Position numbers and translations under genes: made by a program
The notes under the pieces: model-generated
What the model was told of the DNA's origin: nothing
The model's input: only the letters and a program-made list of their open reading frames with translations
Database searches by the model: none
In this document: positions 1-64,000 of the stretch, piece by piece
Layout of the letters: the number at the start of each line of letters is the position of its first letter
How positions within the stretch are numbered: position 1 is the first letter of the stretch
DNA from: Nitrosospira lacus
GTDB lineage: Bacteria; Pseudomonadota; Gammaproteobacteria; Burkholderiales; Nitrosomonadaceae
Reading direction: 5' to 3'
NCBI RefSeq assembly: GCF_000355765.4
Contig: NZ_CP021106.3
Span: 434,001-498,000 of the forward strand
DNA: 64,000 nt

Positions 1-194
1 CGCCAATCCGTTGGCAAGAATAAAGCCGGGGTAAATCGTAAAAAATCATGTACGTTACGACAACCGATGCGCTGCTTGATACGTTATATCAAGATGATCC
101 TGGAGAATGACATCTGGGCGATCCAGCTCATCGGTCAACCAGGTGTGGGATATCCTGACTTCATATGAACCGCGACTGCGGAATGGAGACTTAC

Positions 195-686
195 ATGAAA
201 AAAATCAGATTAATGTGCCTTGCGCTCATTCTGCTCGGAGCCTTTCCTGCAACCACCGTATGGGCTAACGGGAGGGGCCATCATCACGGAGGAGGCTTTG
301 GATGGGGATTGGGGCTGGGGCTGTTGGGCGGCTATGGCCTGGGTTACTACGGCAGGATACCCTATCTCCCCTATTACGGGTACCCGCCTGCATATCGCTT
401 TGCACCCTATGGGTATGGTTACGGGTATGGACCTGGCTATGGGTATGGATATGGACCTGGCTATGGTTATGCGCCATACGGGTATGGGTACCCGCCTGTT
501 ATGACGGTACCTTCAGCCCCACCCGTTTATATTCAGCAGCAGCCACAGGTGATACAGACCCAGCCAATAGCACCGCCAGCTCAAGCCAACTATTGGCATT
601 ATTGCCGCAAGCCGGAAGGTTACTATCCCTACATCAAAAACTGCCCTGACGGCTGGCTGCAGGTCGCCCCACAGCCTGCTCAATAA
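195..686 (+). CDS. Secreted Gly/Tyr/Pro-rich protein
   Basis: 163 aa. A signal peptide is visible at the N-terminus (KKIR, a hydrophobic stretch LMCLALILLGAF, then a likely AxA-type site after VWA). The mature part starts with a GRGHHHGGG segment and continues as glycine/tyrosine-rich repeats of the GYGYGPGYGYGY type (about residues 40-105), then a Pro/Gln-rich linker. The last 40 residues hold two cysteines in WHYCRKPEGYYPYIKNC, a short conserved tail seen in many small exported proteobacterial proteins. I chose the ATG at 195 because GGAG lies 6 nt upstream; an in-frame ATG at 165 would hide the signal peptide. Role unknown; an envelope or surface protein is an inference. Confidence 0.75.
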   Translation: MKKIRLMCLALILLGAFPATTVWANGRGHHHGGGFGWGLGLGLLGGYGLGYYGRIPYLPYYGYPPAYRFAPYGYGYGYGPGYGYGYGPGYGYAPYGYGYPPVMTVPSAPPVYIQQQPQVIQTQPIAPPAQANYWHYCRKPEGYYPYIKNCPDGWLQVAPQPAQ

Positions 687-775
687 GCAATATATACAAT
701 ATAGCCGCACCGTCACCGCCCCAAGTGACGGTGCACTGAGCTGACCGGGGCCAGCGAAGGTCTTGCCGTGCACAA

Positions 776-3193
776 TCACGAGCGTTTGCGCCTTACCTTC
801 GGACGCTGTGACTCCTGGCAAGCGCGGCGATAAGCCAGCAAGGTCTGATGAGCGCGACCCAATACGCTGTCGTGCGGATAATTACCTGTCTCGTCCGCCA
901 TGCCGGCCGGGAAACCAGTGAGCAGCTGCACGCCTTCGCTCGCATGCTCCGCAGTGTAAATATGGAATAAATTTCCGGCAACTGCCTCGACCACCTTGCG
1001 CTCCAGCATCAGGTGCCGGCGGTTGCGGGCTGGAATCAGTACGCCATGACTGCCATCCAGTCCGGCTGTCTCGCAGACGCTGAAATAGCCTTCTATTTTT
1101 TCGTTGACTCCACCTACCGGCAGCACTTCACCATGCTGATTGACTGCACCGGTTACGGCGATACCCTGTTTGAGGGGCAGATCCGACAGGGACGAGAGCA
1201 GAACATACAGTTCGGCACAGGATGCAGAATCCCCCTCCATGCCGTTATATTCCTGTTCGAACACAATGGAAGCATTGAGCGCAAGTGGTGCGGCATGGAC
1301 AAATAAAGCGGACAGGTAGTTCTGTAATATGAATACCCCCTTATCGTGGATCGGTCCGGACATTTCAACCTCGCGCTCGATGTTGAGTAAGCCATCTTCA
1401 CCCGCAAAGGTGCGTGCCGTGACACGTACCGGAAAGCCAAAGCGGTAATCTCCCAGATCTACCTGGGTTAGACTGTTGAGTTGGCCTACTTTCTCGCCAT
1501 TCAGCGTGATGAGTACATCGCCTTCGGCTATGGACTCCTGCAGGCGTTGTTCAGGGTAGTCATGGCGCAAGACGCGCGCGCGCAGGGCCGCCTCGACATC
1601 CTCCGCATCGACCCGGTGACCGGCACGCGCTTGGCACAGCGCCGCACTTTCCATCACCAGCGCCTCGGCACGGGCGAAAATCGCGCTTTGGCGCAATTGA
1701 TCATCCACTTGACGGTGGGAGTCTTCCAGCAGACATGCAACGGCAGCGGCGGTAAAATGCGGCAGCCCCAGTTCCCGGCAGGCATGGGCAACAAAGATAG
1801 CCGAGGCGCGGCGGGTTTCGGCGCTGGCTAAAAAACTTTCGGCAAAGTCCACCTTGACGCGAAAGCGACGTGCAAACTCCGGGTCTGCCTCCTGCAAGTC
1901 ATAATACTGTTGACGTGAACCGATCAGGACGATCTTGACTTCCACATCCACCGCCTCGGGTACGAGTGAAACAGCCGTGATCGAGGTAAAAGCCGTGCCC
2001 GGTTCCTCGATCTGCAGCCTGTCGCTGCGCAGCAAACGACGCAGCTTTTCCCACACCAGAGCATCGGCCAGCAGGTCGCGCAGATGCAACATCAGGAAAC
2101 CGCCGTGCGCCCGGAGCAAGCTGCCCGCACGAATGCGCGTAAAATCGGTTGCCAGCACATCATTCTCGGACTGATATTCGATACTGCCGAACAGTGAGTG
2201 AAACAACGGGTTGTCCTCGACGATGACCGGCGCACCGTTCAGGCCGTCATTATCCACTACCAGATTAACCCGGTAGCGGGACATCACCCGCTCCAGTTCC
2301 TCCTGCCGGCCCTCCTCATCGGTATCGGAAACCTTAAACAGCTCCAGATTGCCAAGCACATCCTCCATGACTTGTTCCAAGTAGGAACCAAGCTTGACGG
2401 AGTCCTTGATCTGTTTTCTCAATCCGGCACGGATTTCCTGTGATTCGCTCTCCAGCAGCGGTTTCACTACCTGACGCTGCAACGCTGCCAGAGCTTCGTT
2501 CATGACACGCTCCATCGGCCGGATTTTCTCGAAATAACGGGTAATCTCAGCGTGCAGCTCCTGTTCGGCCTGCTCTATCTCGACCCGGCGCGCCTTTGGC
2601 AGGGTAAGCACCTCATCCTCGGTGAGAATATGTCCTTTCTCACCCAGCAGGGTGAAAACTATGTGCCCACCCTCGCGGTGGATAGTGAAATCATGGGATT
2701 CGGCAAAGGCAGTAAGTTCGGTATAAGCCTTGGCCTCTTCCGCCTTGTAGGCTTTTTTAATGCGCTCGCTCCCGACCTTAAAATCCTGCCCACCCAGGCG
2801 TTGCGGTATTTCCATCAGCAGGGATTTTGTCAGCCGCGCCAGAAGTTGACGCAGCAGGCGCCCCTGTCCGGCCGGAAGGCGCAGAGCCAGCGGCCTTTCG
2901 GGCGCATCAAAGTTGTGCAGATAGCATAAGTCGGGCGGTGTCGACCTCATTGCGGCAGCTGCGACCATCGTTTGGCGCAGCAGCGAAGAGCGGCCACTGC
3001 CGACCTCTCCCAGCACGAAAAGGTTATAGTCGGGCTGATCCATCCCCAGACCAAAGCGTGCGGCCATTTCCGCGCGCTCCTGCCCGATCCACGGCAACGG
3101 ATATTGCAGCAATTCCGAACTATCCGAGAATCCAAGCGAATCGGGATCGATGGTCAGGCGCAGATCAGCGGGGAACAGATTTGAGATCGGCAT
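776..3193 (-). CDS. Lon-like ATP-dependent protease (S16, YcbZ/LonB-like)
   Basis: 805 aa. An N-terminal AAA+ domain carries a P-loop (GEVGSGRSS, residues 62-70; Arg in place of Lys, from memory common in this branch). It is interrupted by a long helical insertion of about residues 130-300, followed by a Lon-type proteolytic domain. The Ser-Lys dyad is visible as GDSAS and, further on, NEKIEGYF. It has the length and order of the YcbZ-like soluble Lon relatives, not of LonA (no N-terminal substrate domain). A role in ATP-dependent degradation of cytoplasmic proteins is inferred from the family. It stands alone, convergent with the gene at 195-686. Confidence 0.9.
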   Translation of the reverse strand: MPISNLFPADLRLTIDPDSLGFSDSSELLQYPLPWIGQERAEMAARFGLGMDQPDYNLFVLGEVGSGRSSLLRQTMVAAAAMRSTPPDLCYLHNFDAPERPLALRLPAGQGRLLRQLLARLTKSLLMEIPQRLGGQDFKVGSERIKKAYKAEEAKAYTELTAFAESHDFTIHREGGHIVFTLLGEKGHILTEDEVLTLPKARRVEIEQAEQELHAEITRYFEKIRPMERVMNEALAALQRQVVKPLLESESQEIRAGLRKQIKDSVKLGSYLEQVMEDVLGNLELFKVSDTDEEGRQEELERVMSRYRVNLVVDNDGLNGAPVIVEDNPLFHSLFGSIEYQSENDVLATDFTRIRAGSLLRAHGGFLMLHLRDLLADALVWEKLRRLLRSDRLQIEEPGTAFTSITAVSLVPEAVDVEVKIVLIGSRQQYYDLQEADPEFARRFRVKVDFAESFLASAETRRASAIFVAHACRELGLPHFTAAAVACLLEDSHRQVDDQLRQSAIFARAEALVMESAALCQARAGHRVDAEDVEAALRARVLRHDYPEQRLQESIAEGDVLITLNGEKVGQLNSLTQVDLGDYRFGFPVRVTARTFAGEDGLLNIEREVEMSGPIHDKGVFILQNYLSALFVHAAPLALNASIVFEQEYNGMEGDSASCAELYVLLSSLSDLPLKQGIAVTGAVNQHGEVLPVGGVNEKIEGYFSVCETAGLDGSHGVLIPARNRRHLMLERKVVEAVAGNLFHIYTAEHASEGVQLLTGFPAGMADETGNYPHDSVLGRAHQTLLAYRRACQESQRPKVRRKRS

Positions 3194-3449
3194 ATGGCCC
3201 CATAGAGAGCAGAGGATTCCAAGTTATTGATTACATACACCACCCGTCTATCACTGCCAAACATAATACAATGGGCGGAGCGCAGGATAGGCTATCTGAT
3301 TCCCCTCTGACACTCAATGCCGATCATGCCGATGCGGATGCAGATGCGAATGCGAATGCGGATGCGGTGTCTGATTCAGCTCCCAGGCGAGCCAACACGC
3401 AGGCTATATACCCCATCGATATGCCGGTCTTCTGCATCAGAAATTCTTC
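3194..3449. repeat. Intergenic region with a GATGCG hexanucleotide tract
   Basis: Gene-free gap between the Lon-like gene and the sugar operon. At about 3328-3366 there is a run of 6-bp units of the type GATGCG/GATGCA/GAATGCG. Such a tract could change length by slippage. An open frame runs through it, but it shadows the Lon-like gene and encodes only an Asp-Ala/Asn-Ala run, so I do not call it a gene. Confidence 0.6.
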
Positions 3450-4466
3450 TTAGCGGAAAGCAAACCATCCAGCTTTCTTTGATAGTTTTGCTTTGCAATC
3501 CCGTAGGGCTAATGCGCCAAATATATCCAGGCTGCCTGCAAGGTTGCTGAGGCGATGAAAATCATCAACGGTTTCCCCCTTATCAAACAATAATTGTAGT
3601 GCGAACAAATCATATGCTGGGGAACCAACCGACAAGGCCATATCGGCAACCAGGAATTCCGGTCTGATGCTGGTATCTATTCCCGCCCGCGCCACTTCAC
3701 CGGCGAAAACCTCGAAGATTAGCCGAGGCTCCATGCTGCAATATTGTTTTAATATCTGGGCAAGCTCAAACATGTCTCTCAACAAGCTGTCCGGCCGGGG
3801 AGCGCTCATGTTTTTATTCCCGTTCCGTATGCGAAACGCCGTAAACTGGTCGGGCAATAAAAACATGTTATGCCCTGACTTTAATATGCGTATCCACATG
3901 TCAAAGTCCTGAAGATTGGTCAGTCTTGGATCGTAACTGCCAACATCCGCGTAGACGGAACGCCGGATCATTGCCGTAGGCGCGCATAGACAGTTCCCAC
4001 GGAAAAAGAAACTATTCAACCATGTGGCCCGATTAAAATCCCGGAATGAGAGCGGTCGTTGGAAATCATTGAACGGCTTATTCTTGTTGCCATCCTCATC
4101 CACTGCCAGGGGTAGACCAAAAAGCGCCGAAATATCCGGCCTGCTCTCCAAAAAATTGACCTGTTTTTCAAGTCGGCCGGGAAGGGCATAATCATCAGAA
4201 TTCAGGATGGCTATATATTCTCCGCTCGCCCTCGCGAGGACTGAATTCATTGCTATCGAGATACCATTGTTCCTGGGCAGGACTTCGAGTTTGATACGCT
4301 CATCCCGAAACTGCCGGACAATCTCAGGTGTGCCGTCCGTAGACCCATCATCCGTTACGACAATTTCAAAATCCTGGAACGATTGATCAAGGACACTTTG
4401 GATTGTCTGATGAACATAGGGGGCATGGTTGTATGATTTAACAACCACGGATACCTTGTGTGACAT
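3450..4466 (-). CDS. Family 2 glycosyltransferase
   Basis: 338 aa GT-A fold glycosyltransferase. The N-terminus VSVVVKSYNHAPYV and the VTDDGSTDGTPEI segment are the GT2 nucleotide-binding hallmarks; ILNSDDYALPGRL supplies the DxD-type metal site. The start is set at 4466 because the AGGAG-type ribosome site (complement of ctcctctt) lies just upstream and the GT2 domain begins at once; a longer in-frame start at 4535 adds 23 unrelated residues. It is the last gene of the leftward sugar operon and probably transfers the sugar made by its neighbours to a lipid carrier or glycan. Donor and acceptor cannot be read from the sequence. Confidence 0.88.
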   Translation of the reverse strand: MSHKVSVVVKSYNHAPYVHQTIQSVLDQSFQDFEIVVTDDGSTDGTPEIVRQFRDERIKLEVLPRNNGISIAMNSVLARASGEYIAILNSDDYALPGRLEKQVNFLESRPDISALFGLPLAVDEDGNKNKPFNDFQRPLSFRDFNRATWLNSFFFRGNCLCAPTAMIRRSVYADVGSYDPRLTNLQDFDMWIRILKSGHNMFLLPDQFTAFRIRNGNKNMSAPRPDSLLRDMFELAQILKQYCSMEPRLIFEVFAGEVARAGIDTSIRPEFLVADMALSVGSPAYDLFALQLLFDKGETVDDFHRLSNLAGSLDIFGALALRDCKAKLSKKAGWFAFR

Positions 4467-4549
4467 AACACTCCTCTTCTGACGGATGACAGCCGGCTTT
4501 CTGGCGCCACGGATATTCCAGGCGTCGCCGGGCATTCAAATACCGGCTA

Positions 4550-5404
4550 TCACCACGCCAACCGCAACCCAAGCCGCCGGCGTAATTCGTTCGGGGTCAT
4601 TACCTTTCTATCGTGTACTGCCGCGAGGGTATGCACCTTCCGGATCATGGCACCGTTGCTCGCAGGAATGGTCCGTTCGACGTCCAGCCACAGGTTGTCT
4701 TCCAGTCCGATGCGAACCCCTGGGGCCGCTGCAACCGCAATCCCGGCGACGGTGAACTGCCAGCGCCCGAGCCCGCCAAGGCAGTAAGTGATATTTGCCG
4801 GCAATGCGGCTAAAAGGCAGCCGATATCGAGAAAGCGTGCCTGCGCCGAAGCGAGATTGCCCAGAATCAGATTGGCATAGATCGGTGCATCGACCAAATC
4901 ATGGTCGATCAGATAACTCACTACATTCGCCATGCCCAGGTCGAAAACTTCAAGCTCCGGTTTTATCCCCCGTGACCTCATTTCATGCGCCAAGCCGATT
5001 ACCGTATCCGGCGAGGTGACGCTGGCGCCTCCTGGAAAATTGAGCGAGGACAAGGTCAATGATGCCATATCGGGGCGCAAGTCGGCATCCAGGGTCAGTA
5101 CCTCGGCACGTTGCTCAAGCGTTATGCCGCCCCGCCCTGAGCAGGAAACACAAATAACCAAGTCCGGACGTTTTTCGCGGATTCCGCCGATAATTCGTGC
5201 ATATATTTCCTTGCGATATGTTGGCGCACCGAGTTCGTCACGGGCATGAAGATGTACGCCGGTGATGCCTATCTCGGCGCATGCCAGCACATCGGCGACG
5301 ATTTCATCGGGCTGCAATGGCACCGATGCAGACAGTGCACGCGTCGGCACCATACCCGTCGGTGCCAGATTCAGGATCAATTCCGATGTTTGTGCAGAGG
5401 ACAT
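4550..5404 (-). CDS. BKACE-family beta-keto acid cleavage enzyme (DUF849)
   Basis: 284 aa, the usual size for 3-keto-5-aminohexanoate cleavage enzyme relatives. The family condenses or cleaves beta-keto acids with acetyl-CoA on a zinc-bearing TIM barrel. The zinc ligands are visible as HLHAR (His51, His53) and the C-terminal GLEDNLWLD glutamate; NLAPTGMVPTR and VSCSGR are further family blocks. Its ATG directly abuts the stop of the acyltransferase gene at 5405, so it is part of the sugar operon. That is an odd place for a BKACE enzyme. One reading is that it makes an acyl-CoA used to decorate the aminosugar (inference). Substrate unknown. Confidence 0.85.
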   Translation of the reverse strand: MSSAQTSELILNLAPTGMVPTRALSASVPLQPDEIVADVLACAEIGITGVHLHARDELGAPTYRKEIYARIIGGIREKRPDLVICVSCSGRGGITLEQRAEVLTLDADLRPDMASLTLSSLNFPGGASVTSPDTVIGLAHEMRSRGIKPELEVFDLGMANVVSYLIDHDLVDAPIYANLILGNLASAQARFLDIGCLLAALPANITYCLGGLGRWQFTVAGIAVAAAPGVRIGLEDNLWLDVERTIPASNGAMIRKVHTLAAVHDRKVMTPNELRRRLGLRLAW

Positions 5405-6073
5405 TTAATACCCCGACATGCTGACTGTAATACCCTTGTATCCAGGGATATTCTCCTTAACGATCCTGGCTGGATTGCCCAATACCAAACAATGTGCCGG
5501 AACGTCGCCGGTAACTACCGCCCCTGCTCCCACAACGGAATTCTCCGCTATAGTGACCTTCGGTAACACGACTGCCCCCGCGCCTATCATTGCCCCTATT
5601 CCGATGGTGACTTCGCCCGCCACAACCGCGCCAGGCCCTACCGACACGAACTGACCTAACGTGGCGTGGTGCCCTATGGTCGCCCCCCGGTTTATAAAGA
5701 CAAAGTACCCAAAGTGGCTATGGGCGCCCAGACTGCAGCCTGCATTGATATAGCCGCCAGGCCCCATGTCCAGGGAACGGGGAACGGCCACGGTGGGGTC
5801 TATCAAACTGTGCGGGCGGGAAAATCCCATGCGCTTGGCCTCCATGGCAGCTAATTGCCGGTTTCCGGGCGTAAATAGCGGTACAACGAAAGGCAAGCCG
5901 GGAATTTCTTCGCCGAGTGCGTCGGGAGTCATGACCGGAATCTCCCTGGATAAGAAACTCTCGCCGATGTAATTCCGTACGCCGGCCGTAATCGACACCC
6001 CCGCCCGGAACAGGCTTTCCTCCACGTCCACGAGGATCGGCGACCCGATTCCATATATAACCACTTGCGTCAT
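5405..6073 (-). CDS. NeuD-like sugar O/N-acyltransferase
   Basis: 222 aa. The N-terminal part (VVIYGIGSPILVDVEESLF) resembles the small nucleotide-binding domain of NeuD/PglD enzymes. The C-terminal half, about residues 100-200, is a left-handed beta-helix made of hexapeptide repeats such as IGHHATLGQFVSVG and IGAGAVVLPKVTI. Family members transfer acetyl or other acyl groups from acyl-CoA to an amino or hydroxyl group of a nucleotide sugar. Its start overlaps the aminotransferase stop by 4 nt (6070-6073), so the two are translationally coupled; the likely substrate is the aminosugar made by that enzyme. Confidence 0.88.
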   Translation of the reverse strand: MTQVVIYGIGSPILVDVEESLFRAGVSITAGVRNYIGESFLSREIPVMTPDALGEEIPGLPFVVPLFTPGNRQLAAMEAKRMGFSRPHSLIDPTVAVPRSLDMGPGGYINAGCSLGAHSHFGYFVFINRGATIGHHATLGQFVSVGPGAVVAGEVTIGIGAMIGAGAVVLPKVTIAENSVVGAGAVVTGDVPAHCLVLGNPARIVKENIPGYKGITVSMSGY

Positions 6074-7164
6074 GGCTTAATAGCCTTATCAATGCTCTCG
6101 GCAATGATCCCTGCATTGCCAGCGGCGACTTCCGGCTGGATGGGAAGACTAAGCAATCGTGGCGAAAGCCACTCGCTATGAGGAAGCTGATCCACAATCG
6201 CATCCTTGAATGCAGGGTGATGATTCAGCAGGGGGTGATAATGGACCGACGTGCCGATACCCATTTCGCTCTGTAGCAAATGAGCAAGCCGGTCTCGATC
6301 TTTGTACGCAATCGCGAATTGGTGATAGACGGCACCTGGGTCGTCCGGTGGCAGAAGCAGATCGAGTCCGGCTAACTCTCGCCGATATTCATCGGCCAGC
6401 GCGCGACGCTCGATATTCCCTGCATCGAGGTGTGGTAGCAGCACAGACAGGATGGCCGCCTGCAACTCATCCATCCGGGAATTGAAGCCCATCGTCGAAC
6501 TGATCCGCTGACTGTCTTTCATGCCATAATGCCGCAGGCTTCGAAGCCTGGCCGCAAGAAGGTCATCATTCGTGACAATCGCGCCCGAATCGCCTATGCC
6601 GCCCAAGTTCTTGGTTGGATAGAACGAAAAAGCCGATGCATGCCCAAAACCTCCCAGCATGCGGCCATCGATACTGGCACCATGTGCTTGAGCACAATCC
6701 TCGAGTACCGCAAGTCCATGGTGCCCGGCTATATCCATCAACCGCAGCATGTTGGCTGGGTGCCCAAACAGATGCACCGGAATGATTGCCGCCGTTCTTG
6801 ACGTAATTCCGGCCTCAACTGCGGCTGGATCGATACAGCGGCTTATCGGATCGATATCCACGAAGCGTGGCCGAGCACCGCAATGCAAAATCGCCTGTGC
6901 CGTTCCGGAAAATGTCAGCGCTGTGGTAATCACCTCATCGCCTGCCCCGATACCCATACCGCGTAAAGTCAAAGCCAGTGCATCGGTACCCGAAGCCACG
7001 CCCACACAATGCTTGACACCCAGGTATGCCGCAAAGTCGGCTTCGAACGACTCTACCGCCGGTCCGAGTATGTAATGTGGCGAAGAGACAGTGTTGGCGA
7101 TGGCACGATCCACCTCCATACGAAATCGAGCGATGCGACGAGAGGGATCCGCCTGAGGAATCAT
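6070..7164 (-). CDS. DegT/DnrJ/EryC1 sugar aminotransferase
   Basis: 364 aa PLP-dependent aminotransferase. Family blocks seen: GVASGTDALALTLRG (phosphate-binding loop), EDCAQAHGA (Asp that holds the PLP ring nitrogen) and SFYPTKNLGGIGDSGA with the Schiff-base lysine. It converts a keto-sugar nucleotide to an aminosugar. The preceding gene (7171-7572) is a 3,4-ketoisomerase-like cupin, so the pair resembles FdtA/FdtB or QdtA/QdtB, which make 3-amino-3,6-dideoxy-hexoses on dTDP. The exact sugar is an inference. Only 6 nt separate the two genes. Confidence 0.9.
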   Translation of the reverse strand: MIPQADPSRRIARFRMEVDRAIANTVSSPHYILGPAVESFEADFAAYLGVKHCVGVASGTDALALTLRGMGIGAGDEVITTALTFSGTAQAILHCGARPRFVDIDPISRCIDPAAVEAGITSRTAAIIPVHLFGHPANMLRLMDIAGHHGLAVLEDCAQAHGASIDGRMLGGFGHASAFSFYPTKNLGGIGDSGAIVTNDDLLAARLRSLRHYGMKDSQRISSTMGFNSRMDELQAAILSVLLPHLDAGNIERRALADEYRRELAGLDLLLPPDDPGAVYHQFAIAYKDRDRLAHLLQSEMGIGTSVHYHPLLNHHPAFKDAIVDQLPHSEWLSPRLLSLPIQPEVAAGNAGIIAESIDKAIKP

Positions 7165-7170
7165 CGCCAG

Positions 7171-7572
7171 CTAGCCCTCCTGGAAAAGAGGCTGCGGCCG
7201 ATTGAAGTGCCGCGACTCCGCATAAGTCAGGGATGACACAACGAGAAGGATTGTTCCCGGAGAAAATTCCTTTAGCCGCAGCCAGACCCCAGGGCGAATC
7301 CAAAGCGCCTTCTGATTGCCAACCAAGCGCAGGCTGGCTTGCCGAATACCGTTGTCCAGTTCGACCGTGACCGATCCGGTCATGATAGTGATCAGTTCTT
7401 CGGATGTTCCCGCATGCCCTGCCCGTTCGCTCGACGGATCGGACACCGTGATATAAAAAATGCGCCTGGGTGCAAATGGGAGGCCATCCTGCTCCTCGAG
7501 CGCGACGAGGGAACCGCGCTCGTCCACATGGACAACATGCGTCAGCAGTTCGACGCCTTCGATAACCTGCAT
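7171..7572 (-). CDS. FdtA/QdtA-like cupin (WxcM-like)
   Basis: 133 aa single-domain cupin. The N-terminal HVDERGSLVALEEQDGLPF and the following RRIFYI match dTDP-sugar 3,4-ketoisomerases. It is the first gene of the leftward operon. An oddity: the family's catalytic HAH element (as in RRGYHAHK) reads here as ERAGHAGTSEE. The first His is kept but the second is Gly and the Lys is gone. The enzyme may therefore be altered or act as a different WxcM-like protein. The cupin fold is likely; the ketoisomerase activity is uncertain. Confidence 0.75.
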   Translation of the reverse strand: MQVIEGVELLTHVVHVDERGSLVALEEQDGLPFAPRRIFYITVSDPSSERAGHAGTSEELITIMTGSVTVELDNGIRQASLRLVGNQKALWIRPGVWLRLKEFSPGTILLVVSSLTYAESRHFNRPQPLFQEG

Positions 7573-8231
7573 CGTAGAATTCTTACGTAGAAAGGTTTAA
7601 GTTTTACAAGTGGCGCGCGCTATCCATGCTGCAGGCAAATAGCATGAACGGCATCACTCTCGATCCTGCCCTATCCAAAAATCAATAAGAATTTATATGA
7701 TTTGGGGTACAGGTTATGAAGCATTGAATCTGAAGCTGAAGCACCCGTTGCTAGCTTTTATCTGGAATATTACCCATCAATTGCCGACTGTGGATAGCCA
7801 CTGAATTTCAAATATTTTCGCTGAAATTTTAAGGTACTGAAAAATGTTACATCAATTAAAACTAGCGCTTAATTTATGCCAAGACGACCTATGGAATGTT
7901 GGAAATATTCGGTTCCAGCTAACAAGAAATTCATTTAAGACCGGCGAACGCCATTGTGAAGCCAGTCTTGATCAGAGACTCGCCCAATGCTGACGCTTTG
8001 ATAGCTGAAATGCTCGTTGCTCTTTCTCGATCTCATCCTTTATGACCATAAGACACAATTCACTCGATCCGGTATCACCATCAAAAATGAGAGTACCCCC
8101 GCATTAAGCCCGCAATGCAGGCGAGAGGCTAGGCATTGGACTCCATAAATGCGAGTCCGTCTGCCGAATTATTCACATTTCTTCTGTTGAAAATCCACAA
8201 TTCCCCATTAGAAGTTACCCCTGCGTTACCC
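7573..8231. other. Gene-poor intergenic region
   Basis: About 660 bp of AT-richer sequence upstream of the sugar operon. I see no open frame with codon structure, no RNA gene and no clear repeat. The operon promoter should lie near 7580-7700, but I could not pick a convincing one. Confidence 0.6.
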
Positions 8232-8266
8232 AAAAAGAAAACGGGGTCAGCATATTGGCTAACCCC
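8232..8266 (-). terminator. Rho-independent terminator of the tRNA-Lys copy
   Basis: On the minus strand a GGGGTTAGC / GCTGACCCC stem with one mismatch is followed by GTTTTCTTTTT. It lies just past the 3' end of the decayed tRNA-Lys copy. Confidence 0.75.
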
Positions 8267-8275
8267 TTGATTATT

Positions 8276-8350
8276 TGGTGGGTCGTAGCGAATCGAACGC
8301 TGGACCTACGGATTAAGAATCCGCTGCCCTACCATCTGAGCTAACGTCCC
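8276..8350 (-). pseudogene. Decayed tRNA-Lys(CUU) copy
   Basis: 75 nt, an obvious duplicate of the intact tRNA-Lys at 20036-20111: the same anticodon loop (CTT) and a CCA end. It has lost one nucleotide in the 3' strand of the T-stem and has an A-A mismatch in the acceptor stem, so it is probably not functional. The duplication goes on into the 5' flank: about 8343-8466 matches about 20103-20231 closely. It marks the left side of the cbb region. Confidence 0.8.
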
Positions 8351-8590
8351 GGAATTCCAAGGAATCTGGCGGAAATGAGAAGCTTGAGTCTCAGCTCCGC
8401 ATTGGTCAACTTCTTCAAGTAGCGAATGCTACCACATCCGTTGAGAGATTCGAATGGCTGATGTGCAGCGGAAATTTGGATCTACCCAAGCATTTCCTTG
8501 TGCGCAATTATCTGTTGGTTCGGAATTGTCCCTTATCTTGTTATTCATGACCCGACGTGCAGATGGATCATTCCATCAATACAAAGCGAA

Positions 8591-8700
8591 GTGATTTTAG
8601 GCGTGGATACGCATCTGGATACCCACGTTGCCGCAGTCATCAGTCAAGGAGGAAGACTCCTTGGCACGCTTGCGACGCCAACCAATGCTGCCGATAAAAG
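8591..8700 (+). pseudogene. IS110-family transposase fragment
   Basis: The translation ILGVDTHLDTHVAAVISQGG matches the N-terminal DEDD catalytic domain of IS110-type transposases (first Asp in GVDTH). The similarity stops after about 36 residues; the remainder of the roughly 330 aa protein is missing. Confidence 0.7.
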
Positions 8701-8832
8701 CCCAATGCTGCCCGAACACGCCAGCGCGCAAAATTACTGGCAACCTCTACGAATCCGTTCGAGATCCGGTGCGCGCCATCGCCAAGACAGAGGCATACCA
8801 ACAATCATGCAAGGGATAGAAAAAAAGTGAAA

Positions 8833-8985
8833 TGCTGTTTACCCACCTCAAACGCATCCTGAAACTGTATCGATTGCGTTTGCGATATCTAAGTGGTGCC
8901 AGATGAGTTTCTATTGGCGGTAACTGTCCAGAATTTACGATGGATGGCGCGCCATTTGAAAACTGACATCGAGGATATACTTTAC
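8833..8985 (+). pseudogene. DDE transposase C-terminal fragment (IS1182/IS5-like)
   Basis: Translation gives THLKRILKLYRLRLRYLSGA and then, after a one-base frameshift near 8898, DEFLLAVTVQNLRWMARHLK. This is the typical C-terminus of DDE transposases of the IS1182/IS5 type. It is truncated and frameshifted, a dead remnant next to cbbX. The family name is from memory. Confidence 0.6.
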
Positions 8986-9036
8986 CCTGAAAAAATACAA
9001 CAGCGCACCACGCTTCATGTTTTTTGCAACAAAACC

Positions 9037-9996
9037 CTATTTTTTTGTTTCCGTACCGGTATTGGATTCACCATCAAGCTTGCCTTCGAGGAACACGCGG
9101 CTGGCTAGAATGTCTTCCGCTTCAAGCGTCATAAGATCAATTCTGGCCAATGATTTCTTGGACCCCTCGAACAGGCGATTGGCTTGGCGCAGCCGGGCCC
9201 GATCAAGGGCATTGCGAATAGAACGCGCGTTGGCAAAATGCTCCAGCTTCATGCGCAACCGGATATAGTCACCGAATGTTTTTTCGCCCTCGGGACTGAA
9301 GCGATAGTTCTGCGCAGCCAACATGAGTTTGGCGATTGCAAGCAACTCATCGGCACTATAGTCGGGAAAGTCGATGTGATGGGCAATACGCGAACGCATA
9401 CCGGGATTACTGTGGAAGAATTTGTCCATCCGGTCTTTGTAGCCCGCCAGAATCACAACCAGGTCTTCACGATTGTTCTCCATTGTTTGCAAAAGGATTT
9501 CAATCGATTCTGCGCCATAATCACGTTCGTTCTCGGGCTTGTAAAGATAATAGGCCTCGTCAATGAATAGCACGCCACCCATTGCTTTCTTCAATACTTC
9601 CTTGGTCTTCGGCGCGGTATGGCCGATATACTGGCCCACCAGATCGTCGCGGGTGACGGAAACAAGATGGCCCTCACGCACATACCCCAAGCGGTGCAAG
9701 ATTTCGGACATCCGTAGCGCTACGGTGGTTTTTCCGGTACCGGGGTTGCCGGTAAAGCACATGTGCAGACTGGGTGCCCCAGCGGTCAGGTTCAACTTCT
9801 TGCGCACGCGATCGACGAGCAATAGCGCCGCAGTTTCGCGGATGCGGGTTTTGACGGGCTTCAAGCCGATCAATTCTAGATCAAGTTTATCCAGCACTTC
9901 CTTGATGTTGGATGCACGAAACTCAGCGTCCAGATCAACTGAATCAGTATCGGAGGGGGCGAGTTCCTTTAATAGTTTTTTCAATTTGATCCCCAC
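9037..9996 (-). CDS. cbbX: CbbX, red-type RuBisCO activase
   Basis: 319 aa AAA+ protein. Walker A is [17 protein letters not shown], Walker B is [12 protein letters not shown], and the sensor region follows as [14 protein letters not shown]. The pattern and length fit CbbX, which pulls on the RbcL C-terminus of red-type RuBisCO to release inhibitory sugar phosphates. It is the third gene of the cbbLSX operon, which agrees with the red-type large subunit upstream. The annotated start is a GTG. A 165-bp gap with a hairpin separates it from cbbS. Confidence 0.95.
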
Positions 9997-10128
9997 AATG
10001 AAGTACGTAAGATATTAGACGCGTTGGCTGTATTTGATTTGTAAACGGGGTGCATACGAGTTCATGAGTGGGCACGGGTGGATGGAGAATGTAATTCATC
10101 ATCCCCATCCACCTTCGCCTAGATGTAT

Positions 10129-10149
10129 CCCTTCCCTGGAAAGGAAGGG
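10129..10149 (-). other. Intercistronic hairpin between cbbS and cbbX
   Basis: Perfect inverted repeat CCCTTCC - 7 nt - GGAAGGG with no T-tract. It may stabilise the cbbLS part of the message or lower cbbX expression relative to cbbLS (inference). Confidence 0.5.
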
Positions 10150-10160
10150 AGGAGCCCTCA

Positions 10161-10595
10161 TTAATACCGTTCGGATTCCGCTTTGTCAGTTGCGTAGGAA
10201 TGAATGGTGTAACGAATGCTACGGCCTTCCACTTCCTGGCGTACCAGGCCAAAGCCCGGTTCTGTCTTCGGACGGTTGACGATATACGACATAGTCGGAC
10301 TTTCCACCCCGCGCGTCGAGTTAAATGCGGTTACCCGGATATAATGATTCGGATAAGTTTTGCGGCAGTCATTGATTTCCGACAGGATCCCGGCGGGATC
10401 TTTCAAGTCAAACATCGGATTGCCGAACATTTCCCAATACGTATTGCGCGGGTGGGGATCGTCGGTGTACTCGATACCTATCGCCCAATTGTTTTTCAAC
10501 GCATATTTGATTTGTGCGGAAATTTGTTTATCCGTCAGTGGCGGCAGGAAAGAGAATTGCCCCTGCGTGATGCGATTTCCTACATTGGTCATCAT
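10161..10595 (-). CDS. cbbS: RuBisCO small subunit, red type
   Basis: 144 aa. N-terminal ITQGQFSFLPPLTDKQI and the central EYTDDPHPRNTYWEMFG are characteristic of form IC/ID small subunits; the extended C-terminus (SIRYTIHSYATDKAESERY) forms the beta-hairpin that fills the central pore in red-type enzymes. It lies 22 bp downstream of cbbL. Two adjacent ATGs (10595 and 10592) are possible starts; both follow GGAGATAATAATT, nearly the same leader as in front of cbbL. Confidence 0.95.
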   Translation of the reverse strand: MMTNVGNRITQGQFSFLPPLTDKQISAQIKYALKNNWAIGIEYTDDPHPRNTYWEMFGNPMFDLKDPAGILSEINDCRKTYPNHYIRVTAFNSTRGVESPTMSYIVNRPKTEPGFGLVRQEVEGRSIRYTIHSYATDKAESERY

Positions 10596-10617
10596 AATTA
10601 TTATCTCCTATGTATGG

Positions 10618-12286
<1,669 letters not shown>

Positions 12287-13267
12287 ATGCGCCATAGCAC
12301 CTTGCGTCAACTTGAAGTTTTCGAAACCATTGCCCGTCTGGGAAGTTTTACACGCGCCGCAGAAGAGCTATTCTTGACTCAACCCACGGTATCGATGCAA
12401 ATCAAAAAATTAACTGATGCAGTCGGTTTGACGCTGTTCGAGCAAGTTGGCAAAAAAATGTATCTCACCGATGCCGGACGCGAGTTGCATCAAACCTGCC
12501 GCGACATTTTCGAACGCCTCGCGCAGTTCGAGATGGTTGCGTCGGACATGAAAGGGCTGAAGGCTGGCAAACTGCGGCTTGCGGTGGTGACTACCGCAAA
12601 ATATTTCGCACCGCGCTTGCTTGGCATGTTTTGCCAGCAATATCCGGGCGTCGAGGTCTCGCTCAAAGTATCCAACCGTGAGCGTGTATTGGAACGCTTG
12701 GCAGACAATCAGGACGATCTTTATATCCTAGGTCAGCCGCCGGAGGAAGTGGATGCGGTGGCACAGGCGTTCCTGGAGAATCCGCTGGTCGTGCTTGCAC
12801 CCGTCAATCATCCGCTTGCCAATAAGAAAAGAATCCCGCTTAAGCGTATAGCCGAAGAGCCATTTTTGTCGCGTGAGCCAGGTTCCGGCACGCGCATTGC
12901 GACTGAGCGTATCTTTTCTGAACAGGGCTTGAAATTGAAAATCCGAATGGAGTTAGGAAGTAATGAGGCCATCAAGCAGGCTATTATTGGAGGCTTGGGC
13001 ATATCAGTCTTGTCACGCCACACCTTGGCGCTGGATGCGCCCATGGGACAACTAGCTGTGCTTGATGTGCAGGGTTTCCCTATTGATCGCCAGTGGTACT
13101 ACGCCTACCCATCAGGAAAACAGTTGTCTATTGTGGCGCAGGCATTTTTGAGTTACTTACAGCAAGCACCGCAGTTTTTGGTTGAAGTATCTTGCAATAC
13201 GCGACCATCAGACACTGAACTGCCCGGTTTCGTGGAGGCTCCAACATCTGAGAGAATGGAGCCATAA
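12287..13267 (+). CDS. cbbR: CbbR, LysR-type regulator of the cbb operon
   Basis: 326 aa. N-terminal winged helix-turn-helix ([36 protein letters not shown]) followed by a LysR substrate-binding domain from about residue 90. CbbR proteins sense Calvin-cycle metabolites and switch on the adjacent, divergent cbb operon; position and sequence both fit. AGGAG precedes the ATG by 6 nt. The last 30 residues are Ser/Thr/Pro-rich and variable. Directly after the stop lies an IS3 remnant. Confidence 0.93.
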
Positions 13268-13272
13268 ATATA

Positions 13273-13406
13273 TCAAACAAGTTTTCCCCCGAAGTACTTG
13301 AACGTGCGGTCCGCATGGTGTTCGAACACCGTGGCGAGTATCCGGTTGTGTTCCCCAGACCTTGCATGATTGGGGCCGTAAACACGAGATCGACCCTGGC
13401 ATATTA
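13273..13406 (+). pseudogene. IS3-family OrfA remnant
   Basis: Two pieces of an IS3 OrfA can be translated: [20 protein letters not shown] and, after a gap, [14 protein letters not shown]. The middle part of the helix-turn-helix protein is deleted and OrfB is absent. Confidence 0.7.
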
Positions 13407-13449
13407 AGTCCAGATATCCTCGTATCGAGGGTGGCACGCTCTACAAATA

Positions 13450-13481
13450 ACAAGGGCTTACAATCTCTGTAAGCCCTTGTT
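13450..13481 (-). terminator. Terminator beyond the tRNA-Lys fragment
   Basis: A stem of ACAAGGGCTTAC / GTAAGCCCTTGT lies directly 3' of the tRNA-Lys fragment on the minus strand. It is probably the original chromosomal terminator of the tRNA gene before element 1 inserted. Confidence 0.65.
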
Positions 13482-13485
13482 TTAT

Positions 13486-13531
13486 TGGTGGGTCGTGAGC
13501 GGCTCGAACGCTCGACCTACGGATTAAGAGT
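13486..13531 (-). repeat. Left attachment site of element 1 (tRNA-Lys 3' fragment)
   Basis: 46 bp identical to the 3' part of the intact tRNA-Lys(CUU) at 20036-20081, from the CCA end into the anticodon loop. Identity stops sharply in the anticodon stem. This is the direct repeat left by site-specific integration into a tRNA gene. Confidence 0.9.
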
Positions 13532-13659
13532 TCTAAAGGGAATATTTTATAGGGTTTGAATCTGTTTTAATATGCTTATAAGTCTCTGTTTTTTATTAAT
13601 GTAACTTTTAACAGCTATTAATCCGATTGACGTTGTTTTAAATATCCGGTCTACTATGC

Positions 13660-13683
13660 GGCTACTAAATCCTGTTAGTAGCC
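13660..13683. promoter_or_regulatory. Palindromic operator-like site before the integrase
   Basis: Perfect inverted repeat GGCTACTAA - 6 nt - TTAGTAGCC, ending 4 bp before the integrase ATG. It covers where the ribosome site should be. It may be an integrase autoregulation or arm-binding site. Related CTACTAT motifs occur at 13651, 19977 and about 31290, the ends of this and of another element. Confidence 0.5.
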
Positions 13684-13686
13684 CCT

Positions 13687-14901
13687 ATGCCCAAGCTTAC
13701 CAAGTCTGTTGTCGATACCATTCCTTATCCCGAAACCGGCCAGATATTTTACCGCGATTCAGAAATCAAAGGTTTTGGCCTGCGCGTAGGCACTGGCAGC
13801 AAGGTCTATATTGCCGAAGGCAAGGTCAACAATAAAACGGTGCGCGTGACCATCGGGCGTCATGGCATCTTTACTGCCGAGCAAGCCCGGCAGGAAGCGA
13901 AAAATATTCTGGGCATGATCGCGCGCGGCATCAATCCCAACGATGCTGACAAAGCCAAGCGGGCGCGTAGCGTGACCCTTGCCGAAGCCTTTCAAGCCTA
14001 CCTCAAGGCACGCAGCAGTCTTAAACCCCGCACCATTTACGATTACCGGCGCTTAATGGGAACCTATCTTGCTGACTGGCAGAACAAGCCGTTAGTGGAA
14101 ATCAGCAAAGACATGATTGAGCATAAGCATCGTGAAATCGGCGCACGCAGTCCTGCCCAAGCAAATCTCACCATGCGCTTTGTGCGCGCAATCCTGAACT
14201 TCGCCATCGGTCAGTATGAAGATTCCGCAGGCAATCCCATCATTACCGATAATCCCATTAAACGGCTTTCGCAAACCCGCTCCTGGTATCGGGTAGACCG
14301 GCGCAATACCGTTATCAAGGCCCATGACCTACCGGCATGGCTGAAGGCGGTTCATAACCTTACGGATGATAGTGTCGGGCCGAATCGGGAACTGATACGG
14401 GATTATTTGCTATTGCTGCTTTTTACCGGCTTGCGCCGTGAAGAAGGTCTTAGCCTGACATGGAAGCAAGTTGATCTCAAAGCCAAAACGCTCACCCTGC
14501 CCGATCCCAAGAACCGGCAAGCACATGTCTTGCCCTTGAGTGATTTTCTCTATACCTTGCTCACACGCCGCTATGCACAAACCGGCAAGAGCAGTCCATT
14601 TGTGTTTCCGGGAGATGGCGTGAAGGGCTACCTCAATGAGCCCGGCAAACAGATGAAACGCGTTACGGCAGAGTCTGGCGTAGCATTTACGCTGCACGAT
14701 CTGCGGCGTACTTTTATCACGGTGGCTGAAAGTCTCGATATCTCGGCCTATGCCGTGAAACGCTTGGCGAATCACAAAATGGCCAATGACGTGACCGCAG
14801 GCTATATCATCGGCGATGTGGAGCGCTTACGCATTCCCATGCAACGGATTACCGATTTTCTGATTCACGCCAGCCTGACGGACTCAGCAGCATGCGACTG
14901 A
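13687..14901 (+). CDS. P4-type tyrosine recombinase (integrase)
   Basis: 404 aa. An N-terminal DUF4102-type arm-binding domain (MPKLTKSVVDTIPYPETGQ to about residue 90), a SAM-like core-binding domain, and a C-terminal catalytic domain with Arg in TGLRREEG, His-x-x-Arg in HDLRRTFI, His in ANHKM and the tyrosine nucleophile in TAGYIIG. All catalytic residues are present, so it could be active. It lies 155 bp inside the left tRNA-Lys repeat and is taken to be the recombinase of element 1. Confidence 0.95.
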   Translation: MPKLTKSVVDTIPYPETGQIFYRDSEIKGFGLRVGTGSKVYIAEGKVNNKTVRVTIGRHGIFTAEQARQEAKNILGMIARGINPNDADKAKRARSVTLAEAFQAYLKARSSLKPRTIYDYRRLMGTYLADWQNKPLVEISKDMIEHKHREIGARSPAQANLTMRFVRAILNFAIGQYEDSAGNPIITDNPIKRLSQTRSWYRVDRRNTVIKAHDLPAWLKAVHNLTDDSVGPNRELIRDYLLLLLFTGLRREEGLSLTWKQVDLKAKTLTLPDPKNRQAHVLPLSDFLYTLLTRRYAQTGKSSPFVFPGDGVKGYLNEPGKQMKRVTAESGVAFTLHDLRRTFITVAESLDISAYAVKRLANHKMANDVTAGYIIGDVERLRIPMQRITDFLIHASLTDSAACD

Positions 14902-15098
14902 CACATCAGTTCGAACACTTTGACCCCTTGACGGGGGAGCTGCCTGACCCTTACGCCATCATGTTTTTTGAATCGGTGCATCGCGCGAGAAGTTTACTCA
15001 TAGGCCGAACCTCGGAACAGATTAAGCAGGCTACTCTTGTCATCAATGGGATTCTGTATCCGCGCGTCCGAACTGCGCCGCCGGTATTTTGCCTCTGA
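14892..15098 (+). CDS. Hypothetical 68-aa protein downstream of integrase
   Basis: Starts 10 bp inside the integrase end, so it would be translationally coupled. Contains FEHFDPLTGELPDPY and a helical EQIKQATLVINGI segment; no domain recognised. The C-terminus is not conserved-looking and the gene may be broken. Its position suggests an accessory gene of element 1, but no function can be assigned. Confidence 0.4.
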   Translation: MRLTHQFEHFDPLTGELPDPYAIMFFESVHRARSLLIGRTSEQIKQATLVINGILYPRVRTAPPVFCL

Positions 15099-15232
15099 CT
15101 TTTGCAGCAGCCAACACCTTGGAATCGCTGGGAAGAGACAACATTGCAAAACTTATCCTTTGTGCAACAGCCGATAGTTTAAAGTAGGAAACGCGGGACA
15201 CAGATGCTACTCCCGCTAGATCATCTCTGCTG

Positions 15233-16185
15233 TCATTGGTTAGTGGTGGATACGGATGTGCACTCCTTCGCAATTGCATCAAGCAGCCCCTGTACCTGTT
15301 GCGCTCGCGTAGTCGCGCCTAATTCACGGAATAGTCCAAGGGATTTCCTGTACATCGCCTCGGCTTGCGCCAAGTCCCCGCGTATCTGATACACATTCCC
15401 CAGATTACCATAAGCAGTGGCAAGCCTTTCCCGGTCACCCTGAGACTCGGCAATGGCTTTAACCTTCCCATAGGCCGCTTCCGCGTAGTTCAACTCGTCT
15501 ATACGAACCAATAAACGTCCGAGCTGGTTCCACCATCCGGGTTGTTGGGGTCCAGTTCTACTGCCCTCCGATATGCGGCAAGCACCTTCTTCGTATTATC
15601 GTAAAAGGCCAGAGCACCAAGATTTCGCGCAGCTTCGGCTGCTTCCAGATTCGAAGCCTTGCCCTCGGCGGATTTGTGTTCAAGGACCGCTTGAAAGAGC
15701 GCCTTGGCCCCTTGCGCATCGCCCTTCTCCAATTTGGCCAGGGCATCTTCTTTCTGTGGTTCGGGCACGTTGGCTTGCGCTAAAGCTACGACCGCTTTGG
15801 CGCAAGCTCGTATTACATCCCGCCGCGCACCCTCATCAAACGCAATCGTTTTCGGATGCTGACAGAACCCTTTCGCCATCTCGACCAGGCCTTCCAGGCG
15901 CGTTGTCTCAGTCCGGCTTTTTAGAACATTTGGATCGTGCTGAAAATGCTCCTGATAGAAGGCAAAGCCAAAACCGAGAATGATCACGGCAAGCGCAATG
16001 ACAAAGCCATCGCGTAGGAAGCTCTGTACCACTTTGCCGCCAGTATGGGGCGTAAGCGGTGGGAGAATCCCTGCTTTTAGCAAGGCACGGTGGATACCGA
16101 AAAACAGAAGCAGGACAAACCCGACCAGCACCAATGGATTTGTCAAATAGGGCGCAACTTCTTTGAATACGGTAATCTCTTCCAT
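15233..16185 (-). pseudogene. Membrane-anchored TPR protein, frameshifted
   Basis: Two open frames read as one protein. The first (start at about 16185) has two membrane segments (VLVGFVLLLFFGIHRALL and DGFVIALAVIILGFGF), then helical repeats ending AAYRRAVELDPNNPDG. A one-base loss near 15530 shifts the frame; in the other frame the text goes on as WNQLGRLLVRIDELNYAEAAY and further TPRs (GNLGNVYQIRGDLAQAEAMYR). With the base restored, a protein of about 315 aa results. It is divergent from the gpA remnant, and its start lies at the palindromic array. Function unknown; TPRs suggest protein binding at the inner membrane. It could also be a sequencing error. Confidence 0.65.
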
Positions 16186-16345
16186 TGTCTGTTGCGGCAC
16201 CGGCAACAGAGCCTGTATCTGTTACAGGCTCAAATTTCCAGTCTGTTCCTGTAACGGCAACAGGAAAAATTAACTCTCTCGTTCCTGTAACAGGAATGAA
16301 CACCTCCACTGTTCCTGTAACAGTAACCGTTACAGAAAATCTGGC
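16183..16345. repeat. Palindromic CCTGTAACAGG-type array, copy 1
   Basis: Series of short inverted repeats: CTGTTGC/GCAACAG, GCCTGTA/TACAGGC, TTCCTGT/ACAGGAA (twice, once with a 1-nt loop) and CTGTAAC/GTTACAG. They lie between the divergent TPR gene and the gpA remnant. The second copy is at 26345-26500 in the other element. They may be iterons, protein-binding sites or simply the DNA of the PVTG peptide repeats. Confidence 0.75.
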
Positions 16346-16460
16346 ACGTCTTGCTGACGAATATTGGTGGCGTCGAGCATTACATAAGGGTTATGTCAAA
16401 CAGTTCCGAGTACTGTCAATAACTGTACGGATAGGGATACGCTCGGATAAGATAAGATAA
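16185..16460 (+). pseudogene. Phage gpA-like replication gene remnant with PVTG repeats
   Basis: Translation contains serial PVTVTG/PVTG units (PVSVTGSNF, VPVTATGK, LVPVTGM, PVTVTVTENLARLADEYWW) and then DEYWWRRALHK. The WWRR block resembles the start of the P2-type replication protein A (gpA) family. The reading frame decays shortly after. A longer homologue with the same repeat head is found at 26325 in element 2. Confidence 0.55.
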
Positions 16461-16663
16461 AAGTCGCTCGATAGCCGGGCCAAGCTATCCGGATTATCGT
16501 GGGTTGTTAAAGAGGCGCCGAAAAATGAGAGTGCTTGAGGATCAGCTGATTACACAAGCATAATTGACGCCATAAATATTAATTGTTATACAGATGCCAG
16601 CGGCCATATATTAACTGTTAGCCTTGAGTGAAGGAGCAGTAGCAATGCCAGAGGGAAATCTAC
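16461..16663. other. Short gene-free stretch before the cassette genes
   Basis: Contains two related strings, tattaattgttatac (about 16576) and tattaactgttagcc (16609-16623). The second ends in GTTAGCC, close to but not matching the attC consensus GTTRRRY. It may be a decayed cassette boundary; nothing else is seen. Confidence 0.35.
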
Positions 16664-17116
16664 ATGCTGATACTTGAACGGTGGTTGCCAATATTCTTAG
16701 TACTGGTGGCCTTGCTGGTGTCGGTCTTTTCAGCATACATAGTCACTCAACGAACATTAACGGGTCTTGAAAGTGTATTGCTACAATCTTTTACTCTAAT
16801 TGCTGGGTGGGTAGGTTCGTTCTTCTTTGGTCGTCAATCCGCGAAGGACGCCGCACGCGCGATAATAAAACCGCACGCACGCTCGGCCTTTCGCCGACTG
16901 ATATCTTTATACGAAAGCTTGTCACGCGTCGCCACAGAAATCGAGAACTCGCATAGTACGGGAGGTACCAAGAATGGTGAGATTACACTCGCAAAACTCG
17001 AAGCAATAGTAATCGAACAGCTTGCTACTGCTGATCATGCATTAGAAGATTGGAGTGACATAGTTCCTGATGATGTGGCGGAGTTGCGAGCCAAGGTTAG
17101 GCAATCGGAGAGATAA
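16664..17116 (+). CDS. Small two-span membrane protein (cassette gene)
   Basis: 150 aa. Two hydrophobic spans (about residues 7-27, WLPIFLVLVALLVSVFSAYI, and 38-56) with a GWVGSFFFGRQSAKDAAR junction, then a cytosolic helical part rich in acidic residues. It ends 11 bp before the next gene, so the two probably work together. I do not recognise a family. Small two-span membrane proteins are frequent in phage-defence operons, but that is only context. Confidence 0.65.
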   Translation: MLILERWLPIFLVLVALLVSVFSAYIVTQRTLTGLESVLLQSFTLIAGWVGSFFFGRQSAKDAARAIIKPHARSAFRRLISLYESLSRVATEIENSHSTGGTKNGEITLAKLEAIVIEQLATADHALEDWSDIVPDDVAELRAKVRQSER

Positions 17117-17127
17117 GGGCTACGGCA

Positions 17128-17583
17128 ATGAGTGAGCGGATAAGAGCGAAAGTGGCCAGAATTCTCAATTCTAGAGAGATAGTTATAACTGCTGGAGCAA
17201 GTAACGGTGTCGTCGTTGGCATGTATTTCGATGTGATGGATCCGAAGGGCGAAGATATTACTGATCCTGATACACGTGAAATATTGGGCTCTATTGAAAG
17301 ACCAAAGGTACGTGTTCAAATCACCCAAGTGCAGGATCGACTCGCTGTAGCCTCAACTTTTAAAAGGCAGAAGGTCAATGTCGGCGGTACAGGATTTAGT
17401 GATTTCGGCGCTGTTTCGCGTGCGCTCATGCCACCAAAATACGTTACGAAGCACGAAACCTTAAAGACGGACGAAAAAACTTGGGAAGATCTCGACGAAG
17501 AACAAAGTTATGTCAAGACCGGTGATCCGGTAGTGCAGGCCATTGAGGAAATTGGTTTAAAGGACGACGTGGGTAATGACTAA
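17128..17583 (+). CDS. Beta-rich protein similar to FlgT C-terminal domain
   Basis: 151 aa. The first 75 residues (RAKVARILNSREIVITAG, VVVGMYFDVMDPKGEDI, DPDTREILGSIERPKVRVQI) match the pattern of FlgT-C-like beta domains with the 'DPDTGE.LG' turn. The rest is polar, with an acidic tail. It pairs with the membrane protein upstream. Role unknown. Its stop lies in a degenerate attC site, so this two-gene unit may be an integron cassette. Confidence 0.6.
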   Translation: MSERIRAKVARILNSREIVITAGASNGVVVGMYFDVMDPKGEDITDPDTREILGSIERPKVRVQITQVQDRLAVASTFKRQKVNVGGTGFSDFGAVSRALMPPKYVTKHETLKTDEKTWEDLDEEQSYVKTGDPVVQAIEEIGLKDDVGND

Positions 17584-17648
17584 TACGTCGCTCCAGCCGA
17601 AGTCAAGGCGCGATGCGACCACCCTTGGCTGAGTTTGCTCGTTTTAGG
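17578..17648 (+). other. Degenerate integron attC site
   Basis: Imperfect palindrome with the layout of an attC: CTAATACG at the left, inner boxes CTCCAGCC and GGCTGAG, and CTCGTTTTAGGT at the right. The terminal GTTRRRY box has extra Ts, so it is probably inactive. Confidence 0.5.
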
Positions 17649-17665
17649 TGCCTTAAAGTCCCTGC

Positions 17666-18391
17666 GTGCCGATGACAAGCCTAAATCCGCCAAAGCTTGG
17701 AACTGATCCAGTCCGTGGATGGATGTACTACTCCATCCACCTCGCTGGATCGTATGTGCTGAAAGAGTTCTTCCTTGCGTCAAACTATCGTGAATGCATA
17801 GCCGCATCAGAACGCAAGATAACTGAGGTAGGTAAATGGGCCGTGGAAATGCGCTCACAGGGCTACCATGAGCTTCACACGCACGCCTTCGTGGGTATGT
17901 GGGCGGCCTTCGAGGCAGGGATTGAAGACACGGTTGCCTCAGTTATTCAAAATGATCGTGCTGCCGCAACTGCTGCCGTCTCCAAATTCAAGAAGGATCG
18001 ATACTCAATACATGCTTGGCCGTGGACTCGAAGCGTCTGCATTGAGATTGCGCAGAAGCTGGATCAGAAATCAAAGGATGCTGTGATCAACGGTGGTATT
18101 GACCTCTTCGGAAGAATTCGCAACACGTTCTCTTGGGTTGACGTCTCTGTTGAGGATGATCTAATCGTCTCGTCCGGCCTTGCTGAAGCAAGCAGAATGA
18201 GGAACATCATTGTTCATCGTTACGGGCAGATCGAAGGGGACGATGCAATTGCCGTGCCTGCTTTGACGCCATGGATTGGCAAAGTGATGCCCATTGATCC
18301 TGCCAAGTTCGATTCGTACTACAAGGCAATTGCCGGATGCCTGGTGGCGCTCATGACAGCCATGTCCAAGAGCAGATATGGCGGCACCTAA
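17666..18391 (+). CDS. HEPN-like cassette protein
   Basis: 241 aa, mainly helical. The C-terminal part carries RNIIVHRYG, an RX4H motif in a RMRNIIVHRYG context typical of HEPN-fold proteins, many of which are RNases of toxin or antiphage systems. The N-terminal half (YHELHTHAFVGMWAAFEAGI) also suits a HEPN helix bundle. The stop codon TAA is part of the R'' box of the following attC site, as is usual for integron cassettes. An ATG two codons downstream is an equally good start. No partner antitoxin is seen. HEPN assignment is by motif only. Confidence 0.6.
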   Translation: MPMTSLNPPKLGTDPVRGWMYYSIHLAGSYVLKEFFLASNYRECIAASERKITEVGKWAVEMRSQGYHELHTHAFVGMWAAFEAGIEDTVASVIQNDRAAATAAVSKFKKDRYSIHAWPWTRSVCIEIAQKLDQKSKDAVINGGIDLFGRIRNTFSWVDVSVEDDLIVSSGLAEASRMRNIIVHRYGQIEGDDAIAVPALTPWIGKVMPIDPAKFDSYYKAIAGCLVALMTAMSKSRYGGT

Positions 18392-18454
18392 CCGGCTGCT
18401 CGAGCCGACGTCCCTCGGCAAGCCTCGGTCCGCGGCTCAGCTTCAACGTTAAAT
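18386..18454 (+). other. Integron attC recombination site
   Basis: 69 bp. Left box ACCTAAC (RYYYAAC) and right box GTTAAAT (GTTRRRY), inner palindromic boxes GCTCGAGCCGACG and CCGCGGCTCAGC. This is the textbook layout of an attC (59-base element). The upstream gene stops in the left box and the next gene starts in the right box. Confidence 0.85.
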
Positions 18455-19193
18455 GCTTAGTACGTTGATTGAAACCTACACTCTGGCTAGCAAATGGTCG
18501 AACGACAACCAGGGCGTTGTCAGCATTGCTGTCTTCGCTGGGACCATAGCCTTCGGTTGGGCAAGCGGCATCTTCTCAGCGCTTCGGCGTAGGCCGAAGT
18601 TTAAGCTTTCGCTGATAGACGGTCCAACGTTCTGCTGCACGTACCCGATTGGCAAACTTCACCAAGAATTTGAGGTTCATCGAACAGGCGTCGCCCTCTA
18701 TCTTGCAATCGCAAATGTTGGCTCTGCCGCGTCCAGCATAGAGGACATCTCTGTCGGGTACCACTGGCACTTGCGGCCATTCAGTGTAAATTGGCTAAAG
18801 TACACGGTTGGATGGTTCTGGCTCACAGCTCAATCGGCAGCGCTTGCAGATTTCCAGGCCAACATCGGCAACAGCATCAAGGTTTATCCATTCCTGACGC
18901 AAGTCAACTTCTTGTCGTCCGCGAAGGCCATCACGTATCTTGAGGTAGGCCGTTCAACGAACGGTGTTATCTACTTTGAACAAGCCGATAGTTGGGGCGG
19001 CTGTTTCCCAAAAGTGCACGACGGCCGGGTCCGAATTCGTGTGCGTGTTCGAGATGTCTTCGGAAAGAGGCATGCGGCCAAATTCACAATTGCTTCAGTC
19101 TCGCTTGAGGAAGCCAGAAAGTACAACCCTGCCTTCGGAAAAACTCTTGCGGAGCTGCGTGGCGAACCTCTTCCCTATGACAAAAGCATCTAA
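18453..19193 (+). CDS. Hypothetical membrane-anchored cassette protein
   Basis: 246 aa. One membrane span near the N-terminus (VVSIAVFAGTIAFGWASGIF), a basic stop-transfer (RRRPK), then a beta-rich soluble domain (VALYLAIANVGSAASSIEDI, RVRIRVRVRDVFGKRH). The start ATG overlaps the right box of the attC at 18386-18454 and the stop TAA lies in the left box of the next attC, so it is a complete one-gene cassette. I do not recognise the family. Confidence 0.6.
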   Translation: MLSTLIETYTLASKWSNDNQGVVSIAVFAGTIAFGWASGIFSALRRRPKFKLSLIDGPTFCCTYPIGKLHQEFEVHRTGVALYLAIANVGSAASSIEDISVGYHWHLRPFSVNWLKYTVGWFWLTAQSAALADFQANIGNSIKVYPFLTQVNFLSSAKAITYLEVGRSTNGVIYFEQADSWGGCFPKVHDGRVRIRVRVRDVFGKRHAAKFTIASVSLEEARKYNPAFGKTLAELRGEPLPYDKSI

Positions 19194-19258
19194 CCCTTCC
19201 ATCGAGTGACCCCGTCCTGACCTGCGGCCTCCGTGGTCCGTCATGTCAAACGTTAGAC
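19188..19258 (+). other. Integron attC recombination site
   Basis: 71 bp. Left box ATCTAAC (RYYYAAC) and right box GTTAGAC (GTTRRRY), with inner boxes GAGTGAC and GTCATGTC in inverted order. It separates two cassette genes. Confidence 0.75.
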
Positions 19259-19272
19259 ATTTCAATTCCCAT

Positions 19273-19923
19273 ATGCCACTACCCATATTCCCGTACATGA
19301 TCGCGCGTAAAAGTATCGTCTCAGGCATAACGGAGGACGAGTTAGCTAGCATTAGCCTTTTCAGAGAGCGCGTAGAAAAACTTGCTGCGTCCCAAGCCAA
19401 GTACCAAAATATTCCGATATGTAGCACTAGCTTAGACGCTGAATCTGGAAAGCTGATTTTTCGAGCAAACACCCCAGATGTTGATGACATCCTAAATATA
19501 GCGGTGAAATTTAGATTCTTCTACGCGGACAAAGAGCCGACGCAATTTGAAAAAATTCTCACGCAAACCCGTCGACGCATTTCTGATGAGTGGGCTAGAA
19601 ATTACATGGACAGAATCGCCAACTTGTACAAGGTCGCAATGAAGCAGAACGACACTTCGAATGCTCTCGGCCATCCGATCGAAAACCGCAAAATCATCAG
19701 CCTGTGGTTCAATTCGGAATTCTTTCACTCGGCACTTGAGAAACGGGACGAACTCCGAACAATCAATGAAGTCATTGGCCCCCAAGCGTCACTTTTTCAG
19801 CTTTATACGGCAATAGTGAAATGTTCGAGCTTCATCAAGAATCTTTATGCGGTTGTCCACAAACTTGAGGCCGGCAACGAATATGTCTACACGCCAAACC
19901 ACCACTTTAGAGTGGAAGATTAG
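19273..19923 (+). CDS. Hypothetical cassette protein
   Basis: 216 aa, soluble, helical, with no recognised domain. The frame opens at 19243, but those codons lie within the attC site, so the ATG at 19273 is preferred. Features: RVEKLAASQAKYQN, SEFFHSALEKRDELRTI and an aromatic C-terminus. It is the last cassette before the right end of element 1. A lone GTCTAAC at 19939-19945 could be the left half of a truncated attC. Confidence 0.55.
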   Translation: MPLPIFPYMIARKSIVSGITEDELASISLFRERVEKLAASQAKYQNIPICSTSLDAESGKLIFRANTPDVDDILNIAVKFRFFYADKEPTQFEKILTQTRRRISDEWARNYMDRIANLYKVAMKQNDTSNALGHPIENRKIISLWFNSEFFHSALEKRDELRTINEVIGPQASLFQLYTAIVKCSSFIKNLYAVVHKLEAGNEYVYTPNHHFRVED

Positions 19924-20000
19924 TTATGCCGCCAAAATGTCTAACATACGACTAACCAACATGAGTTCCTCATAGTCTACTATAGGCCTAACTTAAGACA

Positions 20001-20030
20001 ACAAAGACTTACATTTCTGTAAGTCTTTGT
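20001..20030 (-). terminator. Terminator of tRNA-Lys(CUU)
   Basis: On the minus strand ACAAAGACTTAC / GTAAGTCTTTGT forms a 12-bp stem followed by TGTCTT. It lies on the element side of the right junction, so it probably came in with the element and replaced the terminator at 13450. Confidence 0.7.
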
Positions 20031-20035
20031 ATATT

Positions 20036-20111
20036 TGGTGGGTCGTGAGCGGCTCGAACGCTCGACCTACGGATTAAGAGTCCGCTGCTCTACCAACTGA
20101 GCTAACGACCC
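20036..20111 (-). tRNA. tRNA-Lys(CUU)
   Basis: 76 nt cloverleaf including an encoded CCA. Acceptor GGGTCGT/ACGACCC, D-arm GCTC...GAGC, anticodon loop CTCTTAA (anticodon CTT, Lys), T-arm GAGCG TTCGAGC CGCTC. Its 3' part is the insertion target of element 1. Confidence 0.95.
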
Positions 20112-20332
20112 GGAATATAGACCCGGAATTCCAAGGAATCTGGCGGAAATGAGAAGCTTGAACCTCGGCTTCGCATTAACCCAACTTCATAGTAGCGAAT
20201 GCTACCACATTCGTTGAGAAATTCGAATGGATGATGCTCCAGAACAGCCTTCCGGCGCCTTCCTGCCTTCGATTCTCTTTTGAGGTAGCGGCGAAACGAC
20301 GGATGTCACGGTGAGCACGAAGGAGTGAGCCG

Positions 20333-20659
20333 TCAGGCTCCCAGCAGCCGACGAGCCAGCAACGATTGCATGTCCCTCCGCCCGTCCGCGATAAAGTAGA
20401 CGTAAACATGTTGCTCGACGACACGATAGATCACCCGGTAAGGCTTGAAAAAGGTCTCACGATAGTCTCGAATGCCTAGCACCAGCAATTCCTTGGGGTG
20501 GCTGCCACGTTCCGGAAAAGTTGCCAGCGTTTCGACGATTTCCAGCAACCGATCCAGCACATAGTTCGCGCTGGCGAGCGAGTCGAACTCTGCGATATAG
20601 TCATAAATCGATTCGAGATCGCGTTCCGCCCCATCGGTAAGCAGCACCTCATATCGCAT
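20333..20659 (-). CDS. ParE/RelE-family toxin
   Basis: 108 aa. YEVLLTDGAERDLESIYDYI at the start, FPERGSHPKEL in the middle and the conserved end (YRVIYRVVEQHVYVYFIADG, RRDMQSLLARR) mark the RelE/ParE superfamily; RelE members cut mRNA, ParE members poison gyrase. The ParE subgroup is the closer match by eye. Its ATG shares one base with the antitoxin stop, so the pair is translationally coupled. Confidence 0.88.
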   Translation of the reverse strand: MRYEVLLTDGAERDLESIYDYIAEFDSLASANYVLDRLLEIVETLATFPERGSHPKELLVLGIRDYRETFFKPYRVIYRVVEQHVYVYFIADGRRDMQSLLARRLLGA

Positions 20660-20934
20660 CAGCGTCCGGCCGATTTAGCGCGCAGCCGAGCGGCCACGTC
20701 GTTAACCGGCTTGACCTTCCCGGCTTCTATCTCCTGATTGCCAAGTGCGAGGATTTTAAGTAGCGCCAATGTCTCCTGCGTTTCCTCATAGGAAGCCACG
20801 TCCTGGATTACTGCCTTTGCCTCGCCGTTCTGTGTGATAATCAGGGGCTCGCGTTGCTCGGTCAGTTGCAGCAACACCTTCGCCGCATTGGCCTTCAGGT
20901 AGCTGATTGGTTTGACTTGGGTCGAATAGCGCAT
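20659..20934 (-). CDS. Phd/YefM-family antitoxin
   Basis: 91 aa from the ATG at 20934, which has GAGG 7 nt upstream; the frame extends 16 codons further but without match. MRYSTQVKPISYLKANAAKV and EPLIITQNGEAKAVIQDVASYEE are the Phd/YefM DNA-binding fold; the C-terminal tail would bind and block the toxin. Antitoxins of this family repress their own promoter, probably just upstream of 20934. Confidence 0.88.
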   Translation of the reverse strand: MRYSTQVKPISYLKANAAKVLLQLTEQREPLIITQNGEAKAVIQDVASYEETQETLALLKILALGNQEIEAGKVKPVNDVAARLRAKSAGR

Positions 20935-21169
20935 GGCATCCTCTTTCAGATCGAATAAAGACTGAATATAGTCCTTTTGCAATCTTTGGACAACCCCGCC
21001 GGTTCAGCAGCTCCGGGTAGGCGATTATTCGTAAATACGACCACGCTTCATCCCGGTCAGTTCGCGCACCAGGCACAGCCTGATCATAGCGTGGAGCATT
21101 TTGTTGACGATATGCACACTCTGGCGGTGGCCATTGCCGAGCTTTATATCAAGGAACATAGAAACCATC

Positions 21170-21253
21170 ATGAGCGAAAACATTCTGCGAAAAATAGGTG
21201 GTCAATATATCGCGGAGGCCCTTAATATGAAGGAAGATTTCAGGAAACGGTGA
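21170..21253 (+). pseudogene. Truncated copy of the 51-aa repeat ORF
   Basis: 27 codons, sharing its start (SENILRKIGGQYIAEALN) with the 51-aa ORF at 61581. A deletion after residue 19 and a changed frame give an early stop. Confidence 0.5.
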
Positions 21254-21495
21254 TCAAGCTGCCGGTGTTCGGAATGGTGCAGTTTAAATGCCAGCGCATG
21301 GCTGGCAGGCAGGGAAAGAACCGCTACAGATTTTGGATGGCTATTGAGGCGGTTAGAGTGGAGCAAAAAAATACCTTCGCGTGAGGATGGGTGAGGGGAA
21401 CCCAAGGAATAGTGATTCAGTTTGAAATCTCCTGTAAAGATTGCATTTCGATATTCGAAAGGGCTATGATCAAACTCAATAGTATGGGAGGAGCT

Positions 21496-21630
21496 ATGGA
21501 ATGGATGCTGATGGCTGTGATAGCTTTCGTGGCGGGCGGTTTAATTGGGGTAAAATTGAGGCGCGAGAGAACTGATCTTCGGCTAAGAAGAAGTGCGCGC
21601 GAATGGGAAAAGGGTATCGACAAAAAATAA
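21496..21630 (+). CDS. 44-aa single-span membrane protein (repeat copy A)
   Basis: One membrane helix (MEWMLMAVIAFVAGGLIGVK) and a highly charged tail (RRERTDLRLRRSAREWEK). A strong GGAGGAG site precedes the ATG. The copy at 61933 differs at only three residues (I for M, K for R, M for I), so the reading frame has been kept since duplication. That supports a real gene. Function unknown; similar small one-span proteins occur in phages and plasmids. Confidence 0.6.
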   Translation: MEWMLMAVIAFVAGGLIGVKLRRERTDLRLRRSAREWEKGIDKK

Positions 21631-21757
21631 TAACCCGGCGCAGTTTCCTGGCCGGGGCGGGGCGTCACTTTTGCAAGGGTTATGGTCCACACCCCGCGAT
21701 ACGCATCTTACGGGACTCGACGAGATTAACTATTGGACTGAGGTACCGAGCTCAGCA

Positions 21758-21783
21758 ATAAAAAACCCGCCGAGGCGGGTTTA
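21758..21783 (-). terminator. Terminator of the HsdR-N gene
   Basis: Stem AACCCGCC TC GGCGGGTT followed on the minus strand by TTTTATT; 25 bp after the stop codon at 21809. Confidence 0.85.
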
Positions 21784-21808
21784 GGAATGTGATAAATCCG
21801 ATCATCAC

Positions 21809-22609
21809 TTATTCTGCTCCTGCAATCTCAGGTTCTGGTTCCTTGGTGATGGCACGCTGATTAGCCGCACGAATAGCTTTTGCCGCGGCGCGAGAAATTT
21901 TCTTACGTGCGTCATCAGCTTTATCGCCCTCCATTACCTCTCGTTTTATTACCTCATTAGAAAGCACACCTTTAATCTGGTCGATATCAATACGCACATC
22001 CGGCGAAACGCGCCGAAGTTCACGACGGATAACTTCAAGCACAGGGTCGGTTTGCAACATTGCCCCAATGAAGAATCTCGACAACGCTTGCTTTTGGGTA
22101 TGGTATTCACCTAGAACAGAACGCTGCCATCCTTCTTTACACCAGAGATAAAGCAATTCAACATCATTTTCTGACCGAGCATTCATGACCGAAAAATCAA
22201 TATCAACCACGAGCTCCTGGTCAATTGGTTTCGCAAAAACCAGGTGATAAACACGCCAACACATGCCGTTTGTAAGCAAGACCCAGTCGACTCCTTGATT
22301 CGCCGCATAATCGACAGCTTGCTTCACATGTTGATCTTTAAGATCGAGTCCGATGGCCTTTACTTCAATAAGTATTTGCAATGCCCCCTCAATCTTGATA
22401 CCGAGATCACAATAAGTCCCTCGTATTGAAAATTCTGACGTCACTTCTAGGTACTTATCATATCCAAATACATCTGCAAGCATGTCTTTAATAATCGTTA
22501 CCGTGTCAGCCTCACCGACATCTCTTGCTTTTGCTGCAGCTAGTATCGGTTGATATCTTTTAATGCCCGCAATGAGTCGTTCAGTCACTTTTTTTGGTAT
22601 TGATGCCAT
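21809..22609 (-). CDS. Stand-alone HsdR-N-type nuclease domain protein
   Basis: 266 aa. The segment DVFGYDKYLEVTSEFSIRG, then YCDLGI and ILIEVKAIG is the PD-(D/E)xK core of the type I restriction enzyme R N-terminal domain (Asp, then E-x-K). DWVLLTNGMCWRVYHL is the next family block. There are no helicase domains, and no HsdM or HsdS genes nearby, so it is not a type I system; many such orphan proteins exist with unknown role. A C-terminal helix rich in Ala/Lys/Arg follows. Confidence 0.8.
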   Translation of the reverse strand: MASIPKKVTERLIAGIKRYQPILAAAKARDVGEADTVTIIKDMLADVFGYDKYLEVTSEFSIRGTYCDLGIKIEGALQILIEVKAIGLDLKDQHVKQAVDYAANQGVDWVLLTNGMCWRVYHLVFAKPIDQELVVDIDFSVMNARSENDVELLYLWCKEGWQRSVLGEYHTQKQALSRFFIGAMLQTDPVLEVIRRELRRVSPDVRIDIDQIKGVLSNEVIKREVMEGDKADDARKKISRAAAKAIRAANQRAITKEPEPEIAGAE

Positions 22610-23258
22610 GTTCTCTCCCTTGTTTGTAGCGCCATTTTTTACGCTGCTCGAAGGATTTTACAGAACTCAGCAGTATTAGATACTGTCCCGAGGTACACCG
22701 GAGAATCAGTGTGGGTATTCGGAAGTGGAAGAGCTACCCGAACAGAGTAATGTGGCGAAAACGCATAACACAAGGGACTTAAAATCCCTCGTGATATCGC
22801 ATATTAGTGTTCCATGGGAAAATGGGCCTGCAATCTGGACACAACAGGAGCAGCCATGAAAAATGAGTTTCTGGCTCGCATCGACGTGAACGAGGTGGAG
22901 TAACTACTGTACAAAACCCCCATCCTTGATAAATACCCTGTCATTCATCATTCGATTCTCATAATGAGTCATATATTTAATCCTTCTGATAGCTACCGCC
23001 AAGAGTGTTACTCCATCACCAGCGGATATATCGGCAATAGTCTAATCGTTCTATGTAACTCAAGCGCTGTCATGCCGCCCTCCTTTGCTGCTCGCTAGGA
23101 TGGCTTTGCGCACCGCCATATCATTTTTAACTTCATGGGAAATATCTATTTGGGGGCATCAAATTCTCATTGGGGGCATTATTTATGTTTGAATTATGCC
23201 CCCTTTAAGAAGTGATTCAATAGAATTAGGATGGACGCAGTTGGACGTAAACCTAACG
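22610..23258. other. Intergenic region with short repeats
   Basis: About 650 bp without a credible gene. Noted inside: a 30-bp sequence at 22690-22720 (gaggtacaccggagaatcag...) that recurs at 62988-63017, and two direct TGGGGGCAT copies (23151, 23171) with an inverted ATGCCCCC at 23196, able to form a hairpin. Confidence 0.6.
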
Positions 23259-23283
23259 AAAAAGCCCGCTGGATGCGGGCTTT
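23259..23283 (-). terminator. Original terminator of tRNA-Ala
   Basis: Stem AAAGCCCGC / GCGGGCTTT with a TTTTT run on the minus strand. It lies 25 bp beyond the tRNA-Ala 3' fragment at 23308, so before integration it would have been right behind the complete tRNA gene. Confidence 0.75.
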
Positions 23284-23307
23284 GTGGACTTGCTAGGACA
23301 TCTAAAT

Positions 23308-23352
23308 GGTGGAGACGAGGAGGATCGAACTACCGACCTTCGCATTGCGAAT
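23308..23352 (-). repeat. Left attachment site of element 2 (tRNA-Ala 3' fragment)
   Basis: 45 bp matching the 3' part of tRNA-Ala(CGC) at 31532-31576 with one mismatch; the match breaks up in the anticodon stem. Confidence 0.88.
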
Positions 23353-23526
23353 GCGATGAAATCCGTTTTAACAAGATTTAAACGGTTTTAAATATGCGTT
23401 TAATCAGTCGTTTATGTACTAATAAAGCTACTTAATTTTCCCCTTGTTTGAAATATCTTTCCTACATTCTTCCTACACGCTATAATTTCACCGACCTTAT
23501 TTTAGTTTGTGTAGGAAATTTCAAGA

Positions 23527-24708
23527 ATGCCAAATCTGACAAAGAGTTATATCGAGCAAGTAGCCTATCCGACCACATCTGGTCAAAAATTCGAATGGGA
23601 TGATTCGATGAGGAGCTTCGGCGTCAGAGTGACGCCGGCCAGCAAAACTTTCATCGTTGATCGTAAATTTAATGGTCGCACTGTGCGGCTAAGTATTGGC
23701 CGATTTCCGGAATGGACAGTTCCCCAAGCGCGTGAGCGCGCGCGTGAGTTGATCGTTATGATGGATAATGGAATTGACCCTCGGCTTGAGGCAAAGAAAC
23801 AGGCTCAGGAAGGCGTAACACTTGAGACTGTTTTCAATCAGTTCATGTCAGAGCGCCAGCTCAAGGAAAGGACCCAATCTGATTATTGTCGCTACCTGAA
23901 TCATTACCTTTCAAGCTGGAAAAACAAACCTATCACCCGCATTACTGCCGACATGATTTCGAAGCGATATGCGGAAATAGCCGAAAGCAGTAGCGGGTCA
24001 TCACAAGCATCTTCCGTTATGCGGTTTTTGCGGTCAGTACTAAATTACGCCCAAGCCCATTACGGCACCGAAATTTTGCCAGTTAATCCCGTCGCCACGC
24101 TCACAGCTAAACGCACCTGGATAAGAGAAGCGCCTCGCACAGATCACTTGCGTATGCATGAGATTAAACCCTTCATTGAAACGTTGCGCTTACTGACCAA
24201 TAAAGTAATGGGGGCCTATCTGGAGTTCATGTTGCTAACCGGAGCAAGGCGAAGCGAAGCCGCTTCTTTAAAATGGAGGGATGTTCATACAAGAGCCAAT
24301 ACACTGACGTTCAAAGATACAAAAAATCACACCGACAGAACCATTCCGATAACTCCGAGACTTGAAGAACTATTGGAATTAATGAAGAATTGGCGCATGG
24401 GCGATTATGTATTTGGTTCGATGGGCAAGGATGGCAAAGCAGGACGAATTTGCGAGCCGCGCAAGGCGATGCTAAGGGCCAACAAAGCCGCCGGAAGTGA
24501 AGTCACTGTGCATGGCTTAAGACGGACTTTTGCTACGGTTTTAGAAAGCCTGGACTGCCCAGCCTATCCGCTTAAGGCATTGCTCGGACATAGTATGAAG
24601 GGCGATGTGACTGCATCCTATTACACGCAGATTGGGGTGGAACGATTAAGGCCGTGGTTAGAGAAATATGAGAATTATGTGCTCAAGTTAATTGAAGCTA
24701 ACAAATAA
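23527..24708 (+). CDS. P4-type tyrosine recombinase (integrase)
   Basis: 393 aa, same architecture as the enzyme at 13687 but clearly divergent. DUF4102-type N-terminus (MPNLTKSYIEQVAYPTTSGQ), core-binding domain, and catalytic residues Arg in TGARRSEA, His-x-x-Arg in VHGLRRTF, His in LGHSMKG and Tyr in TASYYTQ. All are intact. It lies 175 bp inside the tRNA-Ala fragment and is the recombinase of element 2. Confidence 0.95.
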   Translation: MPNLTKSYIEQVAYPTTSGQKFEWDDSMRSFGVRVTPASKTFIVDRKFNGRTVRLSIGRFPEWTVPQARERARELIVMMDNGIDPRLEAKKQAQEGVTLETVFNQFMSERQLKERTQSDYCRYLNHYLSSWKNKPITRITADMISKRYAEIAESSSGSSQASSVMRFLRSVLNYAQAHYGTEILPVNPVATLTAKRTWIREAPRTDHLRMHEIKPFIETLRLLTNKVMGAYLEFMLLTGARRSEAASLKWRDVHTRANTLTFKDTKNHTDRTIPITPRLEELLELMKNWRMGDYVFGSMGKDGKAGRICEPRKAMLRANKAAGSEVTVHGLRRTFATVLESLDCPAYPLKALLGHSMKGDVTASYYTQIGVERLRPWLEKYENYVLKLIEANK

Positions 24709-24959
24709 TGTGTAGTTATTCAGACTCGATCTGACGGAGGATGTCAGAATTGAAAGGCCGCTTTGACCCCAACCAATTGTACGAGAAACCGCAAGCGGAC
24801 CTCCAACGATTCAACTCACCGGCCTGCGGGCAACAAAGCAAAGCGGCACTGTTGCGGGTTCGGTGCAACTGACGGTTGGCCTCTGTCCAGACTCCAGAAT
24901 ATTTAAGCACGCAGGCATTGATGTATCATACCGTTAGCTCTGCAAGCCCATGCTTAAAG

Positions 24960-26153
24960 CTACCGTTGTTCTGGCGCCAAAGGAAAGAGAGCAGCGATAA
25001 AACTGACTGTAAATGCAGCGGCTGTATCTGCGGCATATTTTTTCCAGTCGTCACGTTCGTGCGTTCCACGCGATGCTTCTGAGACAGCTTGGGCCGTCGT
25101 AGTTGCTCGCGGCAAATCTGAGATACCTCTTATCATTAGGAAGCCTACGGTTGTATGCATGGCGTGGGCTTGGTCAATTGCGCTACCCGCGCCAGCGCCT
25201 TCCATCTCAACTGCATTTATCTTTGGCCATTTTTCGAGCACTCGTTCAAAGAAGGCGTTTGTCGGATCGTCTACGACTTTTTCTCCCGAGGCAACTTCCC
25301 CACGGATCACTTTAGGTTCAGCGGAGGTTGGCGGCCTAGCCCTAATCAGACGCTTCCAGTCATTGGAGATTCCATGAGCCATTGCTCCGTTGAGCAGTCC
25401 CTTATCGGCATCATAGTTTCTGTCCCTCGGCATAAATGTCTTTTCGATTTTGCCGTACTCGTACCCATATATGACATCAGCAAGAATGACGTCGCCCTTC
25501 GCTACATCCTTTAGGCCACCTGCAATACCAACAAGTAGGATGTATGAAGTTTTCCATCGGGCAACCGTATCCAGTACTGCCATCGCGCTGTTCGTGTTGC
25601 CAGCGTGCCCCATCATTCCAATCGCCACCGAGTAGTCACCCTTGTCTGATTTAATCTTCGCCGTTTGCCATGCGTACAAATTCGGTTGATGCTTACGGCT
25701 CGGCGCCTGCTTCAAATCAACAACTTTGGTACAGACGGCGTTAAATTCCTCTGGCAGCACGGTCAGAATGACAACGTCGACAGAAGACTGAGATGATGCA
25801 CCACCGGGGCCTAAATATTCTCCACGCTCATTCCACTTCGCCTCAAATTCCCACAAGAGTGCATTCATGCTCTCAAAGAAGTTGATCCAATACGTCCAGG
25901 TCCATTCTGAACCATCGCGCTTCCTCGCAATGTTTTGCAGTTCAGGGATCGAATCATTCAGTTGACGGTACCGCTCTAGCTCTTTGGATTCTTTGCCAAA
26001 AGCGTAGTTGACGAGCTCCTCGCTTGCTGCGATCCATGCGTACAACTCCGCCGAACTCACCTTCTCTGAGTCAGGGACAGCATTCAACTTATCTTTGCAT
26101 AGGTGAATCTTCTGGATCATGTCGCGGGATTGCTGAATCTGTAGCGTAAACAT
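24960..26153 (-). CDS. Nucleoside phosphorylase-like effector protein
   Basis: 397 aa from the ATG at 26153; the frame opens 46 codons earlier without similarity. The N-terminal 150 residues are helical and Trp-rich (SEWTWTYWINFFESMNALLW). From about residue 140 there is a PNP/UDP phosphorylase fold: VVILTVLPEEFNAV, GMMGHAGNTNSAMA, LLVGIAGGLKDVAKGDV and NAVEMEGAGAGSAI with the catalytic-type Glu. Proteins with this domain serve as effectors in bacterial immunity, some of them cleaving ATP (known for PNP-type effectors in Detocs, CBASS and Avs systems). Here it is a single gene in a mobile island; the immune role is an inference. Confidence 0.78.
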   Translation of the reverse strand: MFTLQIQQSRDMIQKIHLCKDKLNAVPDSEKVSSAELYAWIAASEELVNYAFGKESKELERYRQLNDSIPELQNIARKRDGSEWTWTYWINFFESMNALLWEFEAKWNERGEYLGPGGASSQSSVDVVILTVLPEEFNAVCTKVVDLKQAPSRKHQPNLYAWQTAKIKSDKGDYSVAIGMMGHAGNTNSAMAVLDTVARWKTSYILLVGIAGGLKDVAKGDVILADVIYGYEYGKIEKTFMPRDRNYDADKGLLNGAMAHGISNDWKRLIRARPPTSAEPKVIRGEVASGEKVVDDPTNAFFERVLEKWPKINAVEMEGAGAGSAIDQAHAMHTTVGFLMIRGISDLPRATTTAQAVSEASRGTHERDDWKKYAADTAAAFTVSFIAALFPLAPEQR

Positions 26154-26324
26154 TGTTTTCCAAGAATAAGCAAGTAATTGATTCAGCCTGAAATAGCGAA
26201 ATGAGCCAAACTTTATTATAGGGCGATAATTTTGCGCCCTAACTCGACTGGTTGTCAAAAATCCTGTTAACGCGGTGCGAGTGCTCAGCAATATCGCTCA
26301 CAAGATGTATGGCGTTACTCCGCC

Positions 26325-26740
26325 ATGGATGAACAAAAAGGAAGCAAAACCGGTAACCCTATCTGTAACGGTACCGGTAACGGATACTGTCTCCGATCTG
26401 TTCCTGTAACGGTAACGGTAACAGGAAAAAATAACCTTGCCATTCCTGTAACAGGAATGAGCACCCTTACCGATCCTGTAACGGTTACAGGAATTATGGC
26501 GCGTCTGGTGGATGAGTACTGGTGGCGTCGGGCACTACGCAAAGTCTGCGGCAGAAAATTTGAACATGGCGCTATCCGCTTGGGAGTGATCCATAAGGGC
26601 GAATGGGGCCGCTTTGTTACGTTGATGGGTGGATCCGAGGCGAAACGAAAAAATTCCCGATATCACTGGCTAAGCAGGGGAACAATGAGCTTAACCGTTA
26701 TAGGGAACCGAAAGGGGACAAGATCATTGGCATAGCATGG
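26325..26740 (+). pseudogene. Phage gpA-like replication protein remnant, copy 2
   Basis: Encodes PVTG repeats (SVPVTVTVTGK, AIPVTGMSTLTDPVTVTG) followed by ARLVDEYWWRRALRK, then RKFEHGAIRLGVIHKGEWG. This matches the start of the P2 gpA replication-protein family (WWRR...E.aaI.LG.Vhk). The frame is lost soon afterwards; another frame (26603-26905) is open but unrecognised. It is the longer of two such remnants in the window (see 16185) and supports a phage-derived backbone for both islands. Confidence 0.55.
26345..26500. repeat. Palindromic CCTGTAACAGG-type array, copy 2
   Basis: Inverted repeats TTCCTGT/ACAGGAA with a 13-nt loop of GTAACG repeats, ATTCCTGT-A-ACAGGAAT, and TCCTGTAAC-G-GTTACAGGA (9-bp arms), preceded by GGTAACGGTACCGG-type units. 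Same kind and same gene context as 16183-16345. Confidence 0.75.
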
Positions 26741-26905
26741 GAAAGCGTTGTATTCCCTACCCGGATTCATCAATGGACCGTCAAGCATAAATGCGAACCC
26801 AATAGGATGAAAGGGCCGACAGACCTTAAGGAACTTGCGAATGAAAGCGCGGCAATAATAACATTACCTCAGACTGGTCCTGCACCCTTGGAGTTCTGTC
26901 AATAA

Positions 26906-27153
26906 CTGTACGAAAATGTGAAAATGTGGAGTGTCTGGAACGTGCCAATAGCTGCCACTCAAATCATCATGACGAAGTTGGCTTAACCATATTTGCGCTT
27001 CCAAGAGTACGCCAACTCCACCCGTTTATACTATACTGTGCTAACAGACAAATTCGTGTGGCCATCAATGAATCAAGCCGTTATCGTGAATCTATATGCT
27101 TCTCCATTCAATAGTGCAGACCGGTGGGTTTGTTGCCAAGAGGAGGCTTTGCC
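26906..27153. other. Gene-free stretch
   Basis: No convincing gene. AAGAGGAGG at 27139-27147 is the ribosome site of the next gene. Confidence 0.5.
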
Positions 27154-27756
27154 ATGACCAGACGGATTGATCCCGAACCAGTCGTAATATTCATGGCATT
27201 CATGGGAACTATCGGAGCGATGGTAGGCGCCGTCAACTATGTGAAAACGCACTACAAACCCTTGCCGTCACAGGTGCGGGAGAAGCTGGTGCGGTCCTTA
27301 AGGGAGCTTGACGATCACATCAAGCATCTGCGGGCAGATCTAGCAAACATTGAAGAAATCTTTCTTAACGCGCGCTTTCCGAGAGATCGGACAATCAGAC
27401 TTGGTAACGGCGCTTACCTCACACCCATCGAGTTCGCTCGCTATGAAAAAGTATCCGACAAAATCTTTTGTCGGATACGCGAAGTGCAAAAACTGTCGCT
27501 CAAGATTGAACGAGAGGCAACGAAACTTGACGCGCTTAATATGGCTCCAACAACAAATGTTCTCGGACAAGTGTACGAAAGACAAACCAAACTTATGGAG
27601 GCTCGAAACTTGACTCTGGAAGAGGCGTGGGGAGAACTTCACGGCATCGCCCAAGGCCTTGAATGTGCTATCGAAGAGCTGGAAAAACAACTTAAGCCGG
27701 TTTCTTCTGCTCGTGCGAACGTTGAGCAACCGTTATCGGGTCGCCCACCTGTCTGA
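27154..27756 (+). CDS. Membrane-anchored coiled-coil protein
   Basis: 200 aa from the ATG at 27154, preceded by AGGAGG; an earlier in-frame start at 27124 lacks a site. One N-terminal membrane span (VVIFMAFMGTIGAMVGAVNYV), then long charged helices (REKLVRSLRELDDHIKHLRA, LECAIEELEKQLK) that look like a coiled coil. No family recognised. It lies between the gpA remnant and the TIR-STAND gene, so it is cargo of element 2. Confidence 0.6.
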   Translation: MTRRIDPEPVVIFMAFMGTIGAMVGAVNYVKTHYKPLPSQVREKLVRSLRELDDHIKHLRADLANIEEIFLNARFPRDRTIRLGNGAYLTPIEFARYEKVSDKIFCRIREVQKLSLKIEREATKLDALNMAPTTNVLGQVYERQTKLMEARNLTLEEAWGELHGIAQGLECAIEELEKQLKPVSSARANVEQPLSGRPPV

Positions 27757-27848
27757 AATGTGTCGGGAACCGACCATCACGACTGGCAGAACTGTGCCGA
27801 TTCTAGAAATTAAAATTCTGACACTGCCTGTCTGAGCTACTACAAAAA

Positions 27849-28085
27849 TTACCTAATTTTGGCAGCGAGTTGATCATACACACTGCGCCCGATTTCGTTA
27901 TTTTTCTCGGCTATCAGGAAAAGCCCTTTGCCGCTGCTTTTCTTCTCCCACAGTTCACCTAGCTGACATTTTTCCTTGCTGTCATCATTGGTTGCATAAG
28001 CCGTCCCCTTGTATTCGACCACTAGCAAGCGGTTATCTTCAAGCATGGCGACAAAATTAGGGTAGAAACTGTAGATCAGCAGCAA
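27849..28085 (-). pseudogene. C-terminal fragment of a type III restriction (Res) subunit or related helicase
   Basis: Carries FYPNFVAMLEDNRLLVVEYK, the start of the nuclease domain (E-x-K in VVEYKG) at the end of type III Res-like proteins, then ATNDDSKEKCQLGELWEKKS. The helicase part of several hundred residues is missing, so this is a dead fragment: the trace of an earlier defence gene at the same place. Confidence 0.65.
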
Positions 28086-28393
28086 ATTTGACCAGGTAAC
28101 AGTGTTGAATTCTAACCATTCAAAAATCGTATAAAGAATTTTAAACCAGCATGTTGCATGAAAGGTTCGATGGTCATTATTGGGCGCTGAAACTGGTCAA
28201 AATTCCGCACTGATTAACAGCCTAGATATTTTTCCCCATGGTACCGATGGTGAATTGTGTCTTTAATCGACACCATGTGTCCGTAGTCCCCCGTGTTACA
28301 TGAACGGGGCATCACGAAGGTAACATTTGCAATCATTTTAAATGCGATCAGAAAAAAGCAAATAAATTGCATTTTCCACACCGAGGTCAAAAT
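28086..28393. other. Intergenic region before the TIR-STAND gene
   Basis: About 300 bp, AT-rich, no gene. The promoter of the TIR-STAND gene must lie here; GAGG at 28384-28387 serves as its ribosome site. Confidence 0.5.
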
Positions 28394-30898
28394 ATGACGA
28401 AAGCGTTTCTGTCCCACTCTTCATCCGATAAGGAATTTGTTCGGGCTGTCGCAAACGGCCTTGGTCGCCAGTTTTGCTTGTTTGATGAGCAGGTTTTTGA
28501 CACAGGGGAAACCTTCAAGCTCTCAATAGAAAAACACCTCGATGACTCATCGATCTTCGTTTTATTCGCTAGCTCTGAATCAGTCAAGCGCATGTGGATC
28601 GAATTCGAAATCAACGAGGCATGGTATCGAATTCTGGAAGGACGCATTTCTAGGGCGTTAGTGTTCCTAATTGATTCCTCGATTGGCCATGAGGCGCTTC
28701 CCCCATGGCTGAGTCGAGCAAAAGTATCTAGAACGAACGCTCCCAAAATAGTTGCCAGAGAGATACGCCAACATCTTGATGAGCTGATTAGAACTGAACA
28801 GCACCCCTATTTTGAAGGCCGCTCTGACGACATTGGACATCTACAAAAGTTATTGAGGCCTATCGGCGAACCAGCCCCTCGGGTTGTAGGTATTTACGGG
28901 CTACCTAACATCGGCAAAAAGACGTTCATAAGAAAAACTGCACAATTAATACTTTCCTTTAATCGAATCATTACGGTACAGATTGAAGAAAGTGACGGTC
29001 TTCCAGACATTGCAATAAAAATTGCAAATCTGCTTGAGCCATACTCGACGAAAGCTGGATTTGATGAAATAGTTGCTCGGATCAAATCAGAAAACAAAGA
29101 GCAACTCTTAAAGAGAATGATTTCTGATTTTAGGGTCGCCGTCGAGAATAAAGAGATGCCTGTTCTGATTGACGATGGTGGCGTCTTCACATCGGATGGT
29201 TTCTTTACCGATATTGCCAAGATGCTTATCGACGCCCTCAAAGATCAAGGTGAACTTTACATCTTTCTCGTTTCGACGAGAAAACCTATCGAAAACCTTC
29301 TGTCCATGCAACTTAAGCCTCTCGCAATCGATGCTGTAAAGAGGCTGGTGGCTGAAATTTCATCCACAATGAAGCCGCCTTTGACAATAAATCAGATATC
29401 TGAGCTTGCAGAGTACGTAAACGGCTACCCACCTTCGGCATATTATGCAGTTGATCAAGCAAGAGCATATGGGATTGATTCTGTCCTAGCCGATAAACAC
29501 CGGCTTGTTCAGTTCAGGACAGCAGTTTTTGTCAAATACATAAATAGTCAGTTGATGACAGAGGAACAGAAATCCATATTATTAACCTTAGCACGATATA
29601 GTCCTCTCCCATTGCAGGTCTTAGCCGACACACAAGGTTACGATGCAGCTAAGCTTGCGGGTGACATCATGATCCTCGTTGATCGCTCCCTTATAGTTCC
29701 AAATGAGTCCGGTTTATATTCAATAGCGGCCCCAGTTGCAGATGCAGTTGCAAGCGAGTTCCTATCCAGTTCAGACGTTAATCATCAAGCCATATACGAC
29801 TCCCTGAAAATACTCTTGGATGATGAGAATCTTGAGTTACCCCGTTTAGATCTTTATAGGCTGCTTTTTAGGGCTTCTGTTCGAAGTGGTTCAAAGGATA
29901 GTACCGCATTTCATATGACTAACGACCTAATTCGTCTAACGGAGGATTATTACCATCGCCGTGACTATAAGCGATGCATAGAGACGGCAAAATTAGCATT
30001 AACCGAAGCCCCAAAGAGTTACTCTGCTCGGGATTTCCTTATTCGGAGTTTTATTCAAGAGGAACAATGGGAAAGTGCTGAGAGCGAGATTCGTGAGTTG
30101 GAGAAATTTGCCTCACCTCGAGATGTGCAATTTCTCTTGGGATTTCTTGAACGAAAAAGAGGCCGCTTACAAAAAGCTATTACATACTTCCTGAATGCCG
30201 AAAAACTAGGTCGTTCAGGCGTAGCATTAAAACGTGAAATCGCCAGCTGCTATTACCACAATGACCAAATATCTGAGGCGAAAAAGTACGTTAATGAAGC
30301 ATTGGCAACAAATAAAGATAACCGATTTGTAGTGGATCTGTCGATCCAGATTGCTATCCGCGAGGGAGATGAACAGGCTGCGCGTTCTGGTATTGAGAAG
30401 CTGGCTGTACTCGACGTCGAGCCATTTGTGAAGCACAGGCTTTCTACGGTCGAACTTCGGTTCGGTAATATCAAAGAGGCACTAAAATCAGCTCGCGAAT
30501 CTGTGGAAGCATTCGATAATGATCGGCCCACATTCGGAATATTAGCTCAACTGGCGACATGCCTTACCCGCGTTGGCCTATTTGATGAAGCAGATGTGAC
30601 CATACAACGCCTATCCCGGCTGTATGTCAATCAGCGACCAGATATTCGGTTAGGGCTAGCTTGTAGACTTGAGATTGAACGTAAGCGCTTTTCCAAAGCC
30701 TTAGAGATCTTGGATAACGTAAAGGATATAACCCCGATAATTTATGAGGCCATGCGAAGAGACGCGATAGCAGGAGAATTGGCAATTGGGACTATGCCTG
30801 ATGAGAAAAGAATTCGCTATCAGCACGAACTTGATACTCTTAACAAGGAACTTAGTACATATGATCCGAATGAAGCTTGGTTCACCTTGATTTCATAA
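28394..30898 (+). CDS. TIR-STAND NTPase-TPR protein (NLR-like immune sensor)
   Basis: 834 aa. Residues 1-130 form a TIR domain (KAFLSHSSSDKEFVRAVA, DDSSIFVLFASSESVKRMW, with the NADase-type Glu probably E72 in WIEFEINEA). A linker with YFEGRSDDIGHLQKLL opens a STAND NTPase: Walker A GLPNIGKKT (169-177), Walker B MPVLIDDGG. The C-terminal third, from about residue 500, is TPR-like helices (RRDYKRCIETAKLALTEAP, KRGRLQKAITYFLNAEKLGR). This is the plan of bacterial NLR-like sensors in which the repeats detect a phage trigger and the TIR destroys NAD+ (known for the family). The start at 28394 is chosen for GAGG and because TIR begins there. Trigger unknown. Confidence 0.85.
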   Translation: MTKAFLSHSSSDKEFVRAVANGLGRQFCLFDEQVFDTGETFKLSIEKHLDDSSIFVLFASSESVKRMWIEFEINEAWYRILEGRISRALVFLIDSSIGHEALPPWLSRAKVSRTNAPKIVAREIRQHLDELIRTEQHPYFEGRSDDIGHLQKLLRPIGEPAPRVVGIYGLPNIGKKTFIRKTAQLILSFNRIITVQIEESDGLPDIAIKIANLLEPYSTKAGFDEIVARIKSENKEQLLKRMISDFRVAVENKEMPVLIDDGGVFTSDGFFTDIAKMLIDALKDQGELYIFLVSTRKPIENLLSMQLKPLAIDAVKRLVAEISSTMKPPLTINQISELAEYVNGYPPSAYYAVDQARAYGIDSVLADKHRLVQFRTAVFVKYINSQLMTEEQKSILLTLARYSPLPLQVLADTQGYDAAKLAGDIMILVDRSLIVPNESGLYSIAAPVADAVASEFLSSSDVNHQAIYDSLKILLDDENLELPRLDLYRLLFRASVRSGSKDSTAFHMTNDLIRLTEDYYHRRDYKRCIETAKLALTEAPKSYSARDFLIRSFIQEEQWESAESEIRELEKFASPRDVQFLLGFLERKRGRLQKAITYFLNAEKLGRSGVALKREIASCYYHNDQISEAKKYVNEALATNKDNRFVVDLSIQIAIREGDEQAARSGIEKLAVLDVEPFVKHRLSTVELRFGNIKEALKSARESVEAFDNDRPTFGILAQLATCLTRVGLFDEADVTIQRLSRLYVNQRPDIRLGLACRLEIERKRFSKALEILDNVKDITPIIYEAMRRDAIAGELAIGTMPDEKRIRYQHELDTLNKELSTYDPNEAWFTLIS

Positions 30899-31317
30899 CC
30901 GAACTTTGGATTTCGAGTAGCGGAGCGTTTCAGGTAGCCGTATGATTTCTCTCCAGTGCTTAGATTCATCTTCTCGGGCACGTCATTAGAAAATCAGAAC
31001 CGATAATTTCCAGTTACCCCGATTTGTCCGGCTTGGCGAGCGAACAAGACTTCAATCCAGTGCCCCATTTCATCTTTTTGGGCGCGCCAATATCAAATTG
31101 GAACAGTGATAACCCAGCTATTTGATTCATCCGAACCGGCGAGCCAGCTACCTTCGAGCCTCGTCTGTCCGCTTAGTGTCGGTTTGAGTCATACGTCAAC
31201 GACGCAAAAGTTTTGAAACTAGCGGTTCGCATTTGACACTATTCGTCAGAGCAACTCGGAGTTCGATAGCAGACAGCCGGACTATCTCATCTACTATGGG
31301 GCTACTATTAAAAATAG
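30899..31317. other. Right-hand gene-free part of element 2
   Basis: About 420 bp with no open frame worth calling. It ends in CTACTATGGGGCTACTATTA near 31290, which resembles the sequence just before the element 1 integrase (13651-13668). Confidence 0.5.
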
Positions 31318-31347
31318 ACAAGCATTTACAGGTTTGTAAGTACTTGT
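31318..31347 (-). terminator. Hairpin beyond a tRNA-Lys(UUU) fragment
   Basis: ACAAG.ATTTAC / GTAAGT.CTTGT stem on the element side of the tRNA-Lys(UUU) fragment, similar in form to the hairpins at 13450 and 20001. Confidence 0.5.
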
Positions 31348-31353
31348 TTTTAT

Positions 31354-31399
31354 TGGTAGGCCGTGCCAGATTCGAACTGGCGACCAACGGATTAAAAGT
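31354..31399 (-). repeat. tRNA-Lys(UUU) 3' fragment: scar of a third element
   Basis: On the minus strand this reads from the anticodon loop (CTTTTAA) through the T-arm (GCCAG TTCGAAT CTGGC) to ACGGCCTACCA, the 3' part of a tRNA-Lys. The 5' half is absent. This is the signature of an attachment site for an element that uses tRNA-Lys(UUU). Confidence 0.75.
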
Positions 31400-31531
31400 T
31401 AGACCTATCGAGCTAACATATTAGCTTACTACTAGGCTAGTATCTTTGCATCTTCCTACATAATTACTACATTTACCAATTTATCTGAACTATTCTATAT
31501 AATGTAGTACTAAAAATACCTTTATAATCAT

Positions 31532-31607
<76 letters not shown>

Positions 31608-31746
31608 GATTGTTACGCGTATTTTATAACAAAAAACGGCAGCATAATATTGAGGTTACTGAAGCATTGGCAACGATGTTGCAATCCTGACAGGTATTTC
31701 GGCAAGCAATGATACTTACAAGGGCATTAACGGTGGTCAAATCCCT

Positions 31747-32646
31747 TCACACCCAATCCTTGCCGATCAGAAAATCCGTATAGAGCTTATCTTCAGCACT
31801 GCCAGCCTCGGGCTTCCAGTCATAGCGCCATTTCACGATGGGGGGCAATGACATCAGGATGGATTCGGTACGCCCACCCGATTGCAAGCCGAACAGGGTG
31901 CCACGATCCCACACCAGATTGAATTCCACATAGCGGCCCCTGCGGTAGGCCTGGAAGTCGCGTTCGGGTTCACCATAGGACGTATTGAGGCGCCGCTCCA
32001 GGATTGGCACATAGGCGGGCAGGAAGTGATCACCGACACTTTTGGTCAGATTGAAACAGGTATCGAAATCCGGCTTGCTCAAATCATCAAAGAAAATGCC
32101 GCCTATACCGCGCGGCTCCTTGCGGTGTTTCAGGTAAAAATATTCATCGCACCATTTCTTGAAGCGTGGATGATGGTCACCACCAAATGGTTGCAGCGCT
32201 TCTTTACAAGTCTGGTGAAAGTGTATGGCATCTTCTTCAAACCCATAGTAAGGCGTCAGGTCCATTCCGCCGCCGAACCACCAGACCGGCTCGGCCCCCT
32301 CCTTATGCGCTTCCAGATAACGGACGTTCAGGTGCACCGTGGGTGCATAAGGATTGCGCGGATGCAGCACGAGCGACACGCCCATTGCCTCGAATGAACG
32401 TCCTGACAATTCAGGCCGGGCGGCAGTGGCCGAGGCGGGTAGCCCGCCACCGAACACGTGCGAGTAATTCACCCCGCCGCGCTCGAGTACGTTGCCTTCT
32501 TCCATCACACAGCTTAACCCGCCGCCGCCCTCGGGGCGTTCCCATTGATCACGGCGGAAATGTTTGCCGTCCACCTCTTCCAGGCGCACAACGATGCGTT
32601 CCTGAAGTCCGGTGAAGAATTCTTTAACTTGCTGTGTTGTATCCAT
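31747..32646 (-). CDS. hemF: Oxygen-dependent coproporphyrinogen III oxidase
   Basis: 299 aa, full family length. Converts coproporphyrinogen III to protoporphyrinogen IX with O2, in haem synthesis; cytoplasmic homodimer. Signatures: [68 protein letters not shown] and the Arg-rich [16 protein letters not shown]. It is the last gene of the leftward run dusB-fis-purH-purD-hemF, 59 bp after purD. An aerobic haem enzyme suits an organism rich in cytochromes. Confidence 0.96.
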
Positions 32647-32705
32647 GCGAACTCCCCATATCCGTCCCGTACCAGGCGTTACGCGCTACTGGCTTGTCCA
32701 AGCGG

Positions 32706-34016
32706 CTATTTTCGGTGATTGATAGCCCGATACCCGATGTCGTGGCGCATTTGACAGCCGTCGAAATGAATTTGCTCGGCAATGTCGTAGGCGCGGCGCT
32801 GTGCTATCTTCACGCTATCCCCCAGCGCGGTAACACATAATACACGCCCACCCGCCGTCACAGTTTCCTTGCCATCTTCTCCACCCAGGGCCGTACCTGC
32901 ATGGAACACATGAAAATCTTTCTCCGATGACGCCATGGCCAGGAGTTGCGGTAAACCATGAATCACGTCACCCTTGCGCGGAGTATCCGGATAACCCTGC
33001 GCCGCCATTATCACACCCAGGGCGGTGCGACGATCCCACTCCGCTTCTATCTTGTCGAGCGTTCCGTTCATGGCGTGTTCCATCAGCGTTACCAGATCGC
33101 TTTTCAGCCGCAGCAGGATAACTTCCGCTTCCGGATCGCCCATGCGGCAATTGAACTCCAGCACCTTTACGCTGCCATCCGGCGCTATCATCAGGCCGGC
33201 ATAAAGAAAGCCGGTGTAAGTCTCGCCGTCCTGCTCCAAGCCGTTCATCGTCGCCTGGATCACTTCGCGCATTATCTTGGCATGCAGCTTGGGTGTGATT
33301 ACCGGTGCGGGAGAATATGCGCCCATGCCCCCTGTATTTGGGCCCTGATCCCCTTCTTTCAGGCGCTTGTGATCCTGACTGGTGGCAAGCGGCAGCACAT
33401 GGCGGCCATCGGCCATGACGATAAAACTGGCCTCCTCTCCTTCCAGAAATTCCTCGATCACGATCCGCGCACCCGCATCCCCCACGCGGTTTTCAACCAG
33501 CATCGCGTCCACGGCGGCGTGGGCCTCCGCCAGGGTCGTGGCAACCACCACGCCTTTCCCCGCGGCCAGGCCATCGGCCTTGATAACGATGGGTGCGCCT
33601 GTCTGATCCAGGTAATGATGGGCTTCGGCGGCGGAACTGAAGCTGGCATAAGCAGCGGTGGGGATACCATGGCGCTGCATGAAAGCCTTGGCGAAACCCT
33701 TGGACGTTTCCAGTTGCGCGGCTTGCCTGGTGGGGCCAAAAATTTTCTGGCCCGCCGCGCGGAAGGCGTCCACGATACCCGCCGCCAGGGGCGCCTCCGG
33801 CCCGATGACGGTGAATGCGATGGATTCCTTTCTGGCAAATTCCACCAGCTCGGGAATCCCGGTGATGGAAAGATTCTCAAAATCTTCTTCCAGCAACGTG
33901 CCGGCGTTGCCGGGCGCGACAAACACCTTTATGGGACGGGTGGCGCGCGACGACTGGAGCAGTCTCCATGCTAACGCATGCTCCCTGCCACCAGCGCCGA
34001 TTACAAGTAGTTTCAT
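32706..34016 (-). CDS. purD: Phosphoribosylamine-glycine ligase
   Basis: 436 aa. Makes GAR from phosphoribosylamine, glycine and ATP, step 2 of purine synthesis. N-domain MKLLVIGAGGREHALAWRL and TVIGPEAPLAAGIVDAF; ATP-grasp with IVIKADGLAAGKGVVVA; the C-domain includes EFNCRMGDPEAEVILLRL, which holds the metal ligands, and VTAGGRVLCVTALG. It lies 67 bp downstream of purH in the same operon, as in many proteobacteria. Confidence 0.96.
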   Translation of the reverse strand: MKLLVIGAGGREHALAWRLLQSSRATRPIKVFVAPGNAGTLLEEDFENLSITGIPELVEFARKESIAFTVIGPEAPLAAGIVDAFRAAGQKIFGPTRQAAQLETSKGFAKAFMQRHGIPTAAYASFSSAAEAHHYLDQTGAPIVIKADGLAAGKGVVVATTLAEAHAAVDAMLVENRVGDAGARIVIEEFLEGEEASFIVMADGRHVLPLATSQDHKRLKEGDQGPNTGGMGAYSPAPVITPKLHAKIMREVIQATMNGLEQDGETYTGFLYAGLMIAPDGSVKVLEFNCRMGDPEAEVILLRLKSDLVTLMEHAMNGTLDKIEAEWDRRTALGVIMAAQGYPDTPRKGDVIHGLPQLLAMASSEKDFHVFHAGTALGGEDGKETVTAGGRVLCVTALGDSVKIAQRRAYDIAEQIHFDGCQMRHDIGYRAINHRK

Positions 34017-34083
34017 ATCAGGATGTCTCTACATTCAAGTTTTGCGAGTATCCACTGCGGTTCCGGATGCCAGTAGTGCAGCC

Positions 34084-35655
34084 CTAATGTCTGAAATGCC
34101 GCACACCCGTCAGCACCATTGCCACCCCCTGCTCGTCCGCGGCGGCAATCACTTCCTCATCGCGCACGCTGCCACCGGGCTGAATGACCGCCTTCGCACC
34201 CGCCTGCACGACCACATCCAGCCCATCGCGAAACGGAAAGAATGCATCCGAGGCAACCACCGAACCGGCGAGCGCAAGACCCGCATTCTGCGCCTTGATG
34301 GACGCGATACGGGCGCTATCCACCCGGCTCATTTGTCCCGCGCCCACGCCCAGCGTCTGGCCATGCGCGCAATACACGATAGCATTGGATTTGACGAATT
34401 TCGCCACGCGCCACGCAAACAGCAGATCCTGCAATTGTTGCGGCGTCGGTTGCACTTTGGTGACGACTTTCAATTGTGCCTCGGCGACATTGAGGTTATC
34501 CGGCGTTTGCACCAGCAATCCGCCGCCCACGCGCTTGAAATCAAAAGTATTGCCTCCTGCCTGAAGCGGCAAGGCGAGCACGCGCACATTGGTTTTGCGG
34601 GCGAGAATCTGTTTTGCGTCATCGCTTAATTCCGGCGCGATGACCACCTCGACAAATTGTTTGATCACCGCTTCGGCTGCGGCGCCGTCAAGCGCGCGAT
34701 TGAAAGCGATGATGCCGCCAAAAGCGGAAGTCGGATCTGTGGCAAACGCCAATTGATAAGCCGCAAGCGGTGTATCGGCCACGGCCACGCCGCAGGGGTT
34801 GGCATGCTTGATGATGACACAGGCAGGCAGATCAAAGGTCTTGACGCATTCCCACGCGGCATCGGCATCGGCAATGTTGTTGTACGATAATTCCTTGCCC
34901 TGCAACTGGGTGTAGCTGGCAAGACTGCCGGAAGCGGGCGCAAGGTCGCGATAGAAGGCCGCTTGCTGGTGCGGATTCTCACCGTAACGCAAATGCTGGC
35001 TGATACTGAAATTAAGATTGAGACACGCGGGAAACGCCTGGCGCTGTCCGGGCGGCTCATCCTCCGGGCCGATCGCAGTAAGATAGTTGCTGATGGCGCT
35101 ATCGTATGCGGCGGTATGCGAGAACGCCTTGCAGGCGAGCTGGAAACGCAGCTCCTGCCCGACCGCGCCCCCGGCGGACTTCATCTCCTCCAGCAGCGGC
35201 GCATAATCCTCCGGATCAGTCACGACGGTTACGCTCTTATAATTCTTTGCCGCGGCTCGCACCATGGTGGGACCGCCGATGTCGATATTCTCGATGGCCT
35301 CTTCCAGGCTGCAATCGGAACGGGCCACGGTCTGGCTGAAGGGGTAAAGATTCACCACCACCAGCTCAATGCCGGAAAACCCTGCCTTTTCCATAGCCGC
35401 CATGTGCTCAGGGGAATCCTTCCGCGCCAGGATGCCCGCATGGATTTTCGGATGCAGGGTTTTGACCCGCCCGTCGAGCATCTCGGGAAAGCCGGTGTAA
35501 TCGCTTACTTCAATAACGGTCAAGCCCGCGTCCTTGAGCAGTCTGGCGGTACCGCCAGTGGAAAGAATGGTCACTCCCAGCCGGCGCAACTCGCGCGCAA
35601 ACTCGACGATTCCGGTTTTGTCGGAAACGCTGATGAGAGCTTGTTTAATCGTCAT
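34084..35655 (-). CDS. purH: Bifunctional AICAR transformylase/IMP cyclohydrolase
   Basis: 523 aa. The last two steps of IMP synthesis. N-terminal cyclohydrolase/MGS-like domain ([48 protein letters not shown]); C-terminal transformylase with the catalytic Lys-His of [14 protein letters not shown] and the end signature [23 protein letters not shown] follows a 70-bp gap after fis. Lies between fis and purD, the usual order in beta- and gammaproteobacteria. Confidence 0.97.
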
Positions 35656-35724
35656 TTATGGAATTATCCTAAATTCGGCAGTTGGATGGGAGGGCTCACG
35701 CAAAAAATTTACCCGGCTATCTGC

Positions 35725-35967
35725 CTATTTGATCTGGTACTGCTTCATTTTATTGCGCAGCGTATTGCGGTTAATACCGAGCAACTCGGCGGCACGCGTC
35801 TGATTGCCCTTGGCATGGCTCATCACCAGCTCGATCAGAGGTTTCTCGACGCTGCGTATTACCATGTCATAGATGGCATGGGGTTTCTCGCCGTCCAGAT
35901 CGGCAAAATAACCGTTCACGGCTTCGCGTACGCAACGGGCGATTTCGTTTTCATTAATAATGCTCAT
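35725..35967 (-). CDS. fis: Fis-family nucleoid protein
   Basis: 80 aa. The C-terminal helix-turn-helix TRAAELLGINRNTLRNKMKQ is almost the Fis consensus; the N-terminal beta-hairpin arm is shorter than in enterobacterial Fis (98 aa), normal for betaproteobacteria. Its ATG overlaps the dusB stop by 4 nt (35964-35967), so dusB-fis coupling is conserved here. DNA bending and growth-phase control are the known roles. Confidence 0.93.
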   Translation of the reverse strand: MSIINENEIARCVREAVNGYFADLDGEKPHAIYDMVIRSVEKPLIELVMSHAKGNQTRAAELLGINRNTLRNKMKQYQIK

Positions 35968-36977
35968 GCAACCAACTCCTCGGGCTCAACGTAAGTCAAG
36001 CGCCGGCCGCGGCCGGCAAGCTCACTGAAAAATTCGTTAACCGCCAACAACTGCTGCTCAGTCGTTTGCAACTGATTCATTGCATGACGAAATACAGCAG
36101 AGCCCACTAAACCTTTGGTGTACCAGGAGATGTGCTTGCGGGCGATGCGCACACCGGAATACTCACCGTAGAAATCATATAGCTCATGCAAATGCTGGAT
36201 GAGCACGCGATGGATCTCGCTCACTTCCGGTAGCTGGAGATGCTCGCCCGTGGCGAGATAGTGGCTGATCTCACGAAATATCCATGGCCGTCCCTGGGCA
36301 GCGCGGCCGATCATGATGGCGTCGGCCCGGGTATAGTCGAGTACCTGCCTTGCCTGTTCAGGCGTGGTGATATCGCCATTGGCGATGACCGGAATTTTTA
36401 CCGCGGCCTTTACCTCGGCGATGGTGTCATACTCGGCATGCCCCGCATAAGCGCAAGCACGGGTACGGCCATGAATAGCCAGCGCCTGGACCCCCGCGCT
36501 CTGGGCAATGTTCGCCACTGCAAGTGCATTTCTGTGCTGTGTATCCCAGCCAGTGCGGATCTTCAGGGTAACAGGGACATTTACCGCACCTACCACGGCA
36601 TCCAGTATCTTTCCCACCAGCGGCTGATCCTGCAACAATGCGGAGCCGGCCATCACATTGCAGATTTTCTTGGCCGGACAACCCATATTGATGTCTATGA
36701 TCTGCGCCCCTTGCGCCACATTATAGCGTGCGGCTTCAGCCATCATTGCCGGGTCGGCGCCCGCAATTTGCACCGAAATGGGATCCACTTCTCCTTCATG
36801 ATTGGCGCGCCTCCGGGTCTTTTCCGAGCCCCACAGCAAGGAGTTGCTCGATACCATTTCCGACACGGCCATGCCCGCACCCATGCTCTTGCACAACTGC
36901 CGGAAGGGACGATCGGTCACCCCCGCCATGGGGGCGACGATAAGATTGTTTTTAAGAATATGAGGGCCGATCTGCAT
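35964..36977 (-). CDS. dusB: tRNA-dihydrouridine synthase B
   Basis: 337 aa FMN enzyme that reduces uridine in the tRNA D-loop. N-terminal LIVAPMAGVTDRPFRQLCK, catalytic Cys100 in INMGCPAKKI, and the Arg/His-rich FMN phosphate site in ALAIHGRTRACAYAGHAEY; later DAIMIGRAAQGRPWIF. First gene of the dusB-fis operon. Confidence 0.96.
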   Translation of the reverse strand: MQIGPHILKNNLIVAPMAGVTDRPFRQLCKSMGAGMAVSEMVSSNSLLWGSEKTRRRANHEGEVDPISVQIAGADPAMMAEAARYNVAQGAQIIDINMGCPAKKICNVMAGSALLQDQPLVGKILDAVVGAVNVPVTLKIRTGWDTQHRNALAVANIAQSAGVQALAIHGRTRACAYAGHAEYDTIAEVKAAVKIPVIANGDITTPEQARQVLDYTRADAIMIGRAAQGRPWIFREISHYLATGEHLQLPEVSEIHRVLIQHLHELYDFYGEYSGVRIARKHISWYTKGLVGSAVFRHAMNQLQTTEQQLLAVNEFFSELAGRGRRLTYVEPEELVA

Positions 36978-37258
36978 GCTCTGCTTTTGAATAATGGGGC
37001 TGACCCGGAAGAATGAAGGATAGGAACAGTTGCAATTTTAACAGGCTATTGAAATTCCCGTAGCGCTGGCGGTAATCAATGATGGTGCGGTAGCGTATCG
37101 TTACGCGGCGACATCAGATAGATGTAAGATCTTACAGGTGACGAAAGCTGATATTTCCTGTAACCCATATCGCTTTGGGGGATTCATTCAGGAAACCGCC
37201 GCCTTGATCTGTATGCAAAATGCCTCGATCGCATCAAATAGCCTTGGCAGAGGCGAAT
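36978..37258. other. Intergenic region before dusB
   Basis: 280 bp between ubiH and dusB. The dusB-fis-purHD-hemF promoter should lie here; no terminator or repeat stands out. Confidence 0.4.
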
Positions 37259-38518
37259 TCAACCCCTCGCACCAAACATCATGCGCCGGGCGACGAAACG
37301 CTTGGCTTGCGGAAGACAATCCAGCGCGCTCAGCCCCATGCCACGCATGCTTCCCAATACAGGATCGTCATTGGAAAAAAGTTTCACCAGCGAATCCGTG
37401 AAAATTCGCCCGGCGCCGCTGTCCATCCGGCGCCTGTGACGATATCTTGCAAGCATCGCCGGAGTTCCTGTCTCAGCGGGAGCTGAGATAATTTCGTCAG
37501 CCAGTTCCCAGGCATCACGCAAGCCCAAATTAAAACCTTGCCCCGCAACCGGGTGCAAAGTCTGTGCCGCATTGCCCACCAATGCCGCACGGCAAGCCGT
37601 GACGGGGGTGACGTATTTTAGCACAAGAGGAAAGCCGGAACGTTTGCCGGCCTCGACGAGTTTACCGAGACGATCACCGAAATGGTCATGCAATCGAACA
37701 AGGAATGCTGCGTCATCCAAAGCAAGAATTTCCTCGGCCGCCGAGGGAGAAACCGTCCATACCAGGGCAAAGTACTCACCCGAAGGTAGCAATGCCACCG
37801 GACCATCCGGAGTGAAGCGTTCATAAGCCACGCCCGCCTCGGCGGGAGAACGTATGAATCCGCTCCCGGTGCGGCCGGTAATTTTCAAGGGACGCGCTGC
37901 TGTTCCGCCCAAACGGGGACAGCACTCACTTTTGATGCGCGCAACCACCGCCCATTGCTGGTAGTCCTGCACATGCTGGGTCACGCCTTCGATTTGAGCA
38001 GTGAGGCGGCCGCCATCCGCCAGCACCAGCAACCGGGCAGCGGCTTTCTTTGTCACTCCATCATGCTGAAATTCAGCCTGCGCCCTCTCGGCGCCGGTTT
38101 CCAGCCGCGTTACCTGCGCCCCGGTCAAGTAGTCGACATCGCATTTTTTCAGCGCCTTATGCATGGACCGGAATACATCATGGTGGTTTACTACATAACC
38201 CAGTGCCGGCACGCCGATATCGTCAGCGGTCATGACGGCGCGGCCGAAACCCCCGCGATTGGAGATATGGATGGTCGTGATGGGCGTGACGTCCGGTAAC
38301 CCCTTCCATACGCCCAAACGCTCCAGGATAAGCCGGCTGCCGTGAGACAGCGCCAAGGGGCGCGAGTCTTCCGTTTTTTCTGGCAATCCGCGCGCTTCCA
38401 GCAGCAACACGGATACACCGGCGCCGCGCAACGCCAGTGCCAACCCCATGCCTACCGGGCCGCCACCGATGATGATCAAATCATATTCATGCTTCAGGAT
38501 AGTTTTTCCTTGGCTCAT
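37259..38518 (-). CDS. ubiH: UbiH-family FAD monooxygenase
   Basis: 419 aa flavin hydroxylase of ubiquinone synthesis. Dinucleotide site YDLIIIGGGPVGMGLALALRG; second motif DSRPLALSHGSRLILERLG; third FAD motif [19 protein letters not shown] (the GD motif reads GN here) and LGLRDAWELADEI. Closest to UbiH/VisC by pattern, though UbiF-like specificity cannot be excluded. It follows a small membrane protein gene and pepP, and ubiH beside pepP is also the E. coli order. Confidence 0.88.
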   Translation of the reverse strand: MSQGKTILKHEYDLIIIGGGPVGMGLALALRGAGVSVLLLEARGLPEKTEDSRPLALSHGSRLILERLGVWKGLPDVTPITTIHISNRGGFGRAVMTADDIGVPALGYVVNHHDVFRSMHKALKKCDVDYLTGAQVTRLETGAERAQAEFQHDGVTKKAAARLLVLADGGRLTAQIEGVTQHVQDYQQWAVVARIKSECCPRLGGTAARPLKITGRTGSGFIRSPAEAGVAYERFTPDGPVALLPSGEYFALVWTVSPSAAEEILALDDAAFLVRLHDHFGDRLGKLVEAGKRSGFPLVLKYVTPVTACRAALVGNAAQTLHPVAGQGFNLGLRDAWELADEIISAPAETGTPAMLARYRHRRRMDSGAGRIFTDSLVKLFSNDDPVLGSMRGMGLSALDCLPQAKRFVARRMMFGARG

Positions 38519-38535
38519 ATCCGTACATTCGCGGC

Positions 38536-38868
38536 TTATTTAGTGTGCGGCTCATCCGTTCGTTCTTCGATGATTTCAGCATCCTCGATTACAACATATT
38601 CTCCCTCTTCCGCTTCCCTGGCTTTACGTAATTTTCGGCGCAGCCACCACAGACGAAACGAAATACCCGCAGCGGCAATGGCGAATAGGGCAAGAAAAGC
38701 GGTAAAAAAGAAAATACCCAAAACAGCCATGACAATCAATACAGGAATAAAGAGCAGGTAAGCCGCCCACCGGCTGCCAGGGGAGACATGCACGATCTCC
38801 TCTTCCGGCATGCCCGTCTTCTCATTCCGGGATATGCGTCTTATGACTATTTTCCTGTCTTCGTCCAT
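38536..38868 (-). CDS. Small two-span membrane protein
   Basis: 110 aa. Basic start (DEDRKIVIRRISRNEK), two hydrophobic spans (WAAYLLFIPVLIVMAVLGIF and AFLALFAIAAAGISFRLWW), a basic loop RRKLRKAREA and an acidic tail. Not recognised as a named family. It lies between pepP and ubiH with gaps of under 25 bp on each side, so it is part of that operon. Confidence 0.7.
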   Translation of the reverse strand: MDEDRKIVIRRISRNEKTGMPEEEIVHVSPGSRWAAYLLFIPVLIVMAVLGIFFFTAFLALFAIAAAGISFRLWWLRRKLRKAREAEEGEYVVIEDAEIIEERTDEPHTK

Positions 38869-38890
38869 AATCCTGAATCCGGCGGTTGGA

Positions 38891-40216
38891 CTACCAATCT
38901 TTCCGATCCTGCATCAATTCTTCAATCTCCACCACCGCCTTGGGAGCAGCCGACGTCAATACTTCGCATCCGGTTTCCGTTACCGCCACATCATCCTCGA
39001 TACGCACACCCGTATCCCAGAAATGGCGGGGCACGTTATCCGCGGGACGGACGTAGCAACCCGGTTCCACTGTCAGGGTCATTCCCAGTTGGAGTGGGCG
39101 CCATTCCCCATTGCGCTTGTATTCGCCGGCGTCGTGCACATCCAGTCCCAGCCAGTGACCGGTACGGTGCATGTAAAAACGCTTATAGTCTTCCGACTGT
39201 ATGACCGAATCCACACTCCCGTGGCACAGACCAAAATCGATGAACCCCTGAACCAGCACCCGCAGTGCCGCTTCATGCGGCGCATCCCATGGGCTGCCCG
39301 GCTTTACCGCGCTTATCGCCGCCGCCTGTGCCGATAGCACCAATTGATACAGGTCTCTTTGCGCTGGCGTGAATTTTCCATTCACCGGGAACGTGCGCGT
39401 AATGTCAGCCGCATAGCCGTCCACTTCGCAGGCCGCGTCGATCAACAACAGATCGCCGGCATTCAGGCGGGCATTGTTCCCGACATAGTGCAAAACACAG
39501 GCATTCGCGCCGCCTGCGACGATAGACGTGTAGGCGGGCGCTTGCGCGCCATGACGGCGGAACTCGTGCAGCAGCGCGGCCTCCACTTCATATTCGTTCA
39601 TACCGGGCCGGGTTTCCCGCATTGCCCGGCGATGGGCGCCACTGGAAATCTCGGCTGCGCGGCGCATGACCTGAAGTTCTTCCGCGCTCTTGAACAGACG
39701 CATTTCATCCAGCAGGGGACGGATGTCATGAATTCTGGCGGGCGCGGTGACTCCGCTGCGGGTCTGTTGGCGTACCTGGTTGATCCAGCCGGTGATACGC
39801 GTATCCCATGCCGTATCGTGTCCCAACGAGCAATACACGGTGGGCTGATTTGCCAGCAATCCCGGCAGCATGTCGTCCAGCCTGAAGATGGGATATGCCT
39901 CATCGAAATCGAATGCATTCCGCGCTGCCTCGGGACCATAACGGAAGCCATCCCAGATTTCCCGCTCCAGATCCTTGTCGCGGCAGAACAGGATATGCCT
40001 GGATGCTTTCTCGTCCGCTTCCGCCACCATCACCAGCACCGCTTCCGGTTCGCGAAAACCGGTCAGGTAATAAAAATAGCTGTCGAAGCGATAGGGATAA
40101 TGCGCATCGCGATTCCGCACCTGTTCCGGCGCGGTGGGAACAATGGCAACGCCTTTTTGCATCTGGGATGCCAAATGCCGGCGCCGCTCGCGGAATGATT
40201 TAATGGGGATCATCAC
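38891..40216 (-). CDS. pepP: Xaa-Pro aminopeptidase
   Basis: 441 aa M24B metallopeptidase that removes N-terminal residues before proline. The five metal ligands are visible: two Asp in LIDAACEVDGYAADITRTF, His in HWLGLDVHD, and Glu in TLTVEPGCYV and VRIEDDVAV. N-terminal domain with FYYLTGFREPEAVLV. Usual length for E. coli-type PepP. ATG-ATG at the start leaves a one-codon ambiguity. Confidence 0.95.
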   Translation of the reverse strand: MMIPIKSFRERRRHLASQMQKGVAIVPTAPEQVRNRDAHYPYRFDSYFYYLTGFREPEAVLVMVAEADEKASRHILFCRDKDLEREIWDGFRYGPEAARNAFDFDEAYPIFRLDDMLPGLLANQPTVYCSLGHDTAWDTRITGWINQVRQQTRSGVTAPARIHDIRPLLDEMRLFKSAEELQVMRRAAEISSGAHRRAMRETRPGMNEYEVEAALLHEFRRHGAQAPAYTSIVAGGANACVLHYVGNNARLNAGDLLLIDAACEVDGYAADITRTFPVNGKFTPAQRDLYQLVLSAQAAAISAVKPGSPWDAPHEAALRVLVQGFIDFGLCHGSVDSVIQSEDYKRFYMHRTGHWLGLDVHDAGEYKRNGEWRPLQLGMTLTVEPGCYVRPADNVPRHFWDTGVRIEDDVAVTETGCEVLTSAAPKAVVEIEELMQDRKDW

Positions 40217-40274
40217 TAATGATTATTACAGTATTTTGCAGGATAACGCAAAGCAGGCACAGCGTCAGAAATTC

Positions 40275-41057
40275 TCATCCCTCGTTCAGCCGAGCATCAA
40301 GCTGGCGCAGGCGTTCCGGCGTGCCCACGTCCACCCATATCCCTCGATAATGCTGACCGCCAATTTTTCCAGCCGCAATTGCCTGGCGCAGCAGGGGCGC
40401 GAGCTTTGCCACGGTGCCAGGCACCACATCCTTGAACAATCCGGGTTGATACGCACCGATCCCGCTGAAAGTAAGATTATCCTTCCCTGAAGGGACTATT
40501 CTGCCGGAATCGAGGACGAAATCACCGCCGGCATGCTGGGCCGGGTTATCCACCATCACCAGATGCGCCAGATCCTCATCGGGATGGGTTTGCATATGCC
40601 GCAGGGCCGGCAATAGTATCGAAAAATCGATTTCGCAATAAATATCGGCATTCACCGTCACGAATGGCTGTTCCCCGTATTCATTTTCCCACCCGGCTTG
40701 CAGAAGGGGCATTGCCTGGGCGATACCGCCGGCCGTTTCCAGCGCTGCCGACTCATGCGAATAACGGATGCGGACACCATAACGTTCTCCATTGCCCAGC
40801 GCCGCCTCGATCATCTGCCCCAGATGCGCATGATTGATGACGACTTCGACAAAACCCGCGCGCGCGAGGCTCTCAAGATGATACTCAATCAGCGATTTGC
40901 CCCCTGCGCGCAGCAGTGGCTTGGGCAGCGTGTCAGTCAGCGGGCGCATGCGCTCGCCGCGCCCCGCGGCCAGAATCATGGCCTTGAACCTAAATCCGGC
41001 AGTCGATCGCTCGCTTGTCAGTCCAGCGCCATGATTGGTAGAGAATTTTTGTTCCAC
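40275..41057 (-). CDS. murU: N-acetylmuramate-1-phosphate uridylyltransferase (MurU)
   Basis: 260 aa with a GTG start at 41057, or 234 aa if the inner ATG at 40979 (MILAAGRGERMRPLTD) is used; the latter is the family's natural N-terminus, so the first 26 residues are doubtful. The nucleotidyltransferase signature is MILAAGRGERMRPLTD with the following PKPLL. It follows amgK, its usual partner: together they recycle MurNAc to UDP-MurNAc, bypassing the fosfomycin target MurA (known for the Pseudomonas pair). Confidence 0.88.
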   Translation of the reverse strand: MEQKFSTNHGAGLTSERSTAGFRFKAMILAAGRGERMRPLTDTLPKPLLRAGGKSLIEYHLESLARAGFVEVVINHAHLGQMIEAALGNGERYGVRIRYSHESAALETAGGIAQAMPLLQAGWENEYGEQPFVTVNADIYCEIDFSILLPALRHMQTHPDEDLAHLVMVDNPAQHAGGDFVLDSGRIVPSGKDNLTFSGIGAYQPGLFKDVVPGTVAKLAPLLRQAIAAGKIGGQHYRGIWVDVGTPERLRQLDARLNEG

Positions 41058-41090
41058 TTAGTTCTCATCTTTAGGGTGAACGGCGCCATT

Positions 41091-42095
41091 TCAGAATGTG
41101 TAGCCGACTTTTGCCTCTGGCGGCTTGTTTTCCAGCCCATCCAGCAGCGTCAGCAGAGGATTGAGCTCGCGGTAGCGCTCGCAGGCCTTGCGCAAGTACT
41201 CCATCACCAATGGCATGTCCCTGAGATAACCCGCTTTGCCGTCGCGATGATACAGGCGCGCGAAAATTCCCAGCACCTTGATATGACGCTGTACGCCCAT
41301 CCATTCGAAATCGCGGTAAAAATCAGCGAAATCGGCAGCCACCGGCAATCCTGCTGTTCGCGCTTCTTCCCAGTAGCGGATTATCCAGTCCAGGATACGT
41401 TCTTCGTCCCAGCGGATATAGGCGTCCTTGAACAGCGACACCAGGTCGTAGGTGATGGGGCCATAAACCGCGTCCTGAAAATCGACAATACCGGGATTGG
41501 GGGTCGTCACCATCAGATTGCGCGAATGGTAGTCGCGGTGCACGAATACCTTGGGTTGCGCAAGATTGTTCCGTACAATCCGTTTGAAAACCGCATCAAG
41601 CTCCGCTTTCCGGCTTGCCCCAAGGGACGCCTGCAAATGCTTCGCCACATACCAGTCCGGGAACAAATTCAGCTCTCTCATCAATAGCGCTTCATCATAT
41701 TCCGGCAGCACGCCGGGGCGGCTCGCCAGCTGGATTTTAAGGAGGGCCGCCAGCGCATCGCGATATAAGCAATCGGCTTTATCGGGATCGCCATTCAGCG
41801 CCTGGAGGTAGGTGGTACTTTCAAGATCAGAGAGCAGCAGGAAACCCTGTGTCGGATCCTGCGCCAATATGGTTGGCACATGCGCACCGGCGGCGGCGAA
41901 TAGTCCAGCCACATGCACAAACGGTGCACAATCCTCCTGCTGCGGCGGCGCATCCATCACGATCAATGTCCGGTCATTGAACGTTGCGCGGAAATAACGG
42001 CGGAAACTCGCATCGGCGGAAGCCGGCGATAGCGTGAAGCTTTTATCGGGGAAGTGTGTCTTGATCCAGTTTTCCAGAAGTTGCAAGCGTTCCAT
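41091..42095 (-). CDS. amgK: Anomeric MurNAc/GlcNAc kinase (AmgK)
   Basis: 334 aa aminoglycoside-phosphotransferase fold kinase. Brenner motif VFVHRDYHSRNLM with catalytic Asp, metal-binding Asp in IVDFQDAVYGPITYDL; N-terminal part with SFRRYFRATFNDRTLIVMDA. Makes MurNAc-1-phosphate for MurU, which lies 34 bp downstream. First gene of the leftward run. Divergent from ubiK. Confidence 0.88.
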   Translation of the reverse strand: MERLQLLENWIKTHFPDKSFTLSPASADASFRRYFRATFNDRTLIVMDAPPQQEDCAPFVHVAGLFAAAGAHVPTILAQDPTQGFLLLSDLESTTYLQALNGDPDKADCLYRDALAALLKIQLASRPGVLPEYDEALLMRELNLFPDWYVAKHLQASLGASRKAELDAVFKRIVRNNLAQPKVFVHRDYHSRNLMVTTPNPGIVDFQDAVYGPITYDLVSLFKDAYIRWDEERILDWIIRYWEEARTAGLPVAADFADFYRDFEWMGVQRHIKVLGIFARLYHRDGKAGYLRDMPLVMEYLRKACERYRELNPLLTLLDGLENKPPEAKVGYTF

Positions 42096-42198
42096 AATAA
42101 TCCGCTGATTTGCCTAATTACCAGAAATATGAGATTTTAGCATGCATGCATCACTCCTCATCCAGCCGGGTGATGGGGCGGCAATCATGGAGGAAATC

Positions 42199-42489
42199 AT
42201 GCTCAATCAAAAAGTATTGGACGAAATCGTAACCAAAGTCAACGAACTGCTTGCGCAGAGTCCGGTGAAGGATGTGGAAAAAAATCTGAGGGTTATGCTG
42301 TCGGGGATGTTCACCCGACTGGATCTGGTAACGCGTGAAGAATTCGAGGTACAACAGGAAGTCGTGAAACGTACGCGCGAAAAATTGACCGCGCTGGAAG
42401 CGAGGATCGCTGAACTGGAAAATCCCACGAAATCAGATAGCCTGGACACTCCGGCGGAGACGGTGGATGACCTCTCGGAAACGGAATGA
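42199..42489 (+). CDS. ubiK: UbiK/YqiC-type ubiquinone accessory factor
   Basis: 96 aa. Membrane-fusogenic coiled-coil (BMFP) family: VLDEIVTKVNELLAQSPVKD, LRVMLSGMFTRLDLVTREEF, then RTREKLTALEARIAELE. UbiK binds UbiJ and lipids in aerobic ubiquinone synthesis. Start at 42199 chosen for GGAGG 7 nt upstream (atggaggaaatc); an earlier in-frame ATG at 42142 adds 19 unrelated residues. The C-terminal tail is acidic. Confidence 0.9.
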   Translation: MLNQKVLDEIVTKVNELLAQSPVKDVEKNLRVMLSGMFTRLDLVTREEFEVQQEVVKRTREKLTALEARIAELENPTKSDSLDTPAETVDDLSETE

Positions 42490-42593
42490 TCTGATATTCG
42501 GGCTATGGCAGGTAATAAAGAATTGTAGATACTTTGCAAATATGCAAAAAATATTGGTATTGATTCCATTGGCCCCTGGCTGAGACTTTTTTC

Positions 42594-44114
42594 ATGCCGC
42601 TTGCTATTCTTTATAGCCGCGCTATCTCGGGCATGGAGTCTCCGCTGGTGACGGTGGAAGCTCACATCGCCAATGGCTTGCCCAGTTTCACCATCGTTGG
42701 ATTACCGGAAGCGGAAGTCAAGGAAAGCAAGGACAGGGTGCGGGCAGCGCTGCAAAACGCGCAATTCGAATTTCCCGCCCGGCGCATTACGATCAACCTC
42801 GCCCCCGCCGATCTGCCCAAGGAAAGCGGGCGCTTCGATCTACCCATTGCGCTCGGCATACTCGCGGCGACGGGTCAAATTCCTTCGAATAAACTTGATC
42901 AGTACGAATGGGCGGGCGAACTCGCCCTCACCGGAGAATTGCGCGCCATACGCGGCGCATTGGCGATGACTTACGGAGCATCGCGTTCGGGCCGCAGTTT
43001 CGTGCTGCCGCAACAAAACGCCGCGGAGGCTGCGCTGGTTGCAGAAGCGACCGTCTATCCCGCCACATCGTTATTGCAGATATGCGCACACCTCGCCGGG
43101 CGCGAGCCGATGCAACGTTATACGGCGGATGACGGGGCAAGCACCGAAGGCAACCCGGAAAGCGGCGGGCCTCAATACCCGGGAATGGAGGAAGTCAAAG
43201 GTCAGGCGTATGCGAAGCGCGCGCTGGAAATTGCAGCGGCGGGAAACCATAGCATGCTGATGGTGGGTCCGCCCGGCACGGGAAAATCCATGCTGGCAGC
43301 ACGTTTTCCAGGCATCCTGCCATCCATGACCGAAGATGAGGCGCTTGAATCCGCCGCGATGCAATCCCTCAGCAGTGGCGGCTTTAACGTTGCCCACTGG
43401 AAACGCCGCCCTTATCGATCCCCGCACCATACCGCCTCGGGCGTCGCCCTGGTGGGCGGTGGCAGCAATCCCCGGCCCGGCGAAATCTCGCTGGCAATGA
43501 ATGGCGTATTGTTTCTCGACGAGCTGCCGGAATTTGACCGCAAGGTGCTGGAAGTCTTGCGTGAACCGCTGGAATCTGGACGTATCACCATATCACGCGC
43601 GGCGCGCCAGGCGGACTTTCCCGCCCGGTTCCAGTTGATCGCGGCGATGAACCCCTGTCCCTGTGGCTACCTCGGGCACTACAGCGGCAAATGCCGCTGT
43701 ACTCCCGACCAGGTGGCGCGCTATCGCGGCAAAATTTCCGGCCCCCTGCTCGATCGCATCGACATACAGATCGAGGTGCCCGCCGCGCCACAGGAAGACC
43801 TGATGCGCCAAGTCCAGAGTGAATCAAGCAGTTCCATCAGGCAGCGGGTCGAGTCAGCCTATCAGCGGCAATTGACGCGCCAGGACAAGGCCAATGCACG
43901 GCTGACGGTAAAGGAGATTGACAAGTACTGTGTGCCGGATACTTTGGGGGAGGATCTGCTCAAACAAGCCATCAGCCGCCTGAATTTTTCGGCGCGGGCT
44001 TATCATCGTGTTCTAAAAGTGGCGCGCACCATCGCCGATCTGGCGGCAAGCGACGGCATAACCAGTACGCATATCGCGGAAGCGGTGCAGTACCGGAGGC
44101 TGGACAGAAGTTAG
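42594..44114 (+). CDS. ComM/YifB-family AAA+ ATPase
   Basis: 506 aa. N-terminal Lon-like non-proteolytic domain (VTVEAHIANGLPSFTIVGLP, VKESKDRVRAAL), then a Mg-chelatase AAA+ core with Walker A MVGPPGTGKSMLAARFPG and Walker B GVLFLDELPEF, a Cys-rich NPCPCGYLGHYSGKC insert and a C-terminal helical domain. ComM is a hexameric helicase that drives branch migration during natural transformation (known). Stand-alone gene, not in an obvious operon with ubiK. Confidence 0.93.
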   Translation: MPLAILYSRAISGMESPLVTVEAHIANGLPSFTIVGLPEAEVKESKDRVRAALQNAQFEFPARRITINLAPADLPKESGRFDLPIALGILAATGQIPSNKLDQYEWAGELALTGELRAIRGALAMTYGASRSGRSFVLPQQNAAEAALVAEATVYPATSLLQICAHLAGREPMQRYTADDGASTEGNPESGGPQYPGMEEVKGQAYAKRALEIAAAGNHSMLMVGPPGTGKSMLAARFPGILPSMTEDEALESAAMQSLSSGGFNVAHWKRRPYRSPHHTASGVALVGGGSNPRPGEISLAMNGVLFLDELPEFDRKVLEVLREPLESGRITISRAARQADFPARFQLIAAMNPCPCGYLGHYSGKCRCTPDQVARYRGKISGPLLDRIDIQIEVPAAPQEDLMRQVQSESSSSIRQRVESAYQRQLTRQDKANARLTVKEIDKYCVPDTLGEDLLKQAISRLNFSARAYHRVLKVARTIADLAASDGITSTHIAEAVQYRRLDRS

Positions 44115-44497
44115 CCCGGACAAGTTGGATCGAGCTATCCTGCCAGCATAGCGCAAGCTGACGGGCCAATCCAATTCATTAATTTTCATCCTTCACCATC
44201 TCCATGGATGCAGGCTTTGTCGAGTTATGCTTCGCTGACCGACCTGCGTCAAGTCTATTGAATTGACATACCACCGCTTTGTTGCAATTTTATGGCATAA
44301 AAAATTTTTGCCAGGCACCTTGACAATGACAATCTCCTATACTAGTTTTAGTGTGTTGGAACGAAGCACCTGTCCCGGGAGAGAACATGGGTTTATTCCC
44401 CCAAGAATAAACATCCCCAGGTCTTCAATCCAGCCTGTATCACATCTCTCAATTCCCTTGAGTTATCGCTACCACTTCCCATAAAAAGGAGTTAATA
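44115..44497. promoter_or_regulatory. Upstream region of the RiPP operon
   Basis: About 380 bp. TTGACA at 44320-44325 with TAGTTT 17 bp on is a possible promoter (weak -10); another TTGACA is at 44263. AAAAAGGAG lies 6-7 nt before the precursor ATG, a strong ribosome site. No regulator gene or clear operator is visible. Confidence 0.4.
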
Positions 44498-45229
44498 ATG
44501 TCTGATGAGCAGAAACCAGAGGATTCTCCAGCACCCGCCCCGGAAATTGATCCACAGGCAGCGGGAGCGCCCCAGCCTCGTGCACTGGCTGCAAACGCCA
44601 GACTGGCCGATCTTACGATCGGCGATCTGAATTCCATTATTGCGGCTGAGACCAACAGAGCCATCGCATCCCGCTTAGGCAATCTGGGTAATATAGGCGC
44701 TGCCGGCAGCCACGTGAATTCCGGACCGCCAGGATTTGTCAACGGCGGCGGCCATGCCAACTTCGACCCGGCCAGAGGCATTGGCAACCGCGTGAATGTC
44801 GGCGATCTCGGCAGGGCGGGTGTCCATGTGAACTCCGGCCCTCCGGGATTCGTCAACGGCGGCGGTCATGCCAATTTCGATCCGGCCAGAGGCATTGGCA
44901 ACCGCGTGAATGCCGGCGACCTTGGCAGGGCGGGCGTTCATGTGAACTCCGGCCCTCCGGGATTCGTCAACGGCGGTGGTCATGCCAATTTCGATCCGGC
45001 CAGAGGCATTGGCAACCGCGTGAATGTCGGCGACCTTGGCAGAGCCGGCTCGCACGTGAATTCCGGCCCTCCGGGATTCGTCAATGGCGGGGGACATGCC
45101 AATTTCGATCCCAGGGTTAACGTGGGCGCCGGTCTCATCAACGTTACCCTGCCGGACGGAGGCCAGGTCGCCATTCCGGCGGCCGGCCCGGTGGATTTGC
45201 ACGTGCGCGGCTTCCACATTACCCGTTAG
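44498..45229 (+). CDS. RiPP precursor with four 38-residue repeats
   Basis: 243 aa. N-terminal about 70 residues form a Pro/Ala-rich acidic leader, with ADLTIGDLNSIIAAETNRAI probably the recognition helix. Then come four tandem units of 114 bp (first His codons at 44711, 44825, 44939, 45053), each HVNSGPPGFVNGGGHANFDP followed by ARGIGNRVNVGDLGRAG; the fourth is cut short and ends in a beta-rich tail. Each unit offers HVN, FVN, HAN and FDP tripeptides. There is no signal peptide. The genes behind it encode a radical SAM/SPASM enzyme and two oxygenase-type enzymes, so this is read as their peptide substrate (inference). Repeats are almost identical at DNA level, a sign of recent expansion. Confidence 0.8.
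   Translation: MSDEQKPEDSPAPAPEIDPQAAGAPQPRALAANARLADLTIGDLNSIIAAETNRAIASRLGNLGNIGAAGSHVNSGPPGFVNGGGHANFDPARGIGNRVNVGDLGRAGVHVNSGPPGFVNGGGHANFDPARGIGNRVNAGDLGRAGVHVNSGPPGFVNGGGHANFDPARGIGNRVNVGDLGRAGSHVNSGPPGFVNGGGHANFDPRVNVGAGLINVTLPDGGQVAIPAAGPVDLHVRGFHITR
44711..45112 (+). repeat. Four 114-bp tandem repeats in the precursor gene
   Basis: Period exactly 114 bp over three full units and a partial fourth; differences are mostly silent or conservative (for example NVG/NAG, GVH/GSH). A CRISPR array is excluded: the units are contiguous and coding. Confidence 0.9.
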
Positions 45230-45260
45230 CCAATCCGGCCGATGAATCATATGCGGGCCC

Positions 45261-46394
45261 ATGTCGACTGACGGCGCGGCCTGGTCAGGCCGCGCCGTCC
45301 GGTCGCTGCGCGCTTTTGTCGAAGCGACTTGCCAAGACGAAAAACTGCGCCAGTTACTGGAAAGCGATCCTGCGACGGCACTGCGCGTGTGGCAGTGGGA
45401 ATCCGATGCCGTGCCGGCATCACTGCCTCCCCCCATGAGCGCAGTGTCGGTCAGTATCGATGACGCGAGCCTGCTGGGTCCGATAGCGTGGCGAACCGAG
45501 CCGGATAAGGCGCTATTGCGGCAAACGCAGCTGCGTCTTTTACTTGCGGGGGCCAAGCCTCTGGCGCTGATCCATGGCAGCGAGCAAAGCCTGACCGCCT
45601 TGGCAACCTGGATGCGGGCGCGCGGTTTCTTCACGCTGCTTGGCCCGCATGAATTCCTGCCGCAACACGATTCATGCAAGGGTGGCTATAGTAATCGCAT
45701 GACCGAGGTAACCGGCGCACATGCCGGTTCTGGTGCATGGCGTGGATTGCTGGTTGCTCCCGACGAACAAACCGTGCTGATGGCCTGGCTATGCCAGCTG
45801 TTTAGATGGGAAAGCTTCCTGGGAAGATTACTCGGTTATCCGTCCTGCTGCTGCAAAGCGTTCGAAGACCGCTGGCCCATCGCCGCCTCAAACCACGAAG
45901 GGGATGTCGGTCTCATGCTCCTGAAGGAATCAGCATCGGAGACGGTACCACAGGTCCATAACTTGAGCTGGACCACAAATATTTTTGCGCGCTATTTTGG
46001 GTGGGAAATTATTCAGCATTTTCCCTGCCAATGGGATTGCCCCGCCACGGCAAATCTGGCCCGGCGCTATTTCGCCGTGCTTGCGCAGTATTGGCCGGCG
46101 GATGCACAGGAGATACTGGAATATCTGGCATCTCCCCTGCTGGTGATCCCCCATCATGGCTACAGCCTTTTTCGCGGCGGACACGTGACGCGCGAGGACA
46201 CTGGCACGAGCTTGATCTATGATCCCGAACGCGTCCAGATTATCGGTATGGACAGCATTTTTACCGATGAAATCGTATCTTCGTCCCGTTTGACGACGGG
46301 TATGAACGGAGGCTGGAAAATTGCCGGCGGCGACGTTCCAGGCCGGCTGCTGGATGTCAGCCTTGATGAAACTGTTAGGAGGATCGCGATATGA
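45261..46394 (+). CDS. Cys-rich DUF483-like protein of the RiPP operon
   Basis: 377 aa. No catalytic domain recognised with certainty. The centre has FLGRLLGYPSCCCKAFEDRW, similar to the 'GYPxCC..AF' block of DUF483-like proteins, and later HFPCQWDCPATANLARRYF, so six cysteines are placed for metal or cluster binding. The C-terminal part is beta-rich (LLVIPHHGYSLFRGGHVT). It follows the precursor by 31 bp and overlaps the radical SAM gene by 4 nt, so it is probably part of the maturation machinery, perhaps in peptide recognition (inference). Confidence 0.6.
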   Translation: MSTDGAAWSGRAVRSLRAFVEATCQDEKLRQLLESDPATALRVWQWESDAVPASLPPPMSAVSVSIDDASLLGPIAWRTEPDKALLRQTQLRLLLAGAKPLALIHGSEQSLTALATWMRARGFFTLLGPHEFLPQHDSCKGGYSNRMTEVTGAHAGSGAWRGLLVAPDEQTVLMAWLCQLFRWESFLGRLLGYPSCCCKAFEDRWPIAASNHEGDVGLMLLKESASETVPQVHNLSWTTNIFARYFGWEIIQHFPCQWDCPATANLARRYFAVLAQYWPADAQEILEYLASPLLVIPHHGYSLFRGGHVTREDTGTSLIYDPERVQIIGMDSIFTDEIVSSSRLTTGMNGGWKIAGGDVPGRLLDVSLDETVRRIAI

Positions 46395-47974
46395 AATATT
46401 TCAGCAGGCCCTACAGGGAAAGCGCCGAAAGTACGTATTTGGCGGAGGCTCACGGCAAGCGCTACGAACCTTTCGGCACAATCAGCTTAAGCGATCAAAC
46501 GGTGCTGGGCACGGGAGGTGTCATCCTGGAGGATATCGCGGGCGAGACGCTTGCCATTCACCCTGAGAATGCGGCGTGGGCATTTCTCAGTGCCGGCGAG
46601 TCAAAATGGTTTCGGCAACTGGAGGGAAAGCCATTTGGCTGGTTACGCCATAATCTATTGCAATACGGTCCGGACAATGCCCTGGACTTTGCCGCCCAAC
46701 TCTATCGGCGCGGTCTGCTGACGCTGAATGGACACGCTGCCGTGGACCGGCGGATGTTCGCGGACGGCCCCAATTACGACGAGGGAAACCTGATTGAGTT
46801 GCTCATCACCGAGAAATGCAATCTTGCCTGTCCCTATTGCCTGGCGGGAGCAAACTCATCCATGCCGGCCATGGATCGGGATATTGCCCGAAAAACTGTG
46901 GATCTTGCATTTGCCATGCGCGAGAGCGACACACTGGCTTTCGAGTTTGCCGGCGGTGAGCCATTCCTCAAATATGAACTCATGAAGGAAACCGTGGCAT
47001 ACATTCGTAATCATCCATTACGAGGCAACCGGAAGCTATTTCTTAGCACGCAAACCAATGCCACCTTACTGAATGAGGAACGGGTCCGCTGGTTGAAGGA
47101 AGAGGATATCCGGGTAGGAATTTCCCTTGATGGAGGCGCACAACAGCAGAATTTGAGCCGCCCCCAGGTCAACGGCAAGGAGTCATTCAGCAAGATTGCC
47201 AAGGGAATCGACCTGCTGCACCGGTTCGAGGTGCCCTTCGGCGGCCTGGTGGTGCTGAACCGGTCCAATGCGGATGACCCGGCGGCCCTGGCGGCCACCA
47301 TGCTTAATCTTGGTATCCATGGCTTCCGGCTGAATCCCGTGGCCTACCTGGGCGATGCGCGCAAGAACTGGAATAAGGTTGGCTTGAGCCAGGATCAGAT
47401 TATTGATTTTGTCAAAGACCTGATGAATCACGTAGTGGCGCAAAAATTGCCATTGCTGGAAGACAACGTCCGTAGCATGTGCGACTTTCTCACCAGCAAA
47501 CAGCGCAGAACGCGCTGCATGCGAACCCACTGCGGGGCGGGGGATACTTTCCAGGCCGTTGCCGCCAATGGCGATATTTATCCCTGCGGCCGCGCCACGC
47601 AATCACCCGGACTCAAGCTGGGAAACATTTTCGATGCCGGCCTGGAGAGCCTGTCACAGCCGTCCCGGCATAATGCCGTCATGCAGCAAATTCGCGAGCG
47701 CCGCCCGGCTGATCTTGAAGGGTGCAGCACCTGCTCCTATCGGCAGCTATGCCAGTCCGGGTGTTCCGCGCAGGCCTGGGAGCGTTACGGCACAGTCCGG
47801 CACCGCACTCCCGAATGCTCCTTTTACAAAACGCTTTACCCCTATTTGATGCACTGGCTGTCCTTCGACGAAATCGCGTTCGATCACCTGAACACCTGTA
47901 ATTATTTCAATAACGAGGGTGAACGCTTTTCGCGCGACTTTGCATCCATAAAATACCAGGCGGTAGCGGTGTGA
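46391..47974 (+). CDS. Radical SAM/SPASM peptide-modifying enzyme
   Basis: 527 aa. An N-terminal RRE-like region of about 130 residues is followed by the radical SAM motif CNLACPYC (Cys143, 147, 150), the EFAGGEPFL SAM site and QTNATLL. The C-terminal SPASM domain has CGAGDTFQAVAANGDIYPCG, CSTCSYRQLCQSGC and a last Cys in PECSFYK, for one or two auxiliary 4Fe-4S clusters. Enzymes of this kind make C-C, C-O or C-S crosslinks or epimerise residues in RiPPs. The His/Phe-x-Asn motifs of the precursor suggest three-residue cyclophanes (inference). It overlaps both neighbours by 4 nt. Confidence 0.88.
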   Translation: MKYFSRPYRESAESTYLAEAHGKRYEPFGTISLSDQTVLGTGGVILEDIAGETLAIHPENAAWAFLSAGESKWFRQLEGKPFGWLRHNLLQYGPDNALDFAAQLYRRGLLTLNGHAAVDRRMFADGPNYDEGNLIELLITEKCNLACPYCLAGANSSMPAMDRDIARKTVDLAFAMRESDTLAFEFAGGEPFLKYELMKETVAYIRNHPLRGNRKLFLSTQTNATLLNEERVRWLKEEDIRVGISLDGGAQQQNLSRPQVNGKESFSKIAKGIDLLHRFEVPFGGLVVLNRSNADDPAALAATMLNLGIHGFRLNPVAYLGDARKNWNKVGLSQDQIIDFVKDLMNHVVAQKLPLLEDNVRSMCDFLTSKQRRTRCMRTHCGAGDTFQAVAANGDIYPCGRATQSPGLKLGNIFDAGLESLSQPSRHNAVMQQIRERRPADLEGCSTCSYRQLCQSGCSAQAWERYGTVRHRTPECSFYKTLYPYLMHWLSFDEIAFDHLNTCNYFNNEGERFSRDFASIKYQAVAV

Positions 47975-49221
47975 AGCTCGATGACGCCGGTCTAAAGGAA
48001 GTACTGCGGGAAGAAGGGCTGCCGAAGCATGTGCTAACGGACTGTGCGGGCCTGTGTTACCCGGCTGAACCCGGCAGAACCGTTGACATATTGTTCGGGT
48101 TGTCCGCGCTGGCCCGTTCAGCACGCTTGCGGAGCCAGATCTATGCGGCGATGGACACAATGGACAAAAAAGAGCACCCGCTCGCGCAGGGTCTTGTCAC
48201 CATTCTTGAAAGCCTGCCTGCCGATAGCCGCGCCCGGCTATTTTCCACCCCCCTGGCAGAAATAGACACCGCCCCGAAGGCGGAACCGGACAACCCCGGC
48301 AATCCCGGCGCAATACAGATATTGTCCGGGGTGCGGCATTTTATTCACCATCCCGACGTACGCAATATCACTTTTATTTTGCCCCCCTGCCTTTTCTCGG
48401 CAGGGCCGCTGTACCTGCCGCACGTCCATGCCATGCTGTCCAATGATGTGCCAGACGTTACGCTGGCTGTGGCGGAAAATGAAGGCAAGACTCATTTCGT
48501 CTGGAGCGATGGATTGAGCCTGACGCTTGTCAATAACGGAAGCGGATTGCCGGCGGGCTTCAGTCATCCCCGCCTCGCGGCCCTGCCTTGGGTTGGGGGA
48601 TTTCCCGTGCTCAACAGGGTTGCTGAAGTTGGCCCCCTGCTATCCTCTTTCGGGCCTGCGACAGATGAAGAGATTGACCTGGGAACCGGGCGTATCGAAG
48701 CAGCGCTGGGACTTCTCAGCCAGATCTGGCCGCTCGCCTTCCATGGCCTCTATCGCCACGTCAAGGCGCTGTGTATTCTAAAACAACGCGGGCACTCGCG
48801 CAGTCATAGCCCGCCGGAGCTGCCGGGAACCATATTTATGAGCGCCGATGACATCGAACGCATTGGCGATTTGCTGTGCCATGAATCGAGCCATATCAGA
48901 ATGAATGTTTTCCGGCTCTACGATGCGATTGCCCGCGCGCGCAATCCAGAGGCGGAAGCCATCGGTTTCGTCTCCCCCTGGCGGCCGGATTTGCGTCCAT
49001 TGCGAGGGCTCGTGGATGGTGTGCATGCTTTTCTCAATGTTTGCCACTATCATCGCCGGCTGGAAATGCGATTTCCCGATGCGTGGGCCTCCTGCGCGAT
49101 TTATGAGCGGCAAAAACGGAACGTGATGCAGGCCGGTATCACACTGCGCGAACATGCTGTGCCGACGCCGATCGGCGCCATGCTGCTGGAAGAATTTGCC
49201 CGGGAGGAGGCCCTGCTATGA
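47971..49221 (+). CDS. HExxH-motif putative peptide beta-hydroxylase
   Basis: 416 aa. Mostly helical with the motif LLCHESSHIRMN (HExxH) at about residue 312 and a likely third ligand further on. This matches the 'HEXXH motif' RiPP-associated family, of which some members are alpha-ketoglutarate-dependent peptide beta-hydroxylases and not proteases (known from recent work; recalled, not searched). LPGTIFMSADDIERIGD lies just before it. Overlaps the radical SAM gene and the 2OG oxygenase gene by 4 nt each. The substrate is probably the precursor repeats (inference). Confidence 0.75.
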   Translation: MKLDDAGLKEVLREEGLPKHVLTDCAGLCYPAEPGRTVDILFGLSALARSARLRSQIYAAMDTMDKKEHPLAQGLVTILESLPADSRARLFSTPLAEIDTAPKAEPDNPGNPGAIQILSGVRHFIHHPDVRNITFILPPCLFSAGPLYLPHVHAMLSNDVPDVTLAVAENEGKTHFVWSDGLSLTLVNNGSGLPAGFSHPRLAALPWVGGFPVLNRVAEVGPLLSSFGPATDEEIDLGTGRIEAALGLLSQIWPLAFHGLYRHVKALCILKQRGHSRSHSPPELPGTIFMSADDIERIGDLLCHESSHIRMNVFRLYDAIARARNPEAEAIGFVSPWRPDLRPLRGLVDGVHAFLNVCHYHRRLEMRFPDAWASCAIYERQKRNVMQAGITLREHAVPTPIGAMLLEEFAREEALL

Positions 49222-49892
49222 ACACTTTCGCTTTGAGCCCGGCAATCGATGCCGGAACGGGTCTGGATATCGACCCCTCGTCGCTTGCCCGGCTCCGTAT
49301 GGAATTCCTTGATCGTGGCGCGGCCGTGCTGGGTCCGCCTGCTCTCGGCCATGATACGCATGCAAATCTTCTGAACGAGGCGCTCGCGCAGCGGCAGAAT
49401 GCAAGCTGGAGCCTGGTTGCAAAGCAATGTCCGGGAGAAATCTCTCAGCACAATCTCCGCGCGCATCTCGGATGGCACGCACGGAGCTTCCTCTCGTCGG
49501 CATCTGTGCTGGCCAGCCTGGAACATGTCACCGGCCATCGGCTTGCTCCATCCTGGAGTGCCAGCTGCTATACCTACTACGATGGTCCCGGCCAGCACAT
49601 GGGCGAGCATTGCGACAAAAAGGAAGCCTGCCGGATTGCCCTGCTGGTCTATCTTCAGACCATCTGGATGCCCGATGTTCAACCGTCGGCGGGACTTCAG
49701 CTGCATGTCTTCCGCGGCGACAACGCAGCAAGCGGCCTATTGCTGCGCATCACCGGGTTGTCGAACCGGATTGTCTTCCTGAACGGCGCCGAGCAGGCGC
49801 ACCTGCGGCCCGCACTGGCTGCAGGGGAACACATGACGATGCTGGCGGGCTGCTACCAATCAGCAACCGGGAGCGACTTCAGGACTACCTGA
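49218..49892 (+). CDS. 2OG-Fe(II) oxygenase
   Basis: 224 aa. Double-stranded beta-helix dioxygenase: YTYYDGPGQHMGEHCDKKEA holds the HxD (His-Cys-Asp) pair, and the distal His is in GAEQAHLRP, with Arg for 2-oxoglutarate. Prolyl-4-hydroxylase-like in layout; the SWSASCYTYYD approach is typical. Precursor units contain PP and NFDP, so hydroxylation of Pro, Asn or Asp is possible (inference). Second oxygenase-type enzyme in the operon. Confidence 0.8.
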   Translation: MNTFALSPAIDAGTGLDIDPSSLARLRMEFLDRGAAVLGPPALGHDTHANLLNEALAQRQNASWSLVAKQCPGEISQHNLRAHLGWHARSFLSSASVLASLEHVTGHRLAPSWSASCYTYYDGPGQHMGEHCDKKEACRIALLVYLQTIWMPDVQPSAGLQLHVFRGDNAASGLLLRITGLSNRIVFLNGAEQAHLRPALAAGEHMTMLAGCYQSATGSDFRTT

Positions 49893-49908
49893 AGACAATC
49901 TGAACGCC

Positions 49909-50505
49909 ATGCAGTGGAATGATTGGCCCCCTGATGATCCGGCGCTTTTGCCAGGCTATGAGGCATGGCGGGGCGGAAAGCTCGGAGATGCCGAGCTGTT
50001 CTTTCGGGAAAGGGCCGGGAAGCAACCGGATTGCGCCGATGTCTGGCGTGGATTAGGCAATGTAGCCTGGTCCCGCCAGGATTTCGCAACCGCCCTTGCT
50101 CATTTCAGTGCGGCATTACGCCTCGCGCCCTGGAATCCGATGCACTGGGGTAACATGGGCCTGGTTCGCCGCGACCTTGGCGAACCGCAAGCCGCGATCT
50201 CGGCCTTCCGCGTGGCGCTCGGCCTCGATCCGGAATATGCGCCGGCGCTCAATGAATGGGCAAATGTCTTGTTCGATGTAGGCCGCTATGCGGAAGCGTT
50301 GCCGCTGTATGATGCCTCGCTGGCGATCGACAATAATCGAGCGGTGGTGCATCACAACAAGGGAGTCTGCCTGCGCTATCTGGGAAGGCTGCCGGAAGCG
50401 GTGCGCTATTTTCGCGCCGCGTTGATGCTGGATCCCGGTTACCGCTATTCGCTGGAAGAGCTGCAACATCTGCAACATCTGGGGAGAGAGATAGATGTCA
50501 AATGA
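49909..50505 (+). CDS. TPR protein
   Basis: 198 aa. At least four tetratricopeptide repeats from residue 35 on (WRGLGNVAWSRQDFATALAH, NMGLVRRDLGEPQAAISAF, NEWANVLFDVGRYAEALPLY, NKGVCLRYLGRLPEAVRYF), ending in a leucine/histidine-rich tail. Likely a protein scaffold. Starts 17 bp after the oxygenase and overlaps the flavin oxidase gene by 11 nt. Confidence 0.8.
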   Translation: MQWNDWPPDDPALLPGYEAWRGGKLGDAELFFRERAGKQPDCADVWRGLGNVAWSRQDFATALAHFSAALRLAPWNPMHWGNMGLVRRDLGEPQAAISAFRVALGLDPEYAPALNEWANVLFDVGRYAEALPLYDASLAIDNNRAVVHHNKGVCLRYLGRLPEAVRYFRAALMLDPGYRYSLEELQHLQHLGREIDVK

Positions 50506-52507
50506 CAAGACCGGCAAGCAGATCGCCGAACCCTATGACGTTGTGATTGTTGGTGGTGGTATTGCGGGCCTGTATTGCTGCCATGAACTGATCAAGCAGC
50601 GTGAATTGCTCAAAATCAACAGTATTCTCCTTCTCGAAGCTTCGAACCGGTTTGGAGGCCGCATAGAAACATGGTCCTTGCTGAGAACTGATGAGAAGAA
50701 TGGAGAAGCCATCGGCTTCGATGATACATGGGATCCCTGTAACTGGGATTTTACCAGCGGAAAACCTGATCCTCTTGAGCCGCATGGCGGCAAGCAATCT
50801 CCCTATCGAGGTCCCACAGAAAGACACTCGATGGAAAAGGATGGCAAGGCTGCCGAGAAATTATCCAGGATTGAATATTTTCGTGCTGAATTCGGGCCCA
50901 TGAGAATAGAGCCGCGTGACCAGCCTTTATTGCACGCATTGCTCGACGAACTGGGAATAAAGGAACAGGCGCCCGGCGAAGAAGAAAGCCTGGACGATTT
51001 AGTACCCTTTTCGTCCTATGCGTCCGAAGATCCCATGGAGCCCCGATTTACCCTTCGCGAAGAAGAGGCCAAGCAAAAAACCCCCTTTGACCTGATGATA
51101 CTGGCCCTCAGGCGTATTTTTGAACTTGTTGATCTCGATAATGCAGAAACGCCGTGGAAGACCAGCGCCGCCAATGAACAGTGGAGAAATTTAACGGAAG
51201 AAGCCTTCTTTTATCGCCATTACTGGAAAGGGGAGTTGCTCGAATGGATCCAGAATATTACTGACGAAGATCTGGAAGTCATCAGAAAAACCGCGAGTTT
51301 CAGAGGCCAGCCGCTGTGGAATCTGGGTTTCTGGAATGTCCTCAGCGATGTGTTAAGCCATTACGCCGTGGTCAAGATAAGGGACTGGGGGAGTTATTAC
51401 CACTTTGTACATGAAAACTTGAATGCCGCGGAATGGATTATTTTCTGGCTTAGAGCGATTCGAAGCACCGGATCGCTGCGCGGCATTCGCGGGGGAATGA
51501 GCCGGATTATCTGGAAGCTCCTGGAAAGGCTTTATGAAGAAGGAAAAAATAATCCTTCGTTGTGTATTCAGAAAGGCAGAAAAGTATTGGGCCTTCAGTC
51601 GGATGGTGATGAAGTGAATCTCATCATCGAAAACGAGAAAGATGTGATCAAGGCGCGGAGAGTGATTCTTGCCTTGCCCAAGCGTCCGCTTGAAAAAATA
51701 TCATGGAATGGAGGCCCGCCCCACGGAATGCTCAAGGCGGCGCTGAACGCCGTCACCTGCCTCCCCCTGTTAAAGTGCTTCTTCGTGATTGAAAAACCCT
51801 GGTGGGAAGACAACAGGCCTCTTAATCGCAGTGCCGCGGATATTCCCACACGAGAATTGCTCTACGTGAAAAGCAGCGATGGGACCAAAGGGCTTATCAT
51901 GGTCTACACAGACCGTCCGGCAATTACGTTCTGGTCCGATTACTTGAGAACAATCGAATGCAATCATGATCAACCCGGTCAAGCGCCGCCGGAGGACCCT
52001 CAACTTGAGAGCCAGGAAATCGCCAAGACCTGGTTCTTGAAGCTGGAAAAAGAACTCTTGCATCCAGATACGCAAGATACGTCTCGATCAATCTATCTTA
52101 GTGACGAAAACCCGATCATTGTAAAAGAGCCGGGCTATCCTCGGTTGTGGCAACGTTTCGTGCAGTTTGCGAGAGACTATGAGCACCATGATTTTACCCA
52201 GGATCGCCTCCTTGCCTGCGGAATGCGCGACTGGGGCAAGAGCCCCTTTGGCGCCGCGGCTCATGGATGGCTGCCAGGGGTGATGTCCTGGAGACATATT
52301 GAGTTCCTTGAGGCATTCTCCTTGAATCAGAATCCCTCGGAAAGAAAGAATATCCATATTTGCGGGGAAGCGTTTTCTGACTACCAGGGTTTCATCGAAG
52401 GTTCGCTTCGATCCACAAGACGTGTTCTACGCAGCATTGAAAAGCAGGCAAAATCCACTACCAGCCCGCCGGATTTGAAGAATCGAAGCGAAAATGCGGC
52501 TGGGTGA
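50495..52507 (+). CDS. FAD-dependent amine oxidase-like protein
   Basis: 670 aa. N-terminal Rossmann site YDVVIVGGGIAGLYCCHEL with the GG-type follow-up SNRFGGRIETW of the monoamine oxidase/phytoene desaturase family; C-terminal FAD block NIHICGEAFSDYQGFIEGSL. Longer than usual (about 450-500 aa), with extra segments at residues 85-230 and 470-560. Members oxidise amines or amino acids; in this operon it may act on a residue of the peptide or a released amine (inference). Codon use is more AT-rich than its upstream neighbours, so it may have joined the cluster separately. Last gene of the operon. Confidence 0.8.
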   Translation: MSNDKTGKQIAEPYDVVIVGGGIAGLYCCHELIKQRELLKINSILLLEASNRFGGRIETWSLLRTDEKNGEAIGFDDTWDPCNWDFTSGKPDPLEPHGGKQSPYRGPTERHSMEKDGKAAEKLSRIEYFRAEFGPMRIEPRDQPLLHALLDELGIKEQAPGEEESLDDLVPFSSYASEDPMEPRFTLREEEAKQKTPFDLMILALRRIFELVDLDNAETPWKTSAANEQWRNLTEEAFFYRHYWKGELLEWIQNITDEDLEVIRKTASFRGQPLWNLGFWNVLSDVLSHYAVVKIRDWGSYYHFVHENLNAAEWIIFWLRAIRSTGSLRGIRGGMSRIIWKLLERLYEEGKNNPSLCIQKGRKVLGLQSDGDEVNLIIENEKDVIKARRVILALPKRPLEKISWNGGPPHGMLKAALNAVTCLPLLKCFFVIEKPWWEDNRPLNRSAADIPTRELLYVKSSDGTKGLIMVYTDRPAITFWSDYLRTIECNHDQPGQAPPEDPQLESQEIAKTWFLKLEKELLHPDTQDTSRSIYLSDENPIIVKEPGYPRLWQRFVQFARDYEHHDFTQDRLLACGMRDWGKSPFGAAAHGWLPGVMSWRHIEFLEAFSLNQNPSERKNIHICGEAFSDYQGFIEGSLRSTRRVLRSIEKQAKSTTSPPDLKNRSENAAG

Positions 52508-52528
52508 GGTAGATTTTGACGATTTTAA

Positions 52529-52547
52529 AGACCAATAGTTGTTCTAT
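52529..52547 (+). other. Hairpin after the RiPP operon
   Basis: CCAATAG - 5 nt - CTATTGG perfect stem just beyond the flavin oxidase stop; no T-run follows, so it is a weak terminator candidate only. Confidence 0.4.
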
Positions 52548-52728
52548 TGGCAGAGAAAGCGGCGAAATATAGGCTGGCTCGATACTTTCATACCCGGCCT
52601 TTGCAGCCGACTTCCTTTAAGTCCGGCGGCTGCTAAGTGGAGCGGCAGCCCTGCCATTCCCTGTGGGGTCAGGGCAAATACCGATGGGGGCATGATAGAA
52701 TCCAGCCTCAATCGTAACCGATCCAGTC

Positions 52729-56454
<3,726 letters not shown>

Positions 56455-56539
56455 CAATATGCGGGTATCAGGCGGAAGGCAAGTCTGCGGGTAAGCGAGC
56501 GGGAAACGGGTGCGGAATTCGAAGCCCAGTGCGGTTGAC

Positions 56540-58702
56540 TCAGCCTTTCATACGCGTGATTTTTGCCACTTCCGGAATACGCCTCAAACTGCGCATGACT
56601 TGTGCGAGGTGGTAGCGGTTGCGGACCTGCAGCATGAAGTTCATGGTGGTATAGGCGCCATCCGCTTCCATGACAACGTTGTCAATATTGGAGCCGGCCT
56701 CAGCGATTGCCGCCGCCACCCTTGCCAGTACACCGCGCTGATTGGCTACCACTGTCTTGATACTGACCTCGAAATGCCTGGCAATTCCTTTACCCCATGC
56801 CACATCCAGCCAGTTGTCCGAATGGCCCCGGTTTTTTGAGATTACCGGGCAATCATGGATATGAATCACCAATCCCTGATCTTTCTTGATGAAACCGACA
56901 ATGGGGTCCCCCGGGATCGGGCGGCAGCATTTGGCGAATTGTACCGCCATGCCTTCGGTGCCAAGTATGGTGATGACGCCGTTACCTCCATTCGCTCTGG
57001 ACGAAGACTCTCCGGGTGATGCCAGACGCCTTGCGATGACTGCCGGCAAGTGCATGCCCAATCCCATGTCCGCCAGTAAATCCTTTCTGGATTTGGCACC
57101 GCTCTCGCGTGCCAGTTTCTCCCACTGCGCTTCGCTTATCGTCTGCGGATCAATCTTGAGCGACATCAAAGCCTGATTCAGCAAGCGCTCCCCCAGTTTC
57201 GCCGATTCTTCGTATTGCATGGTCTTGAGAAAACGGCGGATATGCGAGCGCGCCTTGCCGGTAACCACGTAATTAAGCCAGGCAGGATTGGGTTTGGCAT
57301 GTGATGCCGTGACAATCTCCACGCGGTCGCCGCTTCTGAGATGGGTGCGCAATGGCGCATTCTCACCGTTTATTTTGGCGGCCACGCAGCAGTCGCCGAT
57401 GTCGGTATGCACCGCATAGGCGAAATCCACAGCCGTGGCATCCTTGGGCAGGGCCAATATCTTGCCTTGGGGCGTAAATACATAGACTTCGCCGGGAAAC
57501 AGGTCAACCTTGAGGTGTTCCAGGAACTCCAAAGAATCGGTGGAGTCACTCAGCGTTTCCAGCAGACTCTGCAACCACTGATGAGTTTTCATATGCAGAT
57601 CGTTAAGATCAGCATCGGTACTCTTGTAGAGCCAGTGTGAGGCCACACCGGCCTCGGCTATCCGATGCATGTCGGCGGTACGGATCTGCACTTCAATGGG
57701 GGTACCGTAAGGTCCCCATAGCGTGTTATGCAAGGACTGGTAGCCATTTGCCTTGGGAATCGCGATGTAGTCCTTGAATTTGCCAGGAATAGGGTTGTAC
57801 AGGCTGTGCAACGCGCCCAGCGCGATGTAGCAGGAGGGCACGTCCTTGACGATAACGCGGAAACCGTAAATGTCGAGCACCTCGGAAAACGTAAGGTGCT
57901 TCTCCGCCATTTTCTTGTAGATACTGTAAAGCTGCTTTTCGCGTCCAGTCACCTCGGCATCCAGTCCCGCGGCCTGAAGACGCTGCTTGATGGAATCCAG
58001 AATTTTGGTTACCACTTCGCGCCGGTTTCCTCGCGCCGCCCTGGTGGCATTGGTCAACACTCTGTAACGCGTGGGGAAAAGGTAACGGAAACTGAGCTCC
58101 TGCAGCTCCTGGTAGATATTGTTGAGCCCCAGCCGATTGGCGATAGGCGCATAGATCTCCATGGTTTCGCGGGCGATACGGCGCCGTTTCTCGGGCCGCA
58201 TCGCTTCCAGCGTACGCATGTTGTGCAACCGGTCCGCCAATTTGATGAGTATGACACGCACATCACGCGCCATCGCCAGCAGCATCTTGCGGAAATTCTC
58301 CGCCTGGGCGTCCGCATGGGTCTGGAATTCGATCTTGTCGAGCTTGGAAACCCCATCCACCAGCTCGGCCACCGCCTTGCCAAACCTATCGCTGATCTCG
58401 GCCTTGGAGACGTGGGTATCCTCCATCACGTCGTGCAACAACGCGGCGGTCAGCGTCTGGGGATCGAGACGCAATTTTCCGAGAATGCCGGCTACCGCAA
58501 GCGGATGGGAGATATAAGGTTCACCGGATTTCCGGAATTGCCCGGAATGGGCGCTTTGGCTGAAGAGATAGGCGTTCTGAAGCTCAGAAATATCTTCCGG
58601 CTTGAGGTAGCCGGATAATTCGCCAAACAGGAAATCCGCCTCGGGTAAAGTAGCAGAGGGGTCCGGCAAACCTCGTGCTCGCATGGTAATTCCTTCATTC
58701 AC
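56540..58702 (-). CDS. spoT: Bifunctional (p)ppGpp synthetase/hydrolase
   Basis: 720 aa RelA/SpoT protein. HD hydrolase with HSGQFRKSGEPYISHPLAV and the intact HD of LLHDVMEDTH; synthetase region YGFRVIVKD and ANGYQSLHNTLWGPYGTPIEV; TGS domain (VFTPQGKILALPKDATAVDF); ACT at the C-terminus. The intact HD suggests a SpoT-like, two-way enzyme. Start ambiguous: ATG at 58702 or six codons later at 58684. Follows rpoZ, the standard gmk-rpoZ-spoT order. Confidence 0.95.
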   Translation of the reverse strand: MNEGITMRARGLPDPSATLPEADFLFGELSGYLKPEDISELQNAYLFSQSAHSGQFRKSGEPYISHPLAVAGILGKLRLDPQTLTAALLHDVMEDTHVSKAEISDRFGKAVAELVDGVSKLDKIEFQTHADAQAENFRKMLLAMARDVRVILIKLADRLHNMRTLEAMRPEKRRRIARETMEIYAPIANRLGLNNIYQELQELSFRYLFPTRYRVLTNATRAARGNRREVVTKILDSIKQRLQAAGLDAEVTGREKQLYSIYKKMAEKHLTFSEVLDIYGFRVIVKDVPSCYIALGALHSLYNPIPGKFKDYIAIPKANGYQSLHNTLWGPYGTPIEVQIRTADMHRIAEAGVASHWLYKSTDADLNDLHMKTHQWLQSLLETLSDSTDSLEFLEHLKVDLFPGEVYVFTPQGKILALPKDATAVDFAYAVHTDIGDCCVAAKINGENAPLRTHLRSGDRVEIVTASHAKPNPAWLNYVVTGKARSHIRRFLKTMQYEESAKLGERLLNQALMSLKIDPQTISEAQWEKLARESGAKSRKDLLADMGLGMHLPAVIARRLASPGESSSRANGGNGVITILGTEGMAVQFAKCCRPIPGDPIVGFIKKDQGLVIHIHDCPVISKNRGHSDNWLDVAWGKGIARHFEVSIKTVVANQRGVLARVAAAIAEAGSNIDNVVMEADGAYTTMNFMLQVRNRYHLAQVMRSLRRIPEVAKITRMKG

Positions 58703-58833
58703 CGTGATAGGCCCGGAGGTACGGGCATCTCAGGATGGCAGCACCCTCATGACAGTCTATAATCCCGCTGCAAATACCCTGGGTTGACCATTGAATTCAA
58801 CCAGGTTCTAGTATAGATATGCTTCCCGAAAAA

Positions 58834-59040
58834 TCAAAGCGGGACACTGGTAAGTATTTCTATTCCGACCTTTCCCTGGGCCAGTTCGCGCAATGCAATC
58901 ACGGTAGGCTTATCCCGTGCGGGTTCCACCATGGGGGTCCCGCCGACCGAAAGCTGTCTCGCGCGAATGGTCGCGACCAGGGTCATATCGAAACGGTTGG
59001 GAATTCTTTTTAAACAATCATCAACGGTAATGCGTGCCAT
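58834..59040 (-). CDS. rpoZ: RNA polymerase omega subunit
   Basis: 68 aa from the ATG at 59040 ([20 protein letters not shown]), with GGAG at the right distance; the longer frame from 59097 has 19 extra residues without match. [16 protein letters not shown] and [14 protein letters not shown] are the family's contacts with RNA polymerase. Between gmk and spoT. Confidence 0.95.
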
Positions 59041-59139
59041 GGTATTGCTCCAGAAATCAGGAATAACGGTATAAAATGAATCGCTTTGACTCTTCATCCC
59101 GAAGTGCGGGAGATGCAGAAAAGATCAAGAAACTCTCGT

Positions 59140-59766
59140 TTATGGAACAGGCATTCCAGCGAATTGCGTTATCAGGCTACGATGGCGATCAAGTTGCCTT
59201 GATATTCTCAAGCGCTCGGCGTGTATGATACAGGTCAAATCCTGCAATGCCGTGCCCAGTTTCTCGTTGATGATAACATAATCATATTGACTCACATGAG
59301 CCATCTCCTCACGGGCGGCAGCCAGACGCCGCGTGATGGCTTCCAGGCTATCCTGACCCCGCTGCCTTAAGCGTGCTTCCAGCACCTCCGGTGATGGCGG
59401 CAGGACAAAAATTCCCACCGCATCGGGAAAGACGCATCGCACCTGTTGCATGCCCTGGCTGTCGATTTCCAGCAGAATATCGTGCCCCGACAAGATGGTC
59501 TCATCTATCCATTTTTGCGAAGTGCCATAATAATTCCCGTAAACTTCGGCACTTTCGATGAACTCCCCCTGCTTTAGCCTCTGTTCGAAAGCGTCCTGGC
59601 TTACAAAATGGTAATCACGCCCATCGACTTCGTCGGGACGCGCCGGGCGCGTGGTGTATGAAACCGACAGGCGCAGGTCGATGCCGGTTTTAAGCAGCGC
59701 CTTGACCAGGCTGGTTTTTCCGGCACCCGAGGGAGCACTGATAATGAATAAATTACCCGGCGTCAT
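59140..59766 (-). CDS. gmk: Guanylate kinase
   Basis: 208 aa. P-loop ISAPSGAGKTSLVKALL, then YTTRPARPDEVDGRDYHFV (GMP binding) and LLEIDSQGMQQVRCVFPDAV. Phosphorylates GMP to GDP. First gene of gmk-rpoZ-spoT. Its usual upstream neighbour yicC is found only at 63351, about 3.6 kb away. Confidence 0.96.
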   Translation of the reverse strand: MTPGNLFIISAPSGAGKTSLVKALLKTGIDLRLSVSYTTRPARPDEVDGRDYHFVSQDAFEQRLKQGEFIESAEVYGNYYGTSQKWIDETILSGHDILLEIDSQGMQQVRCVFPDAVGIFVLPPSPEVLEARLRQRGQDSLEAITRRLAAAREEMAHVSQYDYVIINEKLGTALQDLTCIIHAERLRISRQLDRHRSLITQFAGMPVP

Positions 59767-59813
59767 TTTGTGATGGTTTTTTCAAAGTGTAGCAAGCCGC
59801 CGTCTGGTCCAGG

Positions 59814-60245
59814 TTAACGGGAACGAACCCAGCGCACAATATCCTGAGCCGTCATGGCACCCGACTGCCGTGCAACCTCGCGCCCACCTCTGAATAGTGC
59901 AAGCGTAGGAATGCTGCGAATGTGATATTGCGCACCCAATGCCGGCTCAGCCTCGGTGTCGACCTTTGCCAGCCGGACATGCGGCTCCAGCATGCCCGCT
60001 GCCTGCACGAAGGCAGGTGCCATCATTCGGCAGGGCCCGCACCAGGGCGCCCAGAAATCGACCAATACGGGAATATCGTTGCGATCAAGGTGTCTGCCAA
60101 ACGTGGCGGCGGTTAACTCCACCGGATGGCCGGTAAACAATGGCTGGTGGCATTGTCCGCAATTGGGTTGCTGGTCCAGCCGCGCACCGGGTAAGCGGTT
60201 AACCGCCTGGCAGTGTGGACAGACAAGATGCAAGGAGTCGCTCAA
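59814..60245 (-). CDS. trxC: Thioredoxin 2 (TrxC type)
   Basis: 143 aa. N-terminal zinc ribbon (VCPHCQAVNRLPGARL and CGQCHQPLF, two CxxC) followed by a thioredoxin domain with the active site FWAPWCGPCRMMAPAF. Cytoplasmic disulfide reductase with a zinc module, as in E. coli TrxC. Lies just upstream of gmk, outside its usual operon. Confidence 0.95.
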   Translation of the reverse strand: MSDSLHLVCPHCQAVNRLPGARLDQQPNCGQCHQPLFTGHPVELTAATFGRHLDRNDIPVLVDFWAPWCGPCRMMAPAFVQAAGMLEPHVRLAKVDTEAEPALGAQYHIRSIPTLALFRGGREVARQSGAMTAQDIVRWVRSR

Positions 60246-60502
60246 GAGGAATTCCCGGTCTAATGGGCAGTGAAAGATTCTACCTCATCTTTGAATCTCG
60301 CGAGCACTACGCTTAGCATAAGCATGCCGGAGAGATCATTCCAAACCGTTTTCAGGTAACAGGGTAGCCAAGCGATTTTCCACCTCCCTGCAAAACATGG
60401 AATAAAAACTGCTTTATGTGCGGTAACAAACTGTGACAAGCTCAACATTAGATTATTTTTCCTTATGGGTACCAGACTAACCACTAAAAAAAGGAAAGCT
60501 TA

Positions 60503-60658
60503 ATGAAAAACTTAAAACTGTTTACGGTAGTGGTAATCCTCACCGGGCTGAGTGGATGCATATCGATTGGCTCAAAGGGCACTCCTGGACCACAGGGACC
60601 CCAAGGTCCAGCCGGCACCAGCGAGAAGGTTATCGTGGTTCCAGAGAAACAATACTGA
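60503..60658 (+). CDS. Small collagen-like lipoprotein
   Basis: 51 aa. Lipoprotein signal MKNLKLFTVVVILTGLSGC (lipobox LSGC, Cys19), then a short collagen-like Gly-Pro stretch GTPGPQGPQGPAGTS and a tail EKVIVVPEKQY. AAGGAAAG precedes the ATG and a terminator hairpin follows at 60680. Small lipoproteins with one GPQGPQGPAG element are common in proteobacteria; function unknown. Confidence 0.7.
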   Translation: MKNLKLFTVVVILTGLSGCISIGSKGTPGPQGPQGPAGTSEKVIVVPEKQY

Positions 60659-60679
60659 TCGACGTGAAGGGCATGCAAT

Positions 60680-60714
60680 GTAAAAGAGCCGCGTGGTCAC
60701 CGGCTTTCTTTTAC
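60680..60714 (+). terminator. Terminator of the small lipoprotein gene
   Basis: Stem GTAAAAGAGCCG / CGGCTTTCTTTTAC with the T-rich right arm; 22 bp after the stop codon. Confidence 0.7.
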
Positions 60715-61202
60715 AGTTCCTTGAGACCGACTGACTCCATGCGGAATGTGATATTCAATCTTTTCTAGGTGTACACGCATGGGTACACACCCTTAAAAAA
60801 AAGGCGTTATAGATTAACCCGCTTCGGCGGGTTTTCTTTTGTCTATCGATAATTGCCTAAGTGGCTTGTATTAATTAATTATGGGGATATTATGGTCTTT
60901 CCACACTACTCCCTTGCGGGCTTTTTTTTGTTCTAACCTACCTCAGCGTAAGAGTTTGTGCCACTGGCCTGGCCTTGAACACGGAAACCTTAGATCGATC
61001 TGCCAGACTCATTCCCAACTGAGCCAACGGAGCTCAGCAATCTTATAGCGCTACCACATAACTCGACAAGCTCATAAAGCGACTCCATTAATAGGTGCGG
61101 CTCCGCACCGAATTCTTTTAAAAATTTCGTCATAGTACGCTTCGCTACTACAGTGGGAGATTGAACATATTTAATCCATTATTGATTTGCCAGGAGACTA
61201 CT
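60715..61202. other. Gene-free region with further hairpins
   Basis: About 490 bp. AACCCGC TTCG GCGGGTT with TTCTTTT at 60816-60840 is a second good terminator. At about 60958-61034 the minus strand resembles a badly decayed tRNA (GGCTCAGTTGGGA and GTTCAAGG parts). Nothing else is recognised. Confidence 0.5.
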
Positions 61203-61469
61203 ATGACCCAAGAAAAAACTCATCCTCCCACCGAACCCTTCACTCCTGATCCTACTCGGGAAAGCCCGCACCATCGCAGGGATCCAGCTAGTGATTTACC
61301 AACGGATCCCCCTAGACACGGAAAGGCTGATCAGGACGGCAATAAAGCCGCAAGCCCAAAACCGAAGGGCAAGAGTAACCCGTCGTCGGGATCTCGCTCT
61401 CATTCAACCCGCGGTGGAACTTCACAGCAACACGCAAAGACTGCCAGTCAAAGTCATAAGAATAAGTAA
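61203..61469 (+). CDS. Disordered hydrophilic 88-aa protein
   Basis: Start at 61203, with CAGGAG 10 nt upstream. Composed almost only of Pro, Ser, Thr, His, Lys, Gln and Gly (THPPTEPFTPDPTRESPHHR, KPKGKSNPSSGSRSHSTRGG); no signal peptide or hydrophobic core. Probably intrinsically disordered. No family recognised. The ribosome site is good, but coding status is not certain. Confidence 0.5.
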   Translation: MTQEKTHPPTEPFTPDPTRESPHHRRDPASDLPTDPPRHGKADQDGNKAASPKPKGKSNPSSGSRSHSTRGGTSQQHAKTASQSHKNK

Positions 61470-61580
61470 TTTCCTGAGATAAGGGCGCCTATTGCCCGGC
61501 ACAATTTCTTGGGACGGGGCGGCATATCACGCCCGTGGAGGGATAATGGCGGTTAATTTTTGCAGCGAAGAGGGCGGATA

Positions 61581-61736
61581 ATGGGCGAAAATATTCTACG
61601 GAAAATAGGTGGACAATATATCGCAGAGGCACTTAACACGCTGTCGGACACTGAGAAATCGAAGGAAGATTTTATGGAAACCATGATCGAGTTGCCGCTG
61701 CTTGGCCTGGTGCGGTTTCAATACACCAGCGCATGA
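61581..61736 (+). CDS. 51-aa protein of the dispersed repeat
   Basis: MGENILRKIGGQYIAEALN followed by TLSDTEKSKEDFMETMIELP and LLGLVRFQYTSA. GGCGGA lies upstream. The first 19 residues are shared with the broken copy at 21170. Function unknown. Confidence 0.5.
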   Translation: MGENILRKIGGQYIAEALNTLSDTEKSKEDFMETMIELPLLGLVRFQYTSA

Positions 61737-61932
61737 CTGGCCGGCAAGGAAAGAATCAGTATAGATTCTAGACTGCGATTGAGGCATTTAAAGTGGAGCA
61801 AAAAAATACCCTCGCGTGAGGGTGGGTGAGGGGAACGCAGGGAGTAGTGATTCAGTTTGAAATCTCCTGTAAAGATTGCATTTCGATATTCGAAAGGACT
61901 ATGATCAAACTCAAAATAGTATGGGAGGAGCT

Positions 61933-62067
61933 ATGGAATGGATTCTGATGGCGGTGATAGCTTTCGTGGCGGGCGGTTTGATTGGGGTAAAATTGAGGCG
62001 CGAGAGAACTGATCTTCGGCTAAGAAAGAGTGCGCGCGAATGGGAAAAGGGTATGGACAAAAAATAA
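61933..62067 (+). CDS. 44-aa single-span membrane protein (repeat copy B)
   Basis: Membrane helix MEWILMAVIAFVAGGLIGVK and charged tail RRERTDLRLRKSAREWEK; GGAGGAG before the ATG. It differs from the copy at 21496 in three residues only. Function unknown. Confidence 0.6.
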   Translation: MEWILMAVIAFVAGGLIGVKLRRERTDLRLRKSAREWEKGMDKK

Positions 62068-62225
62068 TAACCCGGCGCGTAGTTTCTTGGGCCGGGGCGG
62101 TGTCCGCTCTTCTATGCGATTCCCGGCCTGACCAAGCCCACTTGCGAGCTTCCAACGCATAGTTTATACAGTCCTCGGCCATTTGGGGGATTGCATTGAT
62201 GGAAGTAAGAGCGCATGGGGATTTA

Positions 62226-62921
62226 TCAAGGAATGGCCTTATTGAAGTTTTCAATCACCCGGTATTTGATGAATTGATTATTGGCCTCCAATACCTCAAT
62301 TCTGGCGCCCTTATAGGCTATAAGCATCGAATCCGACAAATCATACTCAACATTGTTATTGAATGCTGGCCGGGCCAGGTTGCCTGAAAACTCGCGATAA
62401 CCAATATTGATCTTGTCGCCTACCTTGCCGCTATAGATAAGCGTTTGCTGGAAAGAATCGTTGCTTGCTAATGGGCGTTTGCGCTTCTCAAAGTAATTCT
62501 GGTGCTCTAAATTACAGGTCGCGATATTGAACATCGTGATGACACAGATTGAAGGCGGATCTTTCCTAGCCATTACGCTCTTCCACGGATCGGCAAGCAT
62601 GGCTTTATCAACATGCCCCGGCTCATCCCCTCCCGGATAATAATATTCCCCTACGTCATCTTCTCCTTGCTTTAGGTAATAACCAGGCATGAGGCTGTAC
62701 GCCCAAATTACGTCAATTTTTTTCGTCACATAGATGCTGTCATGTTCCTTGTATTTTCCTTGGCTGAGCATTACGTCGCCCACATAACTGGTATTAGCTG
62801 ACCCAATTGGAGGCTGGCTGGAGGAGGTTTCTAGAGCTGTGTAGTTATATTTCGGTTTGGCGCATCCGGTTACCGCCGCAACAAAAAATAGGGCCATAAC
62901 TAGACCCAAGATGCGTTTCAT
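62226..62921 (-). CDS. Hypothetical lipoprotein
   Basis: 231 aa. Signal peptide with lipobox: MKRILGLVMALFFVAAVTGC, cleaved before Cys20. The mature part is mixed alpha/beta and Tyr-rich (MPGYYLKQGEDDVGEYYYPG), with two further cysteines in ICVITMFNIATCN. No family recognised. It has its own promoter region and lies between yicC and gmk, in the inserted segment. Confidence 0.7.
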   Translation of the reverse strand: MKRILGLVMALFFVAAVTGCAKPKYNYTALETSSSQPPIGSANTSYVGDVMLSQGKYKEHDSIYVTKKIDVIWAYSLMPGYYLKQGEDDVGEYYYPGGDEPGHVDKAMLADPWKSVMARKDPPSICVITMFNIATCNLEHQNYFEKRKRPLASNDSFQQTLIYSGKVGDKINIGYREFSGNLARPAFNNNVEYDLSDSMLIAYKGARIEVLEANNQFIKYRVIENFNKAIP

Positions 62922-63101
62922 TTTATTCCTTATTGTTGAGTTGGTAACGCGATAATATCAGGATTTCATAGCGCTGCCGACTGGACTGAGGTACACCGAG
63001 AATCAGTGTGGGTATTGACTTCTTACCCGAACCCAGCATAAGGATTTGCCCCCATAGGTCTTACAGATTGAGCCCCTCAGACCGATCCGTCTGGCTCCTT
63101 C

Positions 63102-63270
63102 TTAATTTTCTCGGTCCAGCCTCAGAAAGGTTGGGCAGCGTTTTACTATTATAGTTTTTTTCCATCTAGTACTCGCCAGGCCCGTCTCTACCCATGATTC
63201 GAAACCTTCTACCGAGATTAATATCCGGCCGTCTGGCGCTTTGCGCCATACCTGTTCTCCAGCCATGAAA
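63102..63270 (-). pseudogene. Excisionase-like fragment
   Basis: FMAGEQVWRKAPDGRILISV and the following EGFESWVETG match the C-terminal half of small phage excisionase-like DNA-binding proteins ('...vkAPDGRiLIsleGye.Wve'). The N-terminal helix-turn-helix is missing; the open frame starts inside the yicC terminator. A scrap of a lost phage or island. Confidence 0.6.
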
Positions 63271-63286
63271 TGCAATGGTGTGATAC

Positions 63287-63315
63287 GAAAAAGCCGCATG
63301 GTTAGCGGCTTTTAT
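63287..63315 (-). terminator. Terminator of yicC
   Basis: AAAAGCCGC - 7 nt - GCGGCTTTT stem with T-runs on both strands, 36 bp after the yicC stop. Confidence 0.8.
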
Positions 63316-63350
63316 TGATCCAATGAGACTTGCTGATTTCGCATGGAAGT

Positions 63351-64000
63351 CTACTCAATGTTCTGTACCTGCTCCCGCATCTGCTCGATCAGCACCTTAA
63401 GCTCCAGGGAGATCTTCGATACTTCCGCATCCACCGATTTTGACCCTATCGTGTTGGCTTCGCGATTGAGTTCCTGCATCAGAAAATCCAGACGCTTGCC
63501 GATTGCTCCTCCGCTCGACAGGACCCGCTCCACTTCATCTAGGTGAGTCTGCAAGCGGGACAACTCTTCGTCTACATCGATCTTGCTGGTAAACAGCAAT
63601 AATTCCTGACGGATGCGATCATCGTCCTGATTTATCATGGCTTCATTTAACCGGGACTTGATCTTTTCCTGAAAAGCCGCAAGCAATGCGGGAATACGCG
63701 GCGATACTTCGGCTACCAAGTGGCGCATCCTGCCGAGACGATCAAGCAGCATGATTTTAAGTTTCTCGCCTTCGCGAGCGCGTGCCGCGGCAAACTCATC
63801 CAGGGCAGTACATAGCAATTCCATGCAAGACTCGGCCAAACTTTCCGCAGGCGGGGAATCGGCGCCCAATATGCCCGGCCAGCGAAGGATATCGGCCACT
63901 TCGAGTCCGCGTGCATCCGGCAGGGCCACTCTGACAGCACGGTCCAATTCCAGCAGTTTTTGTAATAAATCAGCATTGATATGCTGCGGGTCTTCCGCAC
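63351..64000 (-). CDS. yicC: YicC-family endoribonuclease (5' end outside window)
   Basis: C-terminal 216 residues; the frame runs through the ATG at 63945 and off the window edge, reading AEDPQHINADLLQKLLELD before it, so the gene is partial. Family blocks: FAAAREREG-like AAARAREGEKLKIMLLDRLG, then RIRQELLLFTSKIDVDEELS, LDFLMQELNREANTIGSKS and a final LIEQMREQVQNIE. YicC proteins are ring-shaped endoribonucleases (known). Normally directly upstream of gmk. Confidence 0.94.
   Translation of the reverse strand, partial: AEDPQHINADLLQKLLELDRAVRVALPDARGLEVADILRWPGILGADSPPAESLAESCMELLCTALDEFAAARAREGEKLKIMLLDRLGRMRHLVAEVSPRIPALLAAFQEKIKSRLNEAMINQDDDRIRQELLLFTSKIDVDEELSRLQTHLDEVERVLSSGGAIGKRLDFLMQELNREANTIGSKSVDAEVSKISLELKVLIEQMREQVQNIE

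What the first reader, a model, noticed from the sequence alone, without database searches (positions are those of the whole stretch)
44498..52507. Candidate undescribed RiPP operon with radical SAM, HExxH and 2OG oxygenase maturases
Seven genes in one direction, most joined by 4-11 nt overlaps: a repeat-containing precursor, a Cys-rich DUF483-like protein, a radical SAM/SPASM enzyme, an HExxH protein, a 2OG-Fe(II) oxygenase, a TPR protein and a flavin amine oxidase. Each domain is visible by motif. The combination of three oxidative enzyme types with a radical SAM enzyme on one repeated substrate is not one I can match to a named RiPP class.
Basis: partly seen in the sequence, partly recalled or inferred. 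Interest (0 to 1): 0.92.

Follow-up and report, generated by a model that had tools for sequence, protein, structure and literature searches.

The report
Four-repeat cyclophane-type RiPP gene cassette
A set of bacterial genes appears to build a chemically modified protein from four copies of one 20-residue unit, and that unit has stayed letter-for-letter identical between distantly related bacteria while the enzymes that modify it have diverged.

Summary
Precursor A plus B (DUF483-like), C (radical SAM/SPASM), D (aKG-HExxH), E (2OG-Fe(II)-like) and F (TPR) form a conserved cassette: 6 of 23 same-genus genomes, one MAG contig with conjugation genes, Paracoccus yeei plasmids, and two genomes of one genus in another class. 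G, the flavin oxidase, is accessory (4 of 10 loci).

The main result is in the precursor. Eight precursors carry exactly four copies of HVNSGPPGFVNGGGHANFDP: 32 of 32 identical in protein, 31 distinct in DNA, all 20 codons varying synonymously. Outside the units 26 of 163 columns are invariant. A ninth, distant precursor (rSAM 46% identical) also has four units, of a variant type that keeps all three aromatic-X-Asn triplets. No precursor has cysteine, so thioether chemistry is excluded.

Best reading: a triceptide-like RiPP in which C forms up to three His/Phe-Asn cyclophanes per unit and D and E hydroxylate. No cross-link has been shown. What is new is this family and its invariant tetrad.

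The parts
44498..45229 (+). A: precursor, 243 aa: 71-aa N-terminal part, four 20-aa units, 38-aa C-terminal part; no Cys
44711..44770 (+). unit 1, HVNSGPPGFVNGGGHANFDP (residues 72-91)
44825..44884 (+). unit 2 (residues 110-129)
44939..44998 (+). unit 3 (residues 148-167)
45053..45112 (+). unit 4 (residues 186-205)
45261..46394 (+). B: DUF483-like protein; invariant CC and HFPCxxxC motifs, possible metal or Fe-S site; function unknown
46391..47974 (+). C: radical SAM/SPASM maturase; CxxxCxxC (C143, C147, C150) and CX12GX4C-CX2CX5CX3C-C invariant in 10 of 10
47971..49221 (+). D: aKG-HExxH-type peptide beta-hydroxylase; HExxH and SPWRxDxRP invariant in 10 of 10
49218..49892 (+). E: 2OG-Fe(II) oxygenase-like; HxD (H131, D133) and H195 invariant in 10 of 10
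49909..50505 (+). F: TPR protein; fused to E in L029 and L031
50495..52507 (+). G: FAD amine/L-amino-acid oxidase family; accessory, 4 of 10 loci

Best explanation
This is a RiPP-type cassette of the triceptide (three-residue cyclophane) style. A carries four invariant units. C, an rSAM/SPASM enzyme, most likely joins the rings of His1, Phe9 and His15 to the beta-carbons of Asn3, Asn11 and Asn17 in each unit, up to 12 rings per chain. D then beta-hydroxylates a residue, as an aKG-HExxH enzyme is reported to do after ring formation. E adds a second oxidation, with F as substrate platform. B is a metal-binding or recognition partner. G is an optional extra oxidation. Shown here: the genes, their co-occurrence and order, the active-site motifs, and the purifying selection on the unit. 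Inferred: every chemical step, their order, and the roles of B, F and G.
For: Precursor and B co-occur in the same 6 of 23 same-genus genomes, and the A-F order holds in P. yeei and G1138. The unit is identical in 32 of 32 copies from 8 precursors, with 31 distinct DNA sequences. Invariant columns: 80 of 80 in units against 26 of 163 outside. All three Asn of the unit have an aromatic residue at -2 (permutation p 0.003, and 0.004 for the L031 unit); outside the units this holds for 3 of 87 Asn in nine precursors. In L031 the middle triplet is HAN instead of FVN, so the aromatic-X-Asn rule is kept while letters change. Precedents: Phe-Asn rings by XncB/OscB, His-Ala by HaaB and His-Arg by YhhB (PMC11002830, passages). 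No Cys in 9 of 9 precursors. D is above the TIGR04267 cut-off, 10 of 10 members match that family, and the ten-row profile finds ChlH in the PDB at 4.6e-8. E-F fusion links E and F.
Against: No modification has been observed. C is far below the cut-off of each named cyclophane-maker family listed (AmcB 95.3/425, GrrM 79.5/310; only 25 of 77 matching families were shown), and its best score is PapB, a thioether enzyme (172.4/340). His-X-Asn rings are not among the examples I read. E is below Pfam cut-offs, and the Arg usual at +10 from the distal His (recalled) is present in only 4 of 10. No transporter or protease is part of the conserved A-F set. Both structure models (B, E) were too poor to use (pLDDT 50.0 and 38.5). 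Three of 15 Asn inside the L031 units are not at +2 of an aromatic.
Confidence: 0.62

Rival explanations
1. It is a RiPP cassette, but C performs other radical chemistry on the units (ether or C-N link, epimerisation, dehydrogenation, backbone change) and the aromatic-X-Asn triplets are conserved for another reason.
For: C passes no curated cut-off among the 25 best of 77 NCBIfam matches; rSAM/SPASM outcomes vary; the best scores are PapB, sulfatase maturase and DynA for C, and PapB, DynA and HxsB for the L031 enzyme.
Against: All three Asn of the unit sit at +2 of His/Phe and this survives the F-to-H change in L031; no Cys, so no thioether.
Confidence: 0.22
2. The four units are excised and give a small, fixed product (cofactor, metallophore or signal), the copies serving only to raise yield. 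(This overlaps with the best explanation: it concerns the fate of the units, not the chemistry.)
For: A completely invariant core over wide enzyme divergence fits a product of fixed structure.
Against: Exactly four copies in 9 of 9 precursors. Linkers of 1 to 24 residues have no cleavage motif that I could see; in L009 two units are one residue apart. No protease in the conserved set.
Confidence: 0.2
3. A is an ordinary Gly/Asn-rich repeat protein whose repeats are kept alike by gene conversion, and the enzymes act on something else.
For: Tandem repeats can homogenise; within-genome copies differ little in L010, L011 and L021 (mean 2.3-3.5 of 60 nt).
Against: 31 of 32 DNA copies are distinct, synonymous change occurs at all 20 codons, no amino-acid change in 8 precursors; A and B co-occur; A is the first gene in 9 of 9 loci where it is held.
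Confidence: 0.06

Closest known systems
Triceptides and 3-CyFE rSAM enzymes (XncB, OscB/GrrM, MscB, YxdB, HaaB, YhhB)
   Same: rSAM/SPASM next to a precursor with aromatic-X-X triplets; Phe-Asn linkage is a documented product (PMC11002830, passages)
   Different: C does not reach the cut-off of AmcB or GrrM/OscB, nor the L031 enzyme that of YhhB; aKG-HExxH, 2OG-type, TPR and DUF483-like partners; invariant four-unit core
ChlB/ChlH, rSAM and aKG-HExxH (Morishita 2024, seen only as cited)
   Same: rSAM plus aKG-HExxH hydroxylase; D shares the SPWRxDLRP region with ChlH
   Different: described as fused there, separate genes here; C matches the ChlB rSAM domain at 58.2 bits over part of its length, less than sulfatase maturases at 87.9; extra E, F, B
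Biphenomycin bpm cluster (PMC12257519, passages)
   Same: rSAM with several iron oxygenases including an aKG-HExxH enzyme; a TPR-containing partner (the arginase) occurs in related clusters
   Different: B12-rSAM and MNIO act on an FRF motif; arginase, JmjC and TldD; no repeat tetrad described in the passages
His-Xaa-Ser (Hxs) system
   Same: rSAM maturase (HxsB 142.6 bits) and, by its name, His-X-X triplets
   Different: below the cut-off of 370; triplets here end in Asn, not Ser; the further Hxs genes are recalled and were not sought
PapB ranthipeptide maturases
   Same: best NCBIfam score of C (172.4 bits)
   Different: cut-off 340 not met; precursors have no Cys

Membership tests
RiPP pathway (general) | gene-encoded precursor genetically linked to maturases | tested here: met
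   precursor and B in the same 6 of 23 genomes; A-F adjacent in 9 of 9 loci where all are held
RiPP pathway (general) | post-translational modification of the precursor | not testable with these tools
   needs expression and mass spectrometry
Triceptide (3-CyFE product) | rSAM with SPASM domain | tested here: met
   PF04055 and PF13186 above cut-off; SPASM Cys invariant in 10 of 10
Triceptide (3-CyFE product) | aromatic-X-X triplets in the core | tested here: met
   three aromatic-X-Asn triplets per unit, 36 of 36 units in nine precursors
Triceptide (3-CyFE product) | rSAM in a named 3-CyFE family by curated cut-off | tested here: not met
   AmcB 95.3/425, GrrM 79.5/310 (25 of 77 matches shown); YhhB 84.1/445 for the L031 enzyme (25 of 65 shown)
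Triceptide (3-CyFE product) | ring carbon to beta-carbon cross-link | not testable with these tools
   needs NMR
aKG-HExxH peptide beta-hydroxylase | TIGR04267 above cut-off and intact HExxH | tested here: met
   77.7 bits, cut-off 40; 10 of 10 members match at E<=0.001; H304, E305, H308 invariant
aKG-HExxH peptide beta-hydroxylase | aKG-dependent hydroxylation | not testable with these tools
   needs assay
2OG-Fe(II) oxygenase (E) | Pfam gathering cut-off | tested here: not met
   17.0 and 16.7 bits, cut-off 27; 6 of 8 members match at E<=0.1, best 0.00038; PADLOC 2OG model E 4.6e-05
2OG-Fe(II) oxygenase (E) | HxD...H iron triad | tested here: met
   H131, D133, H195 invariant in 10 of 10
2OG-Fe(II) oxygenase (E) | double-stranded beta-helix fold | tested here: inconclusive
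   model pLDDT 38.5, not searched
PapB ranthipeptide | curated cut-off and Cys donor in precursor | tested here: not met
   172.4/340; 0 Cys in 9 precursors
His-Xaa-Ser system | HxsB by cut-off | tested here: not met
   142.6/370
DUF483 (B) | Pfam gathering cut-off | tested here: not met
   18.5/25; 8 of 10 members show a match at E<=0.1, best 0.0016

The most novel reading that the evidence does not exclude
The mature product is not four released peptides but one intact chain with exactly four identical, enzymatically built polycyclic modules (up to 12 cyclophanes plus hydroxylations), for example a tetravalent metal- or ligand-binding device with a conserved physiological role, passed between proteobacteria on mobile elements. 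This would be a RiPP working as a built-up protein with a fixed number of modules.
Probability: 0.3. Interest if true: 0.86.

Novelty: new variant of a known kind. Interest (0 to 1): 0.72.

Why it matters
A 20-residue unit held letter-for-letter identical, in exactly four copies, between Nitrosospira-type bacteria and the alphaproteobacterium Paracoccus yeei, whose D enzymes are only about 38% identical, points to a product with a strict structural requirement. If each unit carries three His/Phe-Asn rings, the cassette would be a dense cyclophane-making system with predictable sites, and it would give aKG-HExxH enzymes a simple, repeated and testable substrate. The bioactivities of triceptides are described as not yet elucidated (PMC12257519, passage); strong selection on this product makes it a good case for finding a role. 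The one-unit tryptic peptide gives a direct test.

Tried and rejected
Thioether (sactipeptide/ranthipeptide) chemistry: rejected, no Cys in 9 of 9 precursors. Gene conversion as sole cause of unit identity: rejected, 31 of 32 DNA units distinct. G as a core enzyme: rejected, 4 of 10 loci; the 'NAD(P)-binding protein' near the P. yeei cassette is not a G relative (BLAST E 1.3). Defence system: PADLOC gives only viperin (C, 50.3 bits), 2OG (E) and desaturase (G) matches. Phage link: no precursor match in phages; viral contigs gave 42 loci with rSAM matches at 22-36% identity (best E 3e-19), none of which I opened. Structures: B model pLDDT 50.0 and E model 38.5, too poor, so no fold search was run. 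Host of L021: the record is titled Nitrospira sp.; a 16S search of that genome found none, so its host stays open. Promoter and terminator scans were uninformative. The 8zb2 structure nearest G could not be tied to a paper.

Papers: I saw listings only, unless a passage is cited. Nitrosospira with RiPP: 18 papers, 15 listed, none opened. Two or more of Nitrosospira, radical SAM, precursor peptide: 147 papers, 15 listed, none of these 15 holding 'Nitrosospira'. Paracoccus yeei with radical SAM: 0 papers. Stretches of the core: 0 papers. A mixed list of triceptide, SPASM and genus names: 81 papers, 15 listed. (rSAM with HExxH, cyclophane or triceptide) listed 4, 7 and 9. GrrM or cyclophane: 980 papers, 12 listed, none relevant. 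No title or abstract start listed described this cassette; only open-licence papers are held, so this is weak evidence of absence.

Distribution results against a wide family: B profile in 1 of 398 phylum genomes at E<=0.001, the own one; rSAM profile A2 in 1 of 369 class genomes at E<=1e-80, the own one; A8 in 1 of 374 genomes of family f68 at E<=1e-60; A13 in 0 of 376 of that class at E<=1e-70, with no known positive in the sample.
Full report
What is there. Seven + strand ORFs lie between comM-like (42594-44114) and metH-like (52729-56454) genes (these two names are my reading of the translations). A is a 243-aa protein with no NCBIfam or Pfam match at E<=0.1. B matches DUF483 below cut-off. 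C is a radical SAM/SPASM enzyme, D an aKG-HExxH enzyme above its curated cut-off, E a 2OG-Fe(II)-like protein below cut-off, F a TPR protein and G a flavin amine oxidase. Four of six junctions overlap.

Where else it occurs. In same-genus genomes, B is found in 6 of 23 (the 41-genome search also covered 18 others, with 0 matches), and the precursor in the same 6 of 23. tblastn on the five other loci shows A-F in all five and G in three; the window itself has all seven, so A-F in six of six and G in four. That scan, made with B, gave one further locus, L021, on a contig titled Nitrospira sp. MAG, with A-F but not G and type IV secretion genes beside it. Of 72,556 plasmid records, 824 have some rSAM match; four, all Paracoccus yeei, are at about 65% identity over 98-99% of the query, and the next listed is at 25.7% over 88%. 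I read two of these four: order A-F, no G. A search centred on a genome of another class of the same phylum (probably Alphaproteobacteria, chosen by a 58% match to a P. yeei gene) found the rSAM in 1 of 374 genomes of its family and in 2 of 2 genomes of that genus. There E and F are one gene (L029, L031). In L029 the contig ends before A. In all, B-F are present in 10 of 10 loci, A in 9 of 9 where the stretch reaches, and G in 4 of 10.

Site. L007 shares both neighbours with the window, L010 the comM side, L008 and L009 the metH side; L011, L021, L025, L029 and L031 show neither in the stretches held. The cassette thus sits in several places, and at least once beside conjugation genes.

The unit. 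In eight precursors (window, L007-L011, L021, L025) the sequence HVNSGPPGFVNGGGHANFDP occurs exactly four times each: 32 of 32 identical. The 32 DNA copies are 31 distinct sequences and synonymous variation is seen at every one of the 20 codons. In the eight-row alignment 80 of 80 unit columns are invariant against 26 of 163 others (Fisher p 1e-41; columns are not independent, so this is descriptive). Linkers range from 1 to 24 residues. Over the same span, identity to the window in P. yeei falls to 65% for C, 32% for B, 39% for D and 53% for E. L026, nearly the same as L025, was read but not counted; the other two P. yeei plasmids were not read.

The distant variant. L031 (C 46%, B 30%, D 29% identical) has four units of the type H[AV]NSGPxGHANxxGHANF. 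Position 9 changes from Phe to His and positions 2 and 10 between Val and Ala, but each aromatic-X-Asn triplet stays. In all nine precursors 36 of 36 units hold three such triplets. Of Asn outside the units, 3 of 87 have an aromatic residue at -2 (sum rows, checked). Permuting the unit gives p 0.003 (0.004 for the L031 type). No precursor has Cys. The N-terminus of the L031 precursor looks like a Sec signal peptide by eye (not tested); the window's does not.

Chemistry inferred. Cyclophane-forming rSAM enzymes link an aromatic ring to the beta-carbon of residue i+2; documented pairs include Phe-Asn (XncB/OscB), His-Ala (HaaB) and His-Arg (YhhB) (PMC11002830, passages). aKG-HExxH enzymes hydroxylate Asp, His, Phe, Gln and Pro (PMC13060819, passages), in one system only after the cyclophane is in place (PMC12636437, introduction, citing Morishita 2024, which I could not open). 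This suggests C, then D; E may be a second hydroxylase. C keeps CxxxCxxC and the full SPASM cysteine pattern in 10 of 10, D keeps HExxH and SPWRxDxRP, E keeps HxD...H. The ten-row D profile finds ChlH (8s5f) at 4.6e-8 and an rSAM-annotated chain (22nu) at 1.1e-11. G is nearest to PDB 8zb2/8zf8 'FAD-binding protein' (E 4.9e-92 and 1.5e-91), then L-amino-acid oxidases. B keeps CC and HFPCxxxC motifs in 10 of 10, which could bind a metal or Fe-S cluster; its function is unknown.

Against this. C passes no cut-off among the 25 families shown, no modification has been seen, both structure models failed, E is weakly supported, and there is no transporter or protease in the conserved set. The family looks rare: 1 of 398, 1 of 369, 1 of 374 and 0 of 376 in sampled groups, the first two being the own genome and the last lacking a positive control.

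Judgement. What stands out is the invariant, always four-fold unit with its aromatic-X-Asn triplets. Fixed copy number, and linkers in which I see no shared cleavage motif (in L009 two units are one residue apart), make an intact four-module product plausible but unproven.

Noticed in passing
L021 (contig JAOUHJ010000004.1), 95-5536 and 16447-20716: The cassette on this MAG contig lies between a TcA-like Tc toxin component gene and VirB4/TrbE-, TrbL/VirB6- and T4SS-type genes, so it is probably on a mobile element; the Nitrospira label of the bin may be a mis-binning. Cassette G+C is 48.2% against 55.0% in its flanks.
   Followed up: partly
L025 1-3555 (P. yeei pTT13-1): The cassette sits about 4 kb from quinohemoprotein amine dehydrogenase genes (peaA, peaB, qhpC, peaD), another system with a radical SAM maturase; also in L026. 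I did not annotate the flanks of the other loci in full.
   Followed up: no
window 8276-8350 and 20036-20111: Two tRNA-Lys(CTT) genes; the first scores lower (52.4 against 71 bits). A further stretch at 13449-13531 resembles the L009 tRNA region by blastn but is not called as a tRNA.
   Followed up: partly
window 44675-45679, minus strand: A 334-aa open frame lies antisense to the precursor and the start of B; its translation is repetitive and looks like a by-product of GC-rich repeat codons (antisense stretches also match the precursor weakly in L010, and in the own genome).
   Followed up: no
window 50575-52666 against L007 13809-13836: The close relative L007 (rSAM 96% identical) matches the window up to just past F and again near metH, with gene G missing between: a clean gain or loss of G.
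   Followed up: partly
L011, L021, L025, L029, L031 flanks: No comM or metH relative in the stretches held, unlike L007 (both), L010 (comM) and L008, L009 (metH): the cassette sits at several sites.
   Followed up: partly
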